Below are positions 1 to 64,000 of a stretch of DNA of 64,000 nt, piece after piece. The notes beneath the pieces are model-generated. The model worked only from the letters and a program-made list of their open reading frames with translations. It did not search any database and was not told the DNA's origin. This stretch comes from Bacteroidota bacterium. GTDB lineage: Bacteria > Bacteroidota > Bacteroidia > Bacteroidales > Tenuifilaceae. The stretch lies in NCBI GenBank assembly GCA_029560875.1, contig JAKQKB010000033.1:1-64000 (forward strand), in the 5' to 3' direction. Position numbers and translations under genes: made by a program. The first letter of the stretch is position 1; each line of letters begins with the position of its first letter.

Positions 1-100
1 ACCGGGGAACCTGCATAACGCTCTTGTAGTTGAATTCCTTCATGAGCGCTGGAACAATTTCCTCTTTGTATTTTTTCTTGAGGGTAGGTACGTATTCCAT
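1..100 (-). CDS. rplE: 50S ribosomal protein L5, N-terminal part (runs off the window)
   Basis: Only the first 33 codons are inside the window, reading [20 protein letters not shown] and onward, which matches the start of L5, the 5S rRNA-binding protein of the central protuberance. Its start codon shares one base with the stop codon of rplX (TAATG arrangement), so translation of the two is probably coupled. Position after rplX is the normal spc order. The rest lies before base 1. Confidence 0.93.
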
Positions 101-420
101 TACTTAATCTCCTCTCCTGATTTTTTAGAGAATCTCACTAATTTTCCTTTATCGTTTAGCTTGCGGCCAATACGAGAAGGTTTACCTGTAGCGGGATCAA
201 TTAACATTAGGTTCGAAATATGAATGGGGGCTTCTTTCTTAATAATGCCACCCTGAGGGTACTTGGAATTAGGTTTGGTATGTTTTGATACCATGTTTAC
301 ACCCTCAACCAAGGCGCGTTCATCTTTAATCATAACGCTTAGCACCTTGCCCTGCTGGCCTTTCGATTCGCCAGAGATGACGTAAACCAAATCCCCTTTT
401 TTAATATGTAACTTGCTCAT
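100..420 (-). CDS. rplX: 50S ribosomal protein L24
   Basis: 106 residues, normal length for L24, an early assembly protein of the 50S subunit. The N-terminal KOW-type segment is visible as [20 protein letters not shown] (about residues 7-26), followed by the usual basic tail. It sits between rplN (19 nt gap) and rplE (one-base overlap) in the spc part of the ribosomal superoperon. Nothing odd was seen. Confidence 0.98.
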
Positions 421-439
421 AGTAAATTTGATTATCGGA

Positions 440-805
440 TTATAACACCTCAGGTGCTAATGAAACGATTTTCATATAGTTATCACGTAACTCTCTGGCT
501 ACTGGGCCAAAAATACGGGTACCACGAATTTCGTCTTGGTTGTTTAGTAGCACACAAGCGTTATCGTCGAAACGGATGTATGAACCATCTGGGCGACGAA
601 TTTCTTTCTTGGTGCGAACTACAACAGCCTTTGATACTGTACCTTTTTTCACATCTCCGCTAGGTATAGCGCTCTTCACGGTAACAACGATTTTATCGCC
701 AATACGTGCATAACGCTTTGCGGTTCCGCCTAGTACCCTGATGCAGAGTACTTCCTTTGCTCCGCTATTATCGGCAACTAATAAACGACTTTCCTGCTGT
801 ATCAT
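440..805 (-). CDS. rplN: 50S ribosomal protein L14
   Basis: 121 residues, one of the most conserved 50S proteins; it forms intersubunit bridge B8. The start [20 protein letters not shown] and the end [22 protein letters not shown] are diagnostic of the family. It follows rpsQ by 2 nt and precedes rplX, as in almost all bacteria, and is cotranscribed with them. Confidence 0.99.
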
Positions 806-807
806 GG

Positions 808-1071
808 TTACTTAGCTTTTTCAATGATTTCTACTAATCTCCAGCGTTTCAGCTTACTCAATGGACGGGTTTCCTGAATTTTTACCACATCGCCTACACC
901 ACAAGTATTGTTCTCGTCGTGTGCGTAAAGCTTGGTGGTTTTGTTCACGAACTTACCGTAAATAGGATGTTTTACTTTACGCTTAACAGCTACCACGATG
1001 GATTTATCCATTTTGCTGCTAACAACAACTCCTATTCTCTCTTTACGTAAATTTCTTGTTACTTCTTCCAT
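808..1071 (-). CDS. rpsQ: 30S ribosomal protein S17
   Basis: 87 residues. S17 binds the 5' domain of 16S rRNA. The family core [18 protein letters not shown] (about residues 14-31) and the downstream [16 protein letters not shown] are both present. The gene is spaced by 12 nt from rpmC and 2 nt from rplN in the same operon. Confidence 0.98.
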
Positions 1072-1083
1072 AGCCTTAAAGCG

Positions 1084-1284
1084 TTACTTGTTCTGATTGA
1101 GATTACGCTGGCGCAAGATAGTGTTAAGCCTTGCGATGTTCTTGCGAGTCTCTGTAATTTTCATTGGATTGTCCAGAGGCGAAATGCTATGGTTTAACCT
1201 TAGCTTAAGTAGCTGAGATTTCTCATTCTCAATGCGCTCCTCAATCTCTTTTATTGTCAGTTCTCTTATCTCTGAAGTTTTCAT
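1084..1284 (-). CDS. rpmC: 50S ribosomal protein L29
   Basis: 66 residues, typical length of L29, which lies at the peptide exit tunnel near L23 and docks export factors. The two-helix pattern is visible: an N-terminal helix with ELTIKEIEERIENEKSQLLK and a C-terminal helix ending NIARLNTILRQRNLNQNK. It lies 6 nt after rplP. Confidence 0.97.
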   Translation of the reverse strand: MKTSEIRELTIKEIEERIENEKSQLLKLRLNHSISPLDNPMKITETRKNIARLNTILRQRNLNQNK

Positions 1285-1290
1285 GGCTCG

Positions 1291-1719
1291 TTAGTTTGTA
1301 GTTTCTTCGTAATCGTTACGAACAATGAACTTAGTAGTGATTGGGAGTTTCTGAGCTGCTAGGCGCAGTGCCTCCTTTGCTACTTCGTATGGTACACCTT
1401 CGCACTCAAATAGTATGCGGCCTGGAGTAACAGGAGCAACAAATCCCTCGGGAGCACCTTTACCTTTACCCATACGAACCTCAGCGGGTTTCTTGGTTAT
1501 AGGCTTATCGGGGAATATACGGATCCATATCTGACCTTCACGTTTCATGTAACGGGTCACGGCCTGACGGGCAGCTTCTATCTGGCGGCTGGTAATCCAG
1601 TACGATTCCATCGCCTTGATTCCAAAAGAGCCAAATGCAAGTTGATTACCGCGTTGGGCATTCCCTTTCATACGACCCTTTTGCGCCCTTCTGAATTTTG
1701 TTTTCTTTGGCTGTAACAT
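1291..1719 (-). CDS. rplP: 50S ribosomal protein L16
   Basis: 142 residues. L16 helps organise the tRNA A-site side of the 50S subunit. Family signatures are [20 protein letters not shown] near the start, the [20 protein letters not shown] segment and the [15 protein letters not shown] loop. It lies between rpsC and rpmC as expected. Confidence 0.98.
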
Positions 1720-1744
1720 TTCGAAAATGCTTTAATTCTTTAAA

Positions 1745-2479
1745 CTATTTTCTTTTTTTACGTGCACCGCCACGCTGACGTCCTGCTGGTTGGTTGCTAG
1801 GAGCGGCTGCAGAAGCAGCTGCGCTATTACCAACGTTAGGGGATAAGTCGCGTTTGCCGTAAACCAATCCATTGCAAATCCAAACCTTGATACCAATTAG
1901 ACCAACCTTGGTGTGAGCCTCAGCTAGTGCATAGTCAATATCAGCACGGAATGTATGAAGTGGAATTCTACCTTCTTTATAGGTTTCGGAGCGGGCCATT
2001 TCAGCGCCACCCAAACGTCCTGAGATTTGTACTTTAATTCCCTCAGCACCCATTCTAATAGTAGAAGCAATAGAAGTTTTAATTGCTCTGCGGTACGATA
2101 TACGTCCTTCTAACTGGCGAGCAATGTTGTTACCAACAATAACAGCGTCAATTTCTGGACGTTTAACCTCAAAGATATTGATTTGAACCTCCTTATTGGT
2201 GATTTTACGCAATTCCTCTTTGAGTTTATCTACTTCCTGGCCACCTTTTCCGATGATAATACCAGGACGTGCAGTGTGTATGGTAACAGTAATTAGCTTA
2301 AGGGTTCGCTCAATAACAATCTTAGAAAGACTTGCTTTTGAAAGCCTCTCGTTAAGGTAATCACGAATTTTGCTGTCTTCAACAAGTTTCTGAGCGTATT
2401 TGTTACCTCCGTACCAGTTGGAATCCCATCCTCTGATGATTCCAAGTCGGTTTCCTATTGGATTAACTTTATTTCCCAT
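1745..2479 (-). CDS. rpsC: 30S ribosomal protein S3
   Basis: 244 residues, slightly longer than the 206-233 of many bacteria because of an Ala/Pro/Gln/Arg-rich tail after about residue 218. S3 forms part of the mRNA entry tunnel. The KH-domain loop appears as [15 protein letters not shown] (about residues 72-86), and the C-terminal S3 domain with [20 protein letters not shown] is complete. It starts 7 nt after the rplV stop codon. Confidence 0.98.
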
Positions 2480-2486
2480 TTAACTG

Positions 2487-2900
2487 CTAATTATTTGTAT
2501 CGTTATTAACTGCACTATCAACAATCACGGTTACGTGATTTGAACGTTTACGAATACGATGCGCGCGTCCCTGAGGAGCGGTGCGAATACGTTTAAGACT
2601 TCTACCCTGATCAACGAATATCTCTTTAACAAAAAGGTTAGCATCTTCAATACGAGTGTTCTCGTTTTTAGCTTTCCAGTTTGCTATAGCGGAGAGTAAT
2701 AGTTTATGAACATCCTCAGCAGCGTCTTTACCGTTGAACTTAAGAATGTTTAGGGCTGAATTCACGTCTTTACCGCGTACCAGGTCTACTACCAAGCGCA
2801 TTTTACGTGGAGATGATGGGCAATTGCGTAATATCGCAATTGCTTTTTTCTTTTTCTCCTCCTTTAGCCTATTGGCCATTGTATGTTTTCTTGCACCCAT
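2487..2900 (-). CDS. rplV: 50S ribosomal protein L22
   Basis: 137 residues. L22 lines the exit tunnel with its long beta-hairpin. The family core NCPSSPRKMRLVVDLVRGK and the hairpin region with RIRTAPQGRAHRIRKRSNHV are present. A basic N-terminal extension of about 20 residues precedes the core; an internal ATG at its eighth codon could also be the start, since nothing in the leader decides between them. Confidence 0.97.
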   Translation of the reverse strand: MGARKHTMANRLKEEKKKKAIAILRNCPSSPRKMRLVVDLVRGKDVNSALNILKFNGKDAAEDVHKLLLSAIANWKAKNENTRIEDANLFVKEIFVDQGRSLKRIRTAPQGRAHRIRKRSNHVTVIVDSAVNNDTNN

Positions 2901-2925
2901 TGCTTAGTTTCTTTAATCAATTCAC

Positions 2926-3195
2926 TTACTTTTTCTTATTACCTGCGTGACCACGGAATGTACGTGTTGGAGCAAACTCTCCAAGTTTATGACCAACCAT
3001 GTTCTCGGTAACGTATACAGGAATAAACTTATTCCCGTTGTGAACTGCTATGGTGTGTCCAACAAAGTCGGGAGAAATCATCGAACTACGAGACCATGTT
3101 TTTACTACAGCCTTCTTGTTAGATTCGTTCATAGCGCTTACGCGTTGATCTAACTTATATTCGATGAAGGGACCTTTTTTAAGTGACCTACTCAT
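2926..3195 (-). CDS. rpsS: 30S ribosomal protein S19
   Basis: 89 residues. S19 sits in the 30S head with S13. Family landmarks are [19 protein letters not shown] at the start, [20 protein letters not shown] in the middle and [20 protein letters not shown] at the end. The spacing of 18-25 nt to both neighbours and the order rplB-rpsS-rplV are canonical. Confidence 0.99.
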
Positions 3196-3213
3196 ACCTT
3201 CAATTTTTACTGA

Positions 3214-4038
3214 TTACTTTTTCCTGCGTTCAACAATAAACTTATTGCTAGGATTCTTCTTAGAGCGTGTCTTGTAGCCCTTAGCAGGAATACCTTTGCG
3301 TGAGCGTGGATGACCTCCCGAAGCGCGTCCTTCACCACCACCCATAGGGTGATCTACAGGGTTCATTGCAACACCCCTGTTGCGTGGACGACGACCTAAC
3401 CAACGGGTACGTCCGGCTTTACCAGATTTCTCCAAAGCGTGGTCGCTGTTCGATACGCTACCAATGGTAGCTTTGCACTCGGTTAGCACCATACGGGTCT
3501 CACCGCTAGGAAGTTTAACAATTGCATACTTGCCTTCACGTGCAAGAAGTTGTGCATATGAACCAGCACTTCTTGCCATGCAAGCGCCTCTACCTGGATA
3601 TAATTCAATGTTATGAATTAATGTACCAAGTGGAATCTCTGCCAAGTAAAGAGTGTTTCCAAGCTCCGGAGCAACTCCTCTTCCTGACATAATAGTTTGA
3701 CCAACTTGTAGTCCACTAGGAGCAACGATATAGCGTTTTTCGCCATCAGCATACTCAACTAGCGCAATACGTGCGGTGCGGTTTGGATCGTACTCAATGG
3801 TTTTAACCACTGCAGCAACGCCCTCGCGCTCGCGTGTGAAGTCAATCAATCTGTATCGGCGCTTATGACCACCCCCTATATATCGCATGGTCATTTTCCC
3901 CTGGTTATTTCTACCACCAGTTTTTTTCAGGGGGCGTAGCAACGATTTCTCAGGCTTCGAAGCAGTAATTTCTTCGAATGTGCCTATAATTTTGTGTCTC
4001 TGTCCTGGTGTAACAGGTTTTAGTTTCCGTACAGCCAT
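3214..4038 (-). CDS. rplB: 50S ribosomal protein L2
   Basis: 274 residues, standard length. L2 is needed for subunit association and lies close to the peptidyl-transferase centre. The conserved [18 protein letters not shown] segment (about residues 221-238), carrying the family's invariant histidine, is intact, as is the [20 protein letters not shown] segment near the N terminus. Six bases separate it from rplW. Confidence 0.99.
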
Positions 4039-4043
4039 TTTCT

Positions 4044-4337
4044 TTAGATGTTGCTATAAAAATCTATTTTCTCACCATTCTTTAACGTTACAAGAGCTTT
4101 CTTGAAGCTGTTTGTGCGGCCACTCAAAAAACCTGCCTTTGTGTAGCGGCTTTTTAGTTTGCCTGCGTAACGTATAGTATTCACTGAGTCAACGGTAACA
4201 CCGTATAAATCCTCAATGGCTTTCTTAATCTGTAACTTATTCGCTTTCTTATCAACAATAAAACCGTACTGGTTTACCTTGCTAGTTAAGCGCTCCATCT
4301 TTTCAGTTACAATCGGTCTAATCAGTATGTCCATCAT
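4044..4337 (-). CDS. rplW: 50S ribosomal protein L23
   Basis: 97 residues. L23 is the exit-tunnel docking site for trigger factor and SRP. The start reads [17 protein letters not shown], the typical L23 opening, and [20 protein letters not shown] carries the family core. It is flanked by rplD and rplB in the order of the S10 operon. Confidence 0.98.
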
Positions 4338-4345
4338 TCGTCTAA

Positions 4346-4978
4346 TTAAGAAACTTTAAACAATTTGTTTAGAACATCTACCGAACTCTCTGAAAGCACT
4401 AATGCTTTTGCATTTAATACTTCGTAAGTATTTATAGATGAAGCATTTACAACTTTGCACTTTTCTAAATTTCTGGATGACAAAGATATATTTTTATTTA
4501 CATCACCCAACACGAAAAGTGTTTTTTTGTCTGCTACCTTTAAATTATTGCAAATTGAAAGGAATTGTTTAGTTTTTGGAGTGTCAAAGTTGAAATCCTC
4601 AACCACAACAATTGCATTATCTTTCACTTTGTAAGCTAGTGCACTCTTACGGGCAAGTTGTTTAACTTTTTTGTTCAACTTGAAGCTGTAATCGCGGGGT
4701 ACTGGGCCGAATACACGTCCACCTCCACGGAATAGTGGCGACTTGATGCTACCTGCACGTGCAGTACCTGTACCTTTTTGCTTTTTCAACTTGCGTGTGC
4801 TACCGGAAACCTCATTACGTTGTTTCGCTTTATGGGTTCCTTGACGTCCGTTTGCAAGAATTTGCTTAACGTCAAGATAGATTGCGTGATCGTTAGGTTC
4901 GATGGTAAAGATAGAATCATCGAGTTGGATCATTCTCCCGGTTTCCTGTCCTGATATGTTAAGTACTTTAATTTCCAT
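4346..4978 (-). CDS. rplD: 50S ribosomal protein L4
   Basis: 210 residues. L4 contributes the tunnel constriction and in some bacteria represses its own operon. The conserved loop [20 protein letters not shown] followed by [10 protein letters not shown] is present at about residues 63-93. The start codon overlaps the rplC stop by one base (TAATG). No S10-leader structure like that used by E. coli L4 was evident, because rpsJ here follows fusA directly. Confidence 0.98.
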
Positions 4979-5598
4979 TATTTCTCAATAATTAAGTAAG
5001 AACCTTTTGCACCTGGAATGGAACCTTTTACTAGAAGAAGGTTGCTCTCAGGAATAACTTTGAGAACGCGTAGGTTCATGATTTTAACCCTATCGCCACC
5101 AGTGCGACCTGGCAACCTTTTTCCTGGGAAAACGCGTGATGGGAACGATGAAGCACCCATAGAACCAGGGTGACGTTGACGGTTATGCTGACCGTGAGTT
5201 TGACCACCCACACCGCCGAATCCGTGACGTTTAACAACCCCTTGGAATCCTTTACCTTTGGTAATTCCGGTAACATCAACCCAACGGTCCTCGTTAAACA
5301 AATCAACAGTGATAACATCACCTAATTGATTAGTACCATCCCAATCTCTAAACTCAACTACTTTGCGTTTAGGAGTGGTGTTAGCTTTCTGAAAGTGACC
5401 CATCATAGGTCTGCTGGTATGTTTCTCCTTTTTGTCATCAAAGGCAAGCTGAATAGCAGTATAACCATCGTTATCTGCATTCTTCACCTGAGTGACAACG
5501 CAAGGACCAGCCTCAATTACGGTGCAGGGGATATTTTTTCCATCCTCACCGAATACGGAAGTCATTCCGATTTTACGTCCAATTAATCCTTGTGGCAT
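4978..5598 (-). CDS. rplC: 50S ribosomal protein L3
   Basis: 206 residues. L3 starts 50S assembly and reaches the peptidyl-transferase centre. It starts [20 protein letters not shown], and the central loop reads [20 protein letters not shown] then [20 protein letters not shown], all typical. One-base overlap with rplD and a 25 nt gap to rpsJ indicate a single transcription unit. Confidence 0.99.
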
Positions 5599-5623
5599 TG
5601 TCTTTACAATTTACAATTCACAC

Positions 5624-5929
5624 TCATACTTTAATTTCTACTTCGACTCCACTTGGAAGTTCGAGCTTCATAAGAGCATCGATAGTCTTCGGGGTGGAGC
5701 TGTAGATGTCGAGCAAACGCTTATAGGAGCACAGCTCAAATTGCTCCCTCGATTTTTTGTTCACGAAAGTTGAACGGTTTACCGTAAAAATTCGCTTGTG
5801 CGTTGGAAGCGGGATTGGCCCGCTCACCACAGCGCCTGTAGCCTTGACCGTTTTCACGATCTTTTCGGCCGACTTGTCTACCAGGTTGTGGTCGTACGAT
5901 TTGAGTTTAATTCTAATTTTCTGGCTCAT
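5624..5929 (-). CDS. rpsJ: 30S ribosomal protein S10
   Basis: 101 residues. S10 is a 30S head protein that also takes part in transcription antitermination (NusE). The typical opening [20 protein letters not shown] and the loop [20 protein letters not shown] are present. The gene follows fusA by 21 nt with no tuf gene between them, so the str and S10 operons are joined here. Confidence 0.99.
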
Positions 5930-5950
5930 TGTACATATTAGTAAAAGTAA

Positions 5951-8068
5951 TTATTCAATCTCCTTTACTTCCTTACCACGCGATTTTTCCACAATCTCTT
6001 TTGCGATATTTGCGGGAACTTCAGCGTAGTGAGAGAATTCCATTGTAGATGTAGCACGTCCGGATGACAAAGTTCTTAGAACTGTTACATAACCGAACTG
6101 CTCAGATAGAGGTACTTTGGCTTTAATAACCCTAGCAACTCCTTTTGATTCCATACCAGCAATTTGACCACGACGTTTGTTTAAATCGCCGATTACATCG
6201 CCCATATACTCCTCAGGAGTTACTACTTCAACGCTCATAATAGGTTCAAGTAATACGGGTGATGCTTTAGGTGCTGCTGCACGGAATGCGTAACGAGCTG
6301 CGATTTCGAATGAAAGAGCATCAGAGTCAACTGGGTGGAAAGAACCATCCTTAAGTACAACCTTCATCGCAGGAACATTGAAACCAGCAAGAACACCATT
6401 GTTCATTGCAGTAGCAAAGCCTTTTTGAACTGAAGGAACGAATTCGCGGGGGATATTTCCGCCTTTAACCTCATCAACGAACTGTAATCCTGATACACCC
6501 TCATCGGCTGGGCCAAGTTCGAAGATGATATCAGCAAACTTACCACGACCACCAGATTGTTTCTTGAATACCTCGCGGTGCGATACAGATTTTGTAATTG
6601 TTTCCTTGTATGCAACCTGAGGAGCTCCCTGGCTAATATCCACGTTAAACTCTCTGCGTAAACGGTCTACAATAATTTCAAGGTGAAGTTCACCCATTCC
6701 ACTAATAATAGTTTGTCCGCTATCAGGATCCGTTTTAACACGGAAAGTTGGATCTTCCTCAGATAGTTTACCTAGAGCAATACCTAATTTATCAAGATCT
6801 TTCTGAGTCTTTGGTTCAATTGCGAGACCAATAACAGGCTCAGGGAAGGTCATTGACTCAAGTGCGATAGGATGTTTTTCATCGCAAACGGTATCGCCAG
6901 TGCGTAAATCTTTAAAACCAACTACAGCACAAATGTCACCAGCCTCGCAGAACTCAATTGGGTTTTGCTTGTTGGCATGCATTTGGTATAGACGGCTAAT
7001 GCGTTCTTTTTTACCTGTACGTGTGTTGAAAATATAGCTACCACTGTCAACCTTGCCTGAATAAACTCTCACAAATGCTAAACGACCAACAAATGGGTCA
7101 GTTGCAATTTTGAAAGCCAAACCGCAGAATGGTTCACCAATAACTGGTTTGCGAATAATTTCTTCACCATTATCAGGATTTGTGCCTATGATATCTCCTT
7201 TGTCAAGTGGACTAGGAAGAAAAGCCACAACAGCATCGAGTAAATGCTGAACGCCTTTATTTTTGAATGAAGCACCGCAAAGTACAGGTACGATAGACAT
7301 ATCGATTGTTGCCTTGCGAATAGTTTCAATCATTTCGTCAGCTGTGATTGAATCTGGATCCTCAAAGAATCTTTCCAGCAAATCATCGTTATAGGAAGCA
7401 ACAGCCTCAATAAGTTTTCCGCGCCATTCAGCCGCTTCATCCTTCATATTGGCAGGGATGTCCTCTAAACGATAGTTTACAGATTTAGTTTGAGGATCAT
7501 CAAACCAAACAACTGCTTTATTCTGTATTAGGTCAACTAATCCAGTAAATGAATCTTCAGCACCAATTGGAATCTGAATAGGCACTGGATTAGCGCCAAG
7601 TTTTTCTTGAATTTGACTAACAACTGATAGGAAGTCAGCACCAACGCGATCCATCTTGTTAACAAAGGCAATCTTTGGAACTCTGTACTTATCGGCCTGA
7701 CGCCATACAGTTTCACTTTGTGGCTCTACACCACCAACTGCGCAGAATGTTGCAACGGTACCATCCAAAACACGTAACGAACGCTCTACCTCAACGGTAA
7801 AATCTACGTGACCTGGGGTATCGATAATATTAATTTGGAACTGCTGATTGTTGTACTTCCAGAAGGTTGTAGTAGCAGCTGAAGTAATGGTAATACCTCT
7901 CTCCTGCTCCTGAACCGTCCAGTCCATTGTAGCTGCACCATCGTGTACCTCTCCTATTTTATGGCTTTTGCCAGTATAAAATAGTATACGCTCGGTAGTT
8001 GTTGTCTTACCGGCGTCGATGTGTGCCATAATCCCGATGTTACGAGTAAATTTTAAATCCCTGCTCAT
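5951..8068 (-). CDS. fusA: Elongation factor G, canonical
   Basis: 705 residues, normal EF-G length; the GTPase that moves tRNAs and mRNA through the ribosome. All G motifs are intact: [14 protein letters not shown] (P-loop, about residues 16-29), the ERGITIT switch I motif, DTPGHVDF with the catalytic histidine, NKMDR, and the G5 segment CGASFKNKG. Domain IV carries [14 protein letters not shown]. It is the third gene of the str part and serves as the internal reference for the divergent paralogue at 9556-11712. Confidence 0.99.
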
Positions 8069-8097
8069 CTATAATCCTACCTTCCCCGTATCGTGAA

Positions 8098-8574
8098 TTA
8101 AAATCTGAAATGTGCAAAAGCTTTGTTTGCTTCAGCCATTTTATGCATATCTTCTTTCTTCTTGAAAGCAGCACCTTCCTCGTTGAAAGCAGCCATAATT
8201 TCAGCAGCTAGTTTCTCACTCATTCCTTTACCCGAACGTTTGCGGGAATAAAGAACAAGGTTCTTCATAGAAAGTGATATTTTTCTCTCAGGGCGAACTT
8301 CCATTGGAACTTGGAAAGTTGCACCACCCACTCTGCGGCTCTTCACCTCAACTTGTGGAGTAATGTTCTCTAATGCCTTTTTCCAAATCTCAAGTGGAGA
8401 TTTCTCGGCATCTTTCATGCGTTGACCAACAATTTCTAATGAATTGTAGAAAATTTCATACGCAGTACTTTTCTTACCCTCGTACATCAGGTTATTTACA
8501 AACCTGGTAACCATTACATCACCGAATTTTGGATCGGGTAAGATGATTCGTTTTTTTGGTTTTGCTTTTCTCAT
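8098..8574 (-). CDS. rpsG: 30S ribosomal protein S7
   Basis: 158 residues. S7 nucleates the 30S head and touches the E-site. The start [20 protein letters not shown] and the internal [19 protein letters not shown] are family signatures. It lies 29 nt after rpsL and 29 nt before fusA, in the standard str order. Confidence 0.99.
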
Positions 8575-8603
8575 TGTTCTAAAGCATCAACTGAGGTTAA
8601 ATT

Positions 8604-8984
8604 TTACTTTTTAACTTTAGGTCTCTTAGCACCATACTTCGAACGACGTTGTTTACGTCCTTCAACACCAGATGCATCAAGTGTTCCACGTACTAAGTGG
8701 TAACGAACACCGGGTAAATCTTTTACCCTACCTCCGCGGATAAGCACGATAGAGTGCTCTTGCAGATTGTGACCCTCACCAGGAATGTAGGCATTAACCT
8801 CCTTACCGTTTGTAAGCCTAACCCTGGCAACCTTTCTCATAGCCGAATTCGGCTTTTTAGGAGTAGTGGTGTACACACGTACACATACCCCGCGTCTCTG
8901 AGGGCAAGCATCAAGCGCTGGCGCTTTACTCTTGTCGATCAGTTTAGACCTTCCTTTTCTTACTAGTTGCGAAATTGTTGGCAT
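8604..8984 (-). CDS. rpsL: 30S ribosomal protein S12
   Basis: 126 residues. S12 controls decoding accuracy at the A-site. It begins [19 protein letters not shown], and [19 protein letters not shown] carries the lysine corresponding to K43 of E. coli; the second site also has lysine ([11 protein letters not shown]). Both are the residues found in streptomycin-sensitive strains. First gene of the superoperon; two TAnnTTTG promoters lie upstream. Confidence 0.99.
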
Positions 8985-9028
8985 AAATTGATGAAATTTA
9001 TGTTAAATTAAACTTTTAAAATGGACTG

Positions 9029-9057
9029 CAAAGGTATTGATTTTTTCAACACCACAA
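9029..9057 (-). promoter_or_regulatory. rpsL proximal promoter (Bacteroidota type)
   Basis: On the minus strand TTG (9057-9055) is followed after 18 nt by TACCTTTG (9036-9029), matching the Bacteroidota -33/-7 pattern TTG...TAnnTTTG. It lies about 45 nt upstream of the rpsL start, so the leader would be short. Motif match only. Confidence 0.7.
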
Positions 9058-9085
9058 CCATTTCAACATCTTTTTTTGCTGTTTA

Positions 9086-9104
9086 TTAGCATTTTCCGTG
9101 CTAA
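9086..9104. repeat. Inverted repeat between the two rpsL promoters
   Basis: TTAGCA and TGCTAA (6-bp arms, 7-nt spacer) lie between the distal and proximal rpsL promoters. It could be an operator or a weak hairpin in the distal transcript. The function is not known. Confidence 0.35.
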
Positions 9105-9120
9105 TTCATTTTAGCGGGCG

Positions 9121-9150
9121 CAAAGATATATCATTTAAATGAAAAAACAA
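9121..9150 (-). promoter_or_regulatory. rpsL distal promoter (Bacteroidota type)
   Basis: On the minus strand TTG (9150-9148) is followed after 19 nt by TATCTTTG (9128-9121), an excellent match to TTG...TAnnTTTG. With the proximal promoter it would give two start sites for the ribosomal superoperon. The region between about 9151 and 9398 holds no gene; it is AT-rich and separates this divergent pair. Confidence 0.65.
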
Positions 9151-9398
9151 TACTGATTTTTAACTACTTGAAAAATATTTTCAACCTACCAACCTGAGAG
9201 CGTGTGTTCTTTAAAAAATGAAGAGCGAAATACTGATTCAGCTGAATGAACTATGAAAAATTGTCGATTTCAATTACCTCAAAAATAATTCAATCATCAA
9301 CATTTATTTAACTTCCTCATATTCAAAAGATATATTCTTAAAATAAATTTCTCCCATAGCACACATGCTTTACAACATCACTCAAATTGGTAAATAAG

Positions 9399-9428
9399 TT
9401 TGTTTGAAACAAAATTTTACTATTTTTG
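9399..9428 (+). promoter_or_regulatory. EF-G2 promoter
   Basis: TTTG (9399-9402) is followed after 18 nt by TATTTTTG (9421-9428), a good Bacteroidota promoter match. Transcription would begin near 9435, leaving a leader of about 120 nt before the ATG at 9556. This argues against any upstream start codon for the gene. Confidence 0.6.
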
Positions 9429-9555
9429 GGGGGATTCAAAAAACGGATCTGCAATTTTGCAAAGTCTTTTTTGGGAAGATATACCTTATATAGATGATGA
9501 CAAATTTTGCAACCTAAAACTAACCGATGTTAAACAATTAATACGCGTAACCCGC

Positions 9556-11712
9556 ATGAAAACCTATTTAACCGATCAAATCAGGAATGTTGCCTTACTG
9601 GGTAATACCGGCTGTGGCAAAACGCTACTTGCCGAGTCGATGATGTTTGAAGGAAAAGTTATCGAGCGTAAGGGAACTATCGAGGGGAAGAATACTGTTT
9701 CGGACTACTCCGAGATTGAACAGATTAACCAAAGGTCCATCTTCTCTACTATTCTTTACACCGAATTCATGGACCGCAAATTAAATATAATTGACACTCC
9801 AGGTTCCGACGATTTCGTGGGCGGCGTTATCTCATCAATGTACCCAGCCGACATTATGGTAATGGTTATTAATGGCCAGTACGGTGTTGAGGTTGGTACT
9901 GAAATTTTCAACCGCCATGCCGAGCGCATGCACAAACCAATGGTGCTTGGCATTAACCAGTTAGATCACGAAAAGGCTAATTTCGACCAAACCTTAGATT
10001 CATTAAAGCAAACTTTTGGTAGTAAGGTTATTTTAGCTCAGTATCCTGTTAATCCAGGTACATCTTTCGATGCATTTATTGATGTTATTACCATGAAGAT
10101 GTACAAATTTAAGGGCGATACTGGTATTCGTGAAGAGTTCCCAATTCCTGCCGAGGAGGCAGATAAAGCAGCTGAACTACACAACGCTCTTATTGAGGCT
10201 GCAGCTGAGAACGATGAATCGTTAATGGAAAAGTTCTTTGAGCAGGGTTCATTGAGCGAAGATGAGATGCGTTCAGGATTATCTGCAGGTATCCGCAACC
10301 GTCAACTATTCCCAGTGTTCTGCTTATCGGCAAAACGTAACATTGGAACAAAGCGCTTGATGGATTTCATCCTAAATGTAGGTCCAAATCCTGCATCAAC
10401 CCCAGTACTTAAGAATAATAACGATAAGGAAGTAAAATGCGACGCATCTGCTCCAACTTCGCTTTTCATATTTAAGTCATCCATTGAACCTCACATTGGT
10501 GAGATTAGCTACTTCCGAGTAATGTCGGGCAAAGTAACCGAGGGCATGGACTTAACGAATGCTAACAACTCAACAAAAGAGCGTATGGCTCAACTATTTG
10601 TTGTTGCAGGCAAAAACCGTAATAAGGTAACAGAACTTGTTGCTGGTGACATTGGAGCAACCGTTAAACTTAAAAACTCAAAAACTAACCATACGCTTTG
10701 CGGAGCAGGCTTGGATTTCACATTCGATGCAATGGAGTTCCCAAATGCAAAATTCCGCACCGCTATTAGACCTAAGAATGAAGCTGATACAGAAAAGATG
10801 AGTGAACTTTTACACAAAGCTCATCAGGAAGATCCAACAATTCTAGTGGAGCACTCTAAAGAGTTGAAGCAAATTATTGTATCGGGTCAGGGCGAACACC
10901 ATTTAAATACATTGAAGTGGCAACTAACCAACCTCAACAAACTTGAGATTGAGTTTATTCCTCCTCGCATTTCTTACCGTGAGACTATTACAAAGATTGC
11001 TGCCGCAGACTACCGTCACAAAAAACAATCGGGTGGTGCTGGACAGTTTGGTGAGGTTCACATTGTAATTGAACCACACGTTGAAGGCGCTCCAGATCCT
11101 ACAAAGTATAAAATTGCTGGCAAAGAGGTTAACATCAGCGTACGCGGAAAAGAAGAGGTGCCACTAGAGTGGGGCGGAAAGCTTGTTTTCTACAACTGTA
11201 TTGTTGGTGGTGCAATTGATGCTCGTTTTCTTCCTGCAATTCTAAAAGGTATTATGGAGAAAATGGAGGAAGGTCCTCTAACCGGTTCGTACGCTCGCGA
11301 TATCCGCGTTGCTGTTTACGATGGTAAGATGCACCCAGTTGACTCCAACGAAATCTCCTTTAAACTAGCAGGCCGTAACGCATTTAAAACTGCTTTTAAA
11401 GAGGCTGGTCCAAAGATTATGGAACCTGTTTACGATGTGGAAGTTCTTGTTCCATCGGACAGAATGGGTGATGTAATGAGCGACCTTCAGAACCGTCGTG
11501 CAATTATCATGGGTATGGGCAGCGTTAAAGGATTCGAGGTTATCAACGCTAAGGTACCTCTAGCTGAACTTAACAAGTACTCTACTGCGCTATCATCACT
11601 AACCAGTGGTCGTGCAACCTACAACATGAAGTTCAATGCTTACGAGCAAGTTCCTTCCGATGTTCAGGAGAAACTTCTAAAAGCTTACGAAGCAGAAGAC
11701 CAAGACGAATAG
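9556..11712 (+). CDS. EF-G2, elongation factor G paralogue with degenerate GTPase motifs
   Basis: 718 residues with all EF-G domains. The reading frame is open back to a TTG at 9400, but the ATG at 9556 gives the family start MKTYLTDQIRNVALLGNTGC and follows the predicted promoter. Compared with the canonical EF-G in this window, the P-loop reads GNTGCGKT (residues 16-23), the switch I motif ERGITIT is lost (NQRSIFST around 58-65), the DTPGH motif is DTPGS with Ser84 in place of the catalytic histidine, and NKMD is NQLD (134-137). Domain IV (KKQSGGAGQFGEV) is retained. It fits the EF-G2 of Bacteroides thetaiotaomicron, reported to translocate without GTPase activity and to be induced in carbon starvation. 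That role is inferred here. Confidence 0.93.
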   Translation: MKTYLTDQIRNVALLGNTGCGKTLLAESMMFEGKVIERKGTIEGKNTVSDYSEIEQINQRSIFSTILYTEFMDRKLNIIDTPGSDDFVGGVISSMYPADIMVMVINGQYGVEVGTEIFNRHAERMHKPMVLGINQLDHEKANFDQTLDSLKQTFGSKVILAQYPVNPGTSFDAFIDVITMKMYKFKGDTGIREEFPIPAEEADKAAELHNALIEAAAENDESLMEKFFEQGSLSEDEMRSGLSAGIRNRQLFPVFCLSAKRNIGTKRLMDFILNVGPNPASTPVLKNNNDKEVKCDASAPTSLFIFKSSIEPHIGEISYFRVMSGKVTEGMDLTNANNSTKERMAQLFVVAGKNRNKVTELVAGDIGATVKLKNSKTNHTLCGAGLDFTFDAMEFPNAKFRTAIRPKNEADTEKMSELLHKAHQEDPTILVEHSKELKQIIVSGQGEHHLNTLKWQLTNLNKLEIEFIPPRISYRETITKIAAADYRHKKQSGGAGQFGEVHIVIEPHVEGAPDPTKYKIAGKEVNISVRGKEEVPLEWGGKLVFYNCIVGGAIDARFLPAILKGIMEKMEEGPLTGSYARDIRVAVYDGKMHPVDSNEISFKLAGRNAFKTAFKEAGPKIMEPVYDVEVLVPSDRMGDVMSDLQNRRAIIMGMGSVKGFEVINAKVPLAELNKYSTALSSLTSGRATYNMKFNAYEQVPSDVQEKLLKAYEAEDQDE

Positions 11713-11764
11713 ATTTAGATCAGACACTAGATGTCAGGCACAAGACTCTAGACAAAATAAGGAA

Positions 11765-11788
11765 AGGAGGCAAATGCCTCCTTTTTTT
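11765..11788 (+). terminator. Rho-independent terminator after EF-G2
   Basis: AGGAGGCA and TGCCTCCT form an 8-bp stem with a two-base AA loop (in practice a 7-bp stem with a four-base loop), followed by a T7 run. It lies 53 nt after the EF-G2 stop codon. On the minus strand the hairpin is also followed by T-rich DNA, so it may serve the convergent gene at 11821 too. Confidence 0.85.
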
Positions 11789-11820
11789 GTTATAAAAAAA
11801 TTAGAAAACTATAAGACTTC

Positions 11821-12285
11821 CTATTTCTCTGCCTGTGGTATAGAGTAAAATGTTTTACTTACTATTTTCCAGCCATCCTCGAATTTCAACAACGACAAAT
11901 AATCTATAGAGGTCATCACACTACCTTCATAAAACTCAATTTTTGCAACAGCGGCAGTACCTGCAACATCAACAAATACGAACTTTATTGTAGTAAACTC
12001 ATTTTGAAAGGAGTATTTTAATCCTTTCTTTTTTCCATTCTTAGCATTCTCCATCCAACTGTGTATAGGATACGTCCACATTATATTACCACTACCAACT
12101 CCAAGTAAATTAAACCCTGGGTGAAAACCCTTATTTACAGCTTCAGCATCAGCATTATTACACAATCCATCAACATAAGCACTTTGAATAACATTTTTAA
12201 TAAGTACTTTTTGATCTTCATCTTGAGCAAATAAAATATTGAATGATGAAATCGAAAAAACTAAAAGTAAAATAATTCCTTTCAT
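11821..12285 (-). CDS. Exported NTF2-like (putative lumazine-binding) protein
   Basis: 154 residues. A signal peptide covers about residues 1-20 (MKGIILLLVFSISSFNILFA, then QDED). The mature part has the pattern of the NTF2/SnoaL-like superfamily, in particular the putative lumazine-binding group: an N-terminal helix with VIQSAYVDGLCNNADAEAV, then alternating strands with VAKIEFYEGSVMTSIDYLSL and a final LLKFEDGWKIVSKTFYS. The substrate is not known; such proteins are small alpha+beta cones that may bind a ligand or act as enzymes. It stands alone and converges on EF-G2. Confidence 0.7.
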   Translation of the reverse strand: MKGIILLLVFSISSFNILFAQDEDQKVLIKNVIQSAYVDGLCNNADAEAVNKGFHPGFNLLGVGSGNIMWTYPIHSWMENAKNGKKKGLKYSFQNEFTTIKFVFVDVAGTAAVAKIEFYEGSVMTSIDYLSLLKFEDGWKIVSKTFYSIPQAEK

Positions 12286-12528
12286 AGGTTTATGATTTAT
12301 TAGGTATTAATACGCGTTTGAATCTTTGTCATCAAAAATTTGACTCAAACAATACTGAAATATACAATAAAAAAAGTTACAAATAGTTTATATCTAATAA
12401 TTAACAATAAATAAGCCTTTAATTATAAAGGTTTTAGTCAGCACTTATCCATTTTTACTCTGCTCTGTCTGTGAATACTTTTTTGGCATTAATTAAAGTC
12501 GAACACAAAAAGAGAACTTAACCGCAGA

Positions 12529-12549
12529 AAGCAGGAATGCGTCCTGCTT
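12529..12549 (-). terminator. Hairpin just after the Memo-AMMECR1 gene
   Basis: AAGCAGGA and TCCTGCTT form an 8-bp stem with a 5-nt loop, beginning 4 nt after the stop codon at 12553. No T run follows on the minus strand, so it may be an RNA-stabilising or weak terminator hairpin. The rest of 12286-12552 holds nothing else recognisable. Confidence 0.4.
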
Positions 12550-12552
12550 CAT

Positions 12553-14073
12553 TTACATTCCAAACACCTTCTCCTCAAAAACAATGGCCTCATAAACGAA
12601 AAGTTCAGCATCAGAATCCTTCCATCCGTCCCAACCAATAAAGGCCTTGTCGCGAGCACAATGCCCCAACAACTCATCGCGACTCCATCCCGTCTCAACA
12701 CCAACCTGTGGAAGGAAAGTGCCAGAACGCCAACCTTTTTTTATATAAATCCCTTGCTTTCCTGGTATAAACTCTTCGGCAGAGTTTATCTTTCTCATGG
12801 GTGTTAAAACCGAAATTTCGATAGTAATTTCGTCCATCTCATTTAGAGAAACCTTGCCGAACCTATAATCCTCCGTTGCGGCAGCAATAGCCATGGACAT
12901 TACAACCTTATATAAAGGGGTTGATGTGGAGAAGTTGCCTATACAACCACGCAGTTGACCATTATTACGTAAAGTAACAAAAGCACCAGCGCTTGACATC
13001 AAACTTGAACTAATTTGGGTTTCATCCAAAGGGGGTTGATTTTTCCCTTTAAGATGGCTAATTATGGCATTCCTTGCCAAGTTAAGCAACTGCAACTTAT
13101 CTTCATCAGACAAAATAAAATCATCAACAACCGGTTGTTTTTTTACAGCCGCAATAGCCCAGTAGCCAACTACCCGCTCTTTATCTCCATAGGGCGAATC
13201 GCCAGAGTTACGGTACATTATGGTTTTATACTCAACATCTTTTAATGTCTCTGTAATTTTAAGCAATGCGAGTCCAGAAGTCCAACCACACATGGCTGTG
13301 GCCAAATCGTCGATTCCTGAATTTTCCAGTTTTACTTTTGCCTTCAAGAACTGCACCGCAGAGTTTGAAACAATTGCATTGGCCATATCATCATCACTTG
13401 AAACCGCATTGGCATAACTAGGATAGTGCGAAAAATCAGAACTTACTACAAACAAATTATCCTCGTTGAAATACGGCGCAAGTGCCTCGGCCAAAAGTGA
13501 ACTTGTGCTTTGCGATTCGCCGCCAACAATAATTGGGATAATGCTAAACTCATTCTTTAGCCAATACTGTAGCAATGGTAACTGAACCTCAAGGCTATGC
13601 TCCCGCTCATGGGGTTTGACATCATCATTGAATATGCTGTATTTCTGCACAAGTTCTTTTGCCAAAGAGTCAACTTTTACCTGGCCTAATGGTGTGATAA
13701 AATCGCCTTCTGTATATATCGACGCACCGTTAAAATACATGGTATGGCTGGAACCTATTATAAAGATATGTTTAAACTTGGCATCTCTATCGAGCTGACA
13801 GTATGCATTTGCTGCAACACCTGCAGAAAAAACATATCCGGCATGGGGAACTATCAACGCCAAAGGTTTTGAATTCAGGACTTTATCCGATTTATCGAAA
13901 TATTCCTTTATTTCGTTCCTAAGCTGCTGCTCCGATGCTGGATAAAATGCACCAGCAACAACTGCAGGTCTGTCCCTCTGGGAAAAATCCCCTCCTCCTA
14001 CCTGTCCGCTGCACGATGTAGCCATAACTATAAGTTTTGTAATAAGAAGTGCGAATACAATCCTACAAATCAT
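12553..14073 (-). CDS. Exported Memo-AMMECR1 fusion (AmmeMemoRadiSam proteins B and A)
   Basis: 506 residues from the ATG at 14073; the frame extends upstream to 14157, but a TAnnTTTG promoter lies inside that extension. The N terminus is hydrophobic and ends MATSCSGQ, suggesting a lipoprotein with Cys21. Residues about 34-310 are a Memo domain: LIVPHAGYVFSAG (His77), IIGSSHT (His110) and TAMCGW (Cys262) line up with the metal-site residues His49, His81 and Cys244 of human MEMO1. Residues about 320-500 are an AMMECR1 domain with the hallmark LRGCIG (374-379). Memo and AMMECR1 are usually cytosolic and coupled with a radical SAM protein; none is adjacent here. Function unknown; envelope location is inferred. 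Confidence 0.85.
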   Translation of the reverse strand: MICRIVFALLITKLIVMATSCSGQVGGGDFSQRDRPAVVAGAFYPASEQQLRNEIKEYFDKSDKVLNSKPLALIVPHAGYVFSAGVAANAYCQLDRDAKFKHIFIIGSSHTMYFNGASIYTEGDFITPLGQVKVDSLAKELVQKYSIFNDDVKPHEREHSLEVQLPLLQYWLKNEFSIIPIIVGGESQSTSSLLAEALAPYFNEDNLFVVSSDFSHYPSYANAVSSDDDMANAIVSNSAVQFLKAKVKLENSGIDDLATAMCGWTSGLALLKITETLKDVEYKTIMYRNSGDSPYGDKERVVGYWAIAAVKKQPVVDDFILSDEDKLQLLNLARNAIISHLKGKNQPPLDETQISSSLMSSAGAFVTLRNNGQLRGCIGNFSTSTPLYKVVMSMAIAAATEDYRFGKVSLNEMDEITIEISVLTPMRKINSAEEFIPGKQGIYIKKGWRSGTFLPQVGVETGWSRDELLGHCARDKAFIGWDGWKDSDAELFVYEAIVFEEKVFGM

Positions 14074-14100
14074 CTGAAATTCAACGAATAAAGCTACTAC

Positions 14101-14132
14101 CAAATTTACCGAAATAAGGAGCAAAATGCAAA
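14101..14132 (-). promoter_or_regulatory. Promoter of the Memo-AMMECR1 gene
   Basis: On the minus strand TTTG (14132-14129) is followed after 20 nt by TAAATTTG (14108-14101). The start site would be near 14095, only about 20 nt before the ATG at 14073, which supports that start codon over the upstream one at 14157. Confidence 0.55.
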
Positions 14133-14294
14133 TATTTAGTGGAATGCACCAACACAAAAAAACAATTTATCGATATAAATACACGTTAAGCTTATTAGTG
14201 CTAAAAGAGCAGGTTCGTTATTTGTTTTTTGCCTATAATTGTATGATTTTTGAGTATCAAAATTTTGTTTCATCAACTCATAACTTTGACCACA

Positions 14295-14765
14295 ATGAAT
14301 AGAGTAGCAATATTTCCTGGGTCGTTCGACCCTATTACAGTTGGGCACGAGTCGGTTGTGCTTCGTTCACTCTCGATGTTCGATAAAGTTATTGTTGCTG
14401 TTGGTTATAATGCCAGCAAAAAAGCATTCTTCAGTATTGACAAAAGGGTTGAAATGATTGGGAAAGTATTTGCTAACGAACCCAAGGTTGAAGTAATCAG
14501 TTACGAGGGATTAACCGTAGATTTATGCAATCGGCTAAAAGTAAACTACATTCTGCGTGGACTGAGAACCTCTGCCGATTTTGAGTTCGAACGCGCCATT
14601 GCTCAGGTTAACAAGGCAATGTTCCCACAGATTGAAACTGTGTTTCTACTCACTGCGCCAGAGCATACTCCTGTAAATTCAACTATTATCCGCGATATAC
14701 TACTACATAAAGGCGACCCTTCGCAGTTTATTCCAACCTCATTAAAAATTACAGATTACCTTTAA
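14295..14765 (+). CDS. coaD: Phosphopantetheine adenylyltransferase
   Basis: 156 residues from the ATG at 14295. CoaD transfers AMP from ATP to 4'-phosphopantetheine, the penultimate step of coenzyme A synthesis. The start MNRVAIFPGSFDPITVGHES contains the nucleotidyltransferase TxGH motif; NYILRGLRTSADFEFE and the NSTIIRDIL segment (the ISSTxxR equivalent) complete the active site. The frame is open 45 nt further upstream, but those residues do not belong to the family. The next gene starts 10 nt after its stop codon. Confidence 0.97.
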   Translation: MNRVAIFPGSFDPITVGHESVVLRSLSMFDKVIVAVGYNASKKAFFSIDKRVEMIGKVFANEPKVEVISYEGLTVDLCNRLKVNYILRGLRTSADFEFERAIAQVNKAMFPQIETVFLLTAPEHTPVNSTIIRDILLHKGDPSQFIPTSLKITDYL

Positions 14766-14775
14766 TAGTACTATA

Positions 14776-16185
14776 ATGAGAAGTGCAAAGTTAGTTCTAG
14801 CATTTATAATGGCTCTTGTTGGTTATACTTCGTATTCTCAGGAGGCTATAATATATGGCAATGCACCCGATTATAAAGGTGACGAGATAGTGTTTTACTA
14901 TTATTCTGATTTTATAACCTCAACGGAAACCGAAGTAGGCAGATGTAACGTTGATGAAAAGGGCACCTTTAACGCAAGAATCAAAATACTTGAAACCACA
15001 TACGTTTTTGGTTATTTGGGCATTTACAAGATTTACTTTTTTGCAGAACCTAACAAAAAATATCAACTACTACTTCCTCCCAAAGAGGATAAAACTGAAG
15101 CACAACGGCTAAACCCATTCTTTAGGGAAACCGAGACTCAAGTAGGAATTTTAAATGTTGATAAATCCGACATCAACTTCCTAATCAACAGTTTCGACCT
15201 AAAATTCAATGAAAATTTCGACCAAATAGTTATGGATGCCTACAAGGGCAAAAAATCATTGAATATTGACTCGCTAGTGAACTCAATTGAGAATCAATAT
15301 AAAAATACTAACAACCAATATTTTAACGATTACAGAAATTACAGATACGGACTTTTAAAACAGGTTACATTTTACAAAAAATCAACAAGCATATCCAACG
15401 AACTCTTCCTTAATAAGCCTGTACTTTACAACAATCCATCTTACATGGAGCTGTTCAACCTTGTTTACGATAAATATTTCCTCTTCTTCTCGCGCTCGCT
15501 TACAGGTAATGTTATTTTCAAGGATATTTCCAACAGAAGCCTATCGGGGCTTAAGGAAACACTGTCGGACAATGAGGTGCTAAGTAACGATACGCTTAAA
15601 GAGATGGTGATTTTGAAAGCACTATACGATGAGTTTTTTAGCGACAACTTTTCTCGCTCATCGCTACTGGCTCTGTTGGATTCCATGTACTTGACCACAA
15701 AAAACGCCGAACATCTTTTAATTGCTGAAAATATAAGAAGCAAAATTACCAAACTGTTACCAGGGTTTGTCCCAAACACATTTACCCTTAAGGATATTAA
15801 TGGTACGGAGATAAACCTCGATAAGTTTGAAGGGAAATACGTTTACCTTAACTTCTGTACAACAACCAGCTATACTTGCCTACAGGAATTTCCTTTGCTC
15901 GACAAACTAAAAAACAAGTATGGCAAACACCTCGAAATTGTTTCCATTTCGGCCGATAAAGAAATAAACGACCTTAAATCTTTTCTACAGAACTCCGGCT
16001 ACACATGGACATTCCTGCACTACGGCAATAAGCCCGATATTATTAAGGATTTTGATATTAGGGCATACCCCACATACTTTTTGATTGGTCCCGATAAGAA
16101 ACTTATACTATCGCCAGCACCATCGCCAAAAGAAAATTTTGAGATGAAATTTTTCCAAATACTAAGAAACAAAGGGCTTATTTAA
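14776..16185 (+). CDS. Exported thioredoxin-fold protein with a degenerate active site
   Basis: 469 residues. A signal peptide covers about residues 1-21 (ends GYTSYSQ). The N-terminal 330 residues resemble the poorly characterised front part of Bacteroidota TlpA/ResA-type proteins. From about residue 335 there is a thioredoxin-like domain (FTLKDINGTEINLDKFEGKY, then VSISADKE and RAYPTYFLIGP with the cis-proline). The expected CxxC is SYTC (residues 365-368), with one more cysteine at 361. It is therefore unlikely to be a standard dithiol oxidoreductase; a peroxidase-like or binding role is possible. It may be cotranscribed with coaD and converges on the Nudix gene, with 4 nt of overlap. Confidence 0.75.
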   Translation: MRSAKLVLAFIMALVGYTSYSQEAIIYGNAPDYKGDEIVFYYYSDFITSTETEVGRCNVDEKGTFNARIKILETTYVFGYLGIYKIYFFAEPNKKYQLLLPPKEDKTEAQRLNPFFRETETQVGILNVDKSDINFLINSFDLKFNENFDQIVMDAYKGKKSLNIDSLVNSIENQYKNTNNQYFNDYRNYRYGLLKQVTFYKKSTSISNELFLNKPVLYNNPSYMELFNLVYDKYFLFFSRSLTGNVIFKDISNRSLSGLKETLSDNEVLSNDTLKEMVILKALYDEFFSDNFSRSSLLALLDSMYLTTKNAEHLLIAENIRSKITKLLPGFVPNTFTLKDINGTEINLDKFEGKYVYLNFCTTTSYTCLQEFPLLDKLKNKYGKHLEIVSISADKEINDLKSFLQNSGYTWTFLHYGNKPDIIKDFDIRAYPTYFLIGPDKKLILSPAPSPKENFEMKFFQILRNKGLI

Positions 16186-16799
16186 AACTCGTCGAAAACT
16201 GCTTGAATATTGCTGTAACTCGCACTAAGGTAATTGCTGAGATTACTCTCATTCACCCATTCCACTTTAACAATATCCTCCTCAACTTGGGGTACCAACT
16301 TTTGATTGCCGAGGCATTTCATTGCAAACCAACAGGTTCGCTTCAGAATAGATTTGCCATCCTGAACGTAGGTGTGGTAAGTAGTAATTAAATGACGTTG
16401 AACTGAAAGTTCAGAAACACCGGTCTCCTCCTCCACCTCGCGCAATGCAGCTACCTCCAAATCTTCGCCTTTTTCAACTTTGCCTTTGGGCAAATCCCAC
16501 CTATTTCTGCGAAATATTAGAAGAAACTCTCCTTTATCATTTTGAACAAGGCCACCAGCAGCATCAATAACCAAAAAGTTTGATGCAAATTGTTCAAACA
16601 TCCTTTCCGGATCGGAATTTCCTACAAAAAGATTTTGAATAACAAGGTGGTTTTGGAAAATTTCCAGTAATTTTGGGAAGTCTTGATGAGTGGGACTTCC
16701 AAAGAAGAACCCACTATCGCTACTCTCAAAGTATTTTTCTATACTTGGAGTAATTACAAACCGACGATTATTGAAATAAACTATAAAATCCTGCAACAT
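16182..16799 (-). CDS. Nudix hydrolase
   Basis: 205 residues. The Nudix box is complete: GKVEKGEDLEVAALREVEEE followed by TGV fits GX5EX7REUXEEXGU and lies at about residues 123-145. An unusual N-terminal segment of about 80 residues precedes the domain. The substrate is a nucleoside diphosphate derivative of unknown identity. Its ATG overlaps the pyrE ATG on the other strand in the tetranucleotide CATG (16797-16800), and its last bases overlap the convergent gene ending at 16185. Confidence 0.9.
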   Translation of the reverse strand: MLQDFIVYFNNRRFVITPSIEKYFESSDSGFFFGSPTHQDFPKLLEIFQNHLVIQNLFVGNSDPERMFEQFASNFLVIDAAGGLVQNDKGEFLLIFRRNRWDLPKGKVEKGEDLEVAALREVEEETGVSELSVQRHLITTYHTYVQDGKSILKRTCWFAMKCLGNQKLVPQVEEDIVKVEWVNESNLSNYLSASYSNIQAVFDEF

Positions 16800-17424
16800 G
16801 GCAAATAAAACAATTGCGTCAAACTTACTTCAAATTAATGCAATAAAACTCAATCCTGCAAATCCTTTTACATGGGCATCGGGTTGGAAATCGCCAATTT
16901 ACTGTGACAATCGCAAAACCCTATCGTTCCCAAATGTACGAAATTCCATTTGTGATGGATTTGTAGACTTAATCAAAACAAAATATCCCGATGTTGAAAT
17001 TATTGCAGGAGTTGCAACTGGCGCAATAGCTCATGGAATGCTTGTAGCCGACAGAATGGCCTTGCCATTCATTTACGTACGTTCAGCCCCAAAGGCTCAC
17101 GGGTTATCAAACCAAATTGAGGGCGATTACAAACCGGGTCAAAAGGTTGTGGTGATTGAAGATTTAATATCAACAGGTATGAGTAGCCTTGCAGCGGTTG
17201 AAGCGCTAAAAACAGCAGGATGTAACGTTTTAGGACTCGTAGCGATATTCACCTATCAGTTCAACCAAGCAAATGAGGGCTTTGCAAAAGCAGGAGTTGA
17301 GTTTAACACCCTATCGAACTACCAAGAACTAATTGGCGTTGCCGTTGAAAGCGGATATGTAAAACCCGAGCAGTTAGAACTTCTTAAAAGTTGGAGAGAG
17401 AGTCCGGATACTTGGGGAAAATAA
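16798..17424 (+). CDS. pyrE: Orotate phosphoribosyltransferase
   Basis: 208 residues. PyrE makes orotidine 5'-monophosphate from orotate and PRPP in pyrimidine synthesis. The PRPP-binding motif is VVVIEDLISTGMSSLAAVE (about residues 117-135), and the flexible loop segment RSAPKAHG is present. No other pyr gene is nearby. The start codon shares three bases with that of the divergent Nudix gene, so its promoter must lie within that gene. Confidence 0.97.
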   Translation: MANKTIASNLLQINAIKLNPANPFTWASGWKSPIYCDNRKTLSFPNVRNSICDGFVDLIKTKYPDVEIIAGVATGAIAHGMLVADRMALPFIYVRSAPKAHGLSNQIEGDYKPGQKVVVIEDLISTGMSSLAAVEALKTAGCNVLGLVAIFTYQFNQANEGFAKAGVEFNTLSNYQELIGVAVESGYVKPEQLELLKSWRESPDTWGK

Positions 17425-17449
17425 GTAATGTTTGCTCAAACATTCTCCA

Positions 17450-18493
17450 CTAAAGAACATCTTTCGAAAGCGACCGGATAATCTCCTCGGAGCTCAATCG
17501 CATACCATTTGGTGCCGCCAAAAGATTATTAAGCGGGATTAAAGCGTACTTTCCAAAGACGCTATTTCCTGCAGCATCGAGTTTCGGTCCGTACGTGCAA
17601 AATGCCCCACGTCCTGGGTCAACATTAATAATAAGCCCGCCAACACCACTTTTGCACGATAGTGCACGAGCACCAGCCGCTAACAAAGATATTTCGCCTG
17701 TATGCTCGTAAAGTCCATAGGTGTTCATTGCATTAATTGCACGTACAATATTATCTTCCTTTATAATTTGCCGATCGCCTTTTCTTCCTCCATTTGCCAA
17801 TACCAGACAGGCATTTGTAATATCGTAAGCAGTAACGCCAATGGCACAAGCTTTTGTGTAATATTCGAGAGCTTTGTCGCTTGTCATTTGATTGGGAAAA
17901 CGGCCTGTTTCTGCTAACCTACGTGCAATTGTCCTGTTATTGCCATTGGTTTGCATCTCCGATTCAAAAACGTTGACCATAACCTCAAGGTTATCGTTAC
18001 CAGTTAGCGTTCTCATAAAGTTGAGGAAATCATCGAAATTTACAATTGAACCAGCCGATGATATTGCCCCAGCATTGTTGAGTGGATGACCGGGAAGATT
18101 TTTTCGTTCGTCGGGTTGCATTACCGCATCGGTATTAAACTTAAGTGCCGTAGCCTCAATGAACGATATTTGGTTGGCTGGTACACCTTTCTCAAGCGCA
18201 TATATATAAAGGAAAGGTTTAATAACCGACTGTATACTAACCTGAACGTCGACTCCATTCCCTACCGAAAGGATATTCCTGTTCAAATCGCCTATCACAA
18301 TAGCGGTTTTGTTGGGGTCTACTTTTGTTAGTTCAGGAATATATGATGCTAACTCGCCATACAATGCCATATTGTTTGCCCACCCGTAAACCTCCTCCAG
18401 TAAGTTTTGGGTAATTCCCATTTCCTCTAGAGTGGGAGATGTAGTAAGTTGTTTTCTGCTTTCCAGAATATGCTTGAGTAATCTTTCTTTCAT
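17450..18493 (-). CDS. glsA: Glutaminase
   Basis: 347 residues, somewhat longer than the roughly 310 of E. coli glutaminases. It converts glutamine to glutamate and ammonia. The serine-hydrolase fold resembles beta-lactamases: SVIK at residues 89-92 is the catalytic SxxK, GHPLNNAGAISSAG is the conserved Asn segment, and SCKSGVGGLI carries the KSG-like motif. It converges on pyrE with a 25 nt gap. A TAATTTTG -7-like sequence lies about 55 nt upstream (18556-18549, minus), without a clear -33 element. Confidence 0.95.
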   Translation of the reverse strand: MKERLLKHILESRKQLTTSPTLEEMGITQNLLEEVYGWANNMALYGELASYIPELTKVDPNKTAIVIGDLNRNILSVGNGVDVQVSIQSVIKPFLYIYALEKGVPANQISFIEATALKFNTDAVMQPDERKNLPGHPLNNAGAISSAGSIVNFDDFLNFMRTLTGNDNLEVMVNVFESEMQTNGNNRTIARRLAETGRFPNQMTSDKALEYYTKACAIGVTAYDITNACLVLANGGRKGDRQIIKEDNIVRAINAMNTYGLYEHTGEISLLAAGARALSCKSGVGGLIINVDPGRGAFCTYGPKLDAAGNSVFGKYALIPLNNLLAAPNGMRLSSEEIIRSLSKDVL

Positions 18494-18692
18494 TTACAAT
18501 GTATAAGTGCTTGATTTTGGCTTGATTGTTGAAATGTAATGGCCGTGTCAAAATTATTTATAATAGAGAACTAAAATGAGTTGAAATCCATATTCTTCAG
18601 CATAATTTTGGTTTGAGTGATGGTTTATACTCTGAACAATGCTACTTATAGTCTGTTTAATAACTTAATATTTAACCCAAAAACTATTTAAA

Positions 18693-19337
18693 ATGAAAAA
18701 GCAATTTGGCGAAACAGTAGAGGGATACACAATCCCCGTATTGAACGAGCGTGAAATTAGAGCAGCTGCAGGAATCTTATTCTTATTTACCTTTTTATCG
18801 TTGATGTTTATTATGTTTAAAGGTAACTTTCTGATGATAAAGTATGTTATCACAGTGTTTATGCTCGATTTTATTATTCGTGTTTTCTGGAATCCTAAGT
18901 ATGCGCCAACACTTATAATTGGCCGACTTATTGTTAGTCGACAAAATCCTGAGTATGTTGGTGCGGCTCAAAAAAAGGTTGCTTGGATTATTGGTGTTAT
19001 TTTGTCCGTTACGATGTTTGTGCTTATGGTAGTTGTTAACTCATACAGCATAATTACTGGACTGATTTGCCTTCTTTGCTTGATCTTTTTATTCTTCGAG
19101 TCGGTTTTTGGCATTTGTTTAGGCTGTCTATTGTATAAATTAATTTATAAGGATAAAGCGCAATACTGTCCTGGCGAGGTTTGTGACATTAAGCATAAAC
19201 AAGATATCCAAAAAACATCGTGGATGCAGATTTTTATTGTGCTTGCAATGGTTGGTGTGGTTTTTCTAATTGGATTCTTCTTTCACGAGTTCTTCAGCAT
19301 AAAACCTCACGATTTGTTTGGAAGCATTCAGCATTAA
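18693..19337 (+). CDS. DUF4395 family membrane protein
   Basis: 214 residues. The N-terminal part FGETVEGYTIPVLNEREIRA and the segment IIGRLIVSRQNPEYVGAAQK match DUF4395, a multi-pass membrane family of unknown function. Four or five hydrophobic segments are visible. Two cysteine pairs are present: CLGC in the last part of the membrane domain and CPGEVC just after it. Thiol chemistry is a possibility but unproven. It stands alone, divergent from glsA. Confidence 0.8.
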   Translation: MKKQFGETVEGYTIPVLNEREIRAAAGILFLFTFLSLMFIMFKGNFLMIKYVITVFMLDFIIRVFWNPKYAPTLIIGRLIVSRQNPEYVGAAQKKVAWIIGVILSVTMFVLMVVVNSYSIITGLICLLCLIFLFFESVFGICLGCLLYKLIYKDKAQYCPGEVCDIKHKQDIQKTSWMQIFIVLAMVGVVFLIGFFFHEFFSIKPHDLFGSIQH

Positions 19338-19357
19338 CTATCAACTCATAAAAAATC

Positions 19358-19383
19358 AAAGCGTAACCTTCTGGCTACGCTTT
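19358..19383. terminator. Bidirectional terminator hairpin
   Basis: AAAGCGTA and TACGCTTT form an 8-bp stem around a 10-nt loop that can pair further (CC with GG). T-rich DNA follows on the plus strand (TTTCTTTATTT) and on the minus strand (GATTTTTTATG). It lies between the convergent genes ending at 19337 and 19397. Confidence 0.75.
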
Positions 19384-19396
19384 CTTTATTTATAAC

Positions 19397-19729
19397 CTAC
19401 TCACATATTTCAAGGATACCTTTTGATGATACTTTACCAAGGCTATCAATCCAGAATACAGCTCCCATTGGGCAGCCATTTTCTCCTTTGGTGTTTGTCA
19501 GGTATCTATAATCAAATCCAAAGTTAATTGGCTCGCCAAGTAACTGTTTTAGATACGACGTGTCGCACCCAACTTCAATTAGTTCAACAGCACTCTCAAG
19601 GCTTTTTATATCCTTATTTTGCTTGTAGTGCTTTCCATATCTCTCAATATTGTTACAACTGCAACATAATAGTGCAAACATTGCACAAACAATTAACAAA
19701 CTTCGAATTTTAGTAAAATTCCGCATCAT
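19397..19729 (-). CDS. Small lipoprotein of unknown function
   Basis: 110 residues. The N terminus MMRNFTKIRSLLIVCAMFAL then LCCSCNN is a lipoprotein signal with a cysteine-rich lipobox; either of the first two methionines could be the start. The mature part has a helix with SLESAVELIEVGCDTSYLKQ followed by LLGEP and GAVFWIDSLGKV, a pattern vaguely like the BamE/SmpA fold, but I would not assign that family. It follows the DUF3592 gene by 13 nt, so the two are probably one transcript. Confidence 0.65.
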   Translation of the reverse strand: MMRNFTKIRSLLIVCAMFALLCCSCNNIERYGKHYKQNKDIKSLESAVELIEVGCDTSYLKQLLGEPINFGFDYRYLTNTKGENGCPMGAVFWIDSLGKVSSKGILEICE

Positions 19730-19742
19730 TTTGTCTTACCTA

Positions 19743-20213
19743 TTAAGCACTTGCTTTTGATTTACGAATCGTATAGATTAGCCCAATTAGCGGAGCGAGG
19801 AATATTACCAGCCCTATAAAAAACATAAAAGCATGCACGCCTTTTATTCCGGGATTTAGAATAGCCTCTCCGGGATTATTTGGATTGTAGTAAACGGTAA
19901 CTTTTTTGTTTACAGGATATTTATCTGCCTCCACCTGGGCATCTTTTTGCCATTTGTACTGGGCATTTACTGCTAAGTCTATTTTTTCTGACGAGTAATC
20001 CATTGTATCAACAGCATAGGTATATACAATGTGCGGAACATACCGTGAACTCCGTGTCACCTCTGATATAATAATAGTGCCCTCGGCAGTTGGCCAACTT
20101 TTAGTAGCAAATGCATCAATAGCATTGTTTGTTGAATAATAAGTGAGGAGTAATCCTGCCAAACTGGCAAGGATTATTATCAGCACCCCCGATTTTGTTA
20201 GTGGTTTTTCCAT
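19743..20213 (-). CDS. DUF3592 family membrane protein
   Basis: 156 residues. A transmembrane helix lies at about residues 8-30 and another at about 128-148. Between them is an extracytoplasmic beta-rich domain with the DUF3592 hallmarks SWPTAEGTII, YTYAVDTMDYSSEKI and VTVYYNPNNPGEAILNPG. Function is unknown in the family. The lipoprotein gene downstream is likely in the same operon. Confidence 0.8.
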   Translation of the reverse strand: MEKPLTKSGVLIIILASLAGLLLTYYSTNNAIDAFATKSWPTAEGTIIISEVTRSSRYVPHIVYTYAVDTMDYSSEKIDLAVNAQYKWQKDAQVEADKYPVNKKVTVYYNPNNPGEAILNPGIKGVHAFMFFIGLVIFLAPLIGLIYTIRKSKASA

Positions 20214-20603
20214 ATCTAGGTTCTATTAGTTGTATAAAGTTATAATTTTTACAACTACGAATCCAGACATAATTGAAATTTCTATTGCTTTACAAGTAAT
20301 TACAATCTTTGCCAACTATAAACTGCGGTATCAAAAATTTTAGGGTTGATACTATAAAAGAATAAGGGCGTTGTTGGCGCCCTTTTCTGTTAAAATGGAT
20401 TGCGTTAATGCCATTTTAAAACATACATGAACACTGCCTAAGCGTTCAAGTATTTATACGAAAATGGATGCAGAGAGGTTTCAGATCTTTTTCTCTAATC
20501 TTATTTGCTCATGGTTTTATTTAATGCTATTTCTTTGCTCTAATTCTGACACCAAAAGCAAAAGAACTATAGTGATACCTAAATCAATATGCTAAATTTG
20601 CTA
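20214..20603. other. Gene-free region with three inverted repeats
   Basis: No convincing gene is present in these 390 bases. Three inverted repeats are visible: GTATCAA/TTGATAC (20328-20352), AAGGGCG/CGCCCTT followed by TTTT (20364-20386, terminator-like on the plus strand, weaker on the minus strand), and TTAAAATGG/CCATTTTAA (20390-20419). The second may end the surface operon that stops at 20604. The remainder is AT-rich spacer. Confidence 0.5.
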
Positions 20604-21299
20604 TTATTGCAAAACTATGGAAATCCCAAAATCAAGCAGAAACATTAGCGAATATTTTTCAGGGGCAACATCTGATCGAACTATAAAAGAATCCGTTCCG
20701 AAAGAGGAAAAAAATGACACATTGTTACCTAAACCAAATTTGCACATTAACATACACTTAACTTCAGGCAAAATAGTTCTTTCCTCCGCAATCGTCTCAA
20801 ATCCCTCCACATATATCAAATCAACATTTGTTTCTTCAGACTTGGATTTAATATAATAATCATTAGCGCCTATATCAAGTATTGCATAATTTAACACAGG
20901 AGAAAGTGCAACATAAAACTGAAATTTATTCAGTTCAAACACTTTTCTTGAGTAAGTAAAAGAAAGACCATACATAGAAAAAGAAGCATTCCTGAATCTA
21001 TTCGAAATCTGCTCACTATAATTATATTTTTGAGCATTCCTATAACTAAGTCCAATTCCAAACGTATGAATTGACTTAACTTTTTTCATGTAATTAATTG
21101 AAAAAATTGATCTATCATAAAAATTTTCAAAAAAAACTGGTTGTATCAAATTGTTTTCTCCAATTTTAATAGGAATATACTTTTTAACTCTTCCAAAATT
21201 AACCCCCCCGGATAAAAACAACTCATCAAATTGCTTTTCGTTTTGTGAATGAACCGAACAACCTATCAAAACAAATAAAACCAACAGTATATTTCTCAT
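20604..21299 (-). CDS. Predicted outer-membrane beta-barrel protein
   Basis: 231 residues from the ATG at 21299; a GTG two codons upstream is less likely because the ATG overlaps the previous stop as ATGA. The signal peptide ends near CSVHSQ. The rest alternates polar and aromatic/hydrophobic residues, for example SINYMKKVKSIHTFGIGLSY and FSMYGLSFTYSRKVFELNKF, and ends with a strand terminating LLDFGISIVLQ, as in small porin-like barrels. No specific family was recognised. It is the last gene of the coupled surface operon. Confidence 0.65.
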   Translation of the reverse strand: MRNILLVLFVLIGCSVHSQNEKQFDELFLSGGVNFGRVKKYIPIKIGENNLIQPVFFENFYDRSIFSINYMKKVKSIHTFGIGLSYRNAQKYNYSEQISNRFRNASFSMYGLSFTYSRKVFELNKFQFYVALSPVLNYAILDIGANDYYIKSKSEETNVDLIYVEGFETIAEERTILPEVKCMLMCKFGLGNNVSFFSSFGTDSFIVRSDVAPEKYSLMFLLDFGISIVLQ

Positions 21300-22087
21300 A
21301 GCCACTCAATCTCAATTAAAAAATTTCTATAATGTAGTTTCTTCACAGGGTAATAATAATCGTTTGGAAATGTTGGAAATGCAACAGTGCAAGAATCTAT
21401 AAAATCATCTGAACTAACATTAAAGTCATAGTCCATCAATTTTACCTTAAAGTAGGAATCTTTATCAACAACAACATTGATTGGCTCAAAAATGAGCGCA
21501 TCAATATAAGGATAGTCAACGTAGCCGAAAACTGACGACTTATAAATATCTTCAATTGTAACATAAATATCGGGCTTGCTAGATGAAAGATCATCTGCTA
21601 AGTTGTCATCCCACTCATCGACAATATACCCACTATAAAGACTTCCTCCCACAATTTTCTTTGAAGGAACTGAATATGATTGCATTATAATCCTATTAAT
21701 CTGAAAGCATGTTTTTCTAACATCTGCAACCAGATTAAGTCTATAAGTCGGAAGTATGTCATCTTTGTGGCTAGGCAACTTAAACTGCTGAACTTTCTCA
21801 TAAGTAAAATCTCGCTCCATTTTCATACATTTAATCCAAAAACCATCAATATCTTTGGGGATCGAAATTGTAGAACTTGAATCAAACAAAGCGATTTGAG
21901 TATGCCAATTATCATCCAGCATATCTTTCTCTGAGAGATAAACCCAAACACCATGCCTCATTCCTGTAAAGCCATTGATATAAAAATTAATTTTTATCCT
22001 TGAATCGTAATAATTTTCTATATCATTAAAATCCTTTGAACACCCAAAAAGTGTTACACATATAATAAAAAATAGTATTTTCTTCAT
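21296..22087 (-). CDS. Lipoprotein of unknown function
   Basis: 263 residues. MKKILFFIICVTLFGCSKDF is a clear lipoprotein signal with Cys16. The mature protein starts with a region resembling small ligand-binding beta domains (IKINFYINGFTGMRHGVWVY), and contains further beta-rich stretches with many Asp and Tyr. No family was recognised. Both gene borders are 4-base ATGA overlaps, so its translation is coupled to that of the T9SS cargo upstream and the barrel downstream. It may be a surface accessory of the cargo protein. Confidence 0.65.
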   Translation of the reverse strand: MKKILFFIICVTLFGCSKDFNDIENYYDSRIKINFYINGFTGMRHGVWVYLSEKDMLDDNWHTQIALFDSSSTISIPKDIDGFWIKCMKMERDFTYEKVQQFKLPSHKDDILPTYRLNLVADVRKTCFQINRIIMQSYSVPSKKIVGGSLYSGYIVDEWDDNLADDLSSSKPDIYVTIEDIYKSSVFGYVDYPYIDALIFEPINVVVDKDSYFKVKLMDYDFNVSSDDFIDSCTVAFPTFPNDYYYPVKKLHYRNFLIEIEWL

Positions 22088-24273
22088 CTGCCTCGCTTTA
22101 TAAACTTGAATTTGAAGTTCCCTATGTTTGTTTTGATATTTAACAAATAAAAACCATCAGAAAGATAAGACACATCAAGCTTATCCTCATTTTCAGTAAA
22201 GCCTTTGTATATTTTTAAATCAACTAATCTACCATTTATATCAAAAACCTTTAATGCTTCAACAAAAACCGATGCTTTAACCACAACATTTAAATGGGTC
22301 GAACAGATTGTTGGATAAACAGCAATATTGTTTGAAACAATCTCATAATCAAGTTTAGTTGCATAAAATGGATAATTCTCTGATATATTAACACATCCAT
22401 TCTCATCAGTCACACGAACAGAATAGTTTCCATTTAATAAAGGAATAATTGTTTCACCAACCTCGGCTGGTAATATTTGATTATTTATGAACCATTGATA
22501 ATTCTGAAGATTTGATTCATATAACCTATTGCCACCAAACTCCAAATATGGTTGAGCAACAAGTGCATTAGCATCCTGAACAATCATTACAAATGGATTA
22601 GGCAATGGTTTACAATAAATTGTTGATGACTCACTAGAACAACCATAATCATCTTGAAGAAAAAGTTTAAGTTCGCCCTCTTTAAATATGCTTATTCTGG
22701 GTTTTTCACTTCTCCCCCCCTTTATATATTGCCAACTACCTTCACCATTTTCCTTAAAATACCAAAAGTATCTACTCAAATGTGTTGAACATTCCACAAA
22801 AAGGGAATCTTTCCCGCAGAAAGGATTATTGTTAAGAGTGTAAATATTTGGATTGGGAAGTTCATGCACCACTATGTTGATTGAGTTAGAATAATTCGAA
22901 TATCCATTACAATTTTCCATCAAGCATTTATATGATCCACTGGTGTAGACATCAATATAATCGGCTGTTTCATCTTTTAGTTCTAGGTCATTATTATACC
23001 ACTTATAGGATTTTAAATTATTGCCTAGAACAGAAATATGAGCATTTTCCCCTTCGCAAAATTCTTTGTTATCTGTTGTTATTATAACACCCTCCACGTT
23101 TTTGTTCTCATAGTAACTTATAACATTGCTAGTATCTTTGTGATTCCATTGGTAATATGCCTGAGTAATTACCCTATAATTACCTGTGTCCGAAACCACA
23201 TACTCAAAACTATTTGCATTCTCAATATCTACAACATCTTTTTGCCACTGATAACTTTTCATGTTATTTAAAACTCTTAGCGGAACATTTGTATTTAAAC
23301 AATAAGCCACCCTGTTATTTTGAAAGAAAATATTGGCTTTGTCTACAAACCTAAATAACCCTTTAGTTGTTGATACCCATAAAACATTGCCATCTTTTGC
23401 TTCAATACCATTAATATGTGCTCCTAAGTTGAAACTATATTCATTTTGGAAGTTCCAGCCATATATTGTTAGACATGAATCTCCTGCAGTTGCAATCTTA
23501 TACTCAAAACCTCCAATTATATGATTGACCTTTGTTTTTAACTTGTTAGCTATGTAAGGCCATGAAAGTAGGCTCACATAGTATAAACTATCTCCGCTAG
23601 AAAAACATACGTATTTGTCAGGATAAAAGGTACTAAATACCAAATCATTAACTGTGTTTACGGATAAGTTAATGGAGGTTGCATACCGCTGATAAGAATT
23701 GAAGGTGTAAAAGTAAAGTTTGCCGTCGTATTTTATTGCTGCAGAGTAATAGGCATTGCCTGAATTTATTCTAAGAATTTCATGATCCGCACCAACAGCA
23801 CCAAGTTGATCAGTAAAGTCTGTCACTTTCTTAACAGTGTTGTTGTCTATTATATATAGGTTTTTGTCATCATTAAAATAGATTTGATCTCCTTTTCCAA
23901 TGATAGATCTGATATCCATTTTGTTTTGATTATTATATAAGACAACTTTAGCGATTGAACCATTTGAATACTTATATATTTTTTCCCCATCACTTATATA
24001 GCAAGAGTTGTCTTTTCCTGCTGCTATAAATTTTATGCTTGGTGATAAAATAAATCCATTAGCATTTACGATATTAATTGAATCGTAAGTCTCGTCTACT
24101 TCATAAAGTTTAACAGCATCGTTTTCTTTGGATAACAACCAAATTTTATTATCAATCGTTGAGATTTTTAGAATATTTAAATCCTTTAGTATTGTTGCAT
24201 CCAGGTATAATTGTTGTCCAATTAGCAATAAAGGAGATGCTATAACAAAGATAAAAATCAATATTCTCTTCAT
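22084..24273 (-). CDS. T9SS-exported multidomain protein with C-terminal sorting domain
   Basis: 729 residues. A signal peptide covers about residues 1-19. Residues about 20-310 look like a beta-propeller-type array of short repeats (ISTIDNKIWLLSKEN, KDNSCYISDGEKIYKYSNGS, EAKDGNVLWVSTTKGLFRF). Then follow about three Ig-like modules with conserved Cys and Trp (KSYKWYNNDLELKDETADYI, SGSYKCLMENCNG). The last 80 residues form a type A T9SS sorting domain: NIAVYPTICSTHLNVVV, ALKVFDINGRLV and LSDGFYLLNIKT. It should cross the outer membrane by T9SS and be anchored or released. The ligand is unknown. It is first in the operon and noticeably AT-rich. Confidence 0.8.
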   Translation of the reverse strand: MKRILIFIFVIASPLLLIGQQLYLDATILKDLNILKISTIDNKIWLLSKENDAVKLYEVDETYDSINIVNANGFILSPSIKFIAAGKDNSCYISDGEKIYKYSNGSIAKVVLYNNQNKMDIRSIIGKGDQIYFNDDKNLYIIDNNTVKKVTDFTDQLGAVGADHEILRINSGNAYYSAAIKYDGKLYFYTFNSYQRYATSINLSVNTVNDLVFSTFYPDKYVCFSSGDSLYYVSLLSWPYIANKLKTKVNHIIGGFEYKIATAGDSCLTIYGWNFQNEYSFNLGAHINGIEAKDGNVLWVSTTKGLFRFVDKANIFFQNNRVAYCLNTNVPLRVLNNMKSYQWQKDVVDIENANSFEYVVSDTGNYRVITQAYYQWNHKDTSNVISYYENKNVEGVIITTDNKEFCEGENAHISVLGNNLKSYKWYNNDLELKDETADYIDVYTSGSYKCLMENCNGYSNYSNSINIVVHELPNPNIYTLNNNPFCGKDSLFVECSTHLSRYFWYFKENGEGSWQYIKGGRSEKPRISIFKEGELKLFLQDDYGCSSESSTIYCKPLPNPFVMIVQDANALVAQPYLEFGGNRLYESNLQNYQWFINNQILPAEVGETIIPLLNGNYSVRVTDENGCVNISENYPFYATKLDYEIVSNNIAVYPTICSTHLNVVVKASVFVEALKVFDINGRLVDLKIYKGFTENEDKLDVSYLSDGFYLLNIKTNIGNFKFKFIKRGR

Positions 24274-24307
24274 AGATATTCTTTTTTATAAAGCCTATAT
24301 GAACCGA

Positions 24308-24315
24308 CAAAAATA
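24308..24315 (-). promoter_or_regulatory. -7 element of the T9SS surface operon
   Basis: TATTTTTG on the minus strand matches TAnnTTTG and lies 35 nt upstream of the start codon at 24273. No clear TTG lies at the expected distance, so the assignment is tentative. Confidence 0.4.
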
Positions 24316-24573
24316 TAAACAAAAAATGGAAAAAAACTTTCTTATTATAATATTCAAATATGTTTGATTGCATTTGAATATTTTGTCGCTTTCAATTGAA
24401 AACTTTACATGTATTTAATTGATTAATCAAATGTTGTTTCAGATGCAACTGTAATATATGTCATTTATTAACAAGGCATTAAAAATTAGCGAATCTGTAC
24501 TACAAACCACTAAAAAGCCTGAACTTAAACTCTGGGCTAAGAGTGCTTGAACATTGCGTTCACTCCCACCATT

Positions 24574-24618
24574 GTTGAAAACTACTTTTTCAACATCCGC
24601 CACAACCCACTATCTTTG
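24574..24618 (+). promoter_or_regulatory. Candidate dcw promoter with upstream inverted repeat
   Basis: TATCTTTG at 24611-24618 is a perfect TAnnTTTG element. Just upstream is an inverted repeat GTTGAAAA/TTTTCAAC (24574-24594), which covers the place where a -33 TTG would be expected. The leader to mraZ would be about 150 nt. The region 24316-24573 shows nothing else recognisable. Confidence 0.45.
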
Positions 24619-24709
24619 CACCAACACGTGTGTAGAGCTCTGTTTATCTGCTAAACACCACATTCTCAACCCGCTTTTTGCCGAAAAGTTATTAACAATT
24701 TGTAAAAAA

Positions 24710-24735
24710 GTGGGAATAAGTGGGTGAAAGTGGAA
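24710..24735 (+). promoter_or_regulatory. MraZ-binding boxes upstream of mraZ
   Basis: Three direct repeats GTGGGA (24710), GTGGGT (24720) and GTGGAA (24730) follow each other with an exact 10-bp period. This is the known MraZ operator pattern of TGGGN repeats with 5-nt spacers. They lie 42-67 nt upstream of the mraZ start, so MraZ probably represses its own operon here. Confidence 0.85.
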
Positions 24736-24752
24736 AATTTCTATATATTTTT

Positions 24753-24770
24753 ACCAATTGAAAAATTGGT
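24753..24770 (+). repeat. Hairpin next to the mraZ start codon
   Basis: ACCAATT and AATTGGT form a 7-bp stem with a 4-nt loop, ending 6 nt before the ATG at 24777. If it folds in the mRNA it covers the ribosome-landing site. No Shine-Dalgarno sequence is visible. Confidence 0.5.
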
Positions 24771-24776
24771 AGAAAA

Positions 24777-25241
24777 ATGTCCTCATTCATTGGCGATTAC
24801 GATTGCAAAGTTGACGAGAAGGGTCGTGTACTCTTCCCCTCGGCGTTGCGCAAGCAGATTACATCTGCTGCGCCCGATCGGTTCGTGGTGAAGAAGGATA
24901 TTTATGAGGAGTGCTTGGTGCTCTTCCCTATGGAGGAGTGGGAGCGCCAAAATGCCCTAATTCGCAAGAATACCAATCCTTACAACAAGGAGCACAACCA
25001 GTTCCTACGCGAGTTTTACCGTGGAACCGCCGAGGTATCGCTCGATACCAGTGGTCGTTTGCTTTTCTCCAAGCGCTTGCTCGAAATGGTTGGCATTGAA
25101 AAGGATGTGGTGTTTGCTGGTATGAACGGCAAAATTGAGATTTGGGCAAAGAGTAAGTATGACGGCGCACAAATGCCATCGGGCGATTTTGCAAGCCTGG
25201 CCGATAAGATTTTGGGATCAACAATTATAAAGGATGAGTAA
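24777..25241 (+). CDS. mraZ: Transcriptional regulator MraZ
   Basis: 154 residues, normal size. MraZ has two SpoVT/AbrB-like halves, forms a ring, and binds TGGGN repeats in front of its own dcw operon. Each half carries the family motif: DEKGRVLFPSALRKQI (residues about 13-28) and DTSGRLLFSKRLLEMVG (about 92-108). Its boxes are present upstream. The stop codon overlaps the rsmH start by one base (TAATG). Confidence 0.97.
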   Translation: MSSFIGDYDCKVDEKGRVLFPSALRKQITSAAPDRFVVKKDIYEECLVLFPMEEWERQNALIRKNTNPYNKEHNQFLREFYRGTAEVSLDTSGRLLFSKRLLEMVGIEKDVVFAGMNGKIEIWAKSKYDGAQMPSGDFASLADKILGSTIIKDE

Positions 25242-26140
25242 TGGCCTACCACGTACCAGTATTGCTTGCCGAAAGCATAGAGGGCTTAAACATTAAGCCC
25301 AACGGAACTTATGTAGACCTCACCTTTGGTGGGGGTGGCCATTCCCGCCTTATTATGGAAAAACTTAACCGCCAGGGGCGGTTGTTTGCTTTTGACCAGG
25401 ACGAGGATGCTTTGGCAAACGCAATAGACGATAAGCGCTTTATGCTTATCCGCAGCAATTTCAAGTATTTCCGAAATTTTCTCAGGTATCACGGCGTCGA
25501 TAAGGTGGATGGCATTCTGGCCGATTTGGGCGTGTCGTCGTTCCACTTGGATAGCCCCGAGCGTGGTTTTTCGTTCCGTTTTGAGGGGCCGCTTGATATG
25601 CGTATGAATAGGCGCGCATCGCTTTCGGCCAAAACCGTGGTGAATAACTACGAGGCGGAAGATTTAATGAAGATTTTTAGGCTTTACGGCGAGTTGAACG
25701 AGGCTAAACGCTTTGCCAACGCAATTTGCCGCGAGCGTTCAAATAGGCCGATTGAAACCGTGGAGGATTTGGCCGAGCTACTTAAGCCGATGATTCCACA
25801 GAAGATTCAGAACAAAACGCTGGCTCAGGTTTTTCAGGCAATTCGCATTGAGGTGAACCACGAGTTGGATGTGCTAAAAAGCATGATTCTGAACGCGGAG
25901 AGGTGCTTGGTGAAGGACGGACGATTGGTGATTATATCGTACCACTCGTTGGAGGACAGGTTGGTGAAGAACTATTTCCGCAACGGAAATTTTGAGGGCG
26001 ACGATAATCCCGATTTTATGGGAAATCGCACAGTGCCCTTTGAGCAGATTAACCGTAAGGTAATTATTCCAACCGACGAGGAGTTGGAACGCAATAGCAG
26101 AGCGCGTAGCGCAAAACTTAGGATAGGATGTAAACTATGA
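25241..26140 (+). CDS. rsmH: 16S rRNA m4C1402 methyltransferase
   Basis: 299 residues. RsmH (MraW) adds the N4-methyl group at C1402 of 16S rRNA with SAM. Motif I is YVDLTFGGGGHSRLI (about residues 24-38); FDQDEDALANA and ILADLGVSSFHLDSPERGFS are the other signatures. It overlaps mraZ by one base and ftsL by four (ATGA), so the three are translationally coupled. Confidence 0.98.
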   Translation: MAYHVPVLLAESIEGLNIKPNGTYVDLTFGGGGHSRLIMEKLNRQGRLFAFDQDEDALANAIDDKRFMLIRSNFKYFRNFLRYHGVDKVDGILADLGVSSFHLDSPERGFSFRFEGPLDMRMNRRASLSAKTVVNNYEAEDLMKIFRLYGELNEAKRFANAICRERSNRPIETVEDLAELLKPMIPQKIQNKTLAQVFQAIRIEVNHELDVLKSMILNAERCLVKDGRLVIISYHSLEDRLVKNYFRNGNFEGDDNPDFMGNRTVPFEQINRKVIIPTDEELERNSRARSAKLRIGCKL

Positions 26141-26514
26141 GTGAGATTAGCGAGCAACCGGTTGAGTTTATCGAGGAGCAGCAGCCACCCAAGCCCAAGG
26201 ATAAAAAGGGCGTTAAGGTGAAGGATTTCCTCAGCGGAAATATTCTTACACACGAGAATATTTCGGCACAACTACCCTATGTGCTGTTCTTGGTGTTCCT
26301 AGCGGTTATTTACATTGCAAATCATTACCGGTACGATAAGTTGATGCGCAGGGACCAAAAGGTGAAAACTGAACTCAAGAATTTACGTGCCGAGTCAATC
26401 ACCACCGCGGCGGAGTTGATGTTTATCAGCAAGCAATCGGAGGTGGTTAAACTGGTTGAGGAGAAGGGGTTGGAGTTAAAGGAATCGACAGTTCCACCTA
26501 AAAAGATAAAGTAG
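26137..26514 (+). CDS. ftsL: FtsL-like division protein
   Basis: 125 residues. A cytoplasmic Pro/Lys-rich N terminus is followed by one membrane helix (about residues 45-65, LPYVLFLVFLAVIYIANHYR) and a periplasmic coiled-coil-like segment (DQKVKTELKNLRAESITTAA). Size, topology and position between rsmH and ftsI identify it as the Bacteroidota FtsL-like protein, which in other bacteria joins FtsB and FtsQ to activate FtsWI. Sequence conservation is low, as usual for FtsL. The spacer to ftsI (26515-26639) holds nothing clear. Confidence 0.85.
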   Translation: MSEISEQPVEFIEEQQPPKPKDKKGVKVKDFLSGNILTHENISAQLPYVLFLVFLAVIYIANHYRYDKLMRRDQKVKTELKNLRAESITTAAELMFISKQSEVVKLVEEKGLELKESTVPPKKIK

Positions 26515-26639
26515 GAGAGTTCGAATATCGAACAAGGAACTCTGAATTAGTAATGATGAATTAAAAAAATAACTGAACCCAAAACGAACAAGAACCGAGC
26601 GTATTTTGCGAGCTCATTAAAAATAATCAACTAAGCAAA

Positions 26640-28766
26640 ATGTCACTAAAAAAAGAAATATTAACCCGAATTGCAGTAGTGTACGTATTTTTCGTGCTGC
26701 TGGGGTTAGGCATTATTGCTAAAATTATCTACATACAGTTTGTTGAGGGGCATAAGTGGCGTGCAAAGGCTAAGGTTATTACCTATAAGGATATCATTGT
26801 AACTCCTAATCGGGGCGATATTTGCGCTGCCGATGGACGGGTTCTGGCCACATCAATTCCCTATTTCGATTTAAGAATGGATTTGCTTGCTGGTGGTGTT
26901 ACCGATTCTGTTTTTAATGCCAATATCGACTCGTTGGCAATTTGTCTGTCGAACTTTTTTAGGGATAGGTCCAAGTATGCCTACAAATCCGAATTGACCA
27001 ATGCCCGCCGTTTGGCAAAAAATAAGCGTTTCTACCCAGTTGCACCTCGCAAGGTGAATTACATAGAGTTACAGCAAATCAAGAAATTCCCGTTGTTCCG
27101 CTTAGGCGAGAATAAGGGTGGATTTATCCCTGTGCAAAGCAATAAGCGCATTCTGCCTCACGCAACAATGGCAGCGCGTACCATTGGAACGGTTAACGAG
27201 GGCGGCGTTTCTGTGGGTATTGAGGGTGCTTTCGATTACGCCCTAAAGGGCAAGGCTGGACTTAGGGTGCATCAGCGCATTCCTGGAAATAGCTGGGTTG
27301 AGGTGAAGAGTATGGACCAGATTGATGCCGAGGATGGCGCCGATGTTGTTACTACCATTGATGTGGAACTACAGGATGTTGCCGAGGCTGCATTGCGTAA
27401 GCAGTTGGATATGCACAACGCCGAGCACGGCTGTGCAATTCTGATGGAGGTTGCCACTGGCGATATCAAGGCCATAGCCAACCTTAAGCGCGAGGACGAT
27501 GGCTCCTACTCCGAGATGTACAACTACGCCATTGGCGAAAGTACAGAGCCGGGTTCAACAATGAAAATCCCAACCCTGATTGCGCTACTTGAGGATGGCC
27601 GGATGGAACTGGAAGATACCGTTAATACTGGAAACGGAAAGTATAAGATTTACGATAGAACAATTGTCGACTCCAAGGAGGAGGGCCACGGAAAGATATC
27701 GGTGAAGGAGGTTTTTGAGGTTTCGTCGAATGTTGGTGTGGTTAAACTGGTGAATAGGTATTACAAAGGACGCGAACGCGATTTTATTGACAGGATTTAC
27801 GCGATGAAGTTGAATCAACCCCTAAATATTTCCATTCCGGGCGAGGTTGCACCTTACATTAAGTATCCGGGCGATAAGTATTGGTCGGGGATGTCGTTAC
27901 CGATGATGAGTATTGGTTACGAACTTAAGCTTACACCGCTTCAAATTCTTACGTTCTACAACGCCATTGCAAACAATGGCCGAATGGTTAAGCCACGTTT
28001 AGTGAAATCGCTGGTAAGGCGCGGACAGGTGGTTCAATCATTTTCACCCGAGGTAATATCTACATCAATTTGCTCAAGGTCAACACTCCGTAAGGTTAAG
28101 GAGGTGCTTGAGGGTGTTGTGGAGCAGGGTACCGCTATGAACCTAAAAAATCCTCGATATAAAATTGCAGGAAAAACAGGTACAGCCCAGGTTGCAAAGG
28201 GAACAAAGGGTTATAAGCACGGAGGGAGAATTAGCTACTCAGCATCGTTTGCAGGGTATTTCCCAGCCGACGACCCCAAGTACTCCTGCATTGTGGTGGT
28301 TAACTCGCCCTCCAATAGCGTGTACTATGGAAACCTAGTGGCAGGCCCAATTTTTAAGGAGATATCCGATAAGGTTTACGCCACCAGCCCTGAGTGGTTC
28401 CGCGAGGTTGACGATAGTGGAGATTTGAAGGAGATACCTCAGGCTAAATCGAGTAGCAGGGAGGCCTTGGCTGAGGTGCTCGATGAGCTGGATATTCCTT
28501 TCGAGAAGGTCGATAAAAAGGCCGATTGGGTTACCACCGAGCGCGATAGCGTTAAGGTTGAGTTGAAGAAACTGAACGTATCCAAGAAAACCGTTCCAAA
28601 TGTAGTTGGAATGGGATTAAAGGATGCATTATTCCTGCTCGAGAATACTGGGTTAAGGGTTAAGTTTCAGGGCAGAGGCTCTGTTCGCTCACAATCCATT
28701 CAGGCAGGAACCAAGGTTGCTCCGGGAAGTACTGTGTTTTTGGAGATGAGTCTGGGGGAGAGTTAG
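26640..28766 (+). CDS. ftsI: Division transpeptidase FtsI/PBP3 with PASTA domain
   Basis: 708 residues. Septal class B penicillin-binding protein. An N-terminal membrane helix (about 12-32) is followed by a dimerisation domain and the transpeptidase. Active-site motifs are STMK in TEPGSTMKIPTLIAL, SSN in FEVSSNVGVVKLV, and KTGT in KIAGKTGTAQVAKG. The C terminus has one PASTA domain (KKTVPNVVGMGLKDALFLLE and on), typical of Bacteroidota FtsI. It belongs to the dcw operon between ftsL and murE. Confidence 0.96.
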   Translation: MSLKKEILTRIAVVYVFFVLLGLGIIAKIIYIQFVEGHKWRAKAKVITYKDIIVTPNRGDICAADGRVLATSIPYFDLRMDLLAGGVTDSVFNANIDSLAICLSNFFRDRSKYAYKSELTNARRLAKNKRFYPVAPRKVNYIELQQIKKFPLFRLGENKGGFIPVQSNKRILPHATMAARTIGTVNEGGVSVGIEGAFDYALKGKAGLRVHQRIPGNSWVEVKSMDQIDAEDGADVVTTIDVELQDVAEAALRKQLDMHNAEHGCAILMEVATGDIKAIANLKREDDGSYSEMYNYAIGESTEPGSTMKIPTLIALLEDGRMELEDTVNTGNGKYKIYDRTIVDSKEEGHGKISVKEVFEVSSNVGVVKLVNRYYKGRERDFIDRIYAMKLNQPLNISIPGEVAPYIKYPGDKYWSGMSLPMMSIGYELKLTPLQILTFYNAIANNGRMVKPRLVKSLVRRGQVVQSFSPEVISTSICSRSTLRKVKEVLEGVVEQGTAMNLKNPRYKIAGKTGTAQVAKGTKGYKHGGRISYSASFAGYFPADDPKYSCIVVVNSPSNSVYYGNLVAGPIFKEISDKVYATSPEWFREVDDSGDLKEIPQAKSSSREALAEVLDELDIPFEKVDKKADWVTTERDSVKVELKKLNVSKKTVPNVVGMGLKDALFLLENTGLRVKFQGRGSVRSQSIQAGTKVAPGSTVFLEMSLGES

Positions 28767-28791
28767 TTTTTGGGTTATTAAGTTAATGAGA

Positions 28792-28815
28792 AAATAAGTA
28801 AATAAGTAAATAAGT
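28792..28815 (+). repeat. Tandem repeat AAATAAGT x3
   Basis: Three perfect 8-bp copies lie in the ftsI-murE spacer, flanked by further TTATTAAGTT-like sequence on both sides. They end 74 nt before the murE start. Confidence 0.8.
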
Positions 28816-28889
28816 TATTAGGTTATTAAGTTGATTGTGGGGGTAATGGCTACTCTTTACAAGTTAAAAGAGAAAAAAGATATATAGCA

Positions 28890-30350
28890 ATGTTGATTAC
28901 ACTAAAAAACATACTACCAAAATCGCTCAAGTTCGATGCTGTTGGCGCGTTGGATGTTGAGGTGACTGGTTTAACGTTCGATTCTAGAACGGTCGACCGC
29001 GGATTTTGCTTTTTTGCAATAAAGGGTACTCAGGTTGATGGTCACCAGTTCATTTCAACTGCCGTTGATAAAGGTGCTTCGGTGATAGTTTGCGAGCAGA
29101 TGCCCGTAGAAGCATCACCCAAAACAACCTATATCAAGGTTGCGGATGCATCGTATGCGTTGGGTTTGATAGCATCGGCATTCTACGGCAATCCTTCGGA
29201 GAAGTTGAGGTTGGTTGGAGTTACGGGTACAAACGGAAAAACTACCACGGCAACTCTGCTTTACAAGATGGCTGGCCTATTGGGCCATAAATCTGGCTTA
29301 CTTTCAACTGTTGTAAATTACATTGGCGATACCGAGGTTCCTGCTACACATACTACCCCCGACCAAATTCAACTCAACGCTTTGCTTGCTAGAATGGTGG
29401 CTGAGGGTTGCGAGTATTGCTTTATGGAGGTTAGTTCTCACTCGGTGGTGCAGAATCGTATTGCTGGGTTGATGTTCTGCGGTGGAATTTTTACCAATAT
29501 CACACACGACCATTTGGATTACCACAAAACCTTCGATGAGTACATCAAGGCTAAGAAGCGCTTCTTCGATAACCTACCTACCGATGCTTTCGCAATTACA
29601 AACATCGACGATAGGAACGGAATGGTAATGCTCCAGAACACTAAGGCTAAAGTGGTAACCTACTCGTTACGCTCAATGGCCGATATGCGTTGCCGCATAG
29701 TGGAAAGCCATTTCGATGGCACACTGCTAAACCTCGATGGTGTTGAAGTGTGGACGCGCTTAATTGGCGAGTTCAACGCTTATAACCTTTTGGCAATTTA
29801 CTCAACACTTATCAGCCTTGGTTTCGAGAAAGGCGATGTACTAACCAAGTTAAGTGAGGTTACTGCGGTATCGGGTAGGTTTGAGTATATCAAGTCGAAC
29901 AGCGGCATTGTTGCTGTTGTGGACTACGCACACACTCCCGATGCATTGGTGAATGTGATTGAGACAATTAAAAAGATTAAGGGCGACGACCAGCGTTTGA
30001 TTACTGTTGTGGGTGCTGGTGGAAATCGCGATAAAACCAAACGCCCAGTTATGGCAAAGGTTTCGGCTGAGATGAGCGATATGGTTATCCTAACATCGGA
30101 CAATCCCCGCTTTGAGGAGCCCGAGGATATTTTGAATGATATGAAGGCTGGGGTTGATATCACCTTAACTCGCAAGGTTATTACCATTGTGGATAGGAAA
30201 GAGGCAATCCGCACCGCTTGCCTAATGGCAAAAAAGGGCGATATAGTTTTGGTGGCTGGTAAAGGTCACGAGAACTATCAGGAAATAAAGGGCGTTAAGC
30301 ATCATTTTGATGACAAAGAAGTTGTAAGTGAAATATTTAATACGTTGTAG
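28890..30350 (+). CDS. murE: UDP-MurNAc-tripeptide synthetase
   Basis: 486 residues. MurE adds the third amino acid to UDP-MurNAc-L-Ala-D-Glu. The ATP-binding loop is [17 protein letters not shown] (about residues 111-127). The specificity motif DNPR (in [13 protein letters not shown]) indicates meso-diaminopimelate rather than lysine. It is followed after 2 nt by mraY; murF, which often lies between them, is absent. Confidence 0.97.
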
Positions 30351-30352
30351 AT

Positions 30353-31606
30353 ATGCTGTACTATTTTATTGATTTTCTTCAACAGTACTTCGATATTCCT
30401 GGGTCTGGTCTATTCAAGTACATCTCGTTTCGTTCGGCAATGGCATTCATATTTTCTTTATCATTTGCCTTGTTGGTTGGGAAAAAGATTATCCGATTCT
30501 TACAGCGTCAGCAGATTGGCGAGGAAATCCGCAACCTTGGCCTCGAGGGCCAAATGCAGAAGAAAGGTACACCCACAATGGGAGGTATCATTATTCTTGC
30601 ATCAATACTACTTCCCGTGTTGCTTTTTGCCGATTTGGCGAATATCTACATTATCATAATGATTTTAGCAACGGTTTGGCTAGGAATAGTTGGCTTTGCC
30701 GATGATTACATAAAAGTGTTCAAAAAGAATAAGGAGGGACTTTCGGGTCGATTCAAGATTCTAGGTCAGGTTTCGTTAGGTCTTTTTGTAGGTTTAACAA
30801 TGTGGTTAAGTCCAAGCATTGTGGTGCGCGAACCTGCTCCTAAAACTAAGGCTCCTACTCAAGTTGAAACTGTTGTAGCATCGGAGTATAATGGCGCTGA
30901 ACCTGTAAAAGTGCTAAAGAGCGAGAAAACAACCAAAACAACCATTCCATTCTTCAAGAATAATGAGTTTGATTATTCAATGTTGAATCCATTTAAGGGA
31001 GAGTGGAGCGATATCATTACCTGGTTAATATTTGTAGTAGTTGTAATTCTTATTATCACTGCGGTTTCCAATGGTGCAAACCTGACCGATGGATTGGATG
31101 GATTGGCCACGGGCGTATCGGCGGTAATGGCCACAACGCTCGGAGTTTTTGCATACTTATCGGGTAACGTTATCTACGCAGAGTACCTGAATATAATGTA
31201 TATCCCACAATCGGGAGAGTTGGTGGTGTTTATGAGCGCATTTATTGGTGCTGCGGTTGGTTTTCTTTGGTACAACAGCTATCCAGCCCAAGTATTTATG
31301 GGCGATACAGGCAGTTTAACAATTGGTGGAATTATCGCGGTTTTCGCCATTGTGGTTCGTAAGGAGTTGTTAATTCCAATCCTTTGCGGAATATTCTTGG
31401 TTGAGAATCTGTCGGTGGTAATTCAGGTTAGCTACTTTAAGTACACCAAGAAGAAGTACGGCGAGGGTCGCAGGATATTCCTGATGTCGCCGTTGCATCA
31501 CCATTACCAGAAGAAGGGCTATCCAGAGCCAAAAATCGTAACACGATTCTGGATTGTGGCAATTCTGCTGGCAGTTATTACTGTGGTTACTCTTAAAATT
31601 CGATAA
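30353..31606 (+). CDS. mraY: Phospho-MurNAc-pentapeptide transferase
   Basis: 417 residues, about 55 more than in E. coli. MraY makes lipid I at the membrane. Signature segments are [16 protein letters not shown], the [20 protein letters not shown] loop with its Asp pair, and [15 protein letters not shown]. The extra length is a hydrophilic stretch between about residues 160 and 220 (with [20 protein letters not shown]), as is usual in Bacteroidota MraY. Multi-pass membrane protein. Confidence 0.97.
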
Positions 31607-31626
31607 TCAAAATAAAAACAAATAGT

Positions 31627-32961
31627 ATGAAGCGAATAGTTATACTAGGTGGAGGCGAAAGCGGTGCTGGTGCGGCTGTGTTGGCTCACAAGCAGGGTTT
31701 TGATGTTTTCCTTTCCGATTCGTCGGCCATTAAGCCCCGCTACAAGGAGTGGCTCGATAAGTACAGCATTCGCTGGGAAGAGGGGAAGCACACCGAGGAG
31801 TTAATCCTCAACGCCGATGAGGTGATTAAAAGCCCTGGCATTCCCGATAAGGCGCCTTTAATTGTGAAAATTCGCGAGAAAGCAATTCCAATTATTTCGG
31901 AGATTGAGTTTGCTGGACGTTACACCAACGCCTACACGGTTTGTATAACTGGCAGCAACGGAAAAACTACAACCACCTCGCTTATTTACCATATGATGCA
32001 GAAGGCAGGGTTGAACGTGGGTTTGGCAGGGAATATTGGTAATAGCTTTGCATATCAGGTAGCCGAGAACAACTTCGATTACTACGTAATTGAGCTAAGC
32101 AGTTTTCAGCTCGATGGTGTTTACGAGTTTAAGCCCGATATCGCCATTTTGCTGAATATCACCCCCGACCATTTGGATAGGTACGATTATAAGATGCAGA
32201 ACTACGTAGAATCTAAGTTCCGCATCACTAAAAATCTTTCGGAGGACGATTGCTTTATCTTCTGCTCCGACGATGCTGTGACTATTGAGCAGCTTAAGCG
32301 CATTGTGCTAAGAGCGCAACAATTGCCATTCTCCATTAGGAGCAAGGATAACCAAACGTCGTGGATTGAGAACGAGCATCTATTCATTAATTACGATGAT
32401 AGTGATTTTTGTATGTCGATTAACGAATTGTCTTTAAAAGGAAAGCATAACATCTACAACTCAATGGCCGCAGGAATTGCGGGTCACGTGTTGAATATCC
32501 GCAAGGAGGTGATACGCGAATCGCTATCCGATTTTCAGGGCGTTGAGCATAGGCTAGAGCCTATTTTAACCATAAAGGGCGTTAAGTATATAAACGACTC
32601 CAAGGCAACCAACGTGAACTCAACTTGGTACGCTTTGGAAAGTATGGATACGCCTGTGGTTTGGATTGTTGGTGGCGTTGATAAGGGTAACGATTACTCC
32701 GAGTTGATGGATTTAGTCAAGGCTAAGGTAAAGGCGATTGTTTGCTTGGGCGTCGATAATGCTAAACTACATAAGGCTTTTGGCGATGTAATTAGCGTAA
32801 TGGTTGATGCTCGCTCTGCCGAGGAGGCAGTTCAGCAAGCCTACAAACTTGCAAGCCCTGGCGATGCTGTTTTACTTTCGCCTGCCTGCGCTAGTTTCGA
32901 TTTGTTCGACAACTACGAGGACCGTGGCCGTAAGTTTAAAGCAGCAGTTAGGGAACTGTAG
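31627..32961 (+). CDS. murD: UDP-MurNAc-L-alanine:D-glutamate ligase
   Basis: 444 residues. MurD adds D-glutamate to UDP-MurNAc-L-Ala. The N-terminal nucleotide-binding start MKRIVILGGGESGAGAAVLA and the ATP loop CITGSNGKTTTTSLIYHM (about residues 102-119) are clear; NDSKATNVNSTWYAL is a further family signature. It lies 20 nt after mraY. Confidence 0.97.
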   Translation: MKRIVILGGGESGAGAAVLAHKQGFDVFLSDSSAIKPRYKEWLDKYSIRWEEGKHTEELILNADEVIKSPGIPDKAPLIVKIREKAIPIISEIEFAGRYTNAYTVCITGSNGKTTTTSLIYHMMQKAGLNVGLAGNIGNSFAYQVAENNFDYYVIELSSFQLDGVYEFKPDIAILLNITPDHLDRYDYKMQNYVESKFRITKNLSEDDCFIFCSDDAVTIEQLKRIVLRAQQLPFSIRSKDNQTSWIENEHLFINYDDSDFCMSINELSLKGKHNIYNSMAAGIAGHVLNIRKEVIRESLSDFQGVEHRLEPILTIKGVKYINDSKATNVNSTWYALESMDTPVVWIVGGVDKGNDYSELMDLVKAKVKAIVCLGVDNAKLHKAFGDVISVMVDARSAEEAVQQAYKLASPGDAVLLSPACASFDLFDNYEDRGRKFKAAVREL

Positions 32962-33041
32962 TGATTGGTGATTGGTGTTTTGTGTATAGTTAGTTGTTCG
33001 TTGATAGTTGATGGTTGTTCGTGAAGAGAGTTAGGTCTTTC

Positions 33042-33072
33042 TTGTCATCCCGAGTTTGTTGAGGGAACTCTT
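33042..33072 (+). repeat. Dispersed TTGTCATCCCGAG element, half copy
   Basis: TTGTCATCCCGAG, then TTTGTTGAGGGAACTCTT in the murD-ftsW spacer closely matches the left half of the fuller element at 35388-35454. Confidence 0.7.
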
Positions 33073-33087
33073 AATATTTAACGTCTC

Positions 33088-33115
33088 ACGATTCACGAAT
33101 AACGATTCACGATAA
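33088..33115 (+). repeat. 14-bp direct repeat upstream of ftsW
   Basis: ACGATTCACGA occurs at 33088 and 33102 with a 14-bp period, ending about 10 nt before the ftsW start. It resembles the other short tandem arrays found before murE, murC and ftsZ. Confidence 0.7.
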
Positions 33116-33125
33116 ATAAAAAGAT

Positions 33126-34295
33126 ATGTCAGGGATTTTTGGACGATATTTTAAAGGAGATAGAGTGATATGGACGGTAGTTATTATCCTATCGGCTGTG
33201 TCATTGTTGGCTGTTTACAGTTCAACAGGGTCGTTGGCGTATCGTTTCCATGGTGGAAGTACAACCTACTTCCTAATAAAACAGTTGATTTTCTTAGGAC
33301 TTGGACTTTCAATAGTGTTTATCACTCACCTTATCAGCTACAAGGTATACTATCCGCTTTCAACCATTCTGCTTGGAATTTCGGTGCCGTTGCTGCTTAT
33401 AACACTTGTGTTTGGGGCGACATTAAACCAAGCATCGCGTTGGTTAGAGGTTCCAGGGCTTGGAATCACATTCCAAACATCGGACGTGGCCAAGCTGGCG
33501 CTGATAATGTACATATCGAAAATATTGTCGCAAAAGCAGAAGGATATAAAGGATTTACGCCAAGGCTTTGTGCCTTTAGTGGTTCCAATAGGTTTGATTT
33601 GTATGCTTATTCTCCCTGCAAACTTCTCCACAGCAGCATTACTTGGCTTGGCTTGCTGGATTATGATGTTTGTGGGCAGAGTAAACCTTAAGTATCTGCT
33701 TGGATTTACAGGTTTAGGAATAATTCTGCTTGGAGCATTTATTGTGATTGCGTTGCAATTCAAGAATGTGGGTAGGGTTCATACATGGATAAATCGTATC
33801 GAGAATTTTGCCAGTGGCGATAATGGTGATGGAAACTATCAGGTTGAGCAATCAAAGATTGCAATTGCAACAGGAGGAATAATTGGCAAAGGTCCTGGCC
33901 GCTCAACCCAGCGTAATTTTCTGCCACATCCATATTCCGATTTCATTTTTGCAATTATTGTGGAGGAGTACGGATTGTTGGGAGGTGCAATAATTCTTGC
34001 ATTATACCTGATTTTGCTATTTAGGTCGGCATTAATTGTTAAGAATGCCAAGCGAACGTTCCCGGCCTTTCTGGCCTTTGGGCTTGCATTGCTGATGGCG
34101 CTGCAGGCCTTGGTAAACATGATGGTTGCGGTAAACTTAATTCCAGTTACCGGACAGCCATTACCATTGGTTAGTATGGGAGGAACATCGCTGTTCTTTT
34201 CGAGTGCAGCCTTTGGAATAATTTTAAGTATTAGTAGGTCACAGAGTAAAACTGAACTATTCGATGGAGAAGAACCAATTGAGGATAATAATTAG
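33126..34295 (+). CDS. ftsW: Septal peptidoglycan glycosyltransferase FtsW
   Basis: 389 residues with about ten membrane helices; the SEDS polymerase that works with FtsI. Family features include LAVYSSTGSLAYR near the start, GKGPGRSTQRNFLPHPYSDF and FAIIVEEYGLLGG, and the end segment TGQPLPLVSMGGTSLFFSSA. Its last 32 nt overlap the start of murG. Confidence 0.96.
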   Translation: MSGIFGRYFKGDRVIWTVVIILSAVSLLAVYSSTGSLAYRFHGGSTTYFLIKQLIFLGLGLSIVFITHLISYKVYYPLSTILLGISVPLLLITLVFGATLNQASRWLEVPGLGITFQTSDVAKLALIMYISKILSQKQKDIKDLRQGFVPLVVPIGLICMLILPANFSTAALLGLACWIMMFVGRVNLKYLLGFTGLGIILLGAFIVIALQFKNVGRVHTWINRIENFASGDNGDGNYQVEQSKIAIATGGIIGKGPGRSTQRNFLPHPYSDFIFAIIVEEYGLLGGAIILALYLILLFRSALIVKNAKRTFPAFLAFGLALLMALQALVNMMVAVNLIPVTGQPLPLVSMGGTSLFFSSAAFGIILSISRSQSKTELFDGEEPIEDNN

Positions 34296-35379
34296 CGGTG
34301 GAGGCACGGGAGGTCATATCTTCCCAGCAATATCCATTGCAAATGCGCTGAAGGAGATTAACCCTGAGGTTGAAATTCTTTTTGTGGGTGCCGAAGGCAA
34401 AATGGAGATGGAGCGTGTGCCAAAGGCAGGCTACAAAATTGTTGGTTTGCCAGTAGTTGGCTTTCAGCGTAAGTTGACATTGAAAAACGTGTCGTTTTTC
34501 TTCAAACTCTTCAAGAGTATGAAGATGGCGCGCAATATTATTGCCGACTTTAAGCCTGCAGTTGTGGTTGGAGTTGGCGGTTACGCCAGTGGGCCAATCC
34601 TAAAGGCTGCTCAAAAAGCCAATATTCCAACGCTTATTCAGGAGCAGAACTCTTACGCTGGAGTAACCAATAAGATGTTGGCAGCAAAGGCCTATAAAAT
34701 CTGCGTTGCATACGATGGAATGGAGAAATATTTCCCTAAGGATAGAATTCTGATGACCGGTAATCCTGTACGTCAGGATTTGGAGAAGTTGACTGCATCC
34801 AAGGAGGAGGCGTTAAAGTACTTCGATATTAATCCAAACCAAAAGGTGATTCTGGTTTTAGGCGGTAGCCTTGGCGCTCGCACTATCAACCAGAGCGTAA
34901 TGGCCAATATGACGGAATTAGTCACGCATCACGATATTACAGTGATTTGGCAAACAGGCAAGATTTACTACTTGGATATTAAGCAGCAGTTGGCAGGCTA
35001 TAATGCGCATAACATTAGACTATTCGATTTTATCAATAGAATGGATTTTGCATACGCCGCAGCCCATGTGGTTATCTCACGTGCAGGTGCAGGAACAATT
35101 TCGGAGCTTTGCTTGGTGGCAAAACCTTCCATTTTGGTTCCATCGCCAAATGTGGCTGAGGACCACCAAACGCATAACGCAATGGCTTTGGTGAGGAATA
35201 ACGCCGCGGTTATGGTAACCGATGCCAATGCCAAAACGGAATTGGTTAGTACCGCAATTGCTTTAGTAAGCGATGAAGCTAGGTTAAAGGATTTATCAGC
35301 AAATATTCTGAAAATGGCGTTGCCAAATTCGGCCAATATTATTGCTGGAGAAGTTTTAAAGTTAATTGATAATAATTAA
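34264..35379 (+). CDS. murG: Lipid II synthase MurG
   Basis: 371 residues. MurG adds GlcNAc to lipid I at the inner face of the membrane. The glycine-rich loop ISGGGTGGHIFPAISIANAL is at residues about 10-29; VGVGGYASGP, LVLGGSLGARTINQS and ISRAGAGTISELC are the other GT28 motifs. It overlaps ftsW by 32 nt. The dispersed repeat begins 8 nt after its stop codon. Confidence 0.97.
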   Translation: MEKNQLRIIISGGGTGGHIFPAISIANALKEINPEVEILFVGAEGKMEMERVPKAGYKIVGLPVVGFQRKLTLKNVSFFFKLFKSMKMARNIIADFKPAVVVGVGGYASGPILKAAQKANIPTLIQEQNSYAGVTNKMLAAKAYKICVAYDGMEKYFPKDRILMTGNPVRQDLEKLTASKEEALKYFDINPNQKVILVLGGSLGARTINQSVMANMTELVTHHDITVIWQTGKIYYLDIKQQLAGYNAHNIRLFDFINRMDFAYAAAHVVISRAGAGTISELCLVAKPSILVPSPNVAEDHQTHNAMALVRNNAAVMVTDANAKTELVSTAIALVSDEARLKDLSANILKMALPNSANIIAGEVLKLIDNN

Positions 35380-35387
35380 GTAGGGTT

Positions 35388-35454
35388 TTGTCATCCCGAG
35401 CGTAGCGAGGGAACTCTTTAGGGGATAGATGCTTCCACAAGCACAGCATGACAA
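35388..35454 (+). repeat. Dispersed element bounded by TTGTCAT/ATGACAA
   Basis: This 67-bp sequence between murG and murC starts TTGTCATCCCGAGCG and ends CAGCATGACAA, so its termini are a 7-bp inverted repeat. The inner part contains GAGCGTAGCGAGGGAACTC. Partial copies occur at 33042-33072, 39141-39167 and 53070-53130. It resembles the palindromic intergenic repeats common in Bacteroidota. No coding capacity. Confidence 0.75.
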
Positions 35455-35458
35455 GAGC

Positions 35459-35486
35459 AACGAACAACGAACAACAAACAACGAGC
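35459..35486 (+). repeat. Heptamer tandem repeat upstream of murC
   Basis: Four 7-bp units, AACGAAC, AACGAAC, AACAAAC and AACGAGC, end 2 nt before the murC ATG at 35489. The array occupies the whole ribosome-landing region; no Shine-Dalgarno is visible. Confidence 0.8.
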
Positions 35487-35488
35487 AA

Positions 35489-36868
35489 ATGGATTTTGAG
35501 CAAATTAAACGGGTTTACTTTGTAGGGATAGGCGGCATTGGGATGAGCGCTTTGGCTCGTTACTTTGTGCAACGCGGGAAGGCTGTTGCTGGTTACGATA
35601 GAACATCGTCCAGCATTACCGTTGATTTGGAGAAGATGGGCGTAGTTGTTCACTATACCGATGATGTAAATCTTATTCCTGCTGATTTTCGCTCGTCCAA
35701 TGATACGTTGATTATTTACACTCCAGCAATTCCTGCAGAGCATAGTGAGTACAATTTCTTTAAGAATAATGGTTTCCAGATTATAAAGCGAGCACATGCG
35801 TTGGGCTTTATTGCATCGGCAATGAGCGTTTTGGGCGTTGCTGGCACACACGGAAAAACATCAACAACCACAATGCTTTCGCATTTGTTGGGTAATTCAT
35901 CGGTTGGCTGTGATGCATTTTTGGGTGGAATTTCAAAGAACTTTGGTAGCAACCTTGTTACAGCAGATAATGGCAAAAACTTACTGGTTGTTGAGGCCGA
36001 TGAGTACGACAGGAGTTTCCTTAGCCTATTTCCTCATTTGGCAATAATCACTTCGGTTGATGCCGACCATTTGGACATATACGGCACTCACGAGCACGTT
36101 TTGGAAGCATTCGGGCTGTTTGCAGGTCAAATTAAGCCTAATGGCTTTTTGGTGATGAAACAGGGTTTAAATTTCTCTCCAAAACTAGCCAGCGGTGTAA
36201 AGGTTATTAACTACGGTTTTACAAGTAACGCAGATGTTTATCCATCGAACATCAGCATTATTGATGGTTTCTACAACTTCACCCTGAATTCTCCTAATGG
36301 AAAAATTGAAAACTTACAACTAGGAGTTCCTGGTAAGTATAATTTGGAGAATGCCCTTGCAGCATCGGCGGCAGCATTGACAATGGGAATTAGTAGCAAT
36401 GAGTTACGTAGCGGTTTGCAGAGTTTCTCCGGCGTGGTTCGTAGGTTTGATGTACAGTTCAAGAACGCAACATCAATTTATATTGACGATTATGCGCATC
36501 ACCCACAGGAAATCAACGCAATGGTTGAATCGGTGCGCGATGTATTTCCAAATCGTAAAGTTGTAGGAGTGTTTCAACCTCATTTGTACAGTCGCACCCG
36601 CGATTTTGCCGATGAGTTTGCGCAATCGCTCGATAAGTTGGATACGGCAATAATGCTCGATATTTACCCAGCACGAGAGTTGCCAATTGAGGGAGTAACA
36701 TCGAACTCAATTTTAGGCAGAATGAAGAACCCCCAAAAAATGCTTTTGAGCAAGAGCGATGTTTTGGAGTGGGTGAAAAAGAACGATATAGATATTTTGG
36801 TGACAATGGGCGCAGGCGATATCGACCGTTTGGTGCCTCAAATAGTGGAGGTTTTGAAAAGCAAGTAA
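35489..36868 (+). CDS. murC: UDP-MurNAc:L-alanine ligase
   Basis: 459 residues from the ATG at 35489. The frame is open 60 nt upstream, but that extension lies inside the dispersed element and the heptamer array, so the family start MDFEQIKRVYFVGIGGIGMS is chosen. MurC adds L-alanine to UDP-MurNAc. The ATP loop is GVAGTHGKTSTTTMLSHLL; VVEADEYDRSFL and IDDYAHHPQEI are further signatures. Confidence 0.97.
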   Translation: MDFEQIKRVYFVGIGGIGMSALARYFVQRGKAVAGYDRTSSSITVDLEKMGVVVHYTDDVNLIPADFRSSNDTLIIYTPAIPAEHSEYNFFKNNGFQIIKRAHALGFIASAMSVLGVAGTHGKTSTTTMLSHLLGNSSVGCDAFLGGISKNFGSNLVTADNGKNLLVVEADEYDRSFLSLFPHLAIITSVDADHLDIYGTHEHVLEAFGLFAGQIKPNGFLVMKQGLNFSPKLASGVKVINYGFTSNADVYPSNISIIDGFYNFTLNSPNGKIENLQLGVPGKYNLENALAASAAALTMGISSNELRSGLQSFSGVVRRFDVQFKNATSIYIDDYAHHPQEINAMVESVRDVFPNRKVVGVFQPHLYSRTRDFADEFAQSLDKLDTAIMLDIYPARELPIEGVTSNSILGRMKNPQKMLLSKSDVLEWVKKNDIDILVTMGAGDIDRLVPQIVEVLKSK

Positions 36869-36870
36869 CG

Positions 36871-37677
36871 ATGAAGAAGCGTAGCAGAATCATACTATTC
36901 TCTGTGGCTTGGTTGGTTCTAATTGCCTACCTAGTTTACGGCTTGATGTTCTCATCGAAACGGGCTAAGGGCGTGGTGTGTAAATCTATTGAGGTTGAGG
37001 TGTTGGACAGCGCTGACTATCAATTTGTGAAATCATCTACAGTGAAGCGAATGCTGACTTCGTCGAAATCAACCCCAATGGGAAAACACCTTAACGATAT
37101 CAACACTAAAAAACTTGAGGACGAAATATCGGGAATGGTTGCAGTACGCGATGTTCAAGTTTACAAATCTCTCGACGGAAAACTGCGTGTTACAGTTAAG
37201 CAGCGTCGTCCGTTGGTGCGTGTTTTCAACGCCACTGGGCAGAGTTACTATATCGACGATGAGGGGTTGATTATGCCAACATCTCCAAACTATACAGCAC
37301 ACGTAATGGTGGTTAGCGGTAACGTTAAGGAACCTTTTAAGGTTAAGCCCAATGTGAATGTGTTGGCTTGGAACGATAGCATTGTTGGGGGCGAAAAGCC
37401 AACAATTTGCCGAATCTACGATTTTGCAAAGTTTGTATCGGAGGACGATTTTTGGAATGCACAAATTGCTCAGGTTTACGTTAACGGAACTCGTAATGTT
37501 GAGTTGATTCCTGTGGTTGGACCTCATGTTATACAGCTGGGCGGATTCAGAAATTTTAGGATTAAACTCAAAAAGTTGATGGTGTTCTACAAGGAGGCAC
37601 TACCAACCGAGGGTTGGAATAAATACAAAATAATAAACTTAAAGTATTCAAATCAAATAGTTTGCACTAAACGATAA
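36871..37677 (+). CDS. ftsQ: Division protein FtsQ
   Basis: 268 residues from the ATG at 36871, 2 nt after murC; an upstream in-frame start would lie inside murC. One membrane helix (about residues 7-27, IILFSVAWLVLIAYLVYGLM) is followed by a POTRA-like region (KSIEVEVLDSADYQFVKSST) and the beta domain (VRDVQVYKSLDGKLRVTVKQ, then RRPLVRVF). It is a bitopic protein of the FtsQLB complex. Confidence 0.93.
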   Translation: MKKRSRIILFSVAWLVLIAYLVYGLMFSSKRAKGVVCKSIEVEVLDSADYQFVKSSTVKRMLTSSKSTPMGKHLNDINTKKLEDEISGMVAVRDVQVYKSLDGKLRVTVKQRRPLVRVFNATGQSYYIDDEGLIMPTSPNYTAHVMVVSGNVKEPFKVKPNVNVLAWNDSIVGGEKPTICRIYDFAKFVSEDDFWNAQIAQVYVNGTRNVELIPVVGPHVIQLGGFRNFRIKLKKLMVFYKEALPTEGWNKYKIINLKYSNQIVCTKR

Positions 37678-37681
37678 CACT

Positions 37682-39037
37682 ATGGCACAAAGTAATGAGT
37701 ATGTAGCAGCAATTGACCTTGGAACCACCAAAGTGGTAACATTGGTTGGCAAAAAGACTCCTAACGGAAAGCTTCAGATAGTTGGACTAAGCACCACTGA
37801 ATCGACTGGAATTAAGAAGGGTATGATTCAGAATATCGAGGATACCGTTAAGGCTATCGAAAAAACAGTTAACGAGGTTAAGATTGAAACCGGAATCGAT
37901 TTTAAGTCGGTTTACGTAGGTATTGCTGGTCAGCATATCCGCAGCATCAAGAACCGTGGATATATCAACCTTGAGTCCGACGATGTGGAAATTTCGCAGA
38001 AGGACATAAACAGGCTAATTAACGATATGCACCGCATACCTGTTGAGGCTGGCGAAACAATCCTGCACGTTCTTCCGCTGGAGTACTTTATCGACAATGA
38101 GTCGGTTGATAAGCCTGTAGGTATGGTAGGCCGCCGCTTGGAGGCAAACTTCCATATTGTAATTGGCAAAACATCATCGGCAAAGCATATCGAGAAGTGC
38201 GTTAACCGTGTTGGACTTAACGTTAACGAGTTGGTTCTTGAGCCACTTGCTTCGGGCGAGTCCGTTCTTACCGACGATGAGCGCGAGGCTGGCGTTGCTT
38301 TGGTTGATATTGGTGGTGGTACTACCGATTTGGCTATCTACTACAACGGAAATGTCCGCCATACTGCCGTTATTCCTTTCGGTGGAAATATCATCACCCA
38401 GGATATCAAGGATGGTTGCTCAATCCTACTAAAACAAGCCGATTTGCTTAAGGAGAAATTTGGTTGCGCATTGGCCGATATTGCGCCAGACAACAAAATC
38501 ATTACTATTCCTGGCATTAGCGGTCGTGAGCCTAAGGAGATTTCGGTTAAGAACCTTGCTGGAATCATTCAGGCACGTATGGAGGAGATTCTGGACTTTG
38601 TGGCTTATGAGATTAACCTTTCGGGTTACGCCAATAAGCTAAGTGCGGGTGTTGTAATTACTGGTGGTGGTGCCCTTTTGAAGCATTTACCTCAGTTAAT
38701 CCGTTTCAAAACCGGGTTCGATGTTCGTATTGGTTATCCTGTAGAGCAGTTAAGCTCCGATTCGTTGGAGGATTTCAACCAACCACAGCTATCAACCGCA
38801 TTAGGCTTAGTGCTTCTGGGTTTAGATAAAAAGGTTGAGGTGATTGAGAAGAAGACATATGTTCAGCCACAGGCACAACCACAAATTCAACCACAAGCAC
38901 AGGTACGACCTGTAGTTGAGAAACAGAAGGATGAGTTTGAACTTGACAGCCCAGCCGAACGTCGTGGAAGTGGCAGAATGACTGCTATAAAGAATATGTT
39001 TTCGGGTTTATTCGACGAGACTGATACTGAGATGTAA
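37682..39037 (+). CDS. ftsA: Division protein FtsA
   Basis: 451 residues. An actin-like ATPase that tethers FtsZ to the membrane. Phosphate-1 motif AAIDLGTTKVVTLVG is at about residues 9-23 and phosphate-2 motif VALVDIGGGTTDLAIY near 205. A Gln/Pro-rich linker (QPQAQPQIQPQAQ) precedes a C-terminal amphipathic helix (MTAIKNMFSGLFDETD), the membrane-targeting sequence. It starts 4 nt after ftsQ. Confidence 0.97.
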   Translation: MAQSNEYVAAIDLGTTKVVTLVGKKTPNGKLQIVGLSTTESTGIKKGMIQNIEDTVKAIEKTVNEVKIETGIDFKSVYVGIAGQHIRSIKNRGYINLESDDVEISQKDINRLINDMHRIPVEAGETILHVLPLEYFIDNESVDKPVGMVGRRLEANFHIVIGKTSSAKHIEKCVNRVGLNVNELVLEPLASGESVLTDDEREAGVALVDIGGGTTDLAIYYNGNVRHTAVIPFGGNIITQDIKDGCSILLKQADLLKEKFGCALADIAPDNKIITIPGISGREPKEISVKNLAGIIQARMEEILDFVAYEINLSGYANKLSAGVVITGGGALLKHLPQLIRFKTGFDVRIGYPVEQLSSDSLEDFNQPQLSTALGLVLLGLDKKVEVIEKKTYVQPQAQPQIQPQAQVRPVVEKQKDEFELDSPAERRGSGRMTAIKNMFSGLFDETDTEM

Positions 39038-39140
39038 TTCTAGAGTGCAAACTAGATTTGATATTGAAGTAAATAGTGTTTTTTATTAAGATATAATTGT
39101 TTTGCTGAATTTGCTTTGTGCAAAATTGGTCTGAAAAACA

Positions 39141-39167
39141 GATGCTTCACTACGTTCAGCATGACAA
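39141..39167 (+). repeat. Dispersed element, right-half copy
   Basis: GATGCTTCACTACGTTCAGC followed by ATGACAA in the ftsA-ftsZ spacer matches the right end of the element at 35388-35454 (GATGCTTCcacaagcaCAGCATGACAA). Confidence 0.65.
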
Positions 39168-39226
39168 AGAATAAAAATGGTTTTAAATTATAAACTAAAG
39201 TGTTAAAGTTAACTGTGGTACTTTCT

Positions 39227-39250
39227 ACTTTTAACTTTTAACTTTTAACT
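39227..39250 (+). repeat. Heptamer tandem repeat upstream of ftsZ
   Basis: ACTTTTA is repeated three times with a partial fourth copy, with an exact 7-bp period, ending 9 nt before the ftsZ ATG. It parallels the array in front of murC. Confidence 0.8.
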
Positions 39251-39259
39251 CAAAAAACT

Positions 39260-40729
39260 ATGGCCGACGAACTAATTAATTTCGAGTTACCGTCAAATAA
39301 CGCATCCATAATCAAAGTGATTGGAGTTGGTGGCGGCGGAGGAAATGCGGTTAACTATATGAACCGTATGGGAATCAAGGATGTTGACTTTGTGCTGTGC
39401 AACACCGATGCCCAGGCAATGGTTAATAGTCCCGTTGAGTTTAAAATTCAGCTGGGAGCATCGCTAACCGAGGGGCGCGGGGCTGGTAATAAACCAGAAA
39501 TTGGACGTCAGGCGGCCATAGAGAGTTTACAGCATATTGTCGATTTCCTATCGAACAATACCAAGATGGTGTTTATTACCGCCGGAATGGGCGGTGGTAC
39601 CGGAACTGGTGCTGCGCCAATTATTGCTAAAGCGGCAAAGGAACTGGGAATACTAACTGTTGCCATAGTGACTATCCCGTTCCGCAACGAGGGCAAAAAG
39701 CGCATTGCACAAGCGGTTGAAGGTATCGAGAATATTCGCCAGCATGTAGATTCTTTGCTTGTAGTAAACAACGAGAAGATTCTAGAGATATACGGTAACC
39801 TTAAGGTTACCGAGGCTTTTGCCAAAGCCGATGATGTTTTGGCAACTGCCGCCAAAGGTATCGCCGAAATTATAACTGTTCATGGCTACATAAACGTGGA
39901 CTTTGCCGATGTTGAAACTGTAATGACCAACAGCGGTGTTGCGCTTATGGGCTCGGCACGTGCAACTGGCGAAAATAGGGCGCTTACAGCGGTAAAAGAA
40001 GCGTTGGAGTCGCCATTGCTAAACAATAACGACATTTCCGGTGCACGCAACATTCTGTTGAATGTAACTTACGGTCAGGATGAGATTACAATGGAGGAGA
40101 TTGGCCTAATTATCGATTATGTTCAATCAGCTGCAGGCGACGATGCCGACCTAATTTGGGGTAACGGCTGCGACCCTTCGCTTGGCGAAGATTTGAACGT
40201 AACCGTAATTGCCACTGGTTTTGGAACAAGTAGCATACCTGAACTTTACGTTCGTAACAAGGAGGTTGATGTGGTTGAACTCGATGGTGGAATCCGTTCT
40301 AATCGTGTTGAAACAACTCCATACATTTTGGACGAAACAGAACGCAAACAGCCAACTCGCCGACCTAAAAAACCCGAAACAATTGATACATCTCAGCGTG
40401 TAATTGAGTTTGATGTTGCAGCCGAGGAATTTGAGGTTAGAACTGTTTCAACACCTCGCCCTGTTAGAGCAGAGGATGCTATGCAGCCAAAAACATCAGC
40501 AAAACCTACAGTTCCAACCAGCAAGCCACATCCTGCGCCAAATGGTAACAGGTGGAGTAATATAGATGAGTTAGAAAGCATTCCTGCTTACAAGCGTCGC
40601 AACGTCCAGCTCGACGATACCGACCATTCAAACACCAGCAGTTTATCGCGCACAACTTTAAGTGAGACTGACGATGGAGATATTTTCTTGAGGCCGGATA
40701 ATTCGTATTTACATGATAATGTGGATTAA
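39260..40729 (+). CDS. ftsZ: Cell division GTPase FtsZ
   Basis: 489 residues, longer than the typical 380-400 because of an extended C-terminal linker. FtsZ polymerises into the division ring. The tubulin signature GMGGGTGTGAAPIIAKAA is at about residues 112-129, and VIGVGGGGGNAVNYM near the start. The conserved C-terminal peptide is IPAYKRRNVQL (about residues 445-455), which binds FtsA; unusually about 34 further residues follow it. Last gene of the dcw cluster. Confidence 0.98.
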   Translation: MADELINFELPSNNASIIKVIGVGGGGGNAVNYMNRMGIKDVDFVLCNTDAQAMVNSPVEFKIQLGASLTEGRGAGNKPEIGRQAAIESLQHIVDFLSNNTKMVFITAGMGGGTGTGAAPIIAKAAKELGILTVAIVTIPFRNEGKKRIAQAVEGIENIRQHVDSLLVVNNEKILEIYGNLKVTEAFAKADDVLATAAKGIAEIITVHGYINVDFADVETVMTNSGVALMGSARATGENRALTAVKEALESPLLNNNDISGARNILLNVTYGQDEITMEEIGLIIDYVQSAAGDDADLIWGNGCDPSLGEDLNVTVIATGFGTSSIPELYVRNKEVDVVELDGGIRSNRVETTPYILDETERKQPTRRPKKPETIDTSQRVIEFDVAAEEFEVRTVSTPRPVRAEDAMQPKTSAKPTVPTSKPHPAPNGNRWSNIDELESIPAYKRRNVQLDDTDHSNTSSLSRTTLSETDDGDIFLRPDNSYLHDNVD

Positions 40730-40738
40730 TTATCAACA

Positions 40739-40792
40739 ATTTGAAACTTACACGAAGAGTAAGGGCCACTCTACTCTTCGTGTACTTCAAAT
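40739..40792. terminator. Long hairpin between ftsZ and the RiPP operon
   Basis: A perfect 13-bp stem TACACGAAGAGTA/TACTCTTCGTGTA (40749-40761 with 40772-40784, 10-nt loop) is extended by outer arms ATTTGAA/TTCAAAT with a small bulge. It lies between the convergent genes ftsZ and mini-HlyD. No long T run follows on either side, so termination may rely on the hairpin itself or on RNA processing. Confidence 0.7.
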
Positions 40793-40819
40793 TACATATA
40801 AGTAAAAGAACCTTTGGAT

Positions 40820-41296
40820 TTAAATTCTAAGACCACTAATAAAATAAAAAAACACCGTTGTTTCTCTAAGGGTAAGCGAAAAATCAACTTCCGAAACATT
40901 AAGCCTTTCAACATCTCCACTCTTAAGCAACACCACCTCTGCCCTATTCCGCCCCTCTCTTGTTCTTAATTTATCATATTTTATTACCTTACCACATATC
41001 GAATCTTCTGGAGTAACAAGAGTTACATCACAATTAATTGGGTTGATTGAACTTCTTTCCTCTGGCATCTTAAACTCAACACTTAGCCATGCACTATCAA
41101 CTGAAACGAGTTTTATTTCATTAATAACTAAAACCCCATTCACAACTTGCTTATATGGCAAAAAGAATGAAATAGTAAAAAGTACCAATAAAGCAATAAC
41201 AACAGAAAAAACACCATACTGAATAAGCGTCGAAGGAACTTGTCCTATTACGTGCCGCACTTTTTCGCTCCTTAATTCAAAATTTGGATATTCCAT
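40820..41296 (-). CDS. Minimal HlyD-like membrane adaptor of the RiPP exporter
   Basis: 158 residues from the ATG at 41296 (a GTG six codons upstream would overlap the ABC gene). The N terminus MEYPNFELRSEKVRHVIGQV and the following membrane helix (about residues 28-48) look like the start of Bacteroidota HlyD-family adaptors. After it comes only a short beta-rich part (VVNGVLVINEIKLVSVDSAW, then GKVIKYDKLRTREGRNRAEV). The usual coiled-coil hairpin and lipoyl domain of HlyD (about 400 residues in all) are missing. The ending is natural, with no sign of a frameshift. It is the last gene of the RiPP operon. An alternative is an unrelated accessory protein. Confidence 0.6.
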   Translation of the reverse strand: MEYPNFELRSEKVRHVIGQVPSTLIQYGVFSVVIALLVLFTISFFLPYKQVVNGVLVINEIKLVSVDSAWLSVEFKMPEERSSINPINCDVTLVTPEDSICGKVIKYDKLRTREGRNRAEVVLLKSGDVERLNVSEVDFSLTLRETTVFFYFISGLRI

Positions 41297-41306
41297 AGCA
41301 TTCAGA

Positions 41307-43505
41307 CTAACCACCTAATTCTAATTGATTCCTAACCAACTCATAATACTTACCTTTTTTCGCAGTAAGTTTCTCGTGCGTGCCGATCTCCACCACACTA
41401 CCATTATCTAGAACTACAATTTGATCTGCATTTTTGACTGTTGATAAACGATGTGCTACAACAAGAACCGTTTTATCCCTGTAAAAACTCACAAGATTTT
41501 CGACTATAGCCTTTTCGTTACTAGCATCCAGCGCATTGGTGGCTTCATCAAAAAAAACAAACTGAGGATTCTTGTAGACTACTCGGGCTATTAGTATACG
41601 CTGTCTCTGACCATGACTAATACCTTGACCATCTTGACCGATCATTGTGTTATAGCCCAGAGGAAGAGCCTCAATGTAATTTGCTATATTTGCTATACGA
41701 GCAGCGTATCGAATTCTTTCAATATCTGGGCTTTCATCGCTTGTTGCTATGTTACGCGCTATTGTATCTGAGAAAAGATACCCATCTTGCATTACAGCTC
41801 CACAATTTTGTCGCCACCATACAAGATTGAATTGCTCCAGATTATCACCCCCAACAGAAACGCCTCCGCTTTGGGGAGTATAGTACCCCAACATTAGTTT
41901 AACAAGGGTGGTTTTCCCACTACCACTTGCACCCACTATGGCCGTAACTTTTCCTGAGGGTATCGTAAAGTTTATATCGTTTAGCACATAGTCTGGCCTA
42001 ACTCCTTCGTACCTGAAATAAAGATTGTGTATCTCAATCGTATTATCTTTAGAACTTATTGAAGAAACTTTTCTATTTTCGTTCTCTTCATTTTGCTCTG
42101 AATGTATCTCGTTCATACGATCAAGACTAATGCTGACATCTTGCCAAGAATAAATAAACTGAACCAACTGCTCGACTGGACTGTTTAACTGACCAATTAT
42201 ATATTGCACAGCAAGCATCATCCCTAAGGTCATATTTCCGCTAATTACAGAGGATGCAGAAAAAATCGTAATCAAGATATTTTTCAACTCATTGATGGTA
42301 ATACTGCCAGCCTGCTGTGTTTGTTGTAGATTCAAAGACTTAAGGTTTGCGTCAAAAAGTTCAGCCTGAACATCCTCCCAATCCCAGCGTTTCCGGTGTT
42401 CACATCCTTGCAATTTAATTTCTTGCATACCATTAATAAGTTGGTAGGTGATATTCCTATTCTTACCAGATAATTCAAAATATCGAAAATCCAATTGCCT
42501 TCTTTTTTTTAAGAAAAATATTATCCAACCACTATAAATCAAACTACCAACAATAAAAATTGTAAATATCATCAGATTATACTTCAGCAGCACTAATCCA
42601 AAAACAAAAAAAGTAAAGATTGAAAACAACAGATTAAGAGTGCTAGAAGTTAGAAATTGCTCTAAACGCCTATGATCTTCAATGCGCTGTAAAATATCGC
42701 CCAACAGCTTGGTATCAAAAAAACGCATTGGTAATTTCATTAGTTTTATAAAAAAATCCGATATTAATGAGATGTTAATACGAGAACTAATATGGAGGAG
42801 AATTTTTCCACGGACGAATCCTATTATAGTATTACTAAAAAGCAACATTATTTGAGCAATAAGTACAAGCCAAACGAACCCAATATCCTTGCTACCAATA
42901 CCTTCATCGACAATAGCTTGTGTTAAAAACGGAAATAGAAGCTGAATTATAGAACCCACGGCAAGTCCCAAAATCAGTTGAATAAAAAAACGTCTGTATT
43001 GTTTCACATATCCCCATAAAAATACGTATCTCCCTTTCTTAATATTCAAAGTTCCATTTTGAGAATAGAATAATTGTGTTGGTTCCAATAACAGAACCAC
43101 ACCTTTATCCTCTCCACCAGCCTTTGTGCTCAACCAACCCTCGCAAAACTCTTCTTTATTATAAGTTACTAAACCCTTTCCAGGATCTGCGACATATACA
43201 GCATAATTATTCTTACGGTTTTTCTTTACTTTGTATATTACAACAAAATGATTTTGATCCCAATGAGCAATGCATGGCAACAAAGCTTTTTCGGCAAGTT
43301 TTTCAAAAGTAAGTCTACCTCCTACTGTCTTAAATCCAAGTTTTTCAGCGGCACGGCTTATACCTAAAAGTGACACCCCGTTTTTATCAAAAAAACATTC
43401 TTTTCTCAAATACTCAATACTCTGCATTCTCCCATAGTAAAAAGAAATCATGGCCAAGCAGGCCGGACCACAATCCATTGCATCACGTTGTTTTACAAAA
43501 ATCAT
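41307..43505 (-). CDS. C39-peptidase-containing ABC exporter
   Basis: 732 residues from the ATG at 43505 (a TTG three codons upstream is less likely). Residues 1-130 are a C39 peptidase: Gln6, catalytic Cys12 in DCGPACLAM, His86 in QNHFVVIY and Asp107 in VADPGKG. Residues about 155-440 form the membrane domain (six helices), and the ATPase follows with Walker A GASGSGKTT, signature ISHGQRQR, Walker B FVFFDEATNALD and the H-loop VVAHRLSTV. Such proteins cut leaders after Gly-Gly and export the core peptide. It lies in the operon with the GG-type precursor at 47282. The signature has His where the consensus has Gly. Confidence 0.93.
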   Translation of the reverse strand: MIFVKQRDAMDCGPACLAMISFYYGRMQSIEYLRKECFFDKNGVSLLGISRAAEKLGFKTVGGRLTFEKLAEKALLPCIAHWDQNHFVVIYKVKKNRKNNYAVYVADPGKGLVTYNKEEFCEGWLSTKAGGEDKGVVLLLEPTQLFYSQNGTLNIKKGRYVFLWGYVKQYRRFFIQLILGLAVGSIIQLLFPFLTQAIVDEGIGSKDIGFVWLVLIAQIMLLFSNTIIGFVRGKILLHISSRINISLISDFFIKLMKLPMRFFDTKLLGDILQRIEDHRRLEQFLTSSTLNLLFSIFTFFVFGLVLLKYNLMIFTIFIVGSLIYSGWIIFFLKKRRQLDFRYFELSGKNRNITYQLINGMQEIKLQGCEHRKRWDWEDVQAELFDANLKSLNLQQTQQAGSITINELKNILITIFSASSVISGNMTLGMMLAVQYIIGQLNSPVEQLVQFIYSWQDVSISLDRMNEIHSEQNEENENRKVSSISSKDNTIEIHNLYFRYEGVRPDYVLNDINFTIPSGKVTAIVGASGSGKTTLVKLMLGYYTPQSGGVSVGGDNLEQFNLVWWRQNCGAVMQDGYLFSDTIARNIATSDESPDIERIRYAARIANIANYIEALPLGYNTMIGQDGQGISHGQRQRILIARVVYKNPQFVFFDEATNALDASNEKAIVENLVSFYRDKTVLVVAHRLSTVKNADQIVVLDNGSVVEIGTHEKLTAKKGKYYELVRNQLELGG

Positions 43506-43549
43506 ACTTCCCAAAATCAGTCTAAAAATCCATTTACTTAATCAATACA

Positions 43550-45901
43550 CTATCTTTCTCCCTTAATAATAGTAGTTTCCTGCTCCGTTGCTTTAAACTT
43601 GGGTTTTCCTCTCTTCCTTTGTTCACTGCCCCATGAGAACAAGTAGGTTAATTTAGCAAAAAAAAGGTTCTCGTACATCTGGTTGTAGGCATAGCGAGTG
43701 TAAGGTGCAATTGCAGACAGGTTTTCGTACTTTACATCTCGAACCTTAAGAAAAGGATTCATTACACCTACCGACACTCTTAACTTACCGTACTGCGATG
43801 ATACAATAAATCTACTGTGCAAACTTTTACTCTTCAGCACTTCTCCCATCTGTGCATCGGTTTGACCATACCACATTTCGGACACGAAATCCCACTTGCG
43901 CCACTTTATGTTAAACTGCCCCTGGCAAAAAGGAATAAAAGCTTCGTGCTCGTAAACACTACCCCCATCGCTAATGTAATGACTAAAGCCACCCCATAAA
44001 CTAAACGAAAGAAAATTCCAGATTTCAGTGCCTTCTAACGAACAACTAGCCGTATATTGAGTAAATTTATTCAGATTTTCGGGCATACGCACAACTATAT
44101 AACTAAGATCGGCTTGTTGCTCCAAAAAACTTATATCCATTATTGGGTTCTGAATTTGGCGGTATTTACCTTGGACAAACAACTCATATTTCGAAGTTAA
44201 TTCCAATGTATTATTAAGTGTGAACTGTAAAAGTCTAGTATTGGTTAGATTAGGATTTCCTCGCTGAACTTGATAAGGATCGAGTCGTATCTCTGAAGTG
44301 GTAAGTTCTCCTATGGGAGGTTGACTATACTTGAGCATAGCATCCAAATCGACAGTCCAAGTTCTTGTTGGGCTAAGGCTTATTGCACCAATAGGTAACC
44401 ACTGCGACCACCTTTTAGTATAATCATCAATGCTATAGTTCTGCCAAAAATGTACTGCCCCTAATGCAAGCATTAATTTGTCGCCCATTACCATCAACAT
44501 AATTTTATTTTCACCATTATTCTGCCGCATATTTACAGCAACAGGCTCAACTCCTAACGAAGAATAACTATTGCTTATCCATCTACTACGCCAACTACTC
44601 GATAGAGATAACATCCCAGACCACATTTCACCTAATGGGAGTGGCGCATTGTAATTGCCCTGCAAACCTGTAAGATGTATTTCTTCAGAATTACTATTGC
44701 TAGAAAAGAAAGGGTTAATGGAGGAAAACTCCTCAAATTCACGTTTGTATTTAGCACTTCTAAGACTATAGTCGGCGTTAATATATAAAGGCCCTATTGG
44801 ACTCTTAACCTCAATATATGTGCTTATCCCCTGAGTTGTGTTCCTCTCAAAGTTATGCTCATTATTAATTGTTGTATCGGATTTTGATGAAGTTTTTGTG
44901 ATTACACGACCTGCAAAATCATTGTTTTTATCCCTATCGAACTGACCAAACCCCGCAATATCAAGCATAATCTTACGTCCGGTATAGTTGTAATGAGCGG
45001 AACTGTTATTATGCCAATATATTTGACGAGCTGGAATTGCAATTTCATTTCTAGATATAGTTTCTGAAGGGAAATTGAAATAATCGGAACGCTCCCGCAT
45101 TTGGCTAAAAGAATAACGAAATTGAGGTTGCCAGTCTACCATAAAGCTATGCCTACCATTGTATACCCTGCCAATTACATAATGCTCCCCATAAGTATTA
45201 CTAATCCCTTCCGTAATATTTACGTTTACAGCACCGCCCCTTGCAGGTAAATCAACAGTTAGATTGATTACAATAGATGCTAGTGGAAAACGGGGTGTGG
45301 GTTTATCGTAATAATCGATGCGTCTAATAAGCTCAGGGTCGATACTTTGAATCTCACCCGATGTCGCAGGTCGATCATTAATAAGTAACACAACGTCTCC
45401 TCCTCCACGCACAGAAATGTTGTATGATACGGGGTCAACATAAATGCGTGGCGGCTTCATCGATGAGAGCAAGTCCATGCCATTTACTGAATTGGACACC
45501 CTTCTATCCGTTGGCAAATAGGTAATGCCATCGGGTCGGTAAATCTTGCTTCGACCTTTAACAACCACGCCCTCAATATCCAATGAGGTTTCGACAAGCA
45601 CAACGCTTCCTATATCGCCTGTATCTACAAGCATATACTTTGACAAATAACCTAGGCACGAAAAACGCAGATACTTGAGTCCACCATTGCACTTTAGGGA
45701 AAATCGACCAAGTGTATCTGTAGTCGTTAATGCCACAATTGCAGAATCAACATTATCTTTAAGTATCGAAACATTAACATTACGTATAGCATTACCATCT
45801 TCAGAGACAACTTGACCCGTAATAACGGATCTTGTTTGGGAAAAAGAAGTAATTACAATAAAGGAAAGAAAGGAGAATAATAAATATTTTTTAAAAATCA
45901 T
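43550..45901 (-). CDS. TonB-receptor-like outer-membrane beta-barrel protein
   Basis: 783 residues. A signal peptide covers about residues 1-21. Residues about 24-110 are a CarboxypepD-reg-like domain (SVITGQVVSEDGNAIRNVNV), then a plug-like domain (MDLLSSMKPPRIYVDPVSYN, VRGGGDVVLLINDRPATSGE), and a long C-terminal barrel of the OMP_b-brl_3 type. No clear TonB box was seen. The gene lies 1 nt after the radical SAM gene and 44 nt before the ABC gene, so it belongs to the RiPP operon. It may carry the product across the outer membrane, protect the producer, or recover the product; none of this is shown. Confidence 0.8.
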   Translation of the reverse strand: MIFKKYLLFSFLSFIVITSFSQTRSVITGQVVSEDGNAIRNVNVSILKDNVDSAIVALTTTDTLGRFSLKCNGGLKYLRFSCLGYLSKYMLVDTGDIGSVVLVETSLDIEGVVVKGRSKIYRPDGITYLPTDRRVSNSVNGMDLLSSMKPPRIYVDPVSYNISVRGGGDVVLLINDRPATSGEIQSIDPELIRRIDYYDKPTPRFPLASIVINLTVDLPARGGAVNVNITEGISNTYGEHYVIGRVYNGRHSFMVDWQPQFRYSFSQMRERSDYFNFPSETISRNEIAIPARQIYWHNNSSAHYNYTGRKIMLDIAGFGQFDRDKNNDFAGRVITKTSSKSDTTINNEHNFERNTTQGISTYIEVKSPIGPLYINADYSLRSAKYKREFEEFSSINPFFSSNSNSEEIHLTGLQGNYNAPLPLGEMWSGMLSLSSSWRSRWISNSYSSLGVEPVAVNMRQNNGENKIMLMVMGDKLMLALGAVHFWQNYSIDDYTKRWSQWLPIGAISLSPTRTWTVDLDAMLKYSQPPIGELTTSEIRLDPYQVQRGNPNLTNTRLLQFTLNNTLELTSKYELFVQGKYRQIQNPIMDISFLEQQADLSYIVVRMPENLNKFTQYTASCSLEGTEIWNFLSFSLWGGFSHYISDGGSVYEHEAFIPFCQGQFNIKWRKWDFVSEMWYGQTDAQMGEVLKSKSLHSRFIVSSQYGKLRVSVGVMNPFLKVRDVKYENLSAIAPYTRYAYNQMYENLFFAKLTYLFSWGSEQRKRGKPKFKATEQETTIIKGER

Positions 45902-45902
45902 A

Positions 45903-47213
45903 CTATTTTTTTTTAGTTTGCATATACCGATTTATAAGACTACTCTTTAATAGGTTCTCATCCCGGTGAGTACAGCAAGTATCAAAATGACCATTTGCGC
46001 GAAGATTTCGAACCTTATACCACGCACAACCTCCATGACAAATTGGCAAAATAGCACATTCCTTACATTTTGCATTTTCATACCAAGCGGTTGTAAATAA
46101 ATAGTCATAAAATAATTGCCTGTGTATAAGTGTATCATCATGAATGTAACCCACTATTTTGTTTTTATCCGTAACATCATTCCAGCATTTATACATCTCT
46201 CCTGCTGGCCCTATGATATATGAATTAATTCGATTTGCAGTACAACTTTTAAGAAGTAATGTAGGATAATTATTTGCGAATCCACATTCTTCAAGTTTCT
46301 GCGAAAATGCTGCAGCATCAAAAACGTTCATTGACTCCTCGCTAAAATCAGCACCTTCTTTGTTGTCTATACGTAATATCCCTGGATATATCTCATAGTT
46401 TGAATATTTTTCCCATCTCTCAGAAAGAAACTCCTTAACTTCATAAAACTGTTCCTGACTAGACTTATCCACATTAACTCTTACGGATAAGAAGGTATTT
46501 GGCAAAGCCTCTAAAATCCTATCCATGTTCGAGATAATTCTATAAAACGACCGCTCCTTTGTTTTGTAATTAACCCTAATAGAATCATGTCTCTTCTGAT
46601 TACCATCCAATGTAACTTGTATCAAATTTAGAGGAAATTCAGAGAAAATCTCAATTGCCTTTTCATCAAAATAATAGCCGTTCGTAATAATATCATGCCT
46701 TACTAAGGTCTTCCCAGTTCTATTGAATTGCTGTAAAAGGGTTCTTATAACATCTATTGCCAATAAAGGCTCCCCACCATACCATGTTATTGACATTGTT
46801 TTGGCTAATGAATGTTTCTGAACAAATTCAACAAGTTGAGCAATCTGAACATGCTCCATTACTCGTTGATCCTTCTTTGGTTCAAAACAATAATGGCATC
46901 TAAAATTGCACTGACTAGTCGGAGCTATTATAAGGCTCAATTGCTCTTGAGAAAACCCTAACTGTAATGTTTTAAATTGCAACTCTCGAACATAAACATC
47001 ATCATCTTCTTCATGCACTATTACCTTTTGTTCCATTAAAAAACTTAACACATCTTCTTCAAAGAGATCAACATCTACCTTACCATTTCTATTAAGTCTA
47101 AAAAAATCAAAAAGTTGAGCCGAAATTTCAAATAAAGCATTAGTGCGGGAACAATATGCAAGTTTCAAGTCATTACCTGCATCAAAAAAAATTGAATATC
47201 TTGATATTTTCAT
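45903..47213 (-). CDS. Radical SAM/SPASM peptide maturase
   Basis: 436 residues from the ATG at 47213 (a TTG four codons upstream is less likely). The first 90 residues resemble the leader-recognition front part of peptide maturases (SRTNALFEISAQLFDFFRLN). The radical SAM cluster motif is SQCNFRCHYCFE, with Cys102, Cys106 and Cys109, followed by TWYGGEPLL. The C-terminal SPASM region has GPAGEMYKCW and CKECAILPICHGGCAWY plus a later Cys-Cys pair, enough for two auxiliary 4Fe-4S clusters. Enzymes of this kind form thioether or carbon-carbon links in RiPP precursors. The substrate is presumably the peptide 69 nt upstream. Closest concept: the GG-Bacteroidales maturases. Confidence 0.9.
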   Translation of the reverse strand: MKISRYSIFFDAGNDLKLAYCSRTNALFEISAQLFDFFRLNRNGKVDVDLFEEDVLSFLMEQKVIVHEEDDDVYVRELQFKTLQLGFSQEQLSLIIAPTSQCNFRCHYCFEPKKDQRVMEHVQIAQLVEFVQKHSLAKTMSITWYGGEPLLAIDVIRTLLQQFNRTGKTLVRHDIITNGYYFDEKAIEIFSEFPLNLIQVTLDGNQKRHDSIRVNYKTKERSFYRIISNMDRILEALPNTFLSVRVNVDKSSQEQFYEVKEFLSERWEKYSNYEIYPGILRIDNKEGADFSEESMNVFDAAAFSQKLEECGFANNYPTLLLKSCTANRINSYIIGPAGEMYKCWNDVTDKNKIVGYIHDDTLIHRQLFYDYLFTTAWYENAKCKECAILPICHGGCAWYKVRNLRANGHFDTCCTHRDENLLKSSLINRYMQTKKK

Positions 47214-47281
47214 ACTTTGTAACAAAAATAAATTAATCAGGGAGAGGGCAAAAATCCCTCTCCTTTAAGCAAAACAAACTT

Positions 47282-47500
47282 CTAAATTACTGAACTTGTA
47301 GTTGTTGTTGGCTTTTTGTTTCTATTAAAGAAATCACACTCACAATCTCCGCCATCTTTGTTTCTATTGAATAGTGTACATTCACAATCCACTAAGTTAG
47401 AACTAACACCACCAACAATATGACTCAAATCGACACAAGACATTTTATCAGCAGGCACAATAACATTTAAATCTTTGTTTGAGAATCTTTTGGTTTCCAT
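47282..47500 (-). CDS. RiPP precursor peptide with GG leader and duplicated CEC core
   Basis: 72 residues. Leader residues 1-31 end in DLSHIVGG, fitting the double-glycine class cut by C39 peptidases. The core (32-72) holds two similar units 14 residues apart: DCECTLFNRNK (38-48) and DCECDFFNRNK (52-62). The second unit is itself preceded by Gly50-Gly51. A Lys-Pro and Thr/Ser-rich tail ends the peptide. The DNA of the two units is also similar, so they arose by a 42-bp duplication. First gene of the operon with the radical SAM enzyme and the exporter. The leader cysteine (Cys22) is unusual. It resembles the GG-Bacteroidales natural product precursors in outline only. Confidence 0.85.
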   Translation of the reverse strand: METKRFSNKDLNVIVPADKMSCVDLSHIVGGVSSNLVDCECTLFNRNKDGGDCECDFFNRNKKPTTTTSSVI

Positions 47501-47519
47501 ATTTTTCTATTTTGTTTTC

Positions 47520-47539
47520 ATTTGCTTCTAATAGCAAAT
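47520..47539 (-). repeat. Inverted repeat in the RiPP precursor leader
   Basis: ATTTGCT and AGCAAAT form 7-bp arms around 6 nt, 20-39 nt upstream of the precursor ATG. It could be an operator or a leader hairpin controlling precursor synthesis. Confidence 0.5.
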
Positions 47540-47672
47540 TATTGTTAATATTTGGATTACAAGTGTCTTTATTTGCCCCAAAACACAAGGCTCACTTCAT
47601 TCCACTAATGGTTGGGTGCGTTGCTTTAAAACAAATTAAATATTTTAACTTTACAATCAATTAATCCGTTAT

Positions 47673-47714
47673 GCCCTTTGGAAGAAAGCAAACGCCAATC
47701 AACAACCAAAGGGC
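47673..47714. repeat. Inverted repeat upstream of the RiPP operon
   Basis: GCCCTTTGG (47673-47681) and CCAAAGGGC (47706-47714) are perfect 9-bp arms separated by 24 nt. Being GC-rich in an AT-rich region and about 170-210 nt upstream of the precursor, they may be a regulator-binding site or the remains of a terminator. Confidence 0.5.
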
Positions 47715-48007
47715 AAAATAATAAAGCGATTTTTACCTAATAAAAAAATAAACTTATTCAACATAATCATTGAGATACAGATTGATTTAAACATAAACGC
47801 GCTCAAATTTTTTTAACACACCTTACTATAATCACAACCTCCGAAATAGGTTCGCTAAATAAAACTACTCTAAATACCACATTTTAAATCTTTCCATGCA
47901 TTAACACGCAAGAAATAAACGACTTACTAATATTTATTTTCAGATTGCACTACTTTCTTAATGCTTTCTTTTTAGCAGTTTCTATTGTTTAATACTGATT
48001 AGAGTAT

Positions 48008-48037
48008 AATTGTTACCCTAGGGTGAGCAATTTTTTA
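48008..48037 (+). terminator. Palindrome followed by T run
   Basis: AATTG, then ACCCTAGGGT (48015-48024), then CAATT, followed by a T6 run. The shape resembles an intrinsic terminator on the plus strand, but no plus-strand gene precedes it, so it may instead be an operator. Confidence 0.35.
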
Positions 48038-48232
48038 AATCCTTAATCTAAAAAAGTATTATCGTGCTAATTGCTTGGGACAAATACCACAATAACAAGT
48101 AACCACAAAAAGTTAATTCGTGTAAATAGACTTACATCTGTTGTGCCTCCAGTATTAATCGTTGAGGTGTTTTAGGGTCGTTTAAAAAGGAAAAGCGAAT
48201 GGTTAGTTTGAATTTGAAGGATGAAAATTAAA

Positions 48233-48256
48233 AAAGACCAGTTGAAACTGGTCTTT
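48233..48256 (-). terminator. Rho-independent terminator after the rluF-type gene
   Basis: AAAGACCAGTT and AACTGGTCTTT form an 11-bp palindrome (a 9-bp stem with a realistic 6-nt loop). On the minus strand it is followed by TTTTTTAATTTT. It lies 46 nt after the stop codon at 48303. Confidence 0.85.
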
Positions 48257-48302
48257 ATACGTTATTGTTTTGTGCTTCTATTTGAATTTGGGCAGGTTTT
48301 AC

Positions 48303-49379
48303 TTATGGCCTTTTTCTGAACTTAGGACTTGTTTTGGTCGTTTTCTTTAATGTTGATTTGTATGTAGTAGATTTTCCAATATTAGCCCCTTTATTCTTGC
48401 CAAATTTTGTTGGTTTTTCGCTTGCGTTTCCTTTCTTTGGAGCAGAACCTTTTGCGCCACGAACTTCTTCGCTTTTTGAAGCATCAACCTTTTTCGATTT
48501 TCCTGCAGGTAACTTGGCTGCTTTTTTGGCATTGTCAAATTTGGGTTTGCCCGATTTGCCAAATCTAGACCTTGGTCTATCATCCTGTTCCCGGTATTCG
48601 CTTTGCTTCGTTTTTCGAGCTTGCTTATTCTTGCTGAACGACCTATCTTTACGTGGTGTAGAACTTGAGCCCTCAAGCATACTCATCAACACCTCAACTT
48701 CTTTTTCGTCTAAATCGCGCCAGTCGCCAAGAGGTAAACCCTTTAGGGTAATGTTCATTATTCGGACACGTTCTAACTTAATAACCTCGTATCCAAAATG
48801 GCTACACATGCGTCGAATCTGCCTATTCAATCCTTGTACTAGTGTAATTCGGAAAATAAATGGGGTTTCCTTTTCAACCTTACACTTTTTGGTCATTGTA
48901 CCTAAAAGGGGAACCCCATTAGCCATTCCTTCAATAAACTCTTGGGTTATTGGCTTATCCACAGTTACAACATATTCCTTTTCGTGCTTGTTGCCTGCAC
49001 GAAGAATCTTGTTAACCAAGTCGCCATTGTTGGTAAGCAGAATAAGACCTTGCGAGTCCTTATCGAGCCTTCCAATAGGAAACACTCTTTGGCTATGATG
49101 AACAAAGTCTACTATATTACCGTCGGTGTTTTTTTCGGTTGTGCTAGTAATTCCAATTGGTTTATTCAGTGCTATTATAAGGTTCTGTGGCTCTGTGTGA
49201 GCAATAAAGTGTCCGTTTACATAAACTTTATCCTTTGGTTGAACAAAATCGCCAACCTGAGCCCGCTGCTTATTCACAAAAACCTTTCCTTGCTCAATAA
49301 ACCTATCGGCCTCTCTACGTGAGCAAAAGCCAGAATCGCTTATAAATTTATTTAATCGGATTGATTTAGATACTGTCAT
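48303..49379 (-). CDS. rluF: 23S rRNA pseudouridine synthase, RluF/RsuA family, with basic tail
   Basis: 358 residues. An S4 RNA-binding domain ([20 protein letters not shown]) is followed by the RsuA/RluF catalytic domain: [20 protein letters not shown] holds the catalytic Asp, and [20 protein letters not shown] is the family signature for RluF. It probably modifies 23S rRNA near U2604. Residues about 235-358 are a Lys/Ser/Arg-rich low-complexity tail, common in Bacteroidota members and presumably RNA-binding. The start overlaps the PAP2 stop codon (ATGA). Confidence 0.9.
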
Positions 49380-49936
49380 TTTCTTGATTTATTGAGTATT
49401 TTCGATGCTACAAACCACACTGCGCTTCCAATTCCTGCACCAACAATTGCCCCAACCAACACATCGCCCGGATAATGAACGCCAAGGTATATCCTACTAT
49501 AGGAAACAAATGCTGCCCAGACTAACAGGCCAACTGTAACCCATTTCCTATTGAAAAGGAACGAAAGGAATACTGCCACTCCAAAGGTATTTGCAGCGTG
49601 CGATGAGATAAACCCATACTTACCACCACACCTTCCTACCAAATGAATAAATTCACTTAAATCGGGATTATGACATGGGCGCAAGCGTTGAAAAACATTT
49701 TTAAATGCCTGAACCGAAATTTGGTCGGCCAAAAGAACCACAAAAGCAATTGCAAGTAACCACCAAAGTGCTTTCCACTTATGTTCGCGAGCAATAAAAA
49801 AAACTATCACCAGGTATAACAGCAACCAGCTTAATTTACCCGATGCAAAATACATTATACTATCCCAAAAAGGAGAGTGTGCACCATTAAGCGCAAGGAA
49901 TAAGTTTGTATCGAGTTGAATAAGGTAGTCAATCAT
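49376..49936 (-). CDS. PAP2-family membrane phosphatase
   Basis: 186 residues with about five membrane helices. The three phosphatase motifs are KNVFQRLRP (KxxxxxxRP), [12 protein letters not shown] (the PSGH equivalent) and [16 protein letters not shown] (SRxxxxxHxxxD). It may act on undecaprenyl pyrophosphate, phosphatidylglycerol phosphate or lipid A; the sequence does not decide. It is coupled to the pseudouridine synthase by an ATGA overlap and follows obgE by 2 nt. Confidence 0.9.
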
Positions 49937-49938
49937 AA

Positions 49939-50931
49939 CTAATCGCTATTAATGCTGTTCCAGAGTAGGTCTTTCAACTCATCTATCCCCTGCCCTACTA
50001 CCGATGAAATAAATACTGTAGGGATTTTGGGAAGATGTTTTTTTATGGACTTTTTGATTTCATCATCAATTAAATCGCATTTTGTAACGGCCAAAACGCG
50101 TTTCTTGTCCAGCAACTCTGGGTTGTACATTTTAAGTTCATTAACCAGAATTTGGTACTGTTTTTTCACATCGTCGCTATCGGCAGGAACCATAAATAGT
50201 AGCATTGAGTTACGCTCAATATGGCGTAGAAATCTCAAGCCTAAACCTTTTCCTTCGTGAGCACCTTCAATAATTCCAGGTATATCTGCCATTACAAATG
50301 AGCGTTCATCGCGGTAGCCAACAATTCCAATATTTGGAACAAGCGTAGTAAATGGATAATCGGCAATTTTTGGTTTTGCAGCACTAACAACCGATAGCAA
50401 TGTGGATTTTCCTGCATTGGGAAATCCAACCAGTCCAACATCGGCAAGGATTTTTAACTCTAGGATAACACTAGCCTCCTCTGCAGGTTCGCCTGGTTGT
50501 GCAAACCGAGGGGTTTGCAGTGTGGCTGTTTTAAAGTTCCAGTTCCCTAGTCCTCCACGGCCACCTTTAAGGAGCATCTGTACCTGTCCGTTTTCAGTTA
50601 TCTCTGTAATTACCTCTCCGGTTTCAGCATTTTTTGCAACTGTTCCAACTGGTACTTCAATGGTAACATCGGCGCCATCGGCTCCTGTACAACGAGCACC
50701 GCTACCGTATACGCCATCGCCAGCATAAATGTGGCGTTTATACTTTAAGTGAAGCAATGTCCATAGCTGACTACTACCTTTAAGGTAGATATGGCCTCCT
50801 CTGCCGCCATCGCCACCATCGGGGCCACCTTTGGGAACAAACTTCTCGCGGCGCATATGAACGCTTCCTCCACCACCTTTCCCCGAACGGCAGAATATTT
50901 TTACGTAATCGACAAAATTCGAATTGGACAT
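49939..50931 (-). CDS. obgE: Ribosome-assembly GTPase Obg
   Basis: 330 residues. The glycine-rich Obg domain (residues 1-160; [32 protein letters not shown]) precedes a GTPase domain with [29 protein letters not shown] and SSVVGQGI. Obg helps late 50S assembly and couples it to the stringent response. The short C-terminal domain of some homologues is missing, as is common. It lies between adk and the PAP2 gene. Confidence 0.97.
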
Positions 50932-51029
50932 TATAATTCAGATATAAAATTTGGGTACAAAAGTAATGATAATTAGCCATTAAGCCAATTATTCGTTTTA
51001 AAGCACTTGTAAATGAAGTTAAATTGCGG

Positions 51030-51605
51030 TTATTGAGCGTTTCTGATGGTAGTACAAATCCTTTCAAAAATCTCGTTAACGCTTCCCATTCCGTCAACTC
51101 CCATGAATTTTCCTTGATCCTTGTAGTAATCCACCACCGGACGGGTTGTGTTGTCGTATATATCGAGCCTTTTACGGATTATACTCTCCTCCTTATCATC
51201 AGGTCTGTCGGTTTCTTTACCTCTGTTAAGAAGGCGAGCAACAAGTTCATCGTCGGTAACCTCAAGCGAAATCATCATTGTAACAGAGTGCCCTGTTGAG
51301 CCTAGCATTTCATCTAGTTTTGCAGACTGCAATGTGTTGCGAGGAAATCCATCGAACACATACCCCTTAACTGCGCCATTCTTGCTAAGTTCCTCCTCAA
51401 TCAGACCAATGGCAATTTCGTCGGAAACAAAGTTGCCTTTATCAATTCGACGTTGCGCCTCAATTCCAAGTGGAGATTGCTCCACTATGGCTGCCCGCAA
51501 AATCTCTCCTGTTGAAATATGCTTTAGCCCGAATTCCTGTGCAACAATTTTTGATTGAGTTCCTTTCCCTGCACCAGGAGGGCCAAAAATTACGATATTA
51601 AGCAT
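51030..51605 (-). CDS. adk: Adenylate kinase
   Basis: 191 residues, the short type without a zinc-binding lid. It interconverts ATP plus AMP with two ADP. P-loop GPPGAGKGTQSKIVA is at residues 7-21; DGFPRNTLQSAKLDEML is the AMP-site signature, and RGKETDRPDDKEESIIRKRL forms the short lid region. About 100 nt separate it from obgE and hpt. Confidence 0.97.
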   Translation of the reverse strand: MLNIVIFGPPGAGKGTQSKIVAQEFGLKHISTGEILRAAIVEQSPLGIEAQRRIDKGNFVSDEIAIGLIEEELSKNGAVKGYVFDGFPRNTLQSAKLDEMLGSTGHSVTMMISLEVTDDELVARLLNRGKETDRPDDKEESIIRKRLDIYDNTTRPVVDYYKDQGKFMGVDGMGSVNEIFERICTTIRNAQ

Positions 51606-51654
51606 AACTGCTGGTTGTATATTTAACTTTTAATCTCCATTTCGTTACATAAAA

Positions 51655-51677
51655 AATGCTGAAGCAAGTTCAGCATT
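51655..51677 (-). terminator. Terminator after hpt
   Basis: AATGCTGAA and TTCAGCATT form a 9-bp stem with a 5-nt loop, followed on the minus strand by TTTTTTATG. It lies 26 nt after the hpt stop codon. The stem sequence closely resembles the hairpin of the dispersed repeat at 53074-53094. Confidence 0.85.
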
Positions 51678-51702
51678 CTGTATTGTATCTAACTATATCA
51701 CT

Positions 51703-52254
51703 TTAAATTACAGTGTAGATATCTGGTAAATTACGGCCGATTCCGTCGTAATCTAAACCGTAACCCACAATAAAATCGTTAGGGATTGAGCGTCCAATGT
51801 AATCAATCTTGGCAGCACCCTTGTATGACTCAGGCTTGTAAAGCAAGGTTGCCACTTTAATGGCTTTTGGGTTAAGTTTATTTAACTCCCCGTAAAGTTT
51901 AGTAAGGGTAATTCCAGTATCTACAATGTCCTCAACAATAATTACTGTACGGTCGCTGATATCCTCGTTCAAACCAATTAACTGATTGATAACACCAGTT
52001 GACTCAGTTCCTTGATACGACGAAAGTTTTATAAATGAAACCTCGCAAGGGAAATTTATGCGTTTCATAAGGTCGGCTGTGAACATAAATGAGCCGTTAA
52101 GTATGCTCAAGAATAAAGGAATCTCTTGGGCGTTCCTAAAATCCCAGTTAATCTTTGATGCCACCAAATCAATATCCTGCTGAATTTCCGATTCTGGGTA
52201 ACTCAATCTAAACTCTCTGTCCTTAAGCTTAACTTGCTTCAAATTCTCAGCCAT
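51703..52254 (-). CDS. hpt: Hypoxanthine phosphoribosyltransferase
   Basis: 183 residues from the ATG at 52254; the frame is open 30 nt upstream but the family start fits better here. It salvages hypoxanthine and guanine using PRPP. The PRPP loop is VIIVEDIVDTGITLTKLY (about residues 97-114); the FIVGYGLDYDG segment carries the purine-binding Asp. It precedes adk with a terminator in between. Confidence 0.95.
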   Translation of the reverse strand: MAENLKQVKLKDREFRLSYPESEIQQDIDLVASKINWDFRNAQEIPLFLSILNGSFMFTADLMKRINFPCEVSFIKLSSYQGTESTGVINQLIGLNEDISDRTVIIVEDIVDTGITLTKLYGELNKLNPKAIKVATLLYKPESYKGAAKIDYIGRSIPNDFIVGYGLDYDGIGRNLPDIYTVI

Positions 52255-52485
52255 TGTCTCATTTTTATTTGGTTGAAAAAACAAGCCACAAATTTACATC
52301 AGTTTTTTGGAATTTCTACAGTATATAAATCGTTTTATTGCGAAAAAGAACAATGACTGAATCTAGATTTATATTTTATTGATATTGACAAGAGTGGAAG
52401 AATATTCTATAATTTAGATTCCGTACAAGTTAATTCTTCTGCATAATTATTTTACATACAGATTATTTTCCTATCCGATTGAAAA

Positions 52486-52519
52486 TTTGTCAACTAATGC
52501 CTTTTTCGATATATTTTTG
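52486..52519 (+). promoter_or_regulatory. Candidate purE promoter
   Basis: TTTG (52486-52489) and TATTTTTG (52512-52519) match the Bacteroidota elements, with a slightly long 22-nt spacing. The start would be near 52526, about 18 nt before the purE ATG. Confidence 0.5.
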
Positions 52520-52543
52520 TAACTTCATATTAAATAAAATATT

Positions 52544-53056
52544 ATGACACCAAAAGTTAGCATTATTATGGGCAGCGTTTCGGATATGCCTATTATGGAA
52601 GAGGCTGCCAAATTCCTTGATGAGTTGAACATTCCGTTCGAGATTAATGCGCTATCGGCGCATCGCACTCCCGACCTAGTGCTCGATTTTGCCCGCAATG
52701 CACACACTCGAGGCGTAAAGGTTATTATTGCTGGTGCTGGTGGTGCCGCACACCTTCCAGGTGTAGTTGCTGCACTTACTCCACTTCCAGTAATTGGCGT
52801 ACCAATTAATTCGTCAAACTCAATTGATGGATGGGATTCAGTACTATCAATTCTTCAGATGCCTGCAGGTATTCCTGTTGCTACAGTAGCTTTGGATGGT
52901 GCTCGTAATGCCGGAATTTTAGCTGTTCAGATAATTGGAACTGGTGAGCCAGAGGTTCAAAAAGCGATGATAGAGTTCAAGAAAACTCTTGGAGATAAAG
53001 TGGTAAAGGCAAATAAGGAACTCGCAAACGTTAAATTCAAGAATAAAACAAACTAG
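52544..53056 (+). CDS. purE: N5-carboxyaminoimidazole ribonucleotide mutase
   Basis: 170 residues, class I PurE. It moves the carboxyl group of N5-CAIR to give CAIR in purine synthesis. Family signatures are IIMGSVSDMPIMEEA (residues about 6-20), INALSAHRTPD with the catalytic His, and GAGGAAHLPGVVAALTPLPV. PurK is not adjacent. The dispersed hairpin element follows the gene. Confidence 0.97.
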   Translation: MTPKVSIIMGSVSDMPIMEEAAKFLDELNIPFEINALSAHRTPDLVLDFARNAHTRGVKVIIAGAGGAAHLPGVVAALTPLPVIGVPINSSNSIDGWDSVLSILQMPAGIPVATVALDGARNAGILAVQIIGTGEPEVQKAMIEFKKTLGDKVVKANKELANVKFKNKTN

Positions 53057-53069
53057 TGTTATCGAGCCC

Positions 53070-53130
53070 TGTCATGCTGAACTCGTTTCAGCATCCCATT
53101 ATAAAATGAGACCCTGAAATAAGTTCAGGG
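53070..53130 (+). repeat. Dispersed double-hairpin element after purE
   Basis: TGTCATGCTGAA begins a pair of hairpins: ATGCTGAA/TTCAGCAT (53074-53094, 5-nt loop) and CCCTGAA/TTCAGGG (53112-53130, 5-nt loop). The TGTCAT start and GCTGAAC/TTCAGC theme are shared with the elements at 35388-35454 and 39141-39167. It may also help end the purE transcript. Confidence 0.7.
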
Positions 53131-53192
53131 TGACTGATGATTACTAACTTGATATAACACTTTGCCTTTCGCACTCTTAACATTCAAACCGA

Positions 53193-54023
53193 ATGAACAA
53201 GCGAATTGCATTAATTGTAACATTAATTACATTACACATTGGACTTAAAGCATCGGTGCCCGATAGGCCAGTTGCTGGCTCGGGCGCTGCTTTAGGTTTA
53301 ACAGGGATATCGATTAACTCAAACTGGGCAACTCTCCAAAACCAAGCGGCACTTGCTTGGCAAAATAATTACTGGGTAGGAATACATCATGAAAATCGGT
53401 ATCTTGTAAAAGAACTTGGACTTAGCGCCATTGCAGGCATTATACCAACATCAACAGGAACCTTTGGGGTAAATCTCTCACACTTTGGCTATAGCCAATT
53501 TAATGTTACCCGAGTTTGCGTTGCCTATGGAATGAAACTCTCCGACAAATTCTCTGCGGGAGTTGGATTAAATCTACATCACCTACAAATTGCTGGCGAT
53601 TACGAGAACAAGAATGCATACACCGTTGAGGGAGGTTTGATGTATATGCCAACATCAAAGTTGACTCTTGGCGCTTACGTTTTTAACCCAACCCGCTCGT
53701 CGTTCGATGAACAACAAAGCATGCCACCAATACTGGGCTTGGGCATATCGTATTTTCCAAGCGAAAAAGTAATGCTCGCCCTACAGGTTGACGATAATAC
53801 TGAAACAAAGCCTGCGGTAAGAGGTGGAGTGGAATATAGTCCAATCAAAAATATTGCAGTTAGACTGGGCTATTCATCGGAGAATCCACAAGGATTAACT
53901 GGTGGTTTTGGCTGGAGTATTAAGCAGATACAGATTGATTTATCGTATGGCTACCACAGCGTGCTGGGCTACACACCACAACTATCCGTTTCATACTGTT
54001 TTGCCAAGCAAAAGGTTAACTAG
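53193..54023 (+). CDS. PorV/PorQ-like outer-membrane protein
   Basis: 276 residues. A signal peptide covers about residues 1-20. The mature start RPVAGSGAALGLTGISINSN, then WATLQNQAALAW, is typical of Bacteroidota FadL/PorV/PorQ-type barrels, in which a Pro-Asn-Ala-like segment follows the start. The rest is a regular barrel with strands such as KFSAGVGLNLHHLQIAGDYE and ends with LSVSYCFAKQ. A T9SS shuttle or transport role is possible but not shown. It is cotranscribed with the next gene (2-nt gap). Confidence 0.65.
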   Translation: MNKRIALIVTLITLHIGLKASVPDRPVAGSGAALGLTGISINSNWATLQNQAALAWQNNYWVGIHHENRYLVKELGLSAIAGIIPTSTGTFGVNLSHFGYSQFNVTRVCVAYGMKLSDKFSAGVGLNLHHLQIAGDYENKNAYTVEGGLMYMPTSKLTLGAYVFNPTRSSFDEQQSMPPILGLGISYFPSEKVMLALQVDDNTETKPAVRGGVEYSPIKNIAVRLGYSSENPQGLTGGFGWSIKQIQIDLSYGYHSVLGYTPQLSVSYCFAKQKVN

Positions 54024-54025
54024 CC

Positions 54026-56086
54026 ATGAACCTAAAATCGGCAATCATATTAATATTTATCACTTTTTTTGCTTTGGCAAAGCCAATCCTGCTAATTGGA
54101 CAAGAAACCCAAACCGATGTTCAGCAGATTATTGCTGAAATAGTGGAGGATTTAACTGCAAAAGCAGATGATGAGCAGGATTACACGCAACTGATTGAGG
54201 ATTTAATTAACCTTGCCGAAAACCCAATCAATATAAATGTTGCTACAGCCGATGATTTAAAAAAGTTCATATTCCTCAACGATTTCCAAATTAACAGTTT
54301 AATTGATTTCCGAGATTCCACAGGGACAATTCTTAGTATTTATGAACTCCAGACTATTCCTGGCTTTGACATTATTGATATCCAACGCCTATCTCCATTT
54401 ATAAAGGCTGAACAGGTAGATAAACCCCTACTTCCAAAAAGTTTTTATGGTCGAAACGACTTTTCGTTTAGATATAGAACTTCCGTTGAAACACCTGCAG
54501 GCTATTCCAAAAGTTACACAGGTTCAGGTTATTTGGGCGATAAAAACTCATATTACACCCGCTACTCATATCGCGGAGGAAAACATCTGCAGGCCGGGTT
54601 TGTTGCTGAAAAAGACCCTGGCGAACCCTTCTTTGATGGAACCTTTAGAGCTGGGGTCGACTACCTATCGGGCTACATAAGTCTATCAAAGATTGGAATA
54701 GTTAAGAAAGCCATTATCGGCGATTATCACGCTGAGTTTGGGCAGGGACTTACTTTTTGGAACAGCCTGTCGTTCGGCAAATCAAGCAATGCTATTTATG
54801 TTCGCAAGCGTGCCGATGGACTAGTTCGGCACTCATCGGCTTACGAAAGTCAGTTTCTGAGAGGTGCAGGGATAACCCTATCGGTACTTAAGTCCGACGT
54901 TACTGTTTTTGCATCGTACAGAAACATCGACGCCAATATTTCCGACACCCTTTATAATGGCGATTTAGCCTACACATCGCTTCCTGAAACTGGTTATCAC
55001 AGAACTGCATTGGAAATAGCCAACCGTAACTCGCTAACAGAGTTTACAACAGGGGCAAACATCAGCTATAATACCAGCCGTGTGAAAACAGGCTTAACCT
55101 TTGCTCACTCAAAAATCAACGGAAACTTCAATGGTACTGAGGCTATATATGAACTAAATCCAAAACCCTCCGAGAAAACAGCTATTGGAGCATCTGTTGA
55201 TGTAAACATTAAGCAATACCAGTTTTTTGGAGAAGTAGCCTCCGATTTGCCAAGTGGCAAAATAGCCACCCTTACTGGAGGAATGTTTCGTCTAAGCAAC
55301 ACCGTGCAACTATCGGTACTGGGTCGCTCATACTCCCGGAATTTCAACCCAAAATACACAGCAGGTTTTGCCGAAGGCAGTGGAACTTCCAATGAGAATG
55401 GTATTTATGCAGGAATCAGCATTTTACCAACCAAAGGGTGGAAACTCTCTGGTTATATCGATTTATTTGAATTCCCTTGGCTTAAATTTGGAGTAAACGC
55501 CCCCTCTACAGGACAAGAATTCATGGCATTATCCGAACATTCATTCACACAGGACTTCTCTGCAAAGATAAGGTACAGAGTAAAAAGCGTTGAAAAAAAT
55601 CAATCGAACTCAACTCTTCCAGTTGTACCTCAGATAAAACAGACCACACAGAACCTTAGGCTTCAGCTTAACTACTCTGCAAGTACCAACATCGCTCTAA
55701 AAACGATACTAGAGACTTCGATGTTCGATACAGATAGCATCAGCCTAGAACAGGGATATTTGCTCGCACAGGATTTATCGATTAAACTTTCTCGAATTCC
55801 GGTAAATATTAATTTTCGTTTCGCCATATTCGACACTCCTTCGTGGGATACCAGAATATACTCCTACGAGAGCGATATGCTTTACTCATTCTCAGTCCCA
55901 GCCTACTACTCAAAAGGTACAAGATTCTTTGCCTTGGCAAAATATAGTCCAAAGCCTTGGTTCGATATATGGCTCCGATACTCTCAAACATACTATAGCG
56001 AACTGGACGAACTGGGTCAAGGCGCCGACCTTATTGAAGGAAACACCCGAAGCGAGGTTAAGGCAATGGTAAGGGTAAAGTTCTAG
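54026..56086 (+). CDS. Outer-membrane barrel with N-terminal helix-hairpin-helix domain
   Basis: 686 residues. After a signal peptide (about 1-25) there is a ComEA-like helix-hairpin-helix region: NPININVATADDLKKFIF (residues 67-84) and SIYELQTIPGFDIIDIQRLS (104-123). Residues about 140-686 read as a large beta-barrel with many aromatic strand ends (SYRGGKHLQAGFVAEKD, GDYHAEFGQGLTFWNS) and a final RSEVKAMVRVKF. HhH domains usually bind DNA without sequence specificity, so a role at the cell surface in DNA contact or uptake is possible; a protein-binding use is equally open. Confidence 0.75.
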   Translation: MNLKSAIILIFITFFALAKPILLIGQETQTDVQQIIAEIVEDLTAKADDEQDYTQLIEDLINLAENPININVATADDLKKFIFLNDFQINSLIDFRDSTGTILSIYELQTIPGFDIIDIQRLSPFIKAEQVDKPLLPKSFYGRNDFSFRYRTSVETPAGYSKSYTGSGYLGDKNSYYTRYSYRGGKHLQAGFVAEKDPGEPFFDGTFRAGVDYLSGYISLSKIGIVKKAIIGDYHAEFGQGLTFWNSLSFGKSSNAIYVRKRADGLVRHSSAYESQFLRGAGITLSVLKSDVTVFASYRNIDANISDTLYNGDLAYTSLPETGYHRTALEIANRNSLTEFTTGANISYNTSRVKTGLTFAHSKINGNFNGTEAIYELNPKPSEKTAIGASVDVNIKQYQFFGEVASDLPSGKIATLTGGMFRLSNTVQLSVLGRSYSRNFNPKYTAGFAEGSGTSNENGIYAGISILPTKGWKLSGYIDLFEFPWLKFGVNAPSTGQEFMALSEHSFTQDFSAKIRYRVKSVEKNQSNSTLPVVPQIKQTTQNLRLQLNYSASTNIALKTILETSMFDTDSISLEQGYLLAQDLSIKLSRIPVNINFRFAIFDTPSWDTRIYSYESDMLYSFSVPAYYSKGTRFFALAKYSPKPWFDIWLRYSQTYYSELDELGQGADLIEGNTRSEVKAMVRVKF

Positions 56087-56169
56087 GCTAACCTCATAAT
56101 AATACTGATAAAAATCAACCATTAGCCTAATTAAAGGGCTTAACTTTGAAATTCACTAAACTAATAAGC

Positions 56170-56862
56170 ATGAAGACAATAGGCCTGATTGGAGGAATGA
56201 GTTGGGAATCGTCTCTAGAATACTACCGAATTATAAACCAAGAGGTAAAACGCAAACTTGGGAACCTGCATTCGGCTAAAAGCCTAATGTTTTCTGTTAA
56301 TTTTGATGAGATTCAGCACTTACAACATATAGGCGATTGGGATAAACTCAACAGTATTATGGTTGATGCTGCTATCCGGTTGGAAAAAGGAGGAGCCAAT
56401 TTTATTGTAATTTGCACCAACACAATGCACCGAATGGCCAGCATAATTGAGGCAAATGTAAGCATCCCAATCCTCCACATTGCCGATACAACTGCCCAAC
56501 GAATTAAAGAGCAAGGAATAAATACTATTGGTTTACTTGGCACAAAATTTACCATGGAACAAGATTTCTACAAGGGAAGACTAACCGAATTGCATAGTAT
56601 AAAGGTTATTACTCCACCCCAAGACGATAGGAATACAGTTCACTCAATTATTTACAATGAGTTATGTCAAGGTCAAATCCTTCAACCATCCAAGGAAAAA
56701 TACATCAGAATAATTGAAAATCTAAAAACCGAGGGTGCCGAAGGTGTTATTCTGGGATGTACCGAAATACCCTTGCTTGTTAAACAGCAAGATGTTACAA
56801 TTCCAATTTTCGACACAACCCGAATTCACGCTGAAATGGCGGTGGAGTATGCTTTAAAGTAG
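56170..56862 (+). CDS. Aspartate/glutamate racemase family protein
   Basis: 230 residues from the ATG at 56170; an ATG 24 nt upstream is possible, but MKTIGLIGGMSWESSLEYY is the family start. The two catalytic cysteines are visible in FIVICTNTMHRM and VILGCTEIPLLV. It resembles YgeA of E. coli, a broad-specificity amino-acid racemase. Its stop codon directly abuts that of the convergent pbpC. Confidence 0.9.
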   Translation: MKTIGLIGGMSWESSLEYYRIINQEVKRKLGNLHSAKSLMFSVNFDEIQHLQHIGDWDKLNSIMVDAAIRLEKGGANFIVICTNTMHRMASIIEANVSIPILHIADTTAQRIKEQGINTIGLLGTKFTMEQDFYKGRLTELHSIKVITPPQDDRNTVHSIIYNELCQGQILQPSKEKYIRIIENLKTEGAEGVILGCTEIPLLVKQQDVTIPIFDTTRIHAEMAVEYALK

Positions 56863-59193
56863 CTACTCCCCTATTATCCTTATCTTTTTATATAGCACTT
56901 CCCCCTCATCATCCACAAGTGTTAGCGTGTATGTCCCCGGCTGTGGAGATACCAACATTTCGTGTGTTCCGCTTGTTTTTCCTAGAAACGTATCGTTAAG
57001 GTGCCAGTAAATTATTGCATTTGGGTTACGGTGCGTTGCTTTCCAAATGCTATGTCCCTTGGTATCCTTTGCTTCGCGGGGTATATAGATATCCGCTCCA
57101 GCGTAAGGGTAAATTAATGCAATGTTTGGCAGTTTATCGTTGGCCTGGGCACAACCTTTTTTGAATGGAGGCAACTTTCTATACTCCGCATGAAATTTAG
57201 TGTAGAACCACTCCTGCGCTGGAGGCAGAACAAACCAACTGGTTTCGAACATCTCCTCTTGCTTTGCACAGCCTAATGTCAGCCTATATTTTTGGTCTTT
57301 GTCAACATAAATTTTATGGTGATAGGAGCAAGGCAACGTTTTAGTTTTAACCACAGGAACGTACTCTGTTATAGTATCAGGGCAATTCTCCGAAGCCATC
57401 AATCCGCTTTGTTTGCAGGTTACAACCGATTTTAAATCAAACCAAGGTGGAGTAAACCAGTTAGAGGTTGGCAATAACGAGAATATATCGAACATAACGG
57501 GAGCAGCTGCAGCAACGCCAATCAATTCCGCGCGCCCCTCGCCATCGGCGTTTCCAACCCAAACGGCAACCGTATAGTCGGATGTAACGCCAATTGCCCA
57601 AGCATCGCGGAAGCCGAAGCTGGTGCCTGTTTTCCAAGCAATTCGTTGCGATGAAATAAAATGTCGCCAAGCGCCATCCTCGCCAGGACGATTTGCCTGA
57701 GTTAACGCCTCAAGCGTTAAGTATGCTGCGCCCGAACCAACTCCGTTGCAGTTGAATATCTGCTTAACCTTTGCAGTGCTATCGAGTTCATACCTTAACG
57801 CAACGTTACTATTCTGAATGCCTCCAGCATTTTTTGCTAAAGCTGAATAAACTCCAGCCAACTCCCACATGCTAGCCTCTGCACCTCCCAGAATAATTGA
57901 AAGTCCATAATGACTAGGTGGCTTGTTGATGCTTTTTACACCCATTTGTTGCAGGTTGTTATGGAACTTTTCAATTCCATACTGCCTTAAAAGGTTAACC
58001 GAAGGTACGTTTAGCGAGCGCGATAAAATCTCGTTGGCTGAAACCATCCCCTCGAAAGTTTTGCTGAAATTCTGAGGTGTAAAATCGGAATATGCAACTG
58101 GAATATCATTCACAAGTTGACGCGGATAAAGGAGTCCTTCGTTGAGCATAAATCCGTATAGAAATGGTTTTAGCAGGCTACCATAGCTCCGTTTCGATTT
58201 TATAATATCAACCCTCGATGAGTTCTCTGGCTTATCGGATAGAATATTTCCAATGTAAACCAACACCTCGCTTGTTCTATTGTCGATAACCATTGCAGCC
58301 ATATTTCTTATGCCATTAGCCATAAAGTGTCGATGATAGCGCGATGTAATGCCATAGGCATTATCGTATAAGCGTTTGTCGATGGTTGATTTTACCATTT
58401 TACCCTTGAGTCCATCGTGAATACATCGGGTTAGCAGATGGGTTGCGTCCTGAGGTAAATCGTTGGCTGGATTTGGTGCGGGTTCAAGTAACGCCAATTG
58501 GTAGGTTTCATCATCAATATAGCCCTTGCTTTTCAGCTTAGCAAGTAACCGGTTGCGTTTCTCGATTAGCAGATTCTGATTTCGCCCAGGGAATATCAAG
58601 CCAGGAGCGTTTGGCAGAATTGCCAATGTTGCGGCCTCGGCCCAGCTAAGGTTATTGGGACTTGTGCCAAAGTATCGCCAAGCGGCGGCATCCAAACCAA
58701 CCACATTTCCGCCAAACGGTGCTTGCGATGCGTACTTGGCCAGTATGGTGCGTTTTGAAAAGGCAAACTCGGTTCTAACGGCCAAAAACATCTCTATGCC
58801 TTTCTCGTAGAAAGTCCTGGGCTTTCCTCGCCTCGATAGGCGAACAAGTTGCATTGTGATAGTGCTTGCGCCGCTAACAATCCTCCGAGCCTGAATATTT
58901 TGCTTTGTGGCACGTATAACCGACACAGGATTCACCCCGAGATGATTACGAAAATAGGCATCCTCGAACTGTGTAAGACAAATGGCAAATTTCTCAGGTA
59001 CAGTATCCACCTCGGGAAATTGCCACATTCCCTCGTCGGAAACTGTTGCGGATAGGAGTTGACCATTCCTGTCGAGCAACACAGTAGATGTTGTGTTCTT
59101 GAACTTAACAGGTGGAACCAATAAAAAAGCCAGCAGGAGAAGGACTCCTGCCAGCACTATTTTGTGTTTTGTTTTGATGTTTTTGAAAGGCAT
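56863..59193 (-). CDS. pbpC: Penicillin-binding protein 1C
   Basis: 776 residues. A membrane helix (about residues 10-28) is followed by a GT51 glycosyltransferase domain with QFEDAYFRNHLGVNPVSVIR and SGASTITMQLVRLSR, then a transpeptidase with SLLK (in YGSLLKPFLYG), SLN (in SRSLNVPSVNLL) and KTGT (in IAWKTGTSFGFRDAW), and the C-terminal domain typical of PBP1C. PBP1C is nonessential and is commonly encoded next to bacterial alpha-2-macroglobulin, as here. Confidence 0.96.
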   Translation of the reverse strand: MPFKNIKTKHKIVLAGVLLLLAFLLVPPVKFKNTTSTVLLDRNGQLLSATVSDEGMWQFPEVDTVPEKFAICLTQFEDAYFRNHLGVNPVSVIRATKQNIQARRIVSGASTITMQLVRLSRRGKPRTFYEKGIEMFLAVRTEFAFSKRTILAKYASQAPFGGNVVGLDAAAWRYFGTSPNNLSWAEAATLAILPNAPGLIFPGRNQNLLIEKRNRLLAKLKSKGYIDDETYQLALLEPAPNPANDLPQDATHLLTRCIHDGLKGKMVKSTIDKRLYDNAYGITSRYHRHFMANGIRNMAAMVIDNRTSEVLVYIGNILSDKPENSSRVDIIKSKRSYGSLLKPFLYGFMLNEGLLYPRQLVNDIPVAYSDFTPQNFSKTFEGMVSANEILSRSLNVPSVNLLRQYGIEKFHNNLQQMGVKSINKPPSHYGLSIILGGAEASMWELAGVYSALAKNAGGIQNSNVALRYELDSTAKVKQIFNCNGVGSGAAYLTLEALTQANRPGEDGAWRHFISSQRIAWKTGTSFGFRDAWAIGVTSDYTVAVWVGNADGEGRAELIGVAAAAPVMFDIFSLLPTSNWFTPPWFDLKSVVTCKQSGLMASENCPDTITEYVPVVKTKTLPCSYHHKIYVDKDQKYRLTLGCAKQEEMFETSWFVLPPAQEWFYTKFHAEYRKLPPFKKGCAQANDKLPNIALIYPYAGADIYIPREAKDTKGHSIWKATHRNPNAIIYWHLNDTFLGKTSGTHEMLVSPQPGTYTLTLVDDEGEVLYKKIRIIGE

Positions 59194-59306
59194 TTACTCA
59201 AATATTCTTGGCTATACACTGAATCAAATTTGATATTGTTTTGGACATTATGTAATTTGATTTTTTAAAACCGTTAAAACGGTTTCCTCCCAATTGCGAT
59301 AATCCA

Positions 59307-59332
59307 TAGCCCACGGTTTAAAACGTGGGCTA
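59307..59332. repeat. REP-like palindrome between alpha-2-macroglobulin and pbpC
   Basis: TAGCCCACG and CGTGGGCTA form perfect 9-bp arms around GTTTAAAA. A second partial copy (ATTAAACCGTGGGG) follows at 59335-59348. It resembles the short palindromes associated with REP elements in Bacteroidota. It could also attenuate transcription from the upstream gene into pbpC. Confidence 0.65.
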
Positions 59333-59394
59333 GGATTAAACCGTGGGGACATTTGGTGTGACATTTTTAATGGATTTATCTATTTCAAAATTAT

Positions 59395-62300
59395 TTACTC
59401 AACAACAACCCAACCACCCTTCTGTGCCGCAGCAATGGTGTTATCATACATCGCCTCGCAGTATGGACCAGGCATATAGTACTTACCTGCGTACGTTGCT
59501 GTTAACTTAAGGGTGAATTTCTTGCTAGTATTTGGTCGTAGACTGAAATAGGTGATTACTCTATCGTCGCGGATATCCTGATAGTCGAAGTTCATCTTCG
59601 ATTGGTCGGCCGATTCCTCGAAACGGGCATTCTGAATCTCCCATCCCGAAGGGAAAATCTGCGTTAACGCCATCTCCTTTAACTCGCCACGAACTCCAGG
59701 GTTGGTAATTGTAACCTCACAGGTAAAGTCTGTTCCCTTTTTCAAATTAACAGGATTCAGAGTTGAGCCATTGCTTGCAATATAATTAACCGTCATATTG
59801 ATATTATTCTCAAACGTTTTCTCCTCGCCTTGCTCAGGAATACCTTTAAGAACAATACTAGCATAAATAGGATTCTTCGCAGAGTTGTTTAACTCAACAG
59901 CATTCTTGCCATCGGAAATGGCCATTTGGTCACGTGCTACAGGTTTTTCGCTTGAAATCGACTTGGAGTTTCCGTTCAAGTTGTACTTCAACTTAAGGTT
60001 ATCACTTTTCCCTTTGCCAATGCTCATTCGGGAAAGTGCCATAAGGCTTACGGCTGTTTCCTGAGTACTCATCCAAGAGTTGCTCGATAGAGACTTGCTT
60101 AGTTCAATTGCAATTGGATACGCCTTCGAATCCTGTTTCAATAGTAGCATAGTCTCAAGAACGATACCTTTGTCGCGATTACTTGAACCATATGTGTAGC
60201 TAAGCTCACGGTAGTAGTTAATGGTCAACGGTACATTCTCAACAATTGCCTCGGCGGTTTCGGTTTGTCCAATTAGGGCATAAGCTGCAGCCAAGCGCAT
60301 CTTCGCAACTAAACCGAGTTGTTGCTCCTTCAACTTATTCATTGCACCAATTTCTGGTTTCTTAGCCAGCGCAAGGGTGTAAAGCCTGTAGGCCTGCATC
60401 AACTCATTATTGTAATACCCGCTACTTTGATGAGTGTAACTGCGAGCCGCTTTACTTTGATAACTTACCCAGCTCGAAATCATTCCTTGAGGAACATCGT
60501 GGCCTTTATCCTGTGCCTCCACTAGGAAGTGACCAACGTAGCTGGTGCTCCAGTCGTCGCCATACATATACGATGGCCAGTAGCGGAAACTACCATCGTT
60601 ATTCTGGAAGCGAGATAGTTTCTTAATTGCCTCGGCAATAAAGAAGTTTGTATTCTGCTGCTGTTCCGATGTCAACTCAACAAGTTGCCCTAGGTAAATT
60701 TGAGGGAATGCTCCCGATGTGGTTTGCTCAACGCATCCGTGTGGGTAACGGATAAGCTCATCCAACCTCTTCTTAAGGTTTAGCGGAGGCATTACGGATG
60801 CTTCAAGCACAGCCTCGTTGGTTCCGCTAACACCAAAGGTGTTAAAATCGATACTCAGCTTACCGTTTGCAGGAACTAAAGTGTCAATACTACGTGTAAC
60901 CTCCGATATTGGGTTGCGAACCATAATATCGATGGTTTGTGTTGACTTGATTCCGTTACCTTCGGCAACAACCTCAACCTTGGCGGGTCCAATCTTACTA
61001 TCAACCTTGAAATCGAAGAAAATAATCTTATCGCCTGGTTTAGAGAAACTCAAGGTTTGCTCATTATCACCCTGAATTTTCAGGTTCGAAGTGGTTTTCA
61101 CTTTCACCTTAACCTTCTTCATGTCGGGCGACATAGTGAATACGTTCACTGGAAGTTTAATGTTTTCCTGTGGCCCAAGTACACGCGGTAGTGTGGCCAT
61201 AACCATCAAATCGTTACGAACAGGACAAGCCTTTTCCGCCCAGCCGTAAGCGCCCTCGTTGGCAGCAATAACCATAATCCTAACGCTACCAATGTAGTTG
61301 GTCATATTGAAGTTGATTTTTTTACGGTCTCCCTTCTCCAGAATATAAGGGCCAAAGAATCTGACAACTGGTTTGAAACGTTGTGCTTGGTCGCCATCGT
61401 TGGGTTTAAGGTTATCGTCACCACCAATGGAGATTAAGCGCTCCATTTTACCGCCGTAAGCGCCAATAACATCGTTGTATAAATCCCATGTTTTTACTCC
61501 AATTGCCTCGCGGGTGTAGAACTCGGAGTGTGGATTTGGTGTTTTAAACCTATTTATGTCGAGTAAGCCCTCGTCAACCATTGCAAGCGTAAAGCTCATC
61601 TTCTTGCCATTCTTCTCTTTAACGATTATCTCAACTGGTTTCTCCGATTTTAACTCATCGGCCATAATAATTTCGGGCTGAAGAATTGTTTCAGGGTTAT
61701 TTACATCCATTTTGGTGATACCGTAGAGTCGCATTGGCAAATCGTTTGCCTTATCCTTGTGAGGTTGAACTAAGGTTACGTGCAGGTAAACGTTAGGCGC
61801 CATATCCTCAGTAGCCTCAATATCTACCACGTTGGTTGCTTGCGATGCATCAACCCAAAACGTTTTTACCACTCTTGAACCATTTTCAATGCTGATTAAT
61901 GCCCTAGCATTCTCTGCACCGGGGATTGTTAATTTAAACTCATCGCCAACATCACATGTCGATTTATTTGCGGCTATAGCAAGCACATTTGCTCCCCCTG
62001 GACGGTTAGCCTGCGACCTACCCGGCTCATATGGCCAATCGAAATAAACATAAGAACCGGCACTGTTGCCAGTTGTTTTGTTGGTTACTTTAACGTAGAA
62101 ACGCCCCCATTCAGGATAGCTGATTTTGAATTTTACTGTAGCCTTACCGTTTGAAGTGCTGAAACGCTCACGCTTCACCAATCTGTCGTAGCTTTGGCTA
62201 ACATAGCTGGCATCGCCAGTTTCTGGTTGTTCCCACCACCAACGCCAGTCGAGTTTGAAGATTTCCATCTCAAGGTTGGAGCAGTTCACTGCTTTCCCTT

Positions 62301-64000
62301 CTGCATTAACTGTTACAACAGATAGCTCTTGGTCTCTATCGGTTTCGAGCCAACCTCTGCCAGGGCTAGGCTGTGGTAAGATAAAGCCAACAAATTCCGA
62401 GTATGGATTGAATGTTTTTGAGAATAGGTCGATACTGAAATCGCCACCCTGCTCGAAAACTCGACCCTTAAACACCACGTTAATTGCTGCCGGTGCTTTC
62501 TCAGGTTTGCTGATTGTTCCATAAACCTTAGCGTTTCCATCAGCATCGAGTTGTCCCTCCCAAAGCGTGTTGGTTTGTTGTGTGAACTCAATTCCGGGGT
62601 CATCGAATGTGTAGTTTGTGTGATTTGGGAATGAGGCTCTAGCCTTACTAGTGGTAATCTCGTATATAGCCTTTAAGTTACCTGCAGTTGCGCCGTGTAA
62701 CCATTTTGCATTAAGCGATGCGCTGATATTTCCAGACGAAGGAATTTTATCTAAATCGAAATTAATTTTCAAACGATTTGGCTTGATTGTCTCAACTTTT
62801 AGGGTTTTGTTGAAAACAGCACCGCCCACTTTTACAGTTGCCTTCCAAGGCCCAGTAGGTGCTTGAGCATCAGTAACCGTTGGGAAGTAGAAGATTCCAA
62901 TTTCGTTGTTTGCCTGAACAGCCTTCTTCACAAGTAGCCCTTTGGGGTCGCGTAGTTCGAAAATAATTGGATGATTCATTGGCAGTGTTTTGCCCTTATC
63001 CTCTAGGATGAATGCGATATGTAGCGAATCGCCTGGACGCCAAACGCCCCGTTCGCCATAAATCATCCCCTTTAATCCACGCTGAACCTCGGAACCACCT
63101 ACATCGAAGTTGCTAAGAGAGTTCGATGTTCCATTGTCAACCCTTAGGTAACCCTTCATTTTTCCATCGGTAACAGTAACCAGGAATGGCGTGCGCGTTG
63201 CTTTAAGTTCCACCAAGCCATCGCCATTGGTAGTTCCTTCAACAATGGTTTGGTTCTGATAATCCGATACACGAACATTTACCCCCGATTTTGCCTTTGC
63301 TGTTGGTAAGTCCGATACGGCCACAACCATTCCGCCATCGTTGCCCAGCTTTGCAATAATTCCAAGGTCCGATGATATTACAATTTGCTTAATCATCTTT
63401 GATTGTGAGTAGTAAGCGGAGTTGCAAGGATTATCGCGTTCTTCCCAACGATACTCATCGTCGTAGTAGTAATCATAGTCATAATCGTAGTCGTAGCCTG
63501 GGCCTTCGTAGTTTTCGGTATTTATTTGCTCCTCAATATCAACGGTTGAGGTTGAACCTTCCTCTGCTTTATCGCTATCGCAGGGGTTTAGAAGTTGTTT
63601 CTTGTTGAAACTAATGCCAATTTGATAGATTGCGCCGGGGTCGGCATTGAAAAGTTGGCTCAAATCGAGTGTGTACCTTGCCCACTTGTTAGGAGTAATT
63701 ACTCCGAGTTGATTTAGATTGATAATTTTCTTGAATACAGGATAGCCTACACGCTTTAACTCGTAAGTTCCGCCAAGTGTGTTAACCTGTAGGTAGTATG
63801 GAACGTTATTTTCGTAGATTTTTATAATCTCAATGGTTACGGCCTTTAGGTTAACTGCCTCGAATGGATAAACTAGTCCCTGTGTAGTTGGAAGAATTGA
63901 GCCACTTCCAAGCGAGCGTATGCCCGGCTTAACATCCTCAAAGGCAAATGTTTGCGAGTATTCCTCTTTCAATTTATCGCCAATAGCATTCTGAACTCCC
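59395..64000 (-). CDS. Bacterial alpha-2-macroglobulin (YfhM type), N terminus outside the window
   Basis: At least 1534 residues are visible and the frame stays open to the window edge, so the true start is beyond 64000. Large periplasmic protease trap. The thioester motif CVEQ (bases 60735-60724, in YPHGCVEQTTSGAFPQ) is intact, followed by the helical thioester domain and a terminal receptor-like domain. The conserved MG-domain segment GERGVWRPGDSLHIAFILED is present. Near the visible N-terminal end (bases about 63450-63500) is a striking tract of alternating Tyr and Asp. It pairs with pbpC downstream, as in E. coli yfhM-pbpC, and probably protects the wall-repair machinery from proteases. 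Confidence 0.95.
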   Translation of the reverse strand, partial: GVQNAIGDKLKEEYSQTFAFEDVKPGIRSLGSGSILPTTQGLVYPFEAVNLKAVTIEIIKIYENNVPYYLQVNTLGGTYELKRVGYPVFKKIINLNQLGVITPNKWARYTLDLSQLFNADPGAIYQIGISFNKKQLLNPCDSDKAEEGSTSTVDIEEQINTENYEGPGYDYDYDYDYYYDDEYRWEERDNPCNSAYYSQSKMIKQIVISSDLGIIAKLGNDGGMVVAVSDLPTAKAKSGVNVRVSDYQNQTIVEGTTNGDGLVELKATRTPFLVTVTDGKMKGYLRVDNGTSNSLSNFDVGGSEVQRGLKGMIYGERGVWRPGDSLHIAFILEDKGKTLPMNHPIIFELRDPKGLLVKKAVQANNEIGIFYFPTVTDAQAPTGPWKATVKVGGAVFNKTLKVETIKPNRLKINFDLDKIPSSGNISASLNAKWLHGATAGNLKAIYEITTSKARASFPNHTNYTFDDPGIEFTQQTNTLWEGQLDADGNAKVYGTISKPEKAPAAINVVFKGRVFEQGGDFSIDLFSKTFNPYSEFVGFILPQPSPGRGWLETDRDQELSVVTVNAEGKAVNCSNLEMEIFKLDWRWWWEQPETGDASYVSQSYDRLVKRERFSTSNGKATVKFKISYPEWGRFYVKVTNKTTGNSAGSYVYFDWPYEPGRSQANRPGGANVLAIAANKSTCDVGDEFKLTIPGAENARALISIENGSRVVKTFWVDASQATNVVDIEATEDMAPNVYLHVTLVQPHKDKANDLPMRLYGITKMDVNNPETILQPEIIMADELKSEKPVEIIVKEKNGKKMSFTLAMVDEGLLDINRFKTPNPHSEFYTREAIGVKTWDLYNDVIGAYGGKMERLISIGGDDNLKPNDGDQAQRFKPVVRFFGPYILEKGDRKKINFNMTNYIGSVRIMVIAANEGAYGWAEKACPVRNDLMVMATLPRVLGPQENIKLPVNVFTMSPDMKKVKVKVKTTSNLKIQGDNEQTLSFSKPGDKIIFFDFKVDSKIGPAKVEVVAEGNGIKSTQTIDIMVRNPISEVTRSIDTLVPANGKLSIDFNTFGVSGTNEAVLEASVMPPLNLKKRLDELIRYPHGCVEQTTSGAFPQIYLGQLVELTSEQQQNTNFFIAEAIKKLSRFQNNDGSFRYWPSYMYGDDWSTSYVGHFLVEAQDKGHDVPQGMISSWVSYQSKAARSYTHQSSGYYNNELMQAYRLYTLALAKKPEIGAMNKLKEQQLGLVAKMRLAAAYALIGQTETAEAIVENVPLTINYYRELSYTYGSSNRDKGIVLETMLLLKQDSKAYPIAIELSKSLSSNSWMSTQETAVSLMALSRMSIGKGKSDNLKLKYNLNGNSKSISSEKPVARDQMAISDGKNAVELNNSAKNPIYASIVLKGIPEQGEEKTFENNINMTVNYIASNGSTLNPVNLKKGTDFTCEVTITNPGVRGELKEMALTQIFPSGWEIQNARFEESADQSKMNFDYQDIRDDRVITYFSLRPNTSKKFTLKLTATYAGKYYMPGPYCEAMYDNTIAAAQKGGWVVVE

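Follow-up and report, generated by a model that had tools for sequence, protein, structure and literature searches.

By what route the double-glycine peptides of Bacteroidales get through the outer membrane is a question already raised in print, fusion proteins being missing in several of the clusters concerned (PMC10352776). A locus at positions 40820-47500 of a 64,000-nucleotide stretch of Bacteroidota DNA (hereafter, the window) puts this question in a directly testable form through a reduced HlyD that is nearly mutually exclusive with full-length HlyD and is linked to an outer-membrane barrel. On the minus strand, the locus carries in order genes for a precursor peptide, a radical SAM/SPASM maturase, a TonB-dependent-receptor-type barrel, a C39 peptidase-ABC exporter (C39-ABC) and a 164-aa HlyD remnant, which we term mini-HlyD. 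All five open reading frames were found at the place, on the strand and in the order given for them in an initial annotation of the window, as were the small gaps between them (Table 1). The C39-ABC and mini-HlyD genes overlap when the longest frame is taken.

Table 1. Features of the cassette and its surroundings (positions in the window)
Feature	Position	Strand	Length	Remarks
ftsZ	39260-40729	plus		flanks the cassette
Stretch without counterpart in the sister species G002	40730-49411	.		contains the cassette and the rluB-type gene
mini-HlyD	40820-41314	-	164 aa	retains the N-terminal segment of HlyD (ELRSEKVRxxIGxxP), a single membrane helix and a short C-terminal domain; lipoyl/hairpin middle absent
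C39 peptidase-ABC exporter (PCAT)	41307-43514	-	735 aa	domain searches and inspection
TonB-dependent-receptor-type barrel	43550-45901	-	783 aa	N-terminal extension of CarboxypepD-like type, then TonB-box-like LDIEGVVV, plug and barrel
Radical SAM/SPASM maturase	45903-47225	-	440 aa	likely ATG start at 47213
Stem-loop, G+C-rich	47241-47263	-	8 bp	between precursor and maturase genes
Precursor gene	47282-47500	-	72 aa	31-residue leader, 41-aa core
Core repeat 2, DCECDFFNRNK	47315-47347	-		direct repeat D1; CxC and C-x3-N inside
Core repeat 1, DCECTLFNRNK	47357-47389	-		direct repeat D1; CxC and C-x3-N inside
rluB-type pseudouridine synthase gene	48303-49379			other flank of the cassette

Precursor, maturase and the expected modification

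The precursor comprises a leader, METKRFSNKDLNVIVPADKMSCVDLSHIVGG (residues 1-31), with its GG cleavage site at residues 30-31, and a core, VSSNLVDCECTLFNRNKDGGDCECDFFNRNKKPTTTTSSVI, that contains two copies of DCEC[TD][LF]FNRNK; at the DNA level these units form a 33-nt direct repeat whose copies are 79% identical. It matched no NCBIfam family at E<=10, including TIGR04149, and no Pfam family. With a short GG precursor lying beside a modifying enzyme and a C39-ABC gene, the locus has the composition of a GG-leader RiPP system.

The maturase contains a Radical_SAM domain (3.9e-16), and both its CxxxCxxC motif (C106, C110, C113) and seven C-terminal SPASM cysteines are invariant in 29 relatives, so that the motif and the auxiliary-cluster cysteines that define SPASM radical SAM peptide maturases are both present. 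The initial annotation had suggested comparison with the GG-Bacteroidales families and had held that membership of the maturase in a well-studied family with a different substrate would speak against its reading. No NCBIfam cut-off was passed: the highest score was against TIGR04334 (Clo7bot maturase; 207.7 bits, cut-off 600), followed by TIGR04463 (190.9 bits, cut-off 525), NF038107 (CefB; 169.5 bits, cut-off 600) and NF047865 (the PapB ranthipeptide maturase; 111.5 bits, cut-off 340), and TIGR04148, the GG-Bacteroidales maturase family itself, gave 63.1 bits (cut-off 300). Because the nearest solved structure to the family profile is 5wgg (1e-47), that of the thioether-forming SCIFF maturase CteB, our best guess for the chemistry is thioether cross-linking.

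The cores are rich in candidate cysteines for such a reaction. The 32 cores contain 33 CxC motifs, compared to 10.0 +/- 2.9 when residues are shuffled within each core (5000 shuffles, maximum 22), an enrichment somewhat inflated by paralogous precursors in two of the loci (L042 and L055). The closest relative of the window maturase (L038; 40% identity, sister in the tree) is also accompanied by a CxC-containing core, GGDCMCQCKVNSSS. In both window repeats (CECTLFN, CECDFFN) and in the core of another locus (L041; CWCIFFN), CxC is followed by C-x3-N, which has the same spacing as the C-x3-D of PapB substrates. We regard C-x3-N as a candidate donor-acceptor pair for a thioether and offer it as a lead only.

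The stem-loop between the precursor and maturase genes (fold -16.3 kcal/mol, z -1.9) matches no Rfam family, and a stem-loop of differing sequence lies at the same position in all 19 loci examined (z -2.0 to -8.5). Because this position is conserved across loci, the element is likely an attenuator or RNA-processing site that would hold precursor expression above enzyme expression.

Distribution of the cassette and its genomic setting

A scan of genome contigs with the maturase recovered three loci, in Prevotella dentasini (L004), a Tannerellaceae MAG (L005) and a Prevotella MAG (L006), in which precursor, maturase, barrel, C39-ABC and short HlyD all occur with their order kept. Across the order, maturase relatives were found in 33 of 393 genomes, and the gene immediately upstream of these relatives encodes an analogous GG precursor. 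In total, eleven other loci, spanning at least nine families, show the five-gene order (L004, L005, L006, L040, L042, L045, L047, L066, L074, L077 and L083), and two of these (L066 and L074) encode a different radical SAM protein of ~490 aa. Each of the eleven encodes a precursor of its own, whose core contains Cys and is not related to that of the window. The five genes are a real conserved system, beyond what chance would produce, because these eleven loci share the order, each with its own GG-type precursor. Two precursor sets depart in detail, one having AG instead of GG (L083) and one comprising four precursors (L042).

These results bear out the proposal of the initial annotation that the locus is a complete modified-peptide system, which its gene content supports and which is strengthened by the conservation, across families, of the precursor-maturase pairing and of the gene order revealed by the neighbourhood comparison that it had recommended. 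Precursors without homologues beside maturases, the outcome that it had named as contrary to its reading, were not what we observed, as GG precursors adjoin maturases elsewhere. Its view that the locus is related in outline to GG-Bacteroidales loci also holds: the same C39-ABC and mini-HlyD also serve a genuine TIGR04148 and TIGR04150 locus (L079), which has a barrel as well. The envelope partners, described there as unusual, are not peculiar to the window and instead form a widespread module that occurs throughout the order with different maturases.

In the complete genome of a sister species (G002), ftsZ is followed by a PAP2 gene and nothing there matches window positions 40730-49411, while in a second genome (G001) the same site appears, judged by reading, to be occupied by a different, sensor-kinase-like gene. 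With no counterpart in the one and a different gene in the other, the sequences indicate that the window cassette was recently gained or sits at a variable site. The P. dentasini cassette adjoins two tyrosine-recombinase-like genes.

Reduction of HlyD and its pairing with a TonB-dependent-receptor-type barrel

The C39-ABC protein is a fused exporter, with Peptidase_C39 (1.6e-31), ABC_membrane and ABC_tran domains all over cut-off, and inspection of its translation showed the C39 Cys/His/Asp residues, Walker A and B, and the signature motif. By itself, the mini-HlyD encoded next to it matches no Pfam or NCBIfam family. Models of the parts of HlyD were built from the N-terminal 75 residues, the middle and the C-terminal 125 residues of 22 full-length HlyDs. 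The N-terminal segment model matches the window mini-HlyD at 8e-18. All of 33 short HlyDs have the N-terminal segment with its helix and none matches the model of the lipoyl/hairpin middle; the C-terminal domain is recognisable in 17. Profile-profile comparison aligned the C-terminal domain of the short forms to columns 335-438 of full-length HlyD (99.9%), and the short-HlyD profile matches the corresponding C-terminal part of a solved HlyD (8dck); the C-terminal domain of the window mini-HlyD is too diverged for a single-sequence match. AlphaFold models from four-sequence alignments reached pLDDT values of 44 for the mini-HlyD and 32 for the barrel and were unusable.

An order-wide search with the window mini-HlyD found relatives in 83 of 393 genomes, with open reading frames mostly about 150-260 or about 430-480 aa, while a scan of viral contigs found no relatives. 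Next to C39-ABC genes, HlyD lengths are bimodal (150-239 and 428-469 aa, with one exception of 335), and in 31 loci the mini-HlyDs share an N-terminal signature (L14, R15, S16, K18, R20, I22, G24, P27, R32 and G34) that is invariant or >=90% conserved. The proteins can be arranged in a reductive series of 435 aa, 225 aa, 155-180 aa and 65-74 aa, the last consisting of segment and helix only (L048 and L039); in a further locus (L038) no mini-HlyD was detected. All three of these most reduced loci have barrels. In HlyD, the portion that is kept sits beside the ABC protein, in and below the inner membrane, and the portion that is lost makes contact with TolC. The lipoyl and alpha-hairpin regions of a type I secretion adaptor are thus lacking in the window locus, and none of the five products of the cassette, which is bounded by ftsZ and the rluB-type gene, is an OEP protein of the TolC type. 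Proteins of ~480-540 aa in full-length-HlyD loci were considered as TolC candidates and rejected, most being S41 peptidases.

As a single sequence, the window barrel gives weak matches, its CarboxypepD-like front falling just below cut-off and PF14905 over it, and it matches no solved structure, for which the family profile was needed. That profile matches PF14905, CarboxypepD_reg and Plug, as well as solved FepA (7e-20), CirA, BtuB and the N-terminal extension of SusC. A TonB-box-like motif follows the N-terminal extension, and a simple pattern for it was found in 19 of 26 barrels, some by loose fit; similar motifs are visible in several of the barrels that the pattern missed. Because of these Pfam and solved-receptor profile matches and the TonB-box-like motif, the sequence identifies the window barrel as a TonB-dependent-receptor-type protein, with the N-terminal extension, a TonB-box-like motif, and the plug and barrel of such receptors.

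Presence of the barrel follows the form of HlyD. Among HlyD genes that adjoin C39-ABC and have enough upstream sequence, a barrel lies upstream of C39-ABC in 18 of 21 mini-HlyD loci compared to 4 of 48 full-length loci (odds ratio 66; Fisher p = 4.5e-10, a guide only, as the loci, though spread over many families, are related and the test overstates their independence). The exceptions are three mini-HlyD loci without an adjacent barrel and four full-length-HlyD loci with one. Both exporter types occur in the window genome, which in addition to the cassette has a C39 exporter with full-length HlyD, and without a barrel, on another contig (C232). The cassette barrels are fast-evolving; a quick tree did not support them as one clade, and a single dedicated exporter lineage is thus not indicated.

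Export, uptake and related systems

We lean towards the view that the locus is a RiPP synthesis-and-export cassette, in which the peptide, once released into the periplasm by the ABC protein, is exported through a TonB-gated barrel. The 72-aa precursor would be made in excess, with the stem-loop, to judge from its conserved position, damping read-through into the enzyme gene. The maturase would modify the Cys-rich core, most likely by forming thioethers from CxC cysteines to nearby carbons, as in ranthipeptides or sactipeptides, to which its relatedness points. As is established for its family, the C39 domain would cut after GG and the ABC part would carry the core across the inner membrane. 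The mini-HlyD, having kept the part that lies against the ABC protein and lost the part that contacts TolC, would form no sealed conduit, and because this bridge to TolC is missing, the peptide would be set free in the periplasm or passed on there. The near-exclusive co-occurrence of barrel and mini-HlyD suggests that a dedicated, TonB-gated barrel takes the peptide across the outer membrane, and the product would probably have an extracellular role, either as a bacteriocin-like agent or as a signal. Secretion by a TonB-dependent transporter has a precedent in Oar and PopC (PMC6434023). Counter to this, the barrel family is normally one of importers.

The main rival, which we consider unlikely, is uptake through the barrel: the peptide, a metallophore, scavenger or pheromone, would exit via C39-ABC and some TolC and re-enter through the TonB-dependent receptor, as methanobactin is taken back up through the TonB-dependent receptor MbnT. 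The profile matches to ferric-siderophore and cobalamin receptors and the TonB-box-like motifs would fit such a role, and Cys-rich cores could bind metal. However, the barrel is retained while the cores differ wholly between loci, and its presence goes with absence of the HlyD hairpin, a link for which import offers no explanation; furthermore, peptide loci with full-length HlyD mostly have no barrel, and the cassette contains no regulator or reductase. Somewhat less probable again is ordinary type I secretion, with the mini-HlyD as a short adaptor for a TolC homologue encoded elsewhere and the barrel serving immunity or an unrelated function. Bacteroides fragilis does have >20 TolC homologues (PMC4319957), and an adjacent TolC is mostly absent from full-length-HlyD loci too (OEP only in L052, with ten neighbours scanned), but the hairpin middle that meets TolC is absent from every one of the short HlyDs, and L048 and L039 keep almost nothing periplasmic of HlyD. 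That the mini-HlyD is a decayed pseudogene in a degenerating locus is very improbable despite the strong divergence of the window copy, the GTG start of its longest frame and the further loss in L048, L039 and L038, given open frames of 150-239 aa with a common N-terminal signature in 31 loci, the bimodal lengths and the intact neighbours.

If export through the barrel is correct for the window, it may extend to the whole order as a two-step route in which C39-ABC with a hairpin-less HlyD is followed by a TonB-energised barrel working outward in place of TolC, a modular arrangement serving several unrelated maturases and cores; this generalisation is put forward more tentatively, as a possibility that falls a little short of probable. 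It would suggest that uptake-type receptors can serve secretion more widely than in the single Oar case.

Comparison with known systems places the cassette among several relatives. Like GG-Bacteroidales systems (TIGR04148 maturase, TIGR04149 precursor, TIGR04150 pseudo-rSAM), it combines an order-level host, a GG leader, a radical SAM/SPASM enzyme and C39-ABC, but its maturase scores far below the TIGR04148 cut-off, its precursor has no family, and its five genes include no pseudo-rSAM. The Clo7bot, TIGR04463, CefB and PapB maturases and the ranthipeptides are nearest by score, with CteB the nearest solved enzyme; the window maturase nevertheless scores far below their cut-offs, the precursors differ, and the cassette adds outer-membrane export parts. 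HlyB-HlyD-TolC type I secretion and ColV-type C39 exporters share with it a C39-ABC and an HlyD-derived protein, whereas the window HlyD has no lipoyl/hairpin region and its locus has, in place of TolC, a TonB-receptor-type barrel. We liken the barrel to Oar of Myxococcus xanthus, a TonB-box transporter reported to move its substrate outward from the periplasm (PMC6434023), although PopC, an entire protease, has neither a GG leader nor a C39-ABC, and no short HlyD is present there.

The initial annotation had singled out the locus as a candidate undescribed system, which is too strong, since similar loci are in print (PMC10352776; PMC8939145). Loci with a C39 exporter and an outer-membrane protein, without a recognised fusion protein, are already known; in a literature search of papers outside subscription we found no account, however, of an HlyD that lacks the hairpin or of its near-exclusive pairing with the barrel. 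In a survey of graspetides, TonB-receptor-like proteins were predicted to be the exporters (PMC8939145), and work on bacteroidetocins allowed for their release through lysis (PMC6671954). BGC6-9 (Fernandez-Cantos et al., 2023; PMC10352776) resemble the cassette in having a C39 exporter, an outer-membrane protein and GG precursors, and differ in carrying YcaO or LanM enzymes instead of a radical SAM/SPASM enzyme; their authors report that no membrane fusion protein was found. By analogy, a short HlyD remnant, missed by standard models, may be the missing partner in these clusters. The motif ELRSEKVRxIIGxIP following C39-ABC provides a search handle by which many RiPP loci that lack annotation and vary in their CxC cores could be found.

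Export genes beside a GG-Bacteroidales pair

At one compared locus, L079, a genuine pair of TIGR04148 maturase and TIGR04150 pseudo-radical SAM genes is followed by genes for a C39-ABC protein and a mini-HlyD of 165 aa, and a barrel of 885 aa is encoded upstream. The FGE-sulfatase domain protein encoded at another locus, L082, is possibly an additional modifying enzyme.

Features at the compared loci and in the window
Feature	Location	Details
GG-Bacteroidales locus with export genes	L079:9340-14549	TIGR04148, 501.7 bits; TIGR04150, 330.1 bits
FGE-sulfatase (formylglycine-generating-type) domain protein	L082:2415-3152	Within cassette, between maturase and barrel
Maturase frame	L041:285-1625	Interrupted by stop codons
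ftsZ-downstream site	window 40730-49411	Contents differ among three genomes of the genus

S41-peptidase loci

Another peptide-locus architecture, combining a radical SAM maturase with an S41-family peptidase, was observed at four loci (L044, L050, L051 and L055). L044, L050 and L055 encode a C39-ABC protein and a full-length HlyD and lack the barrel; L055, from the sister species (G002), has three CxC precursors.

Probable decaying copies and a doubtful host label

Because stop codons also break the maturase frame in L046, this gene and its L041 counterpart appear to be copies in decay. In the tree, the cassette on a contig labelled as a Chromatiaceae MAG (L007) closely resembles Prevotella and Tannerellaceae MAG cassettes; the label probably reflects a binning error rather than inter-phylum transfer.
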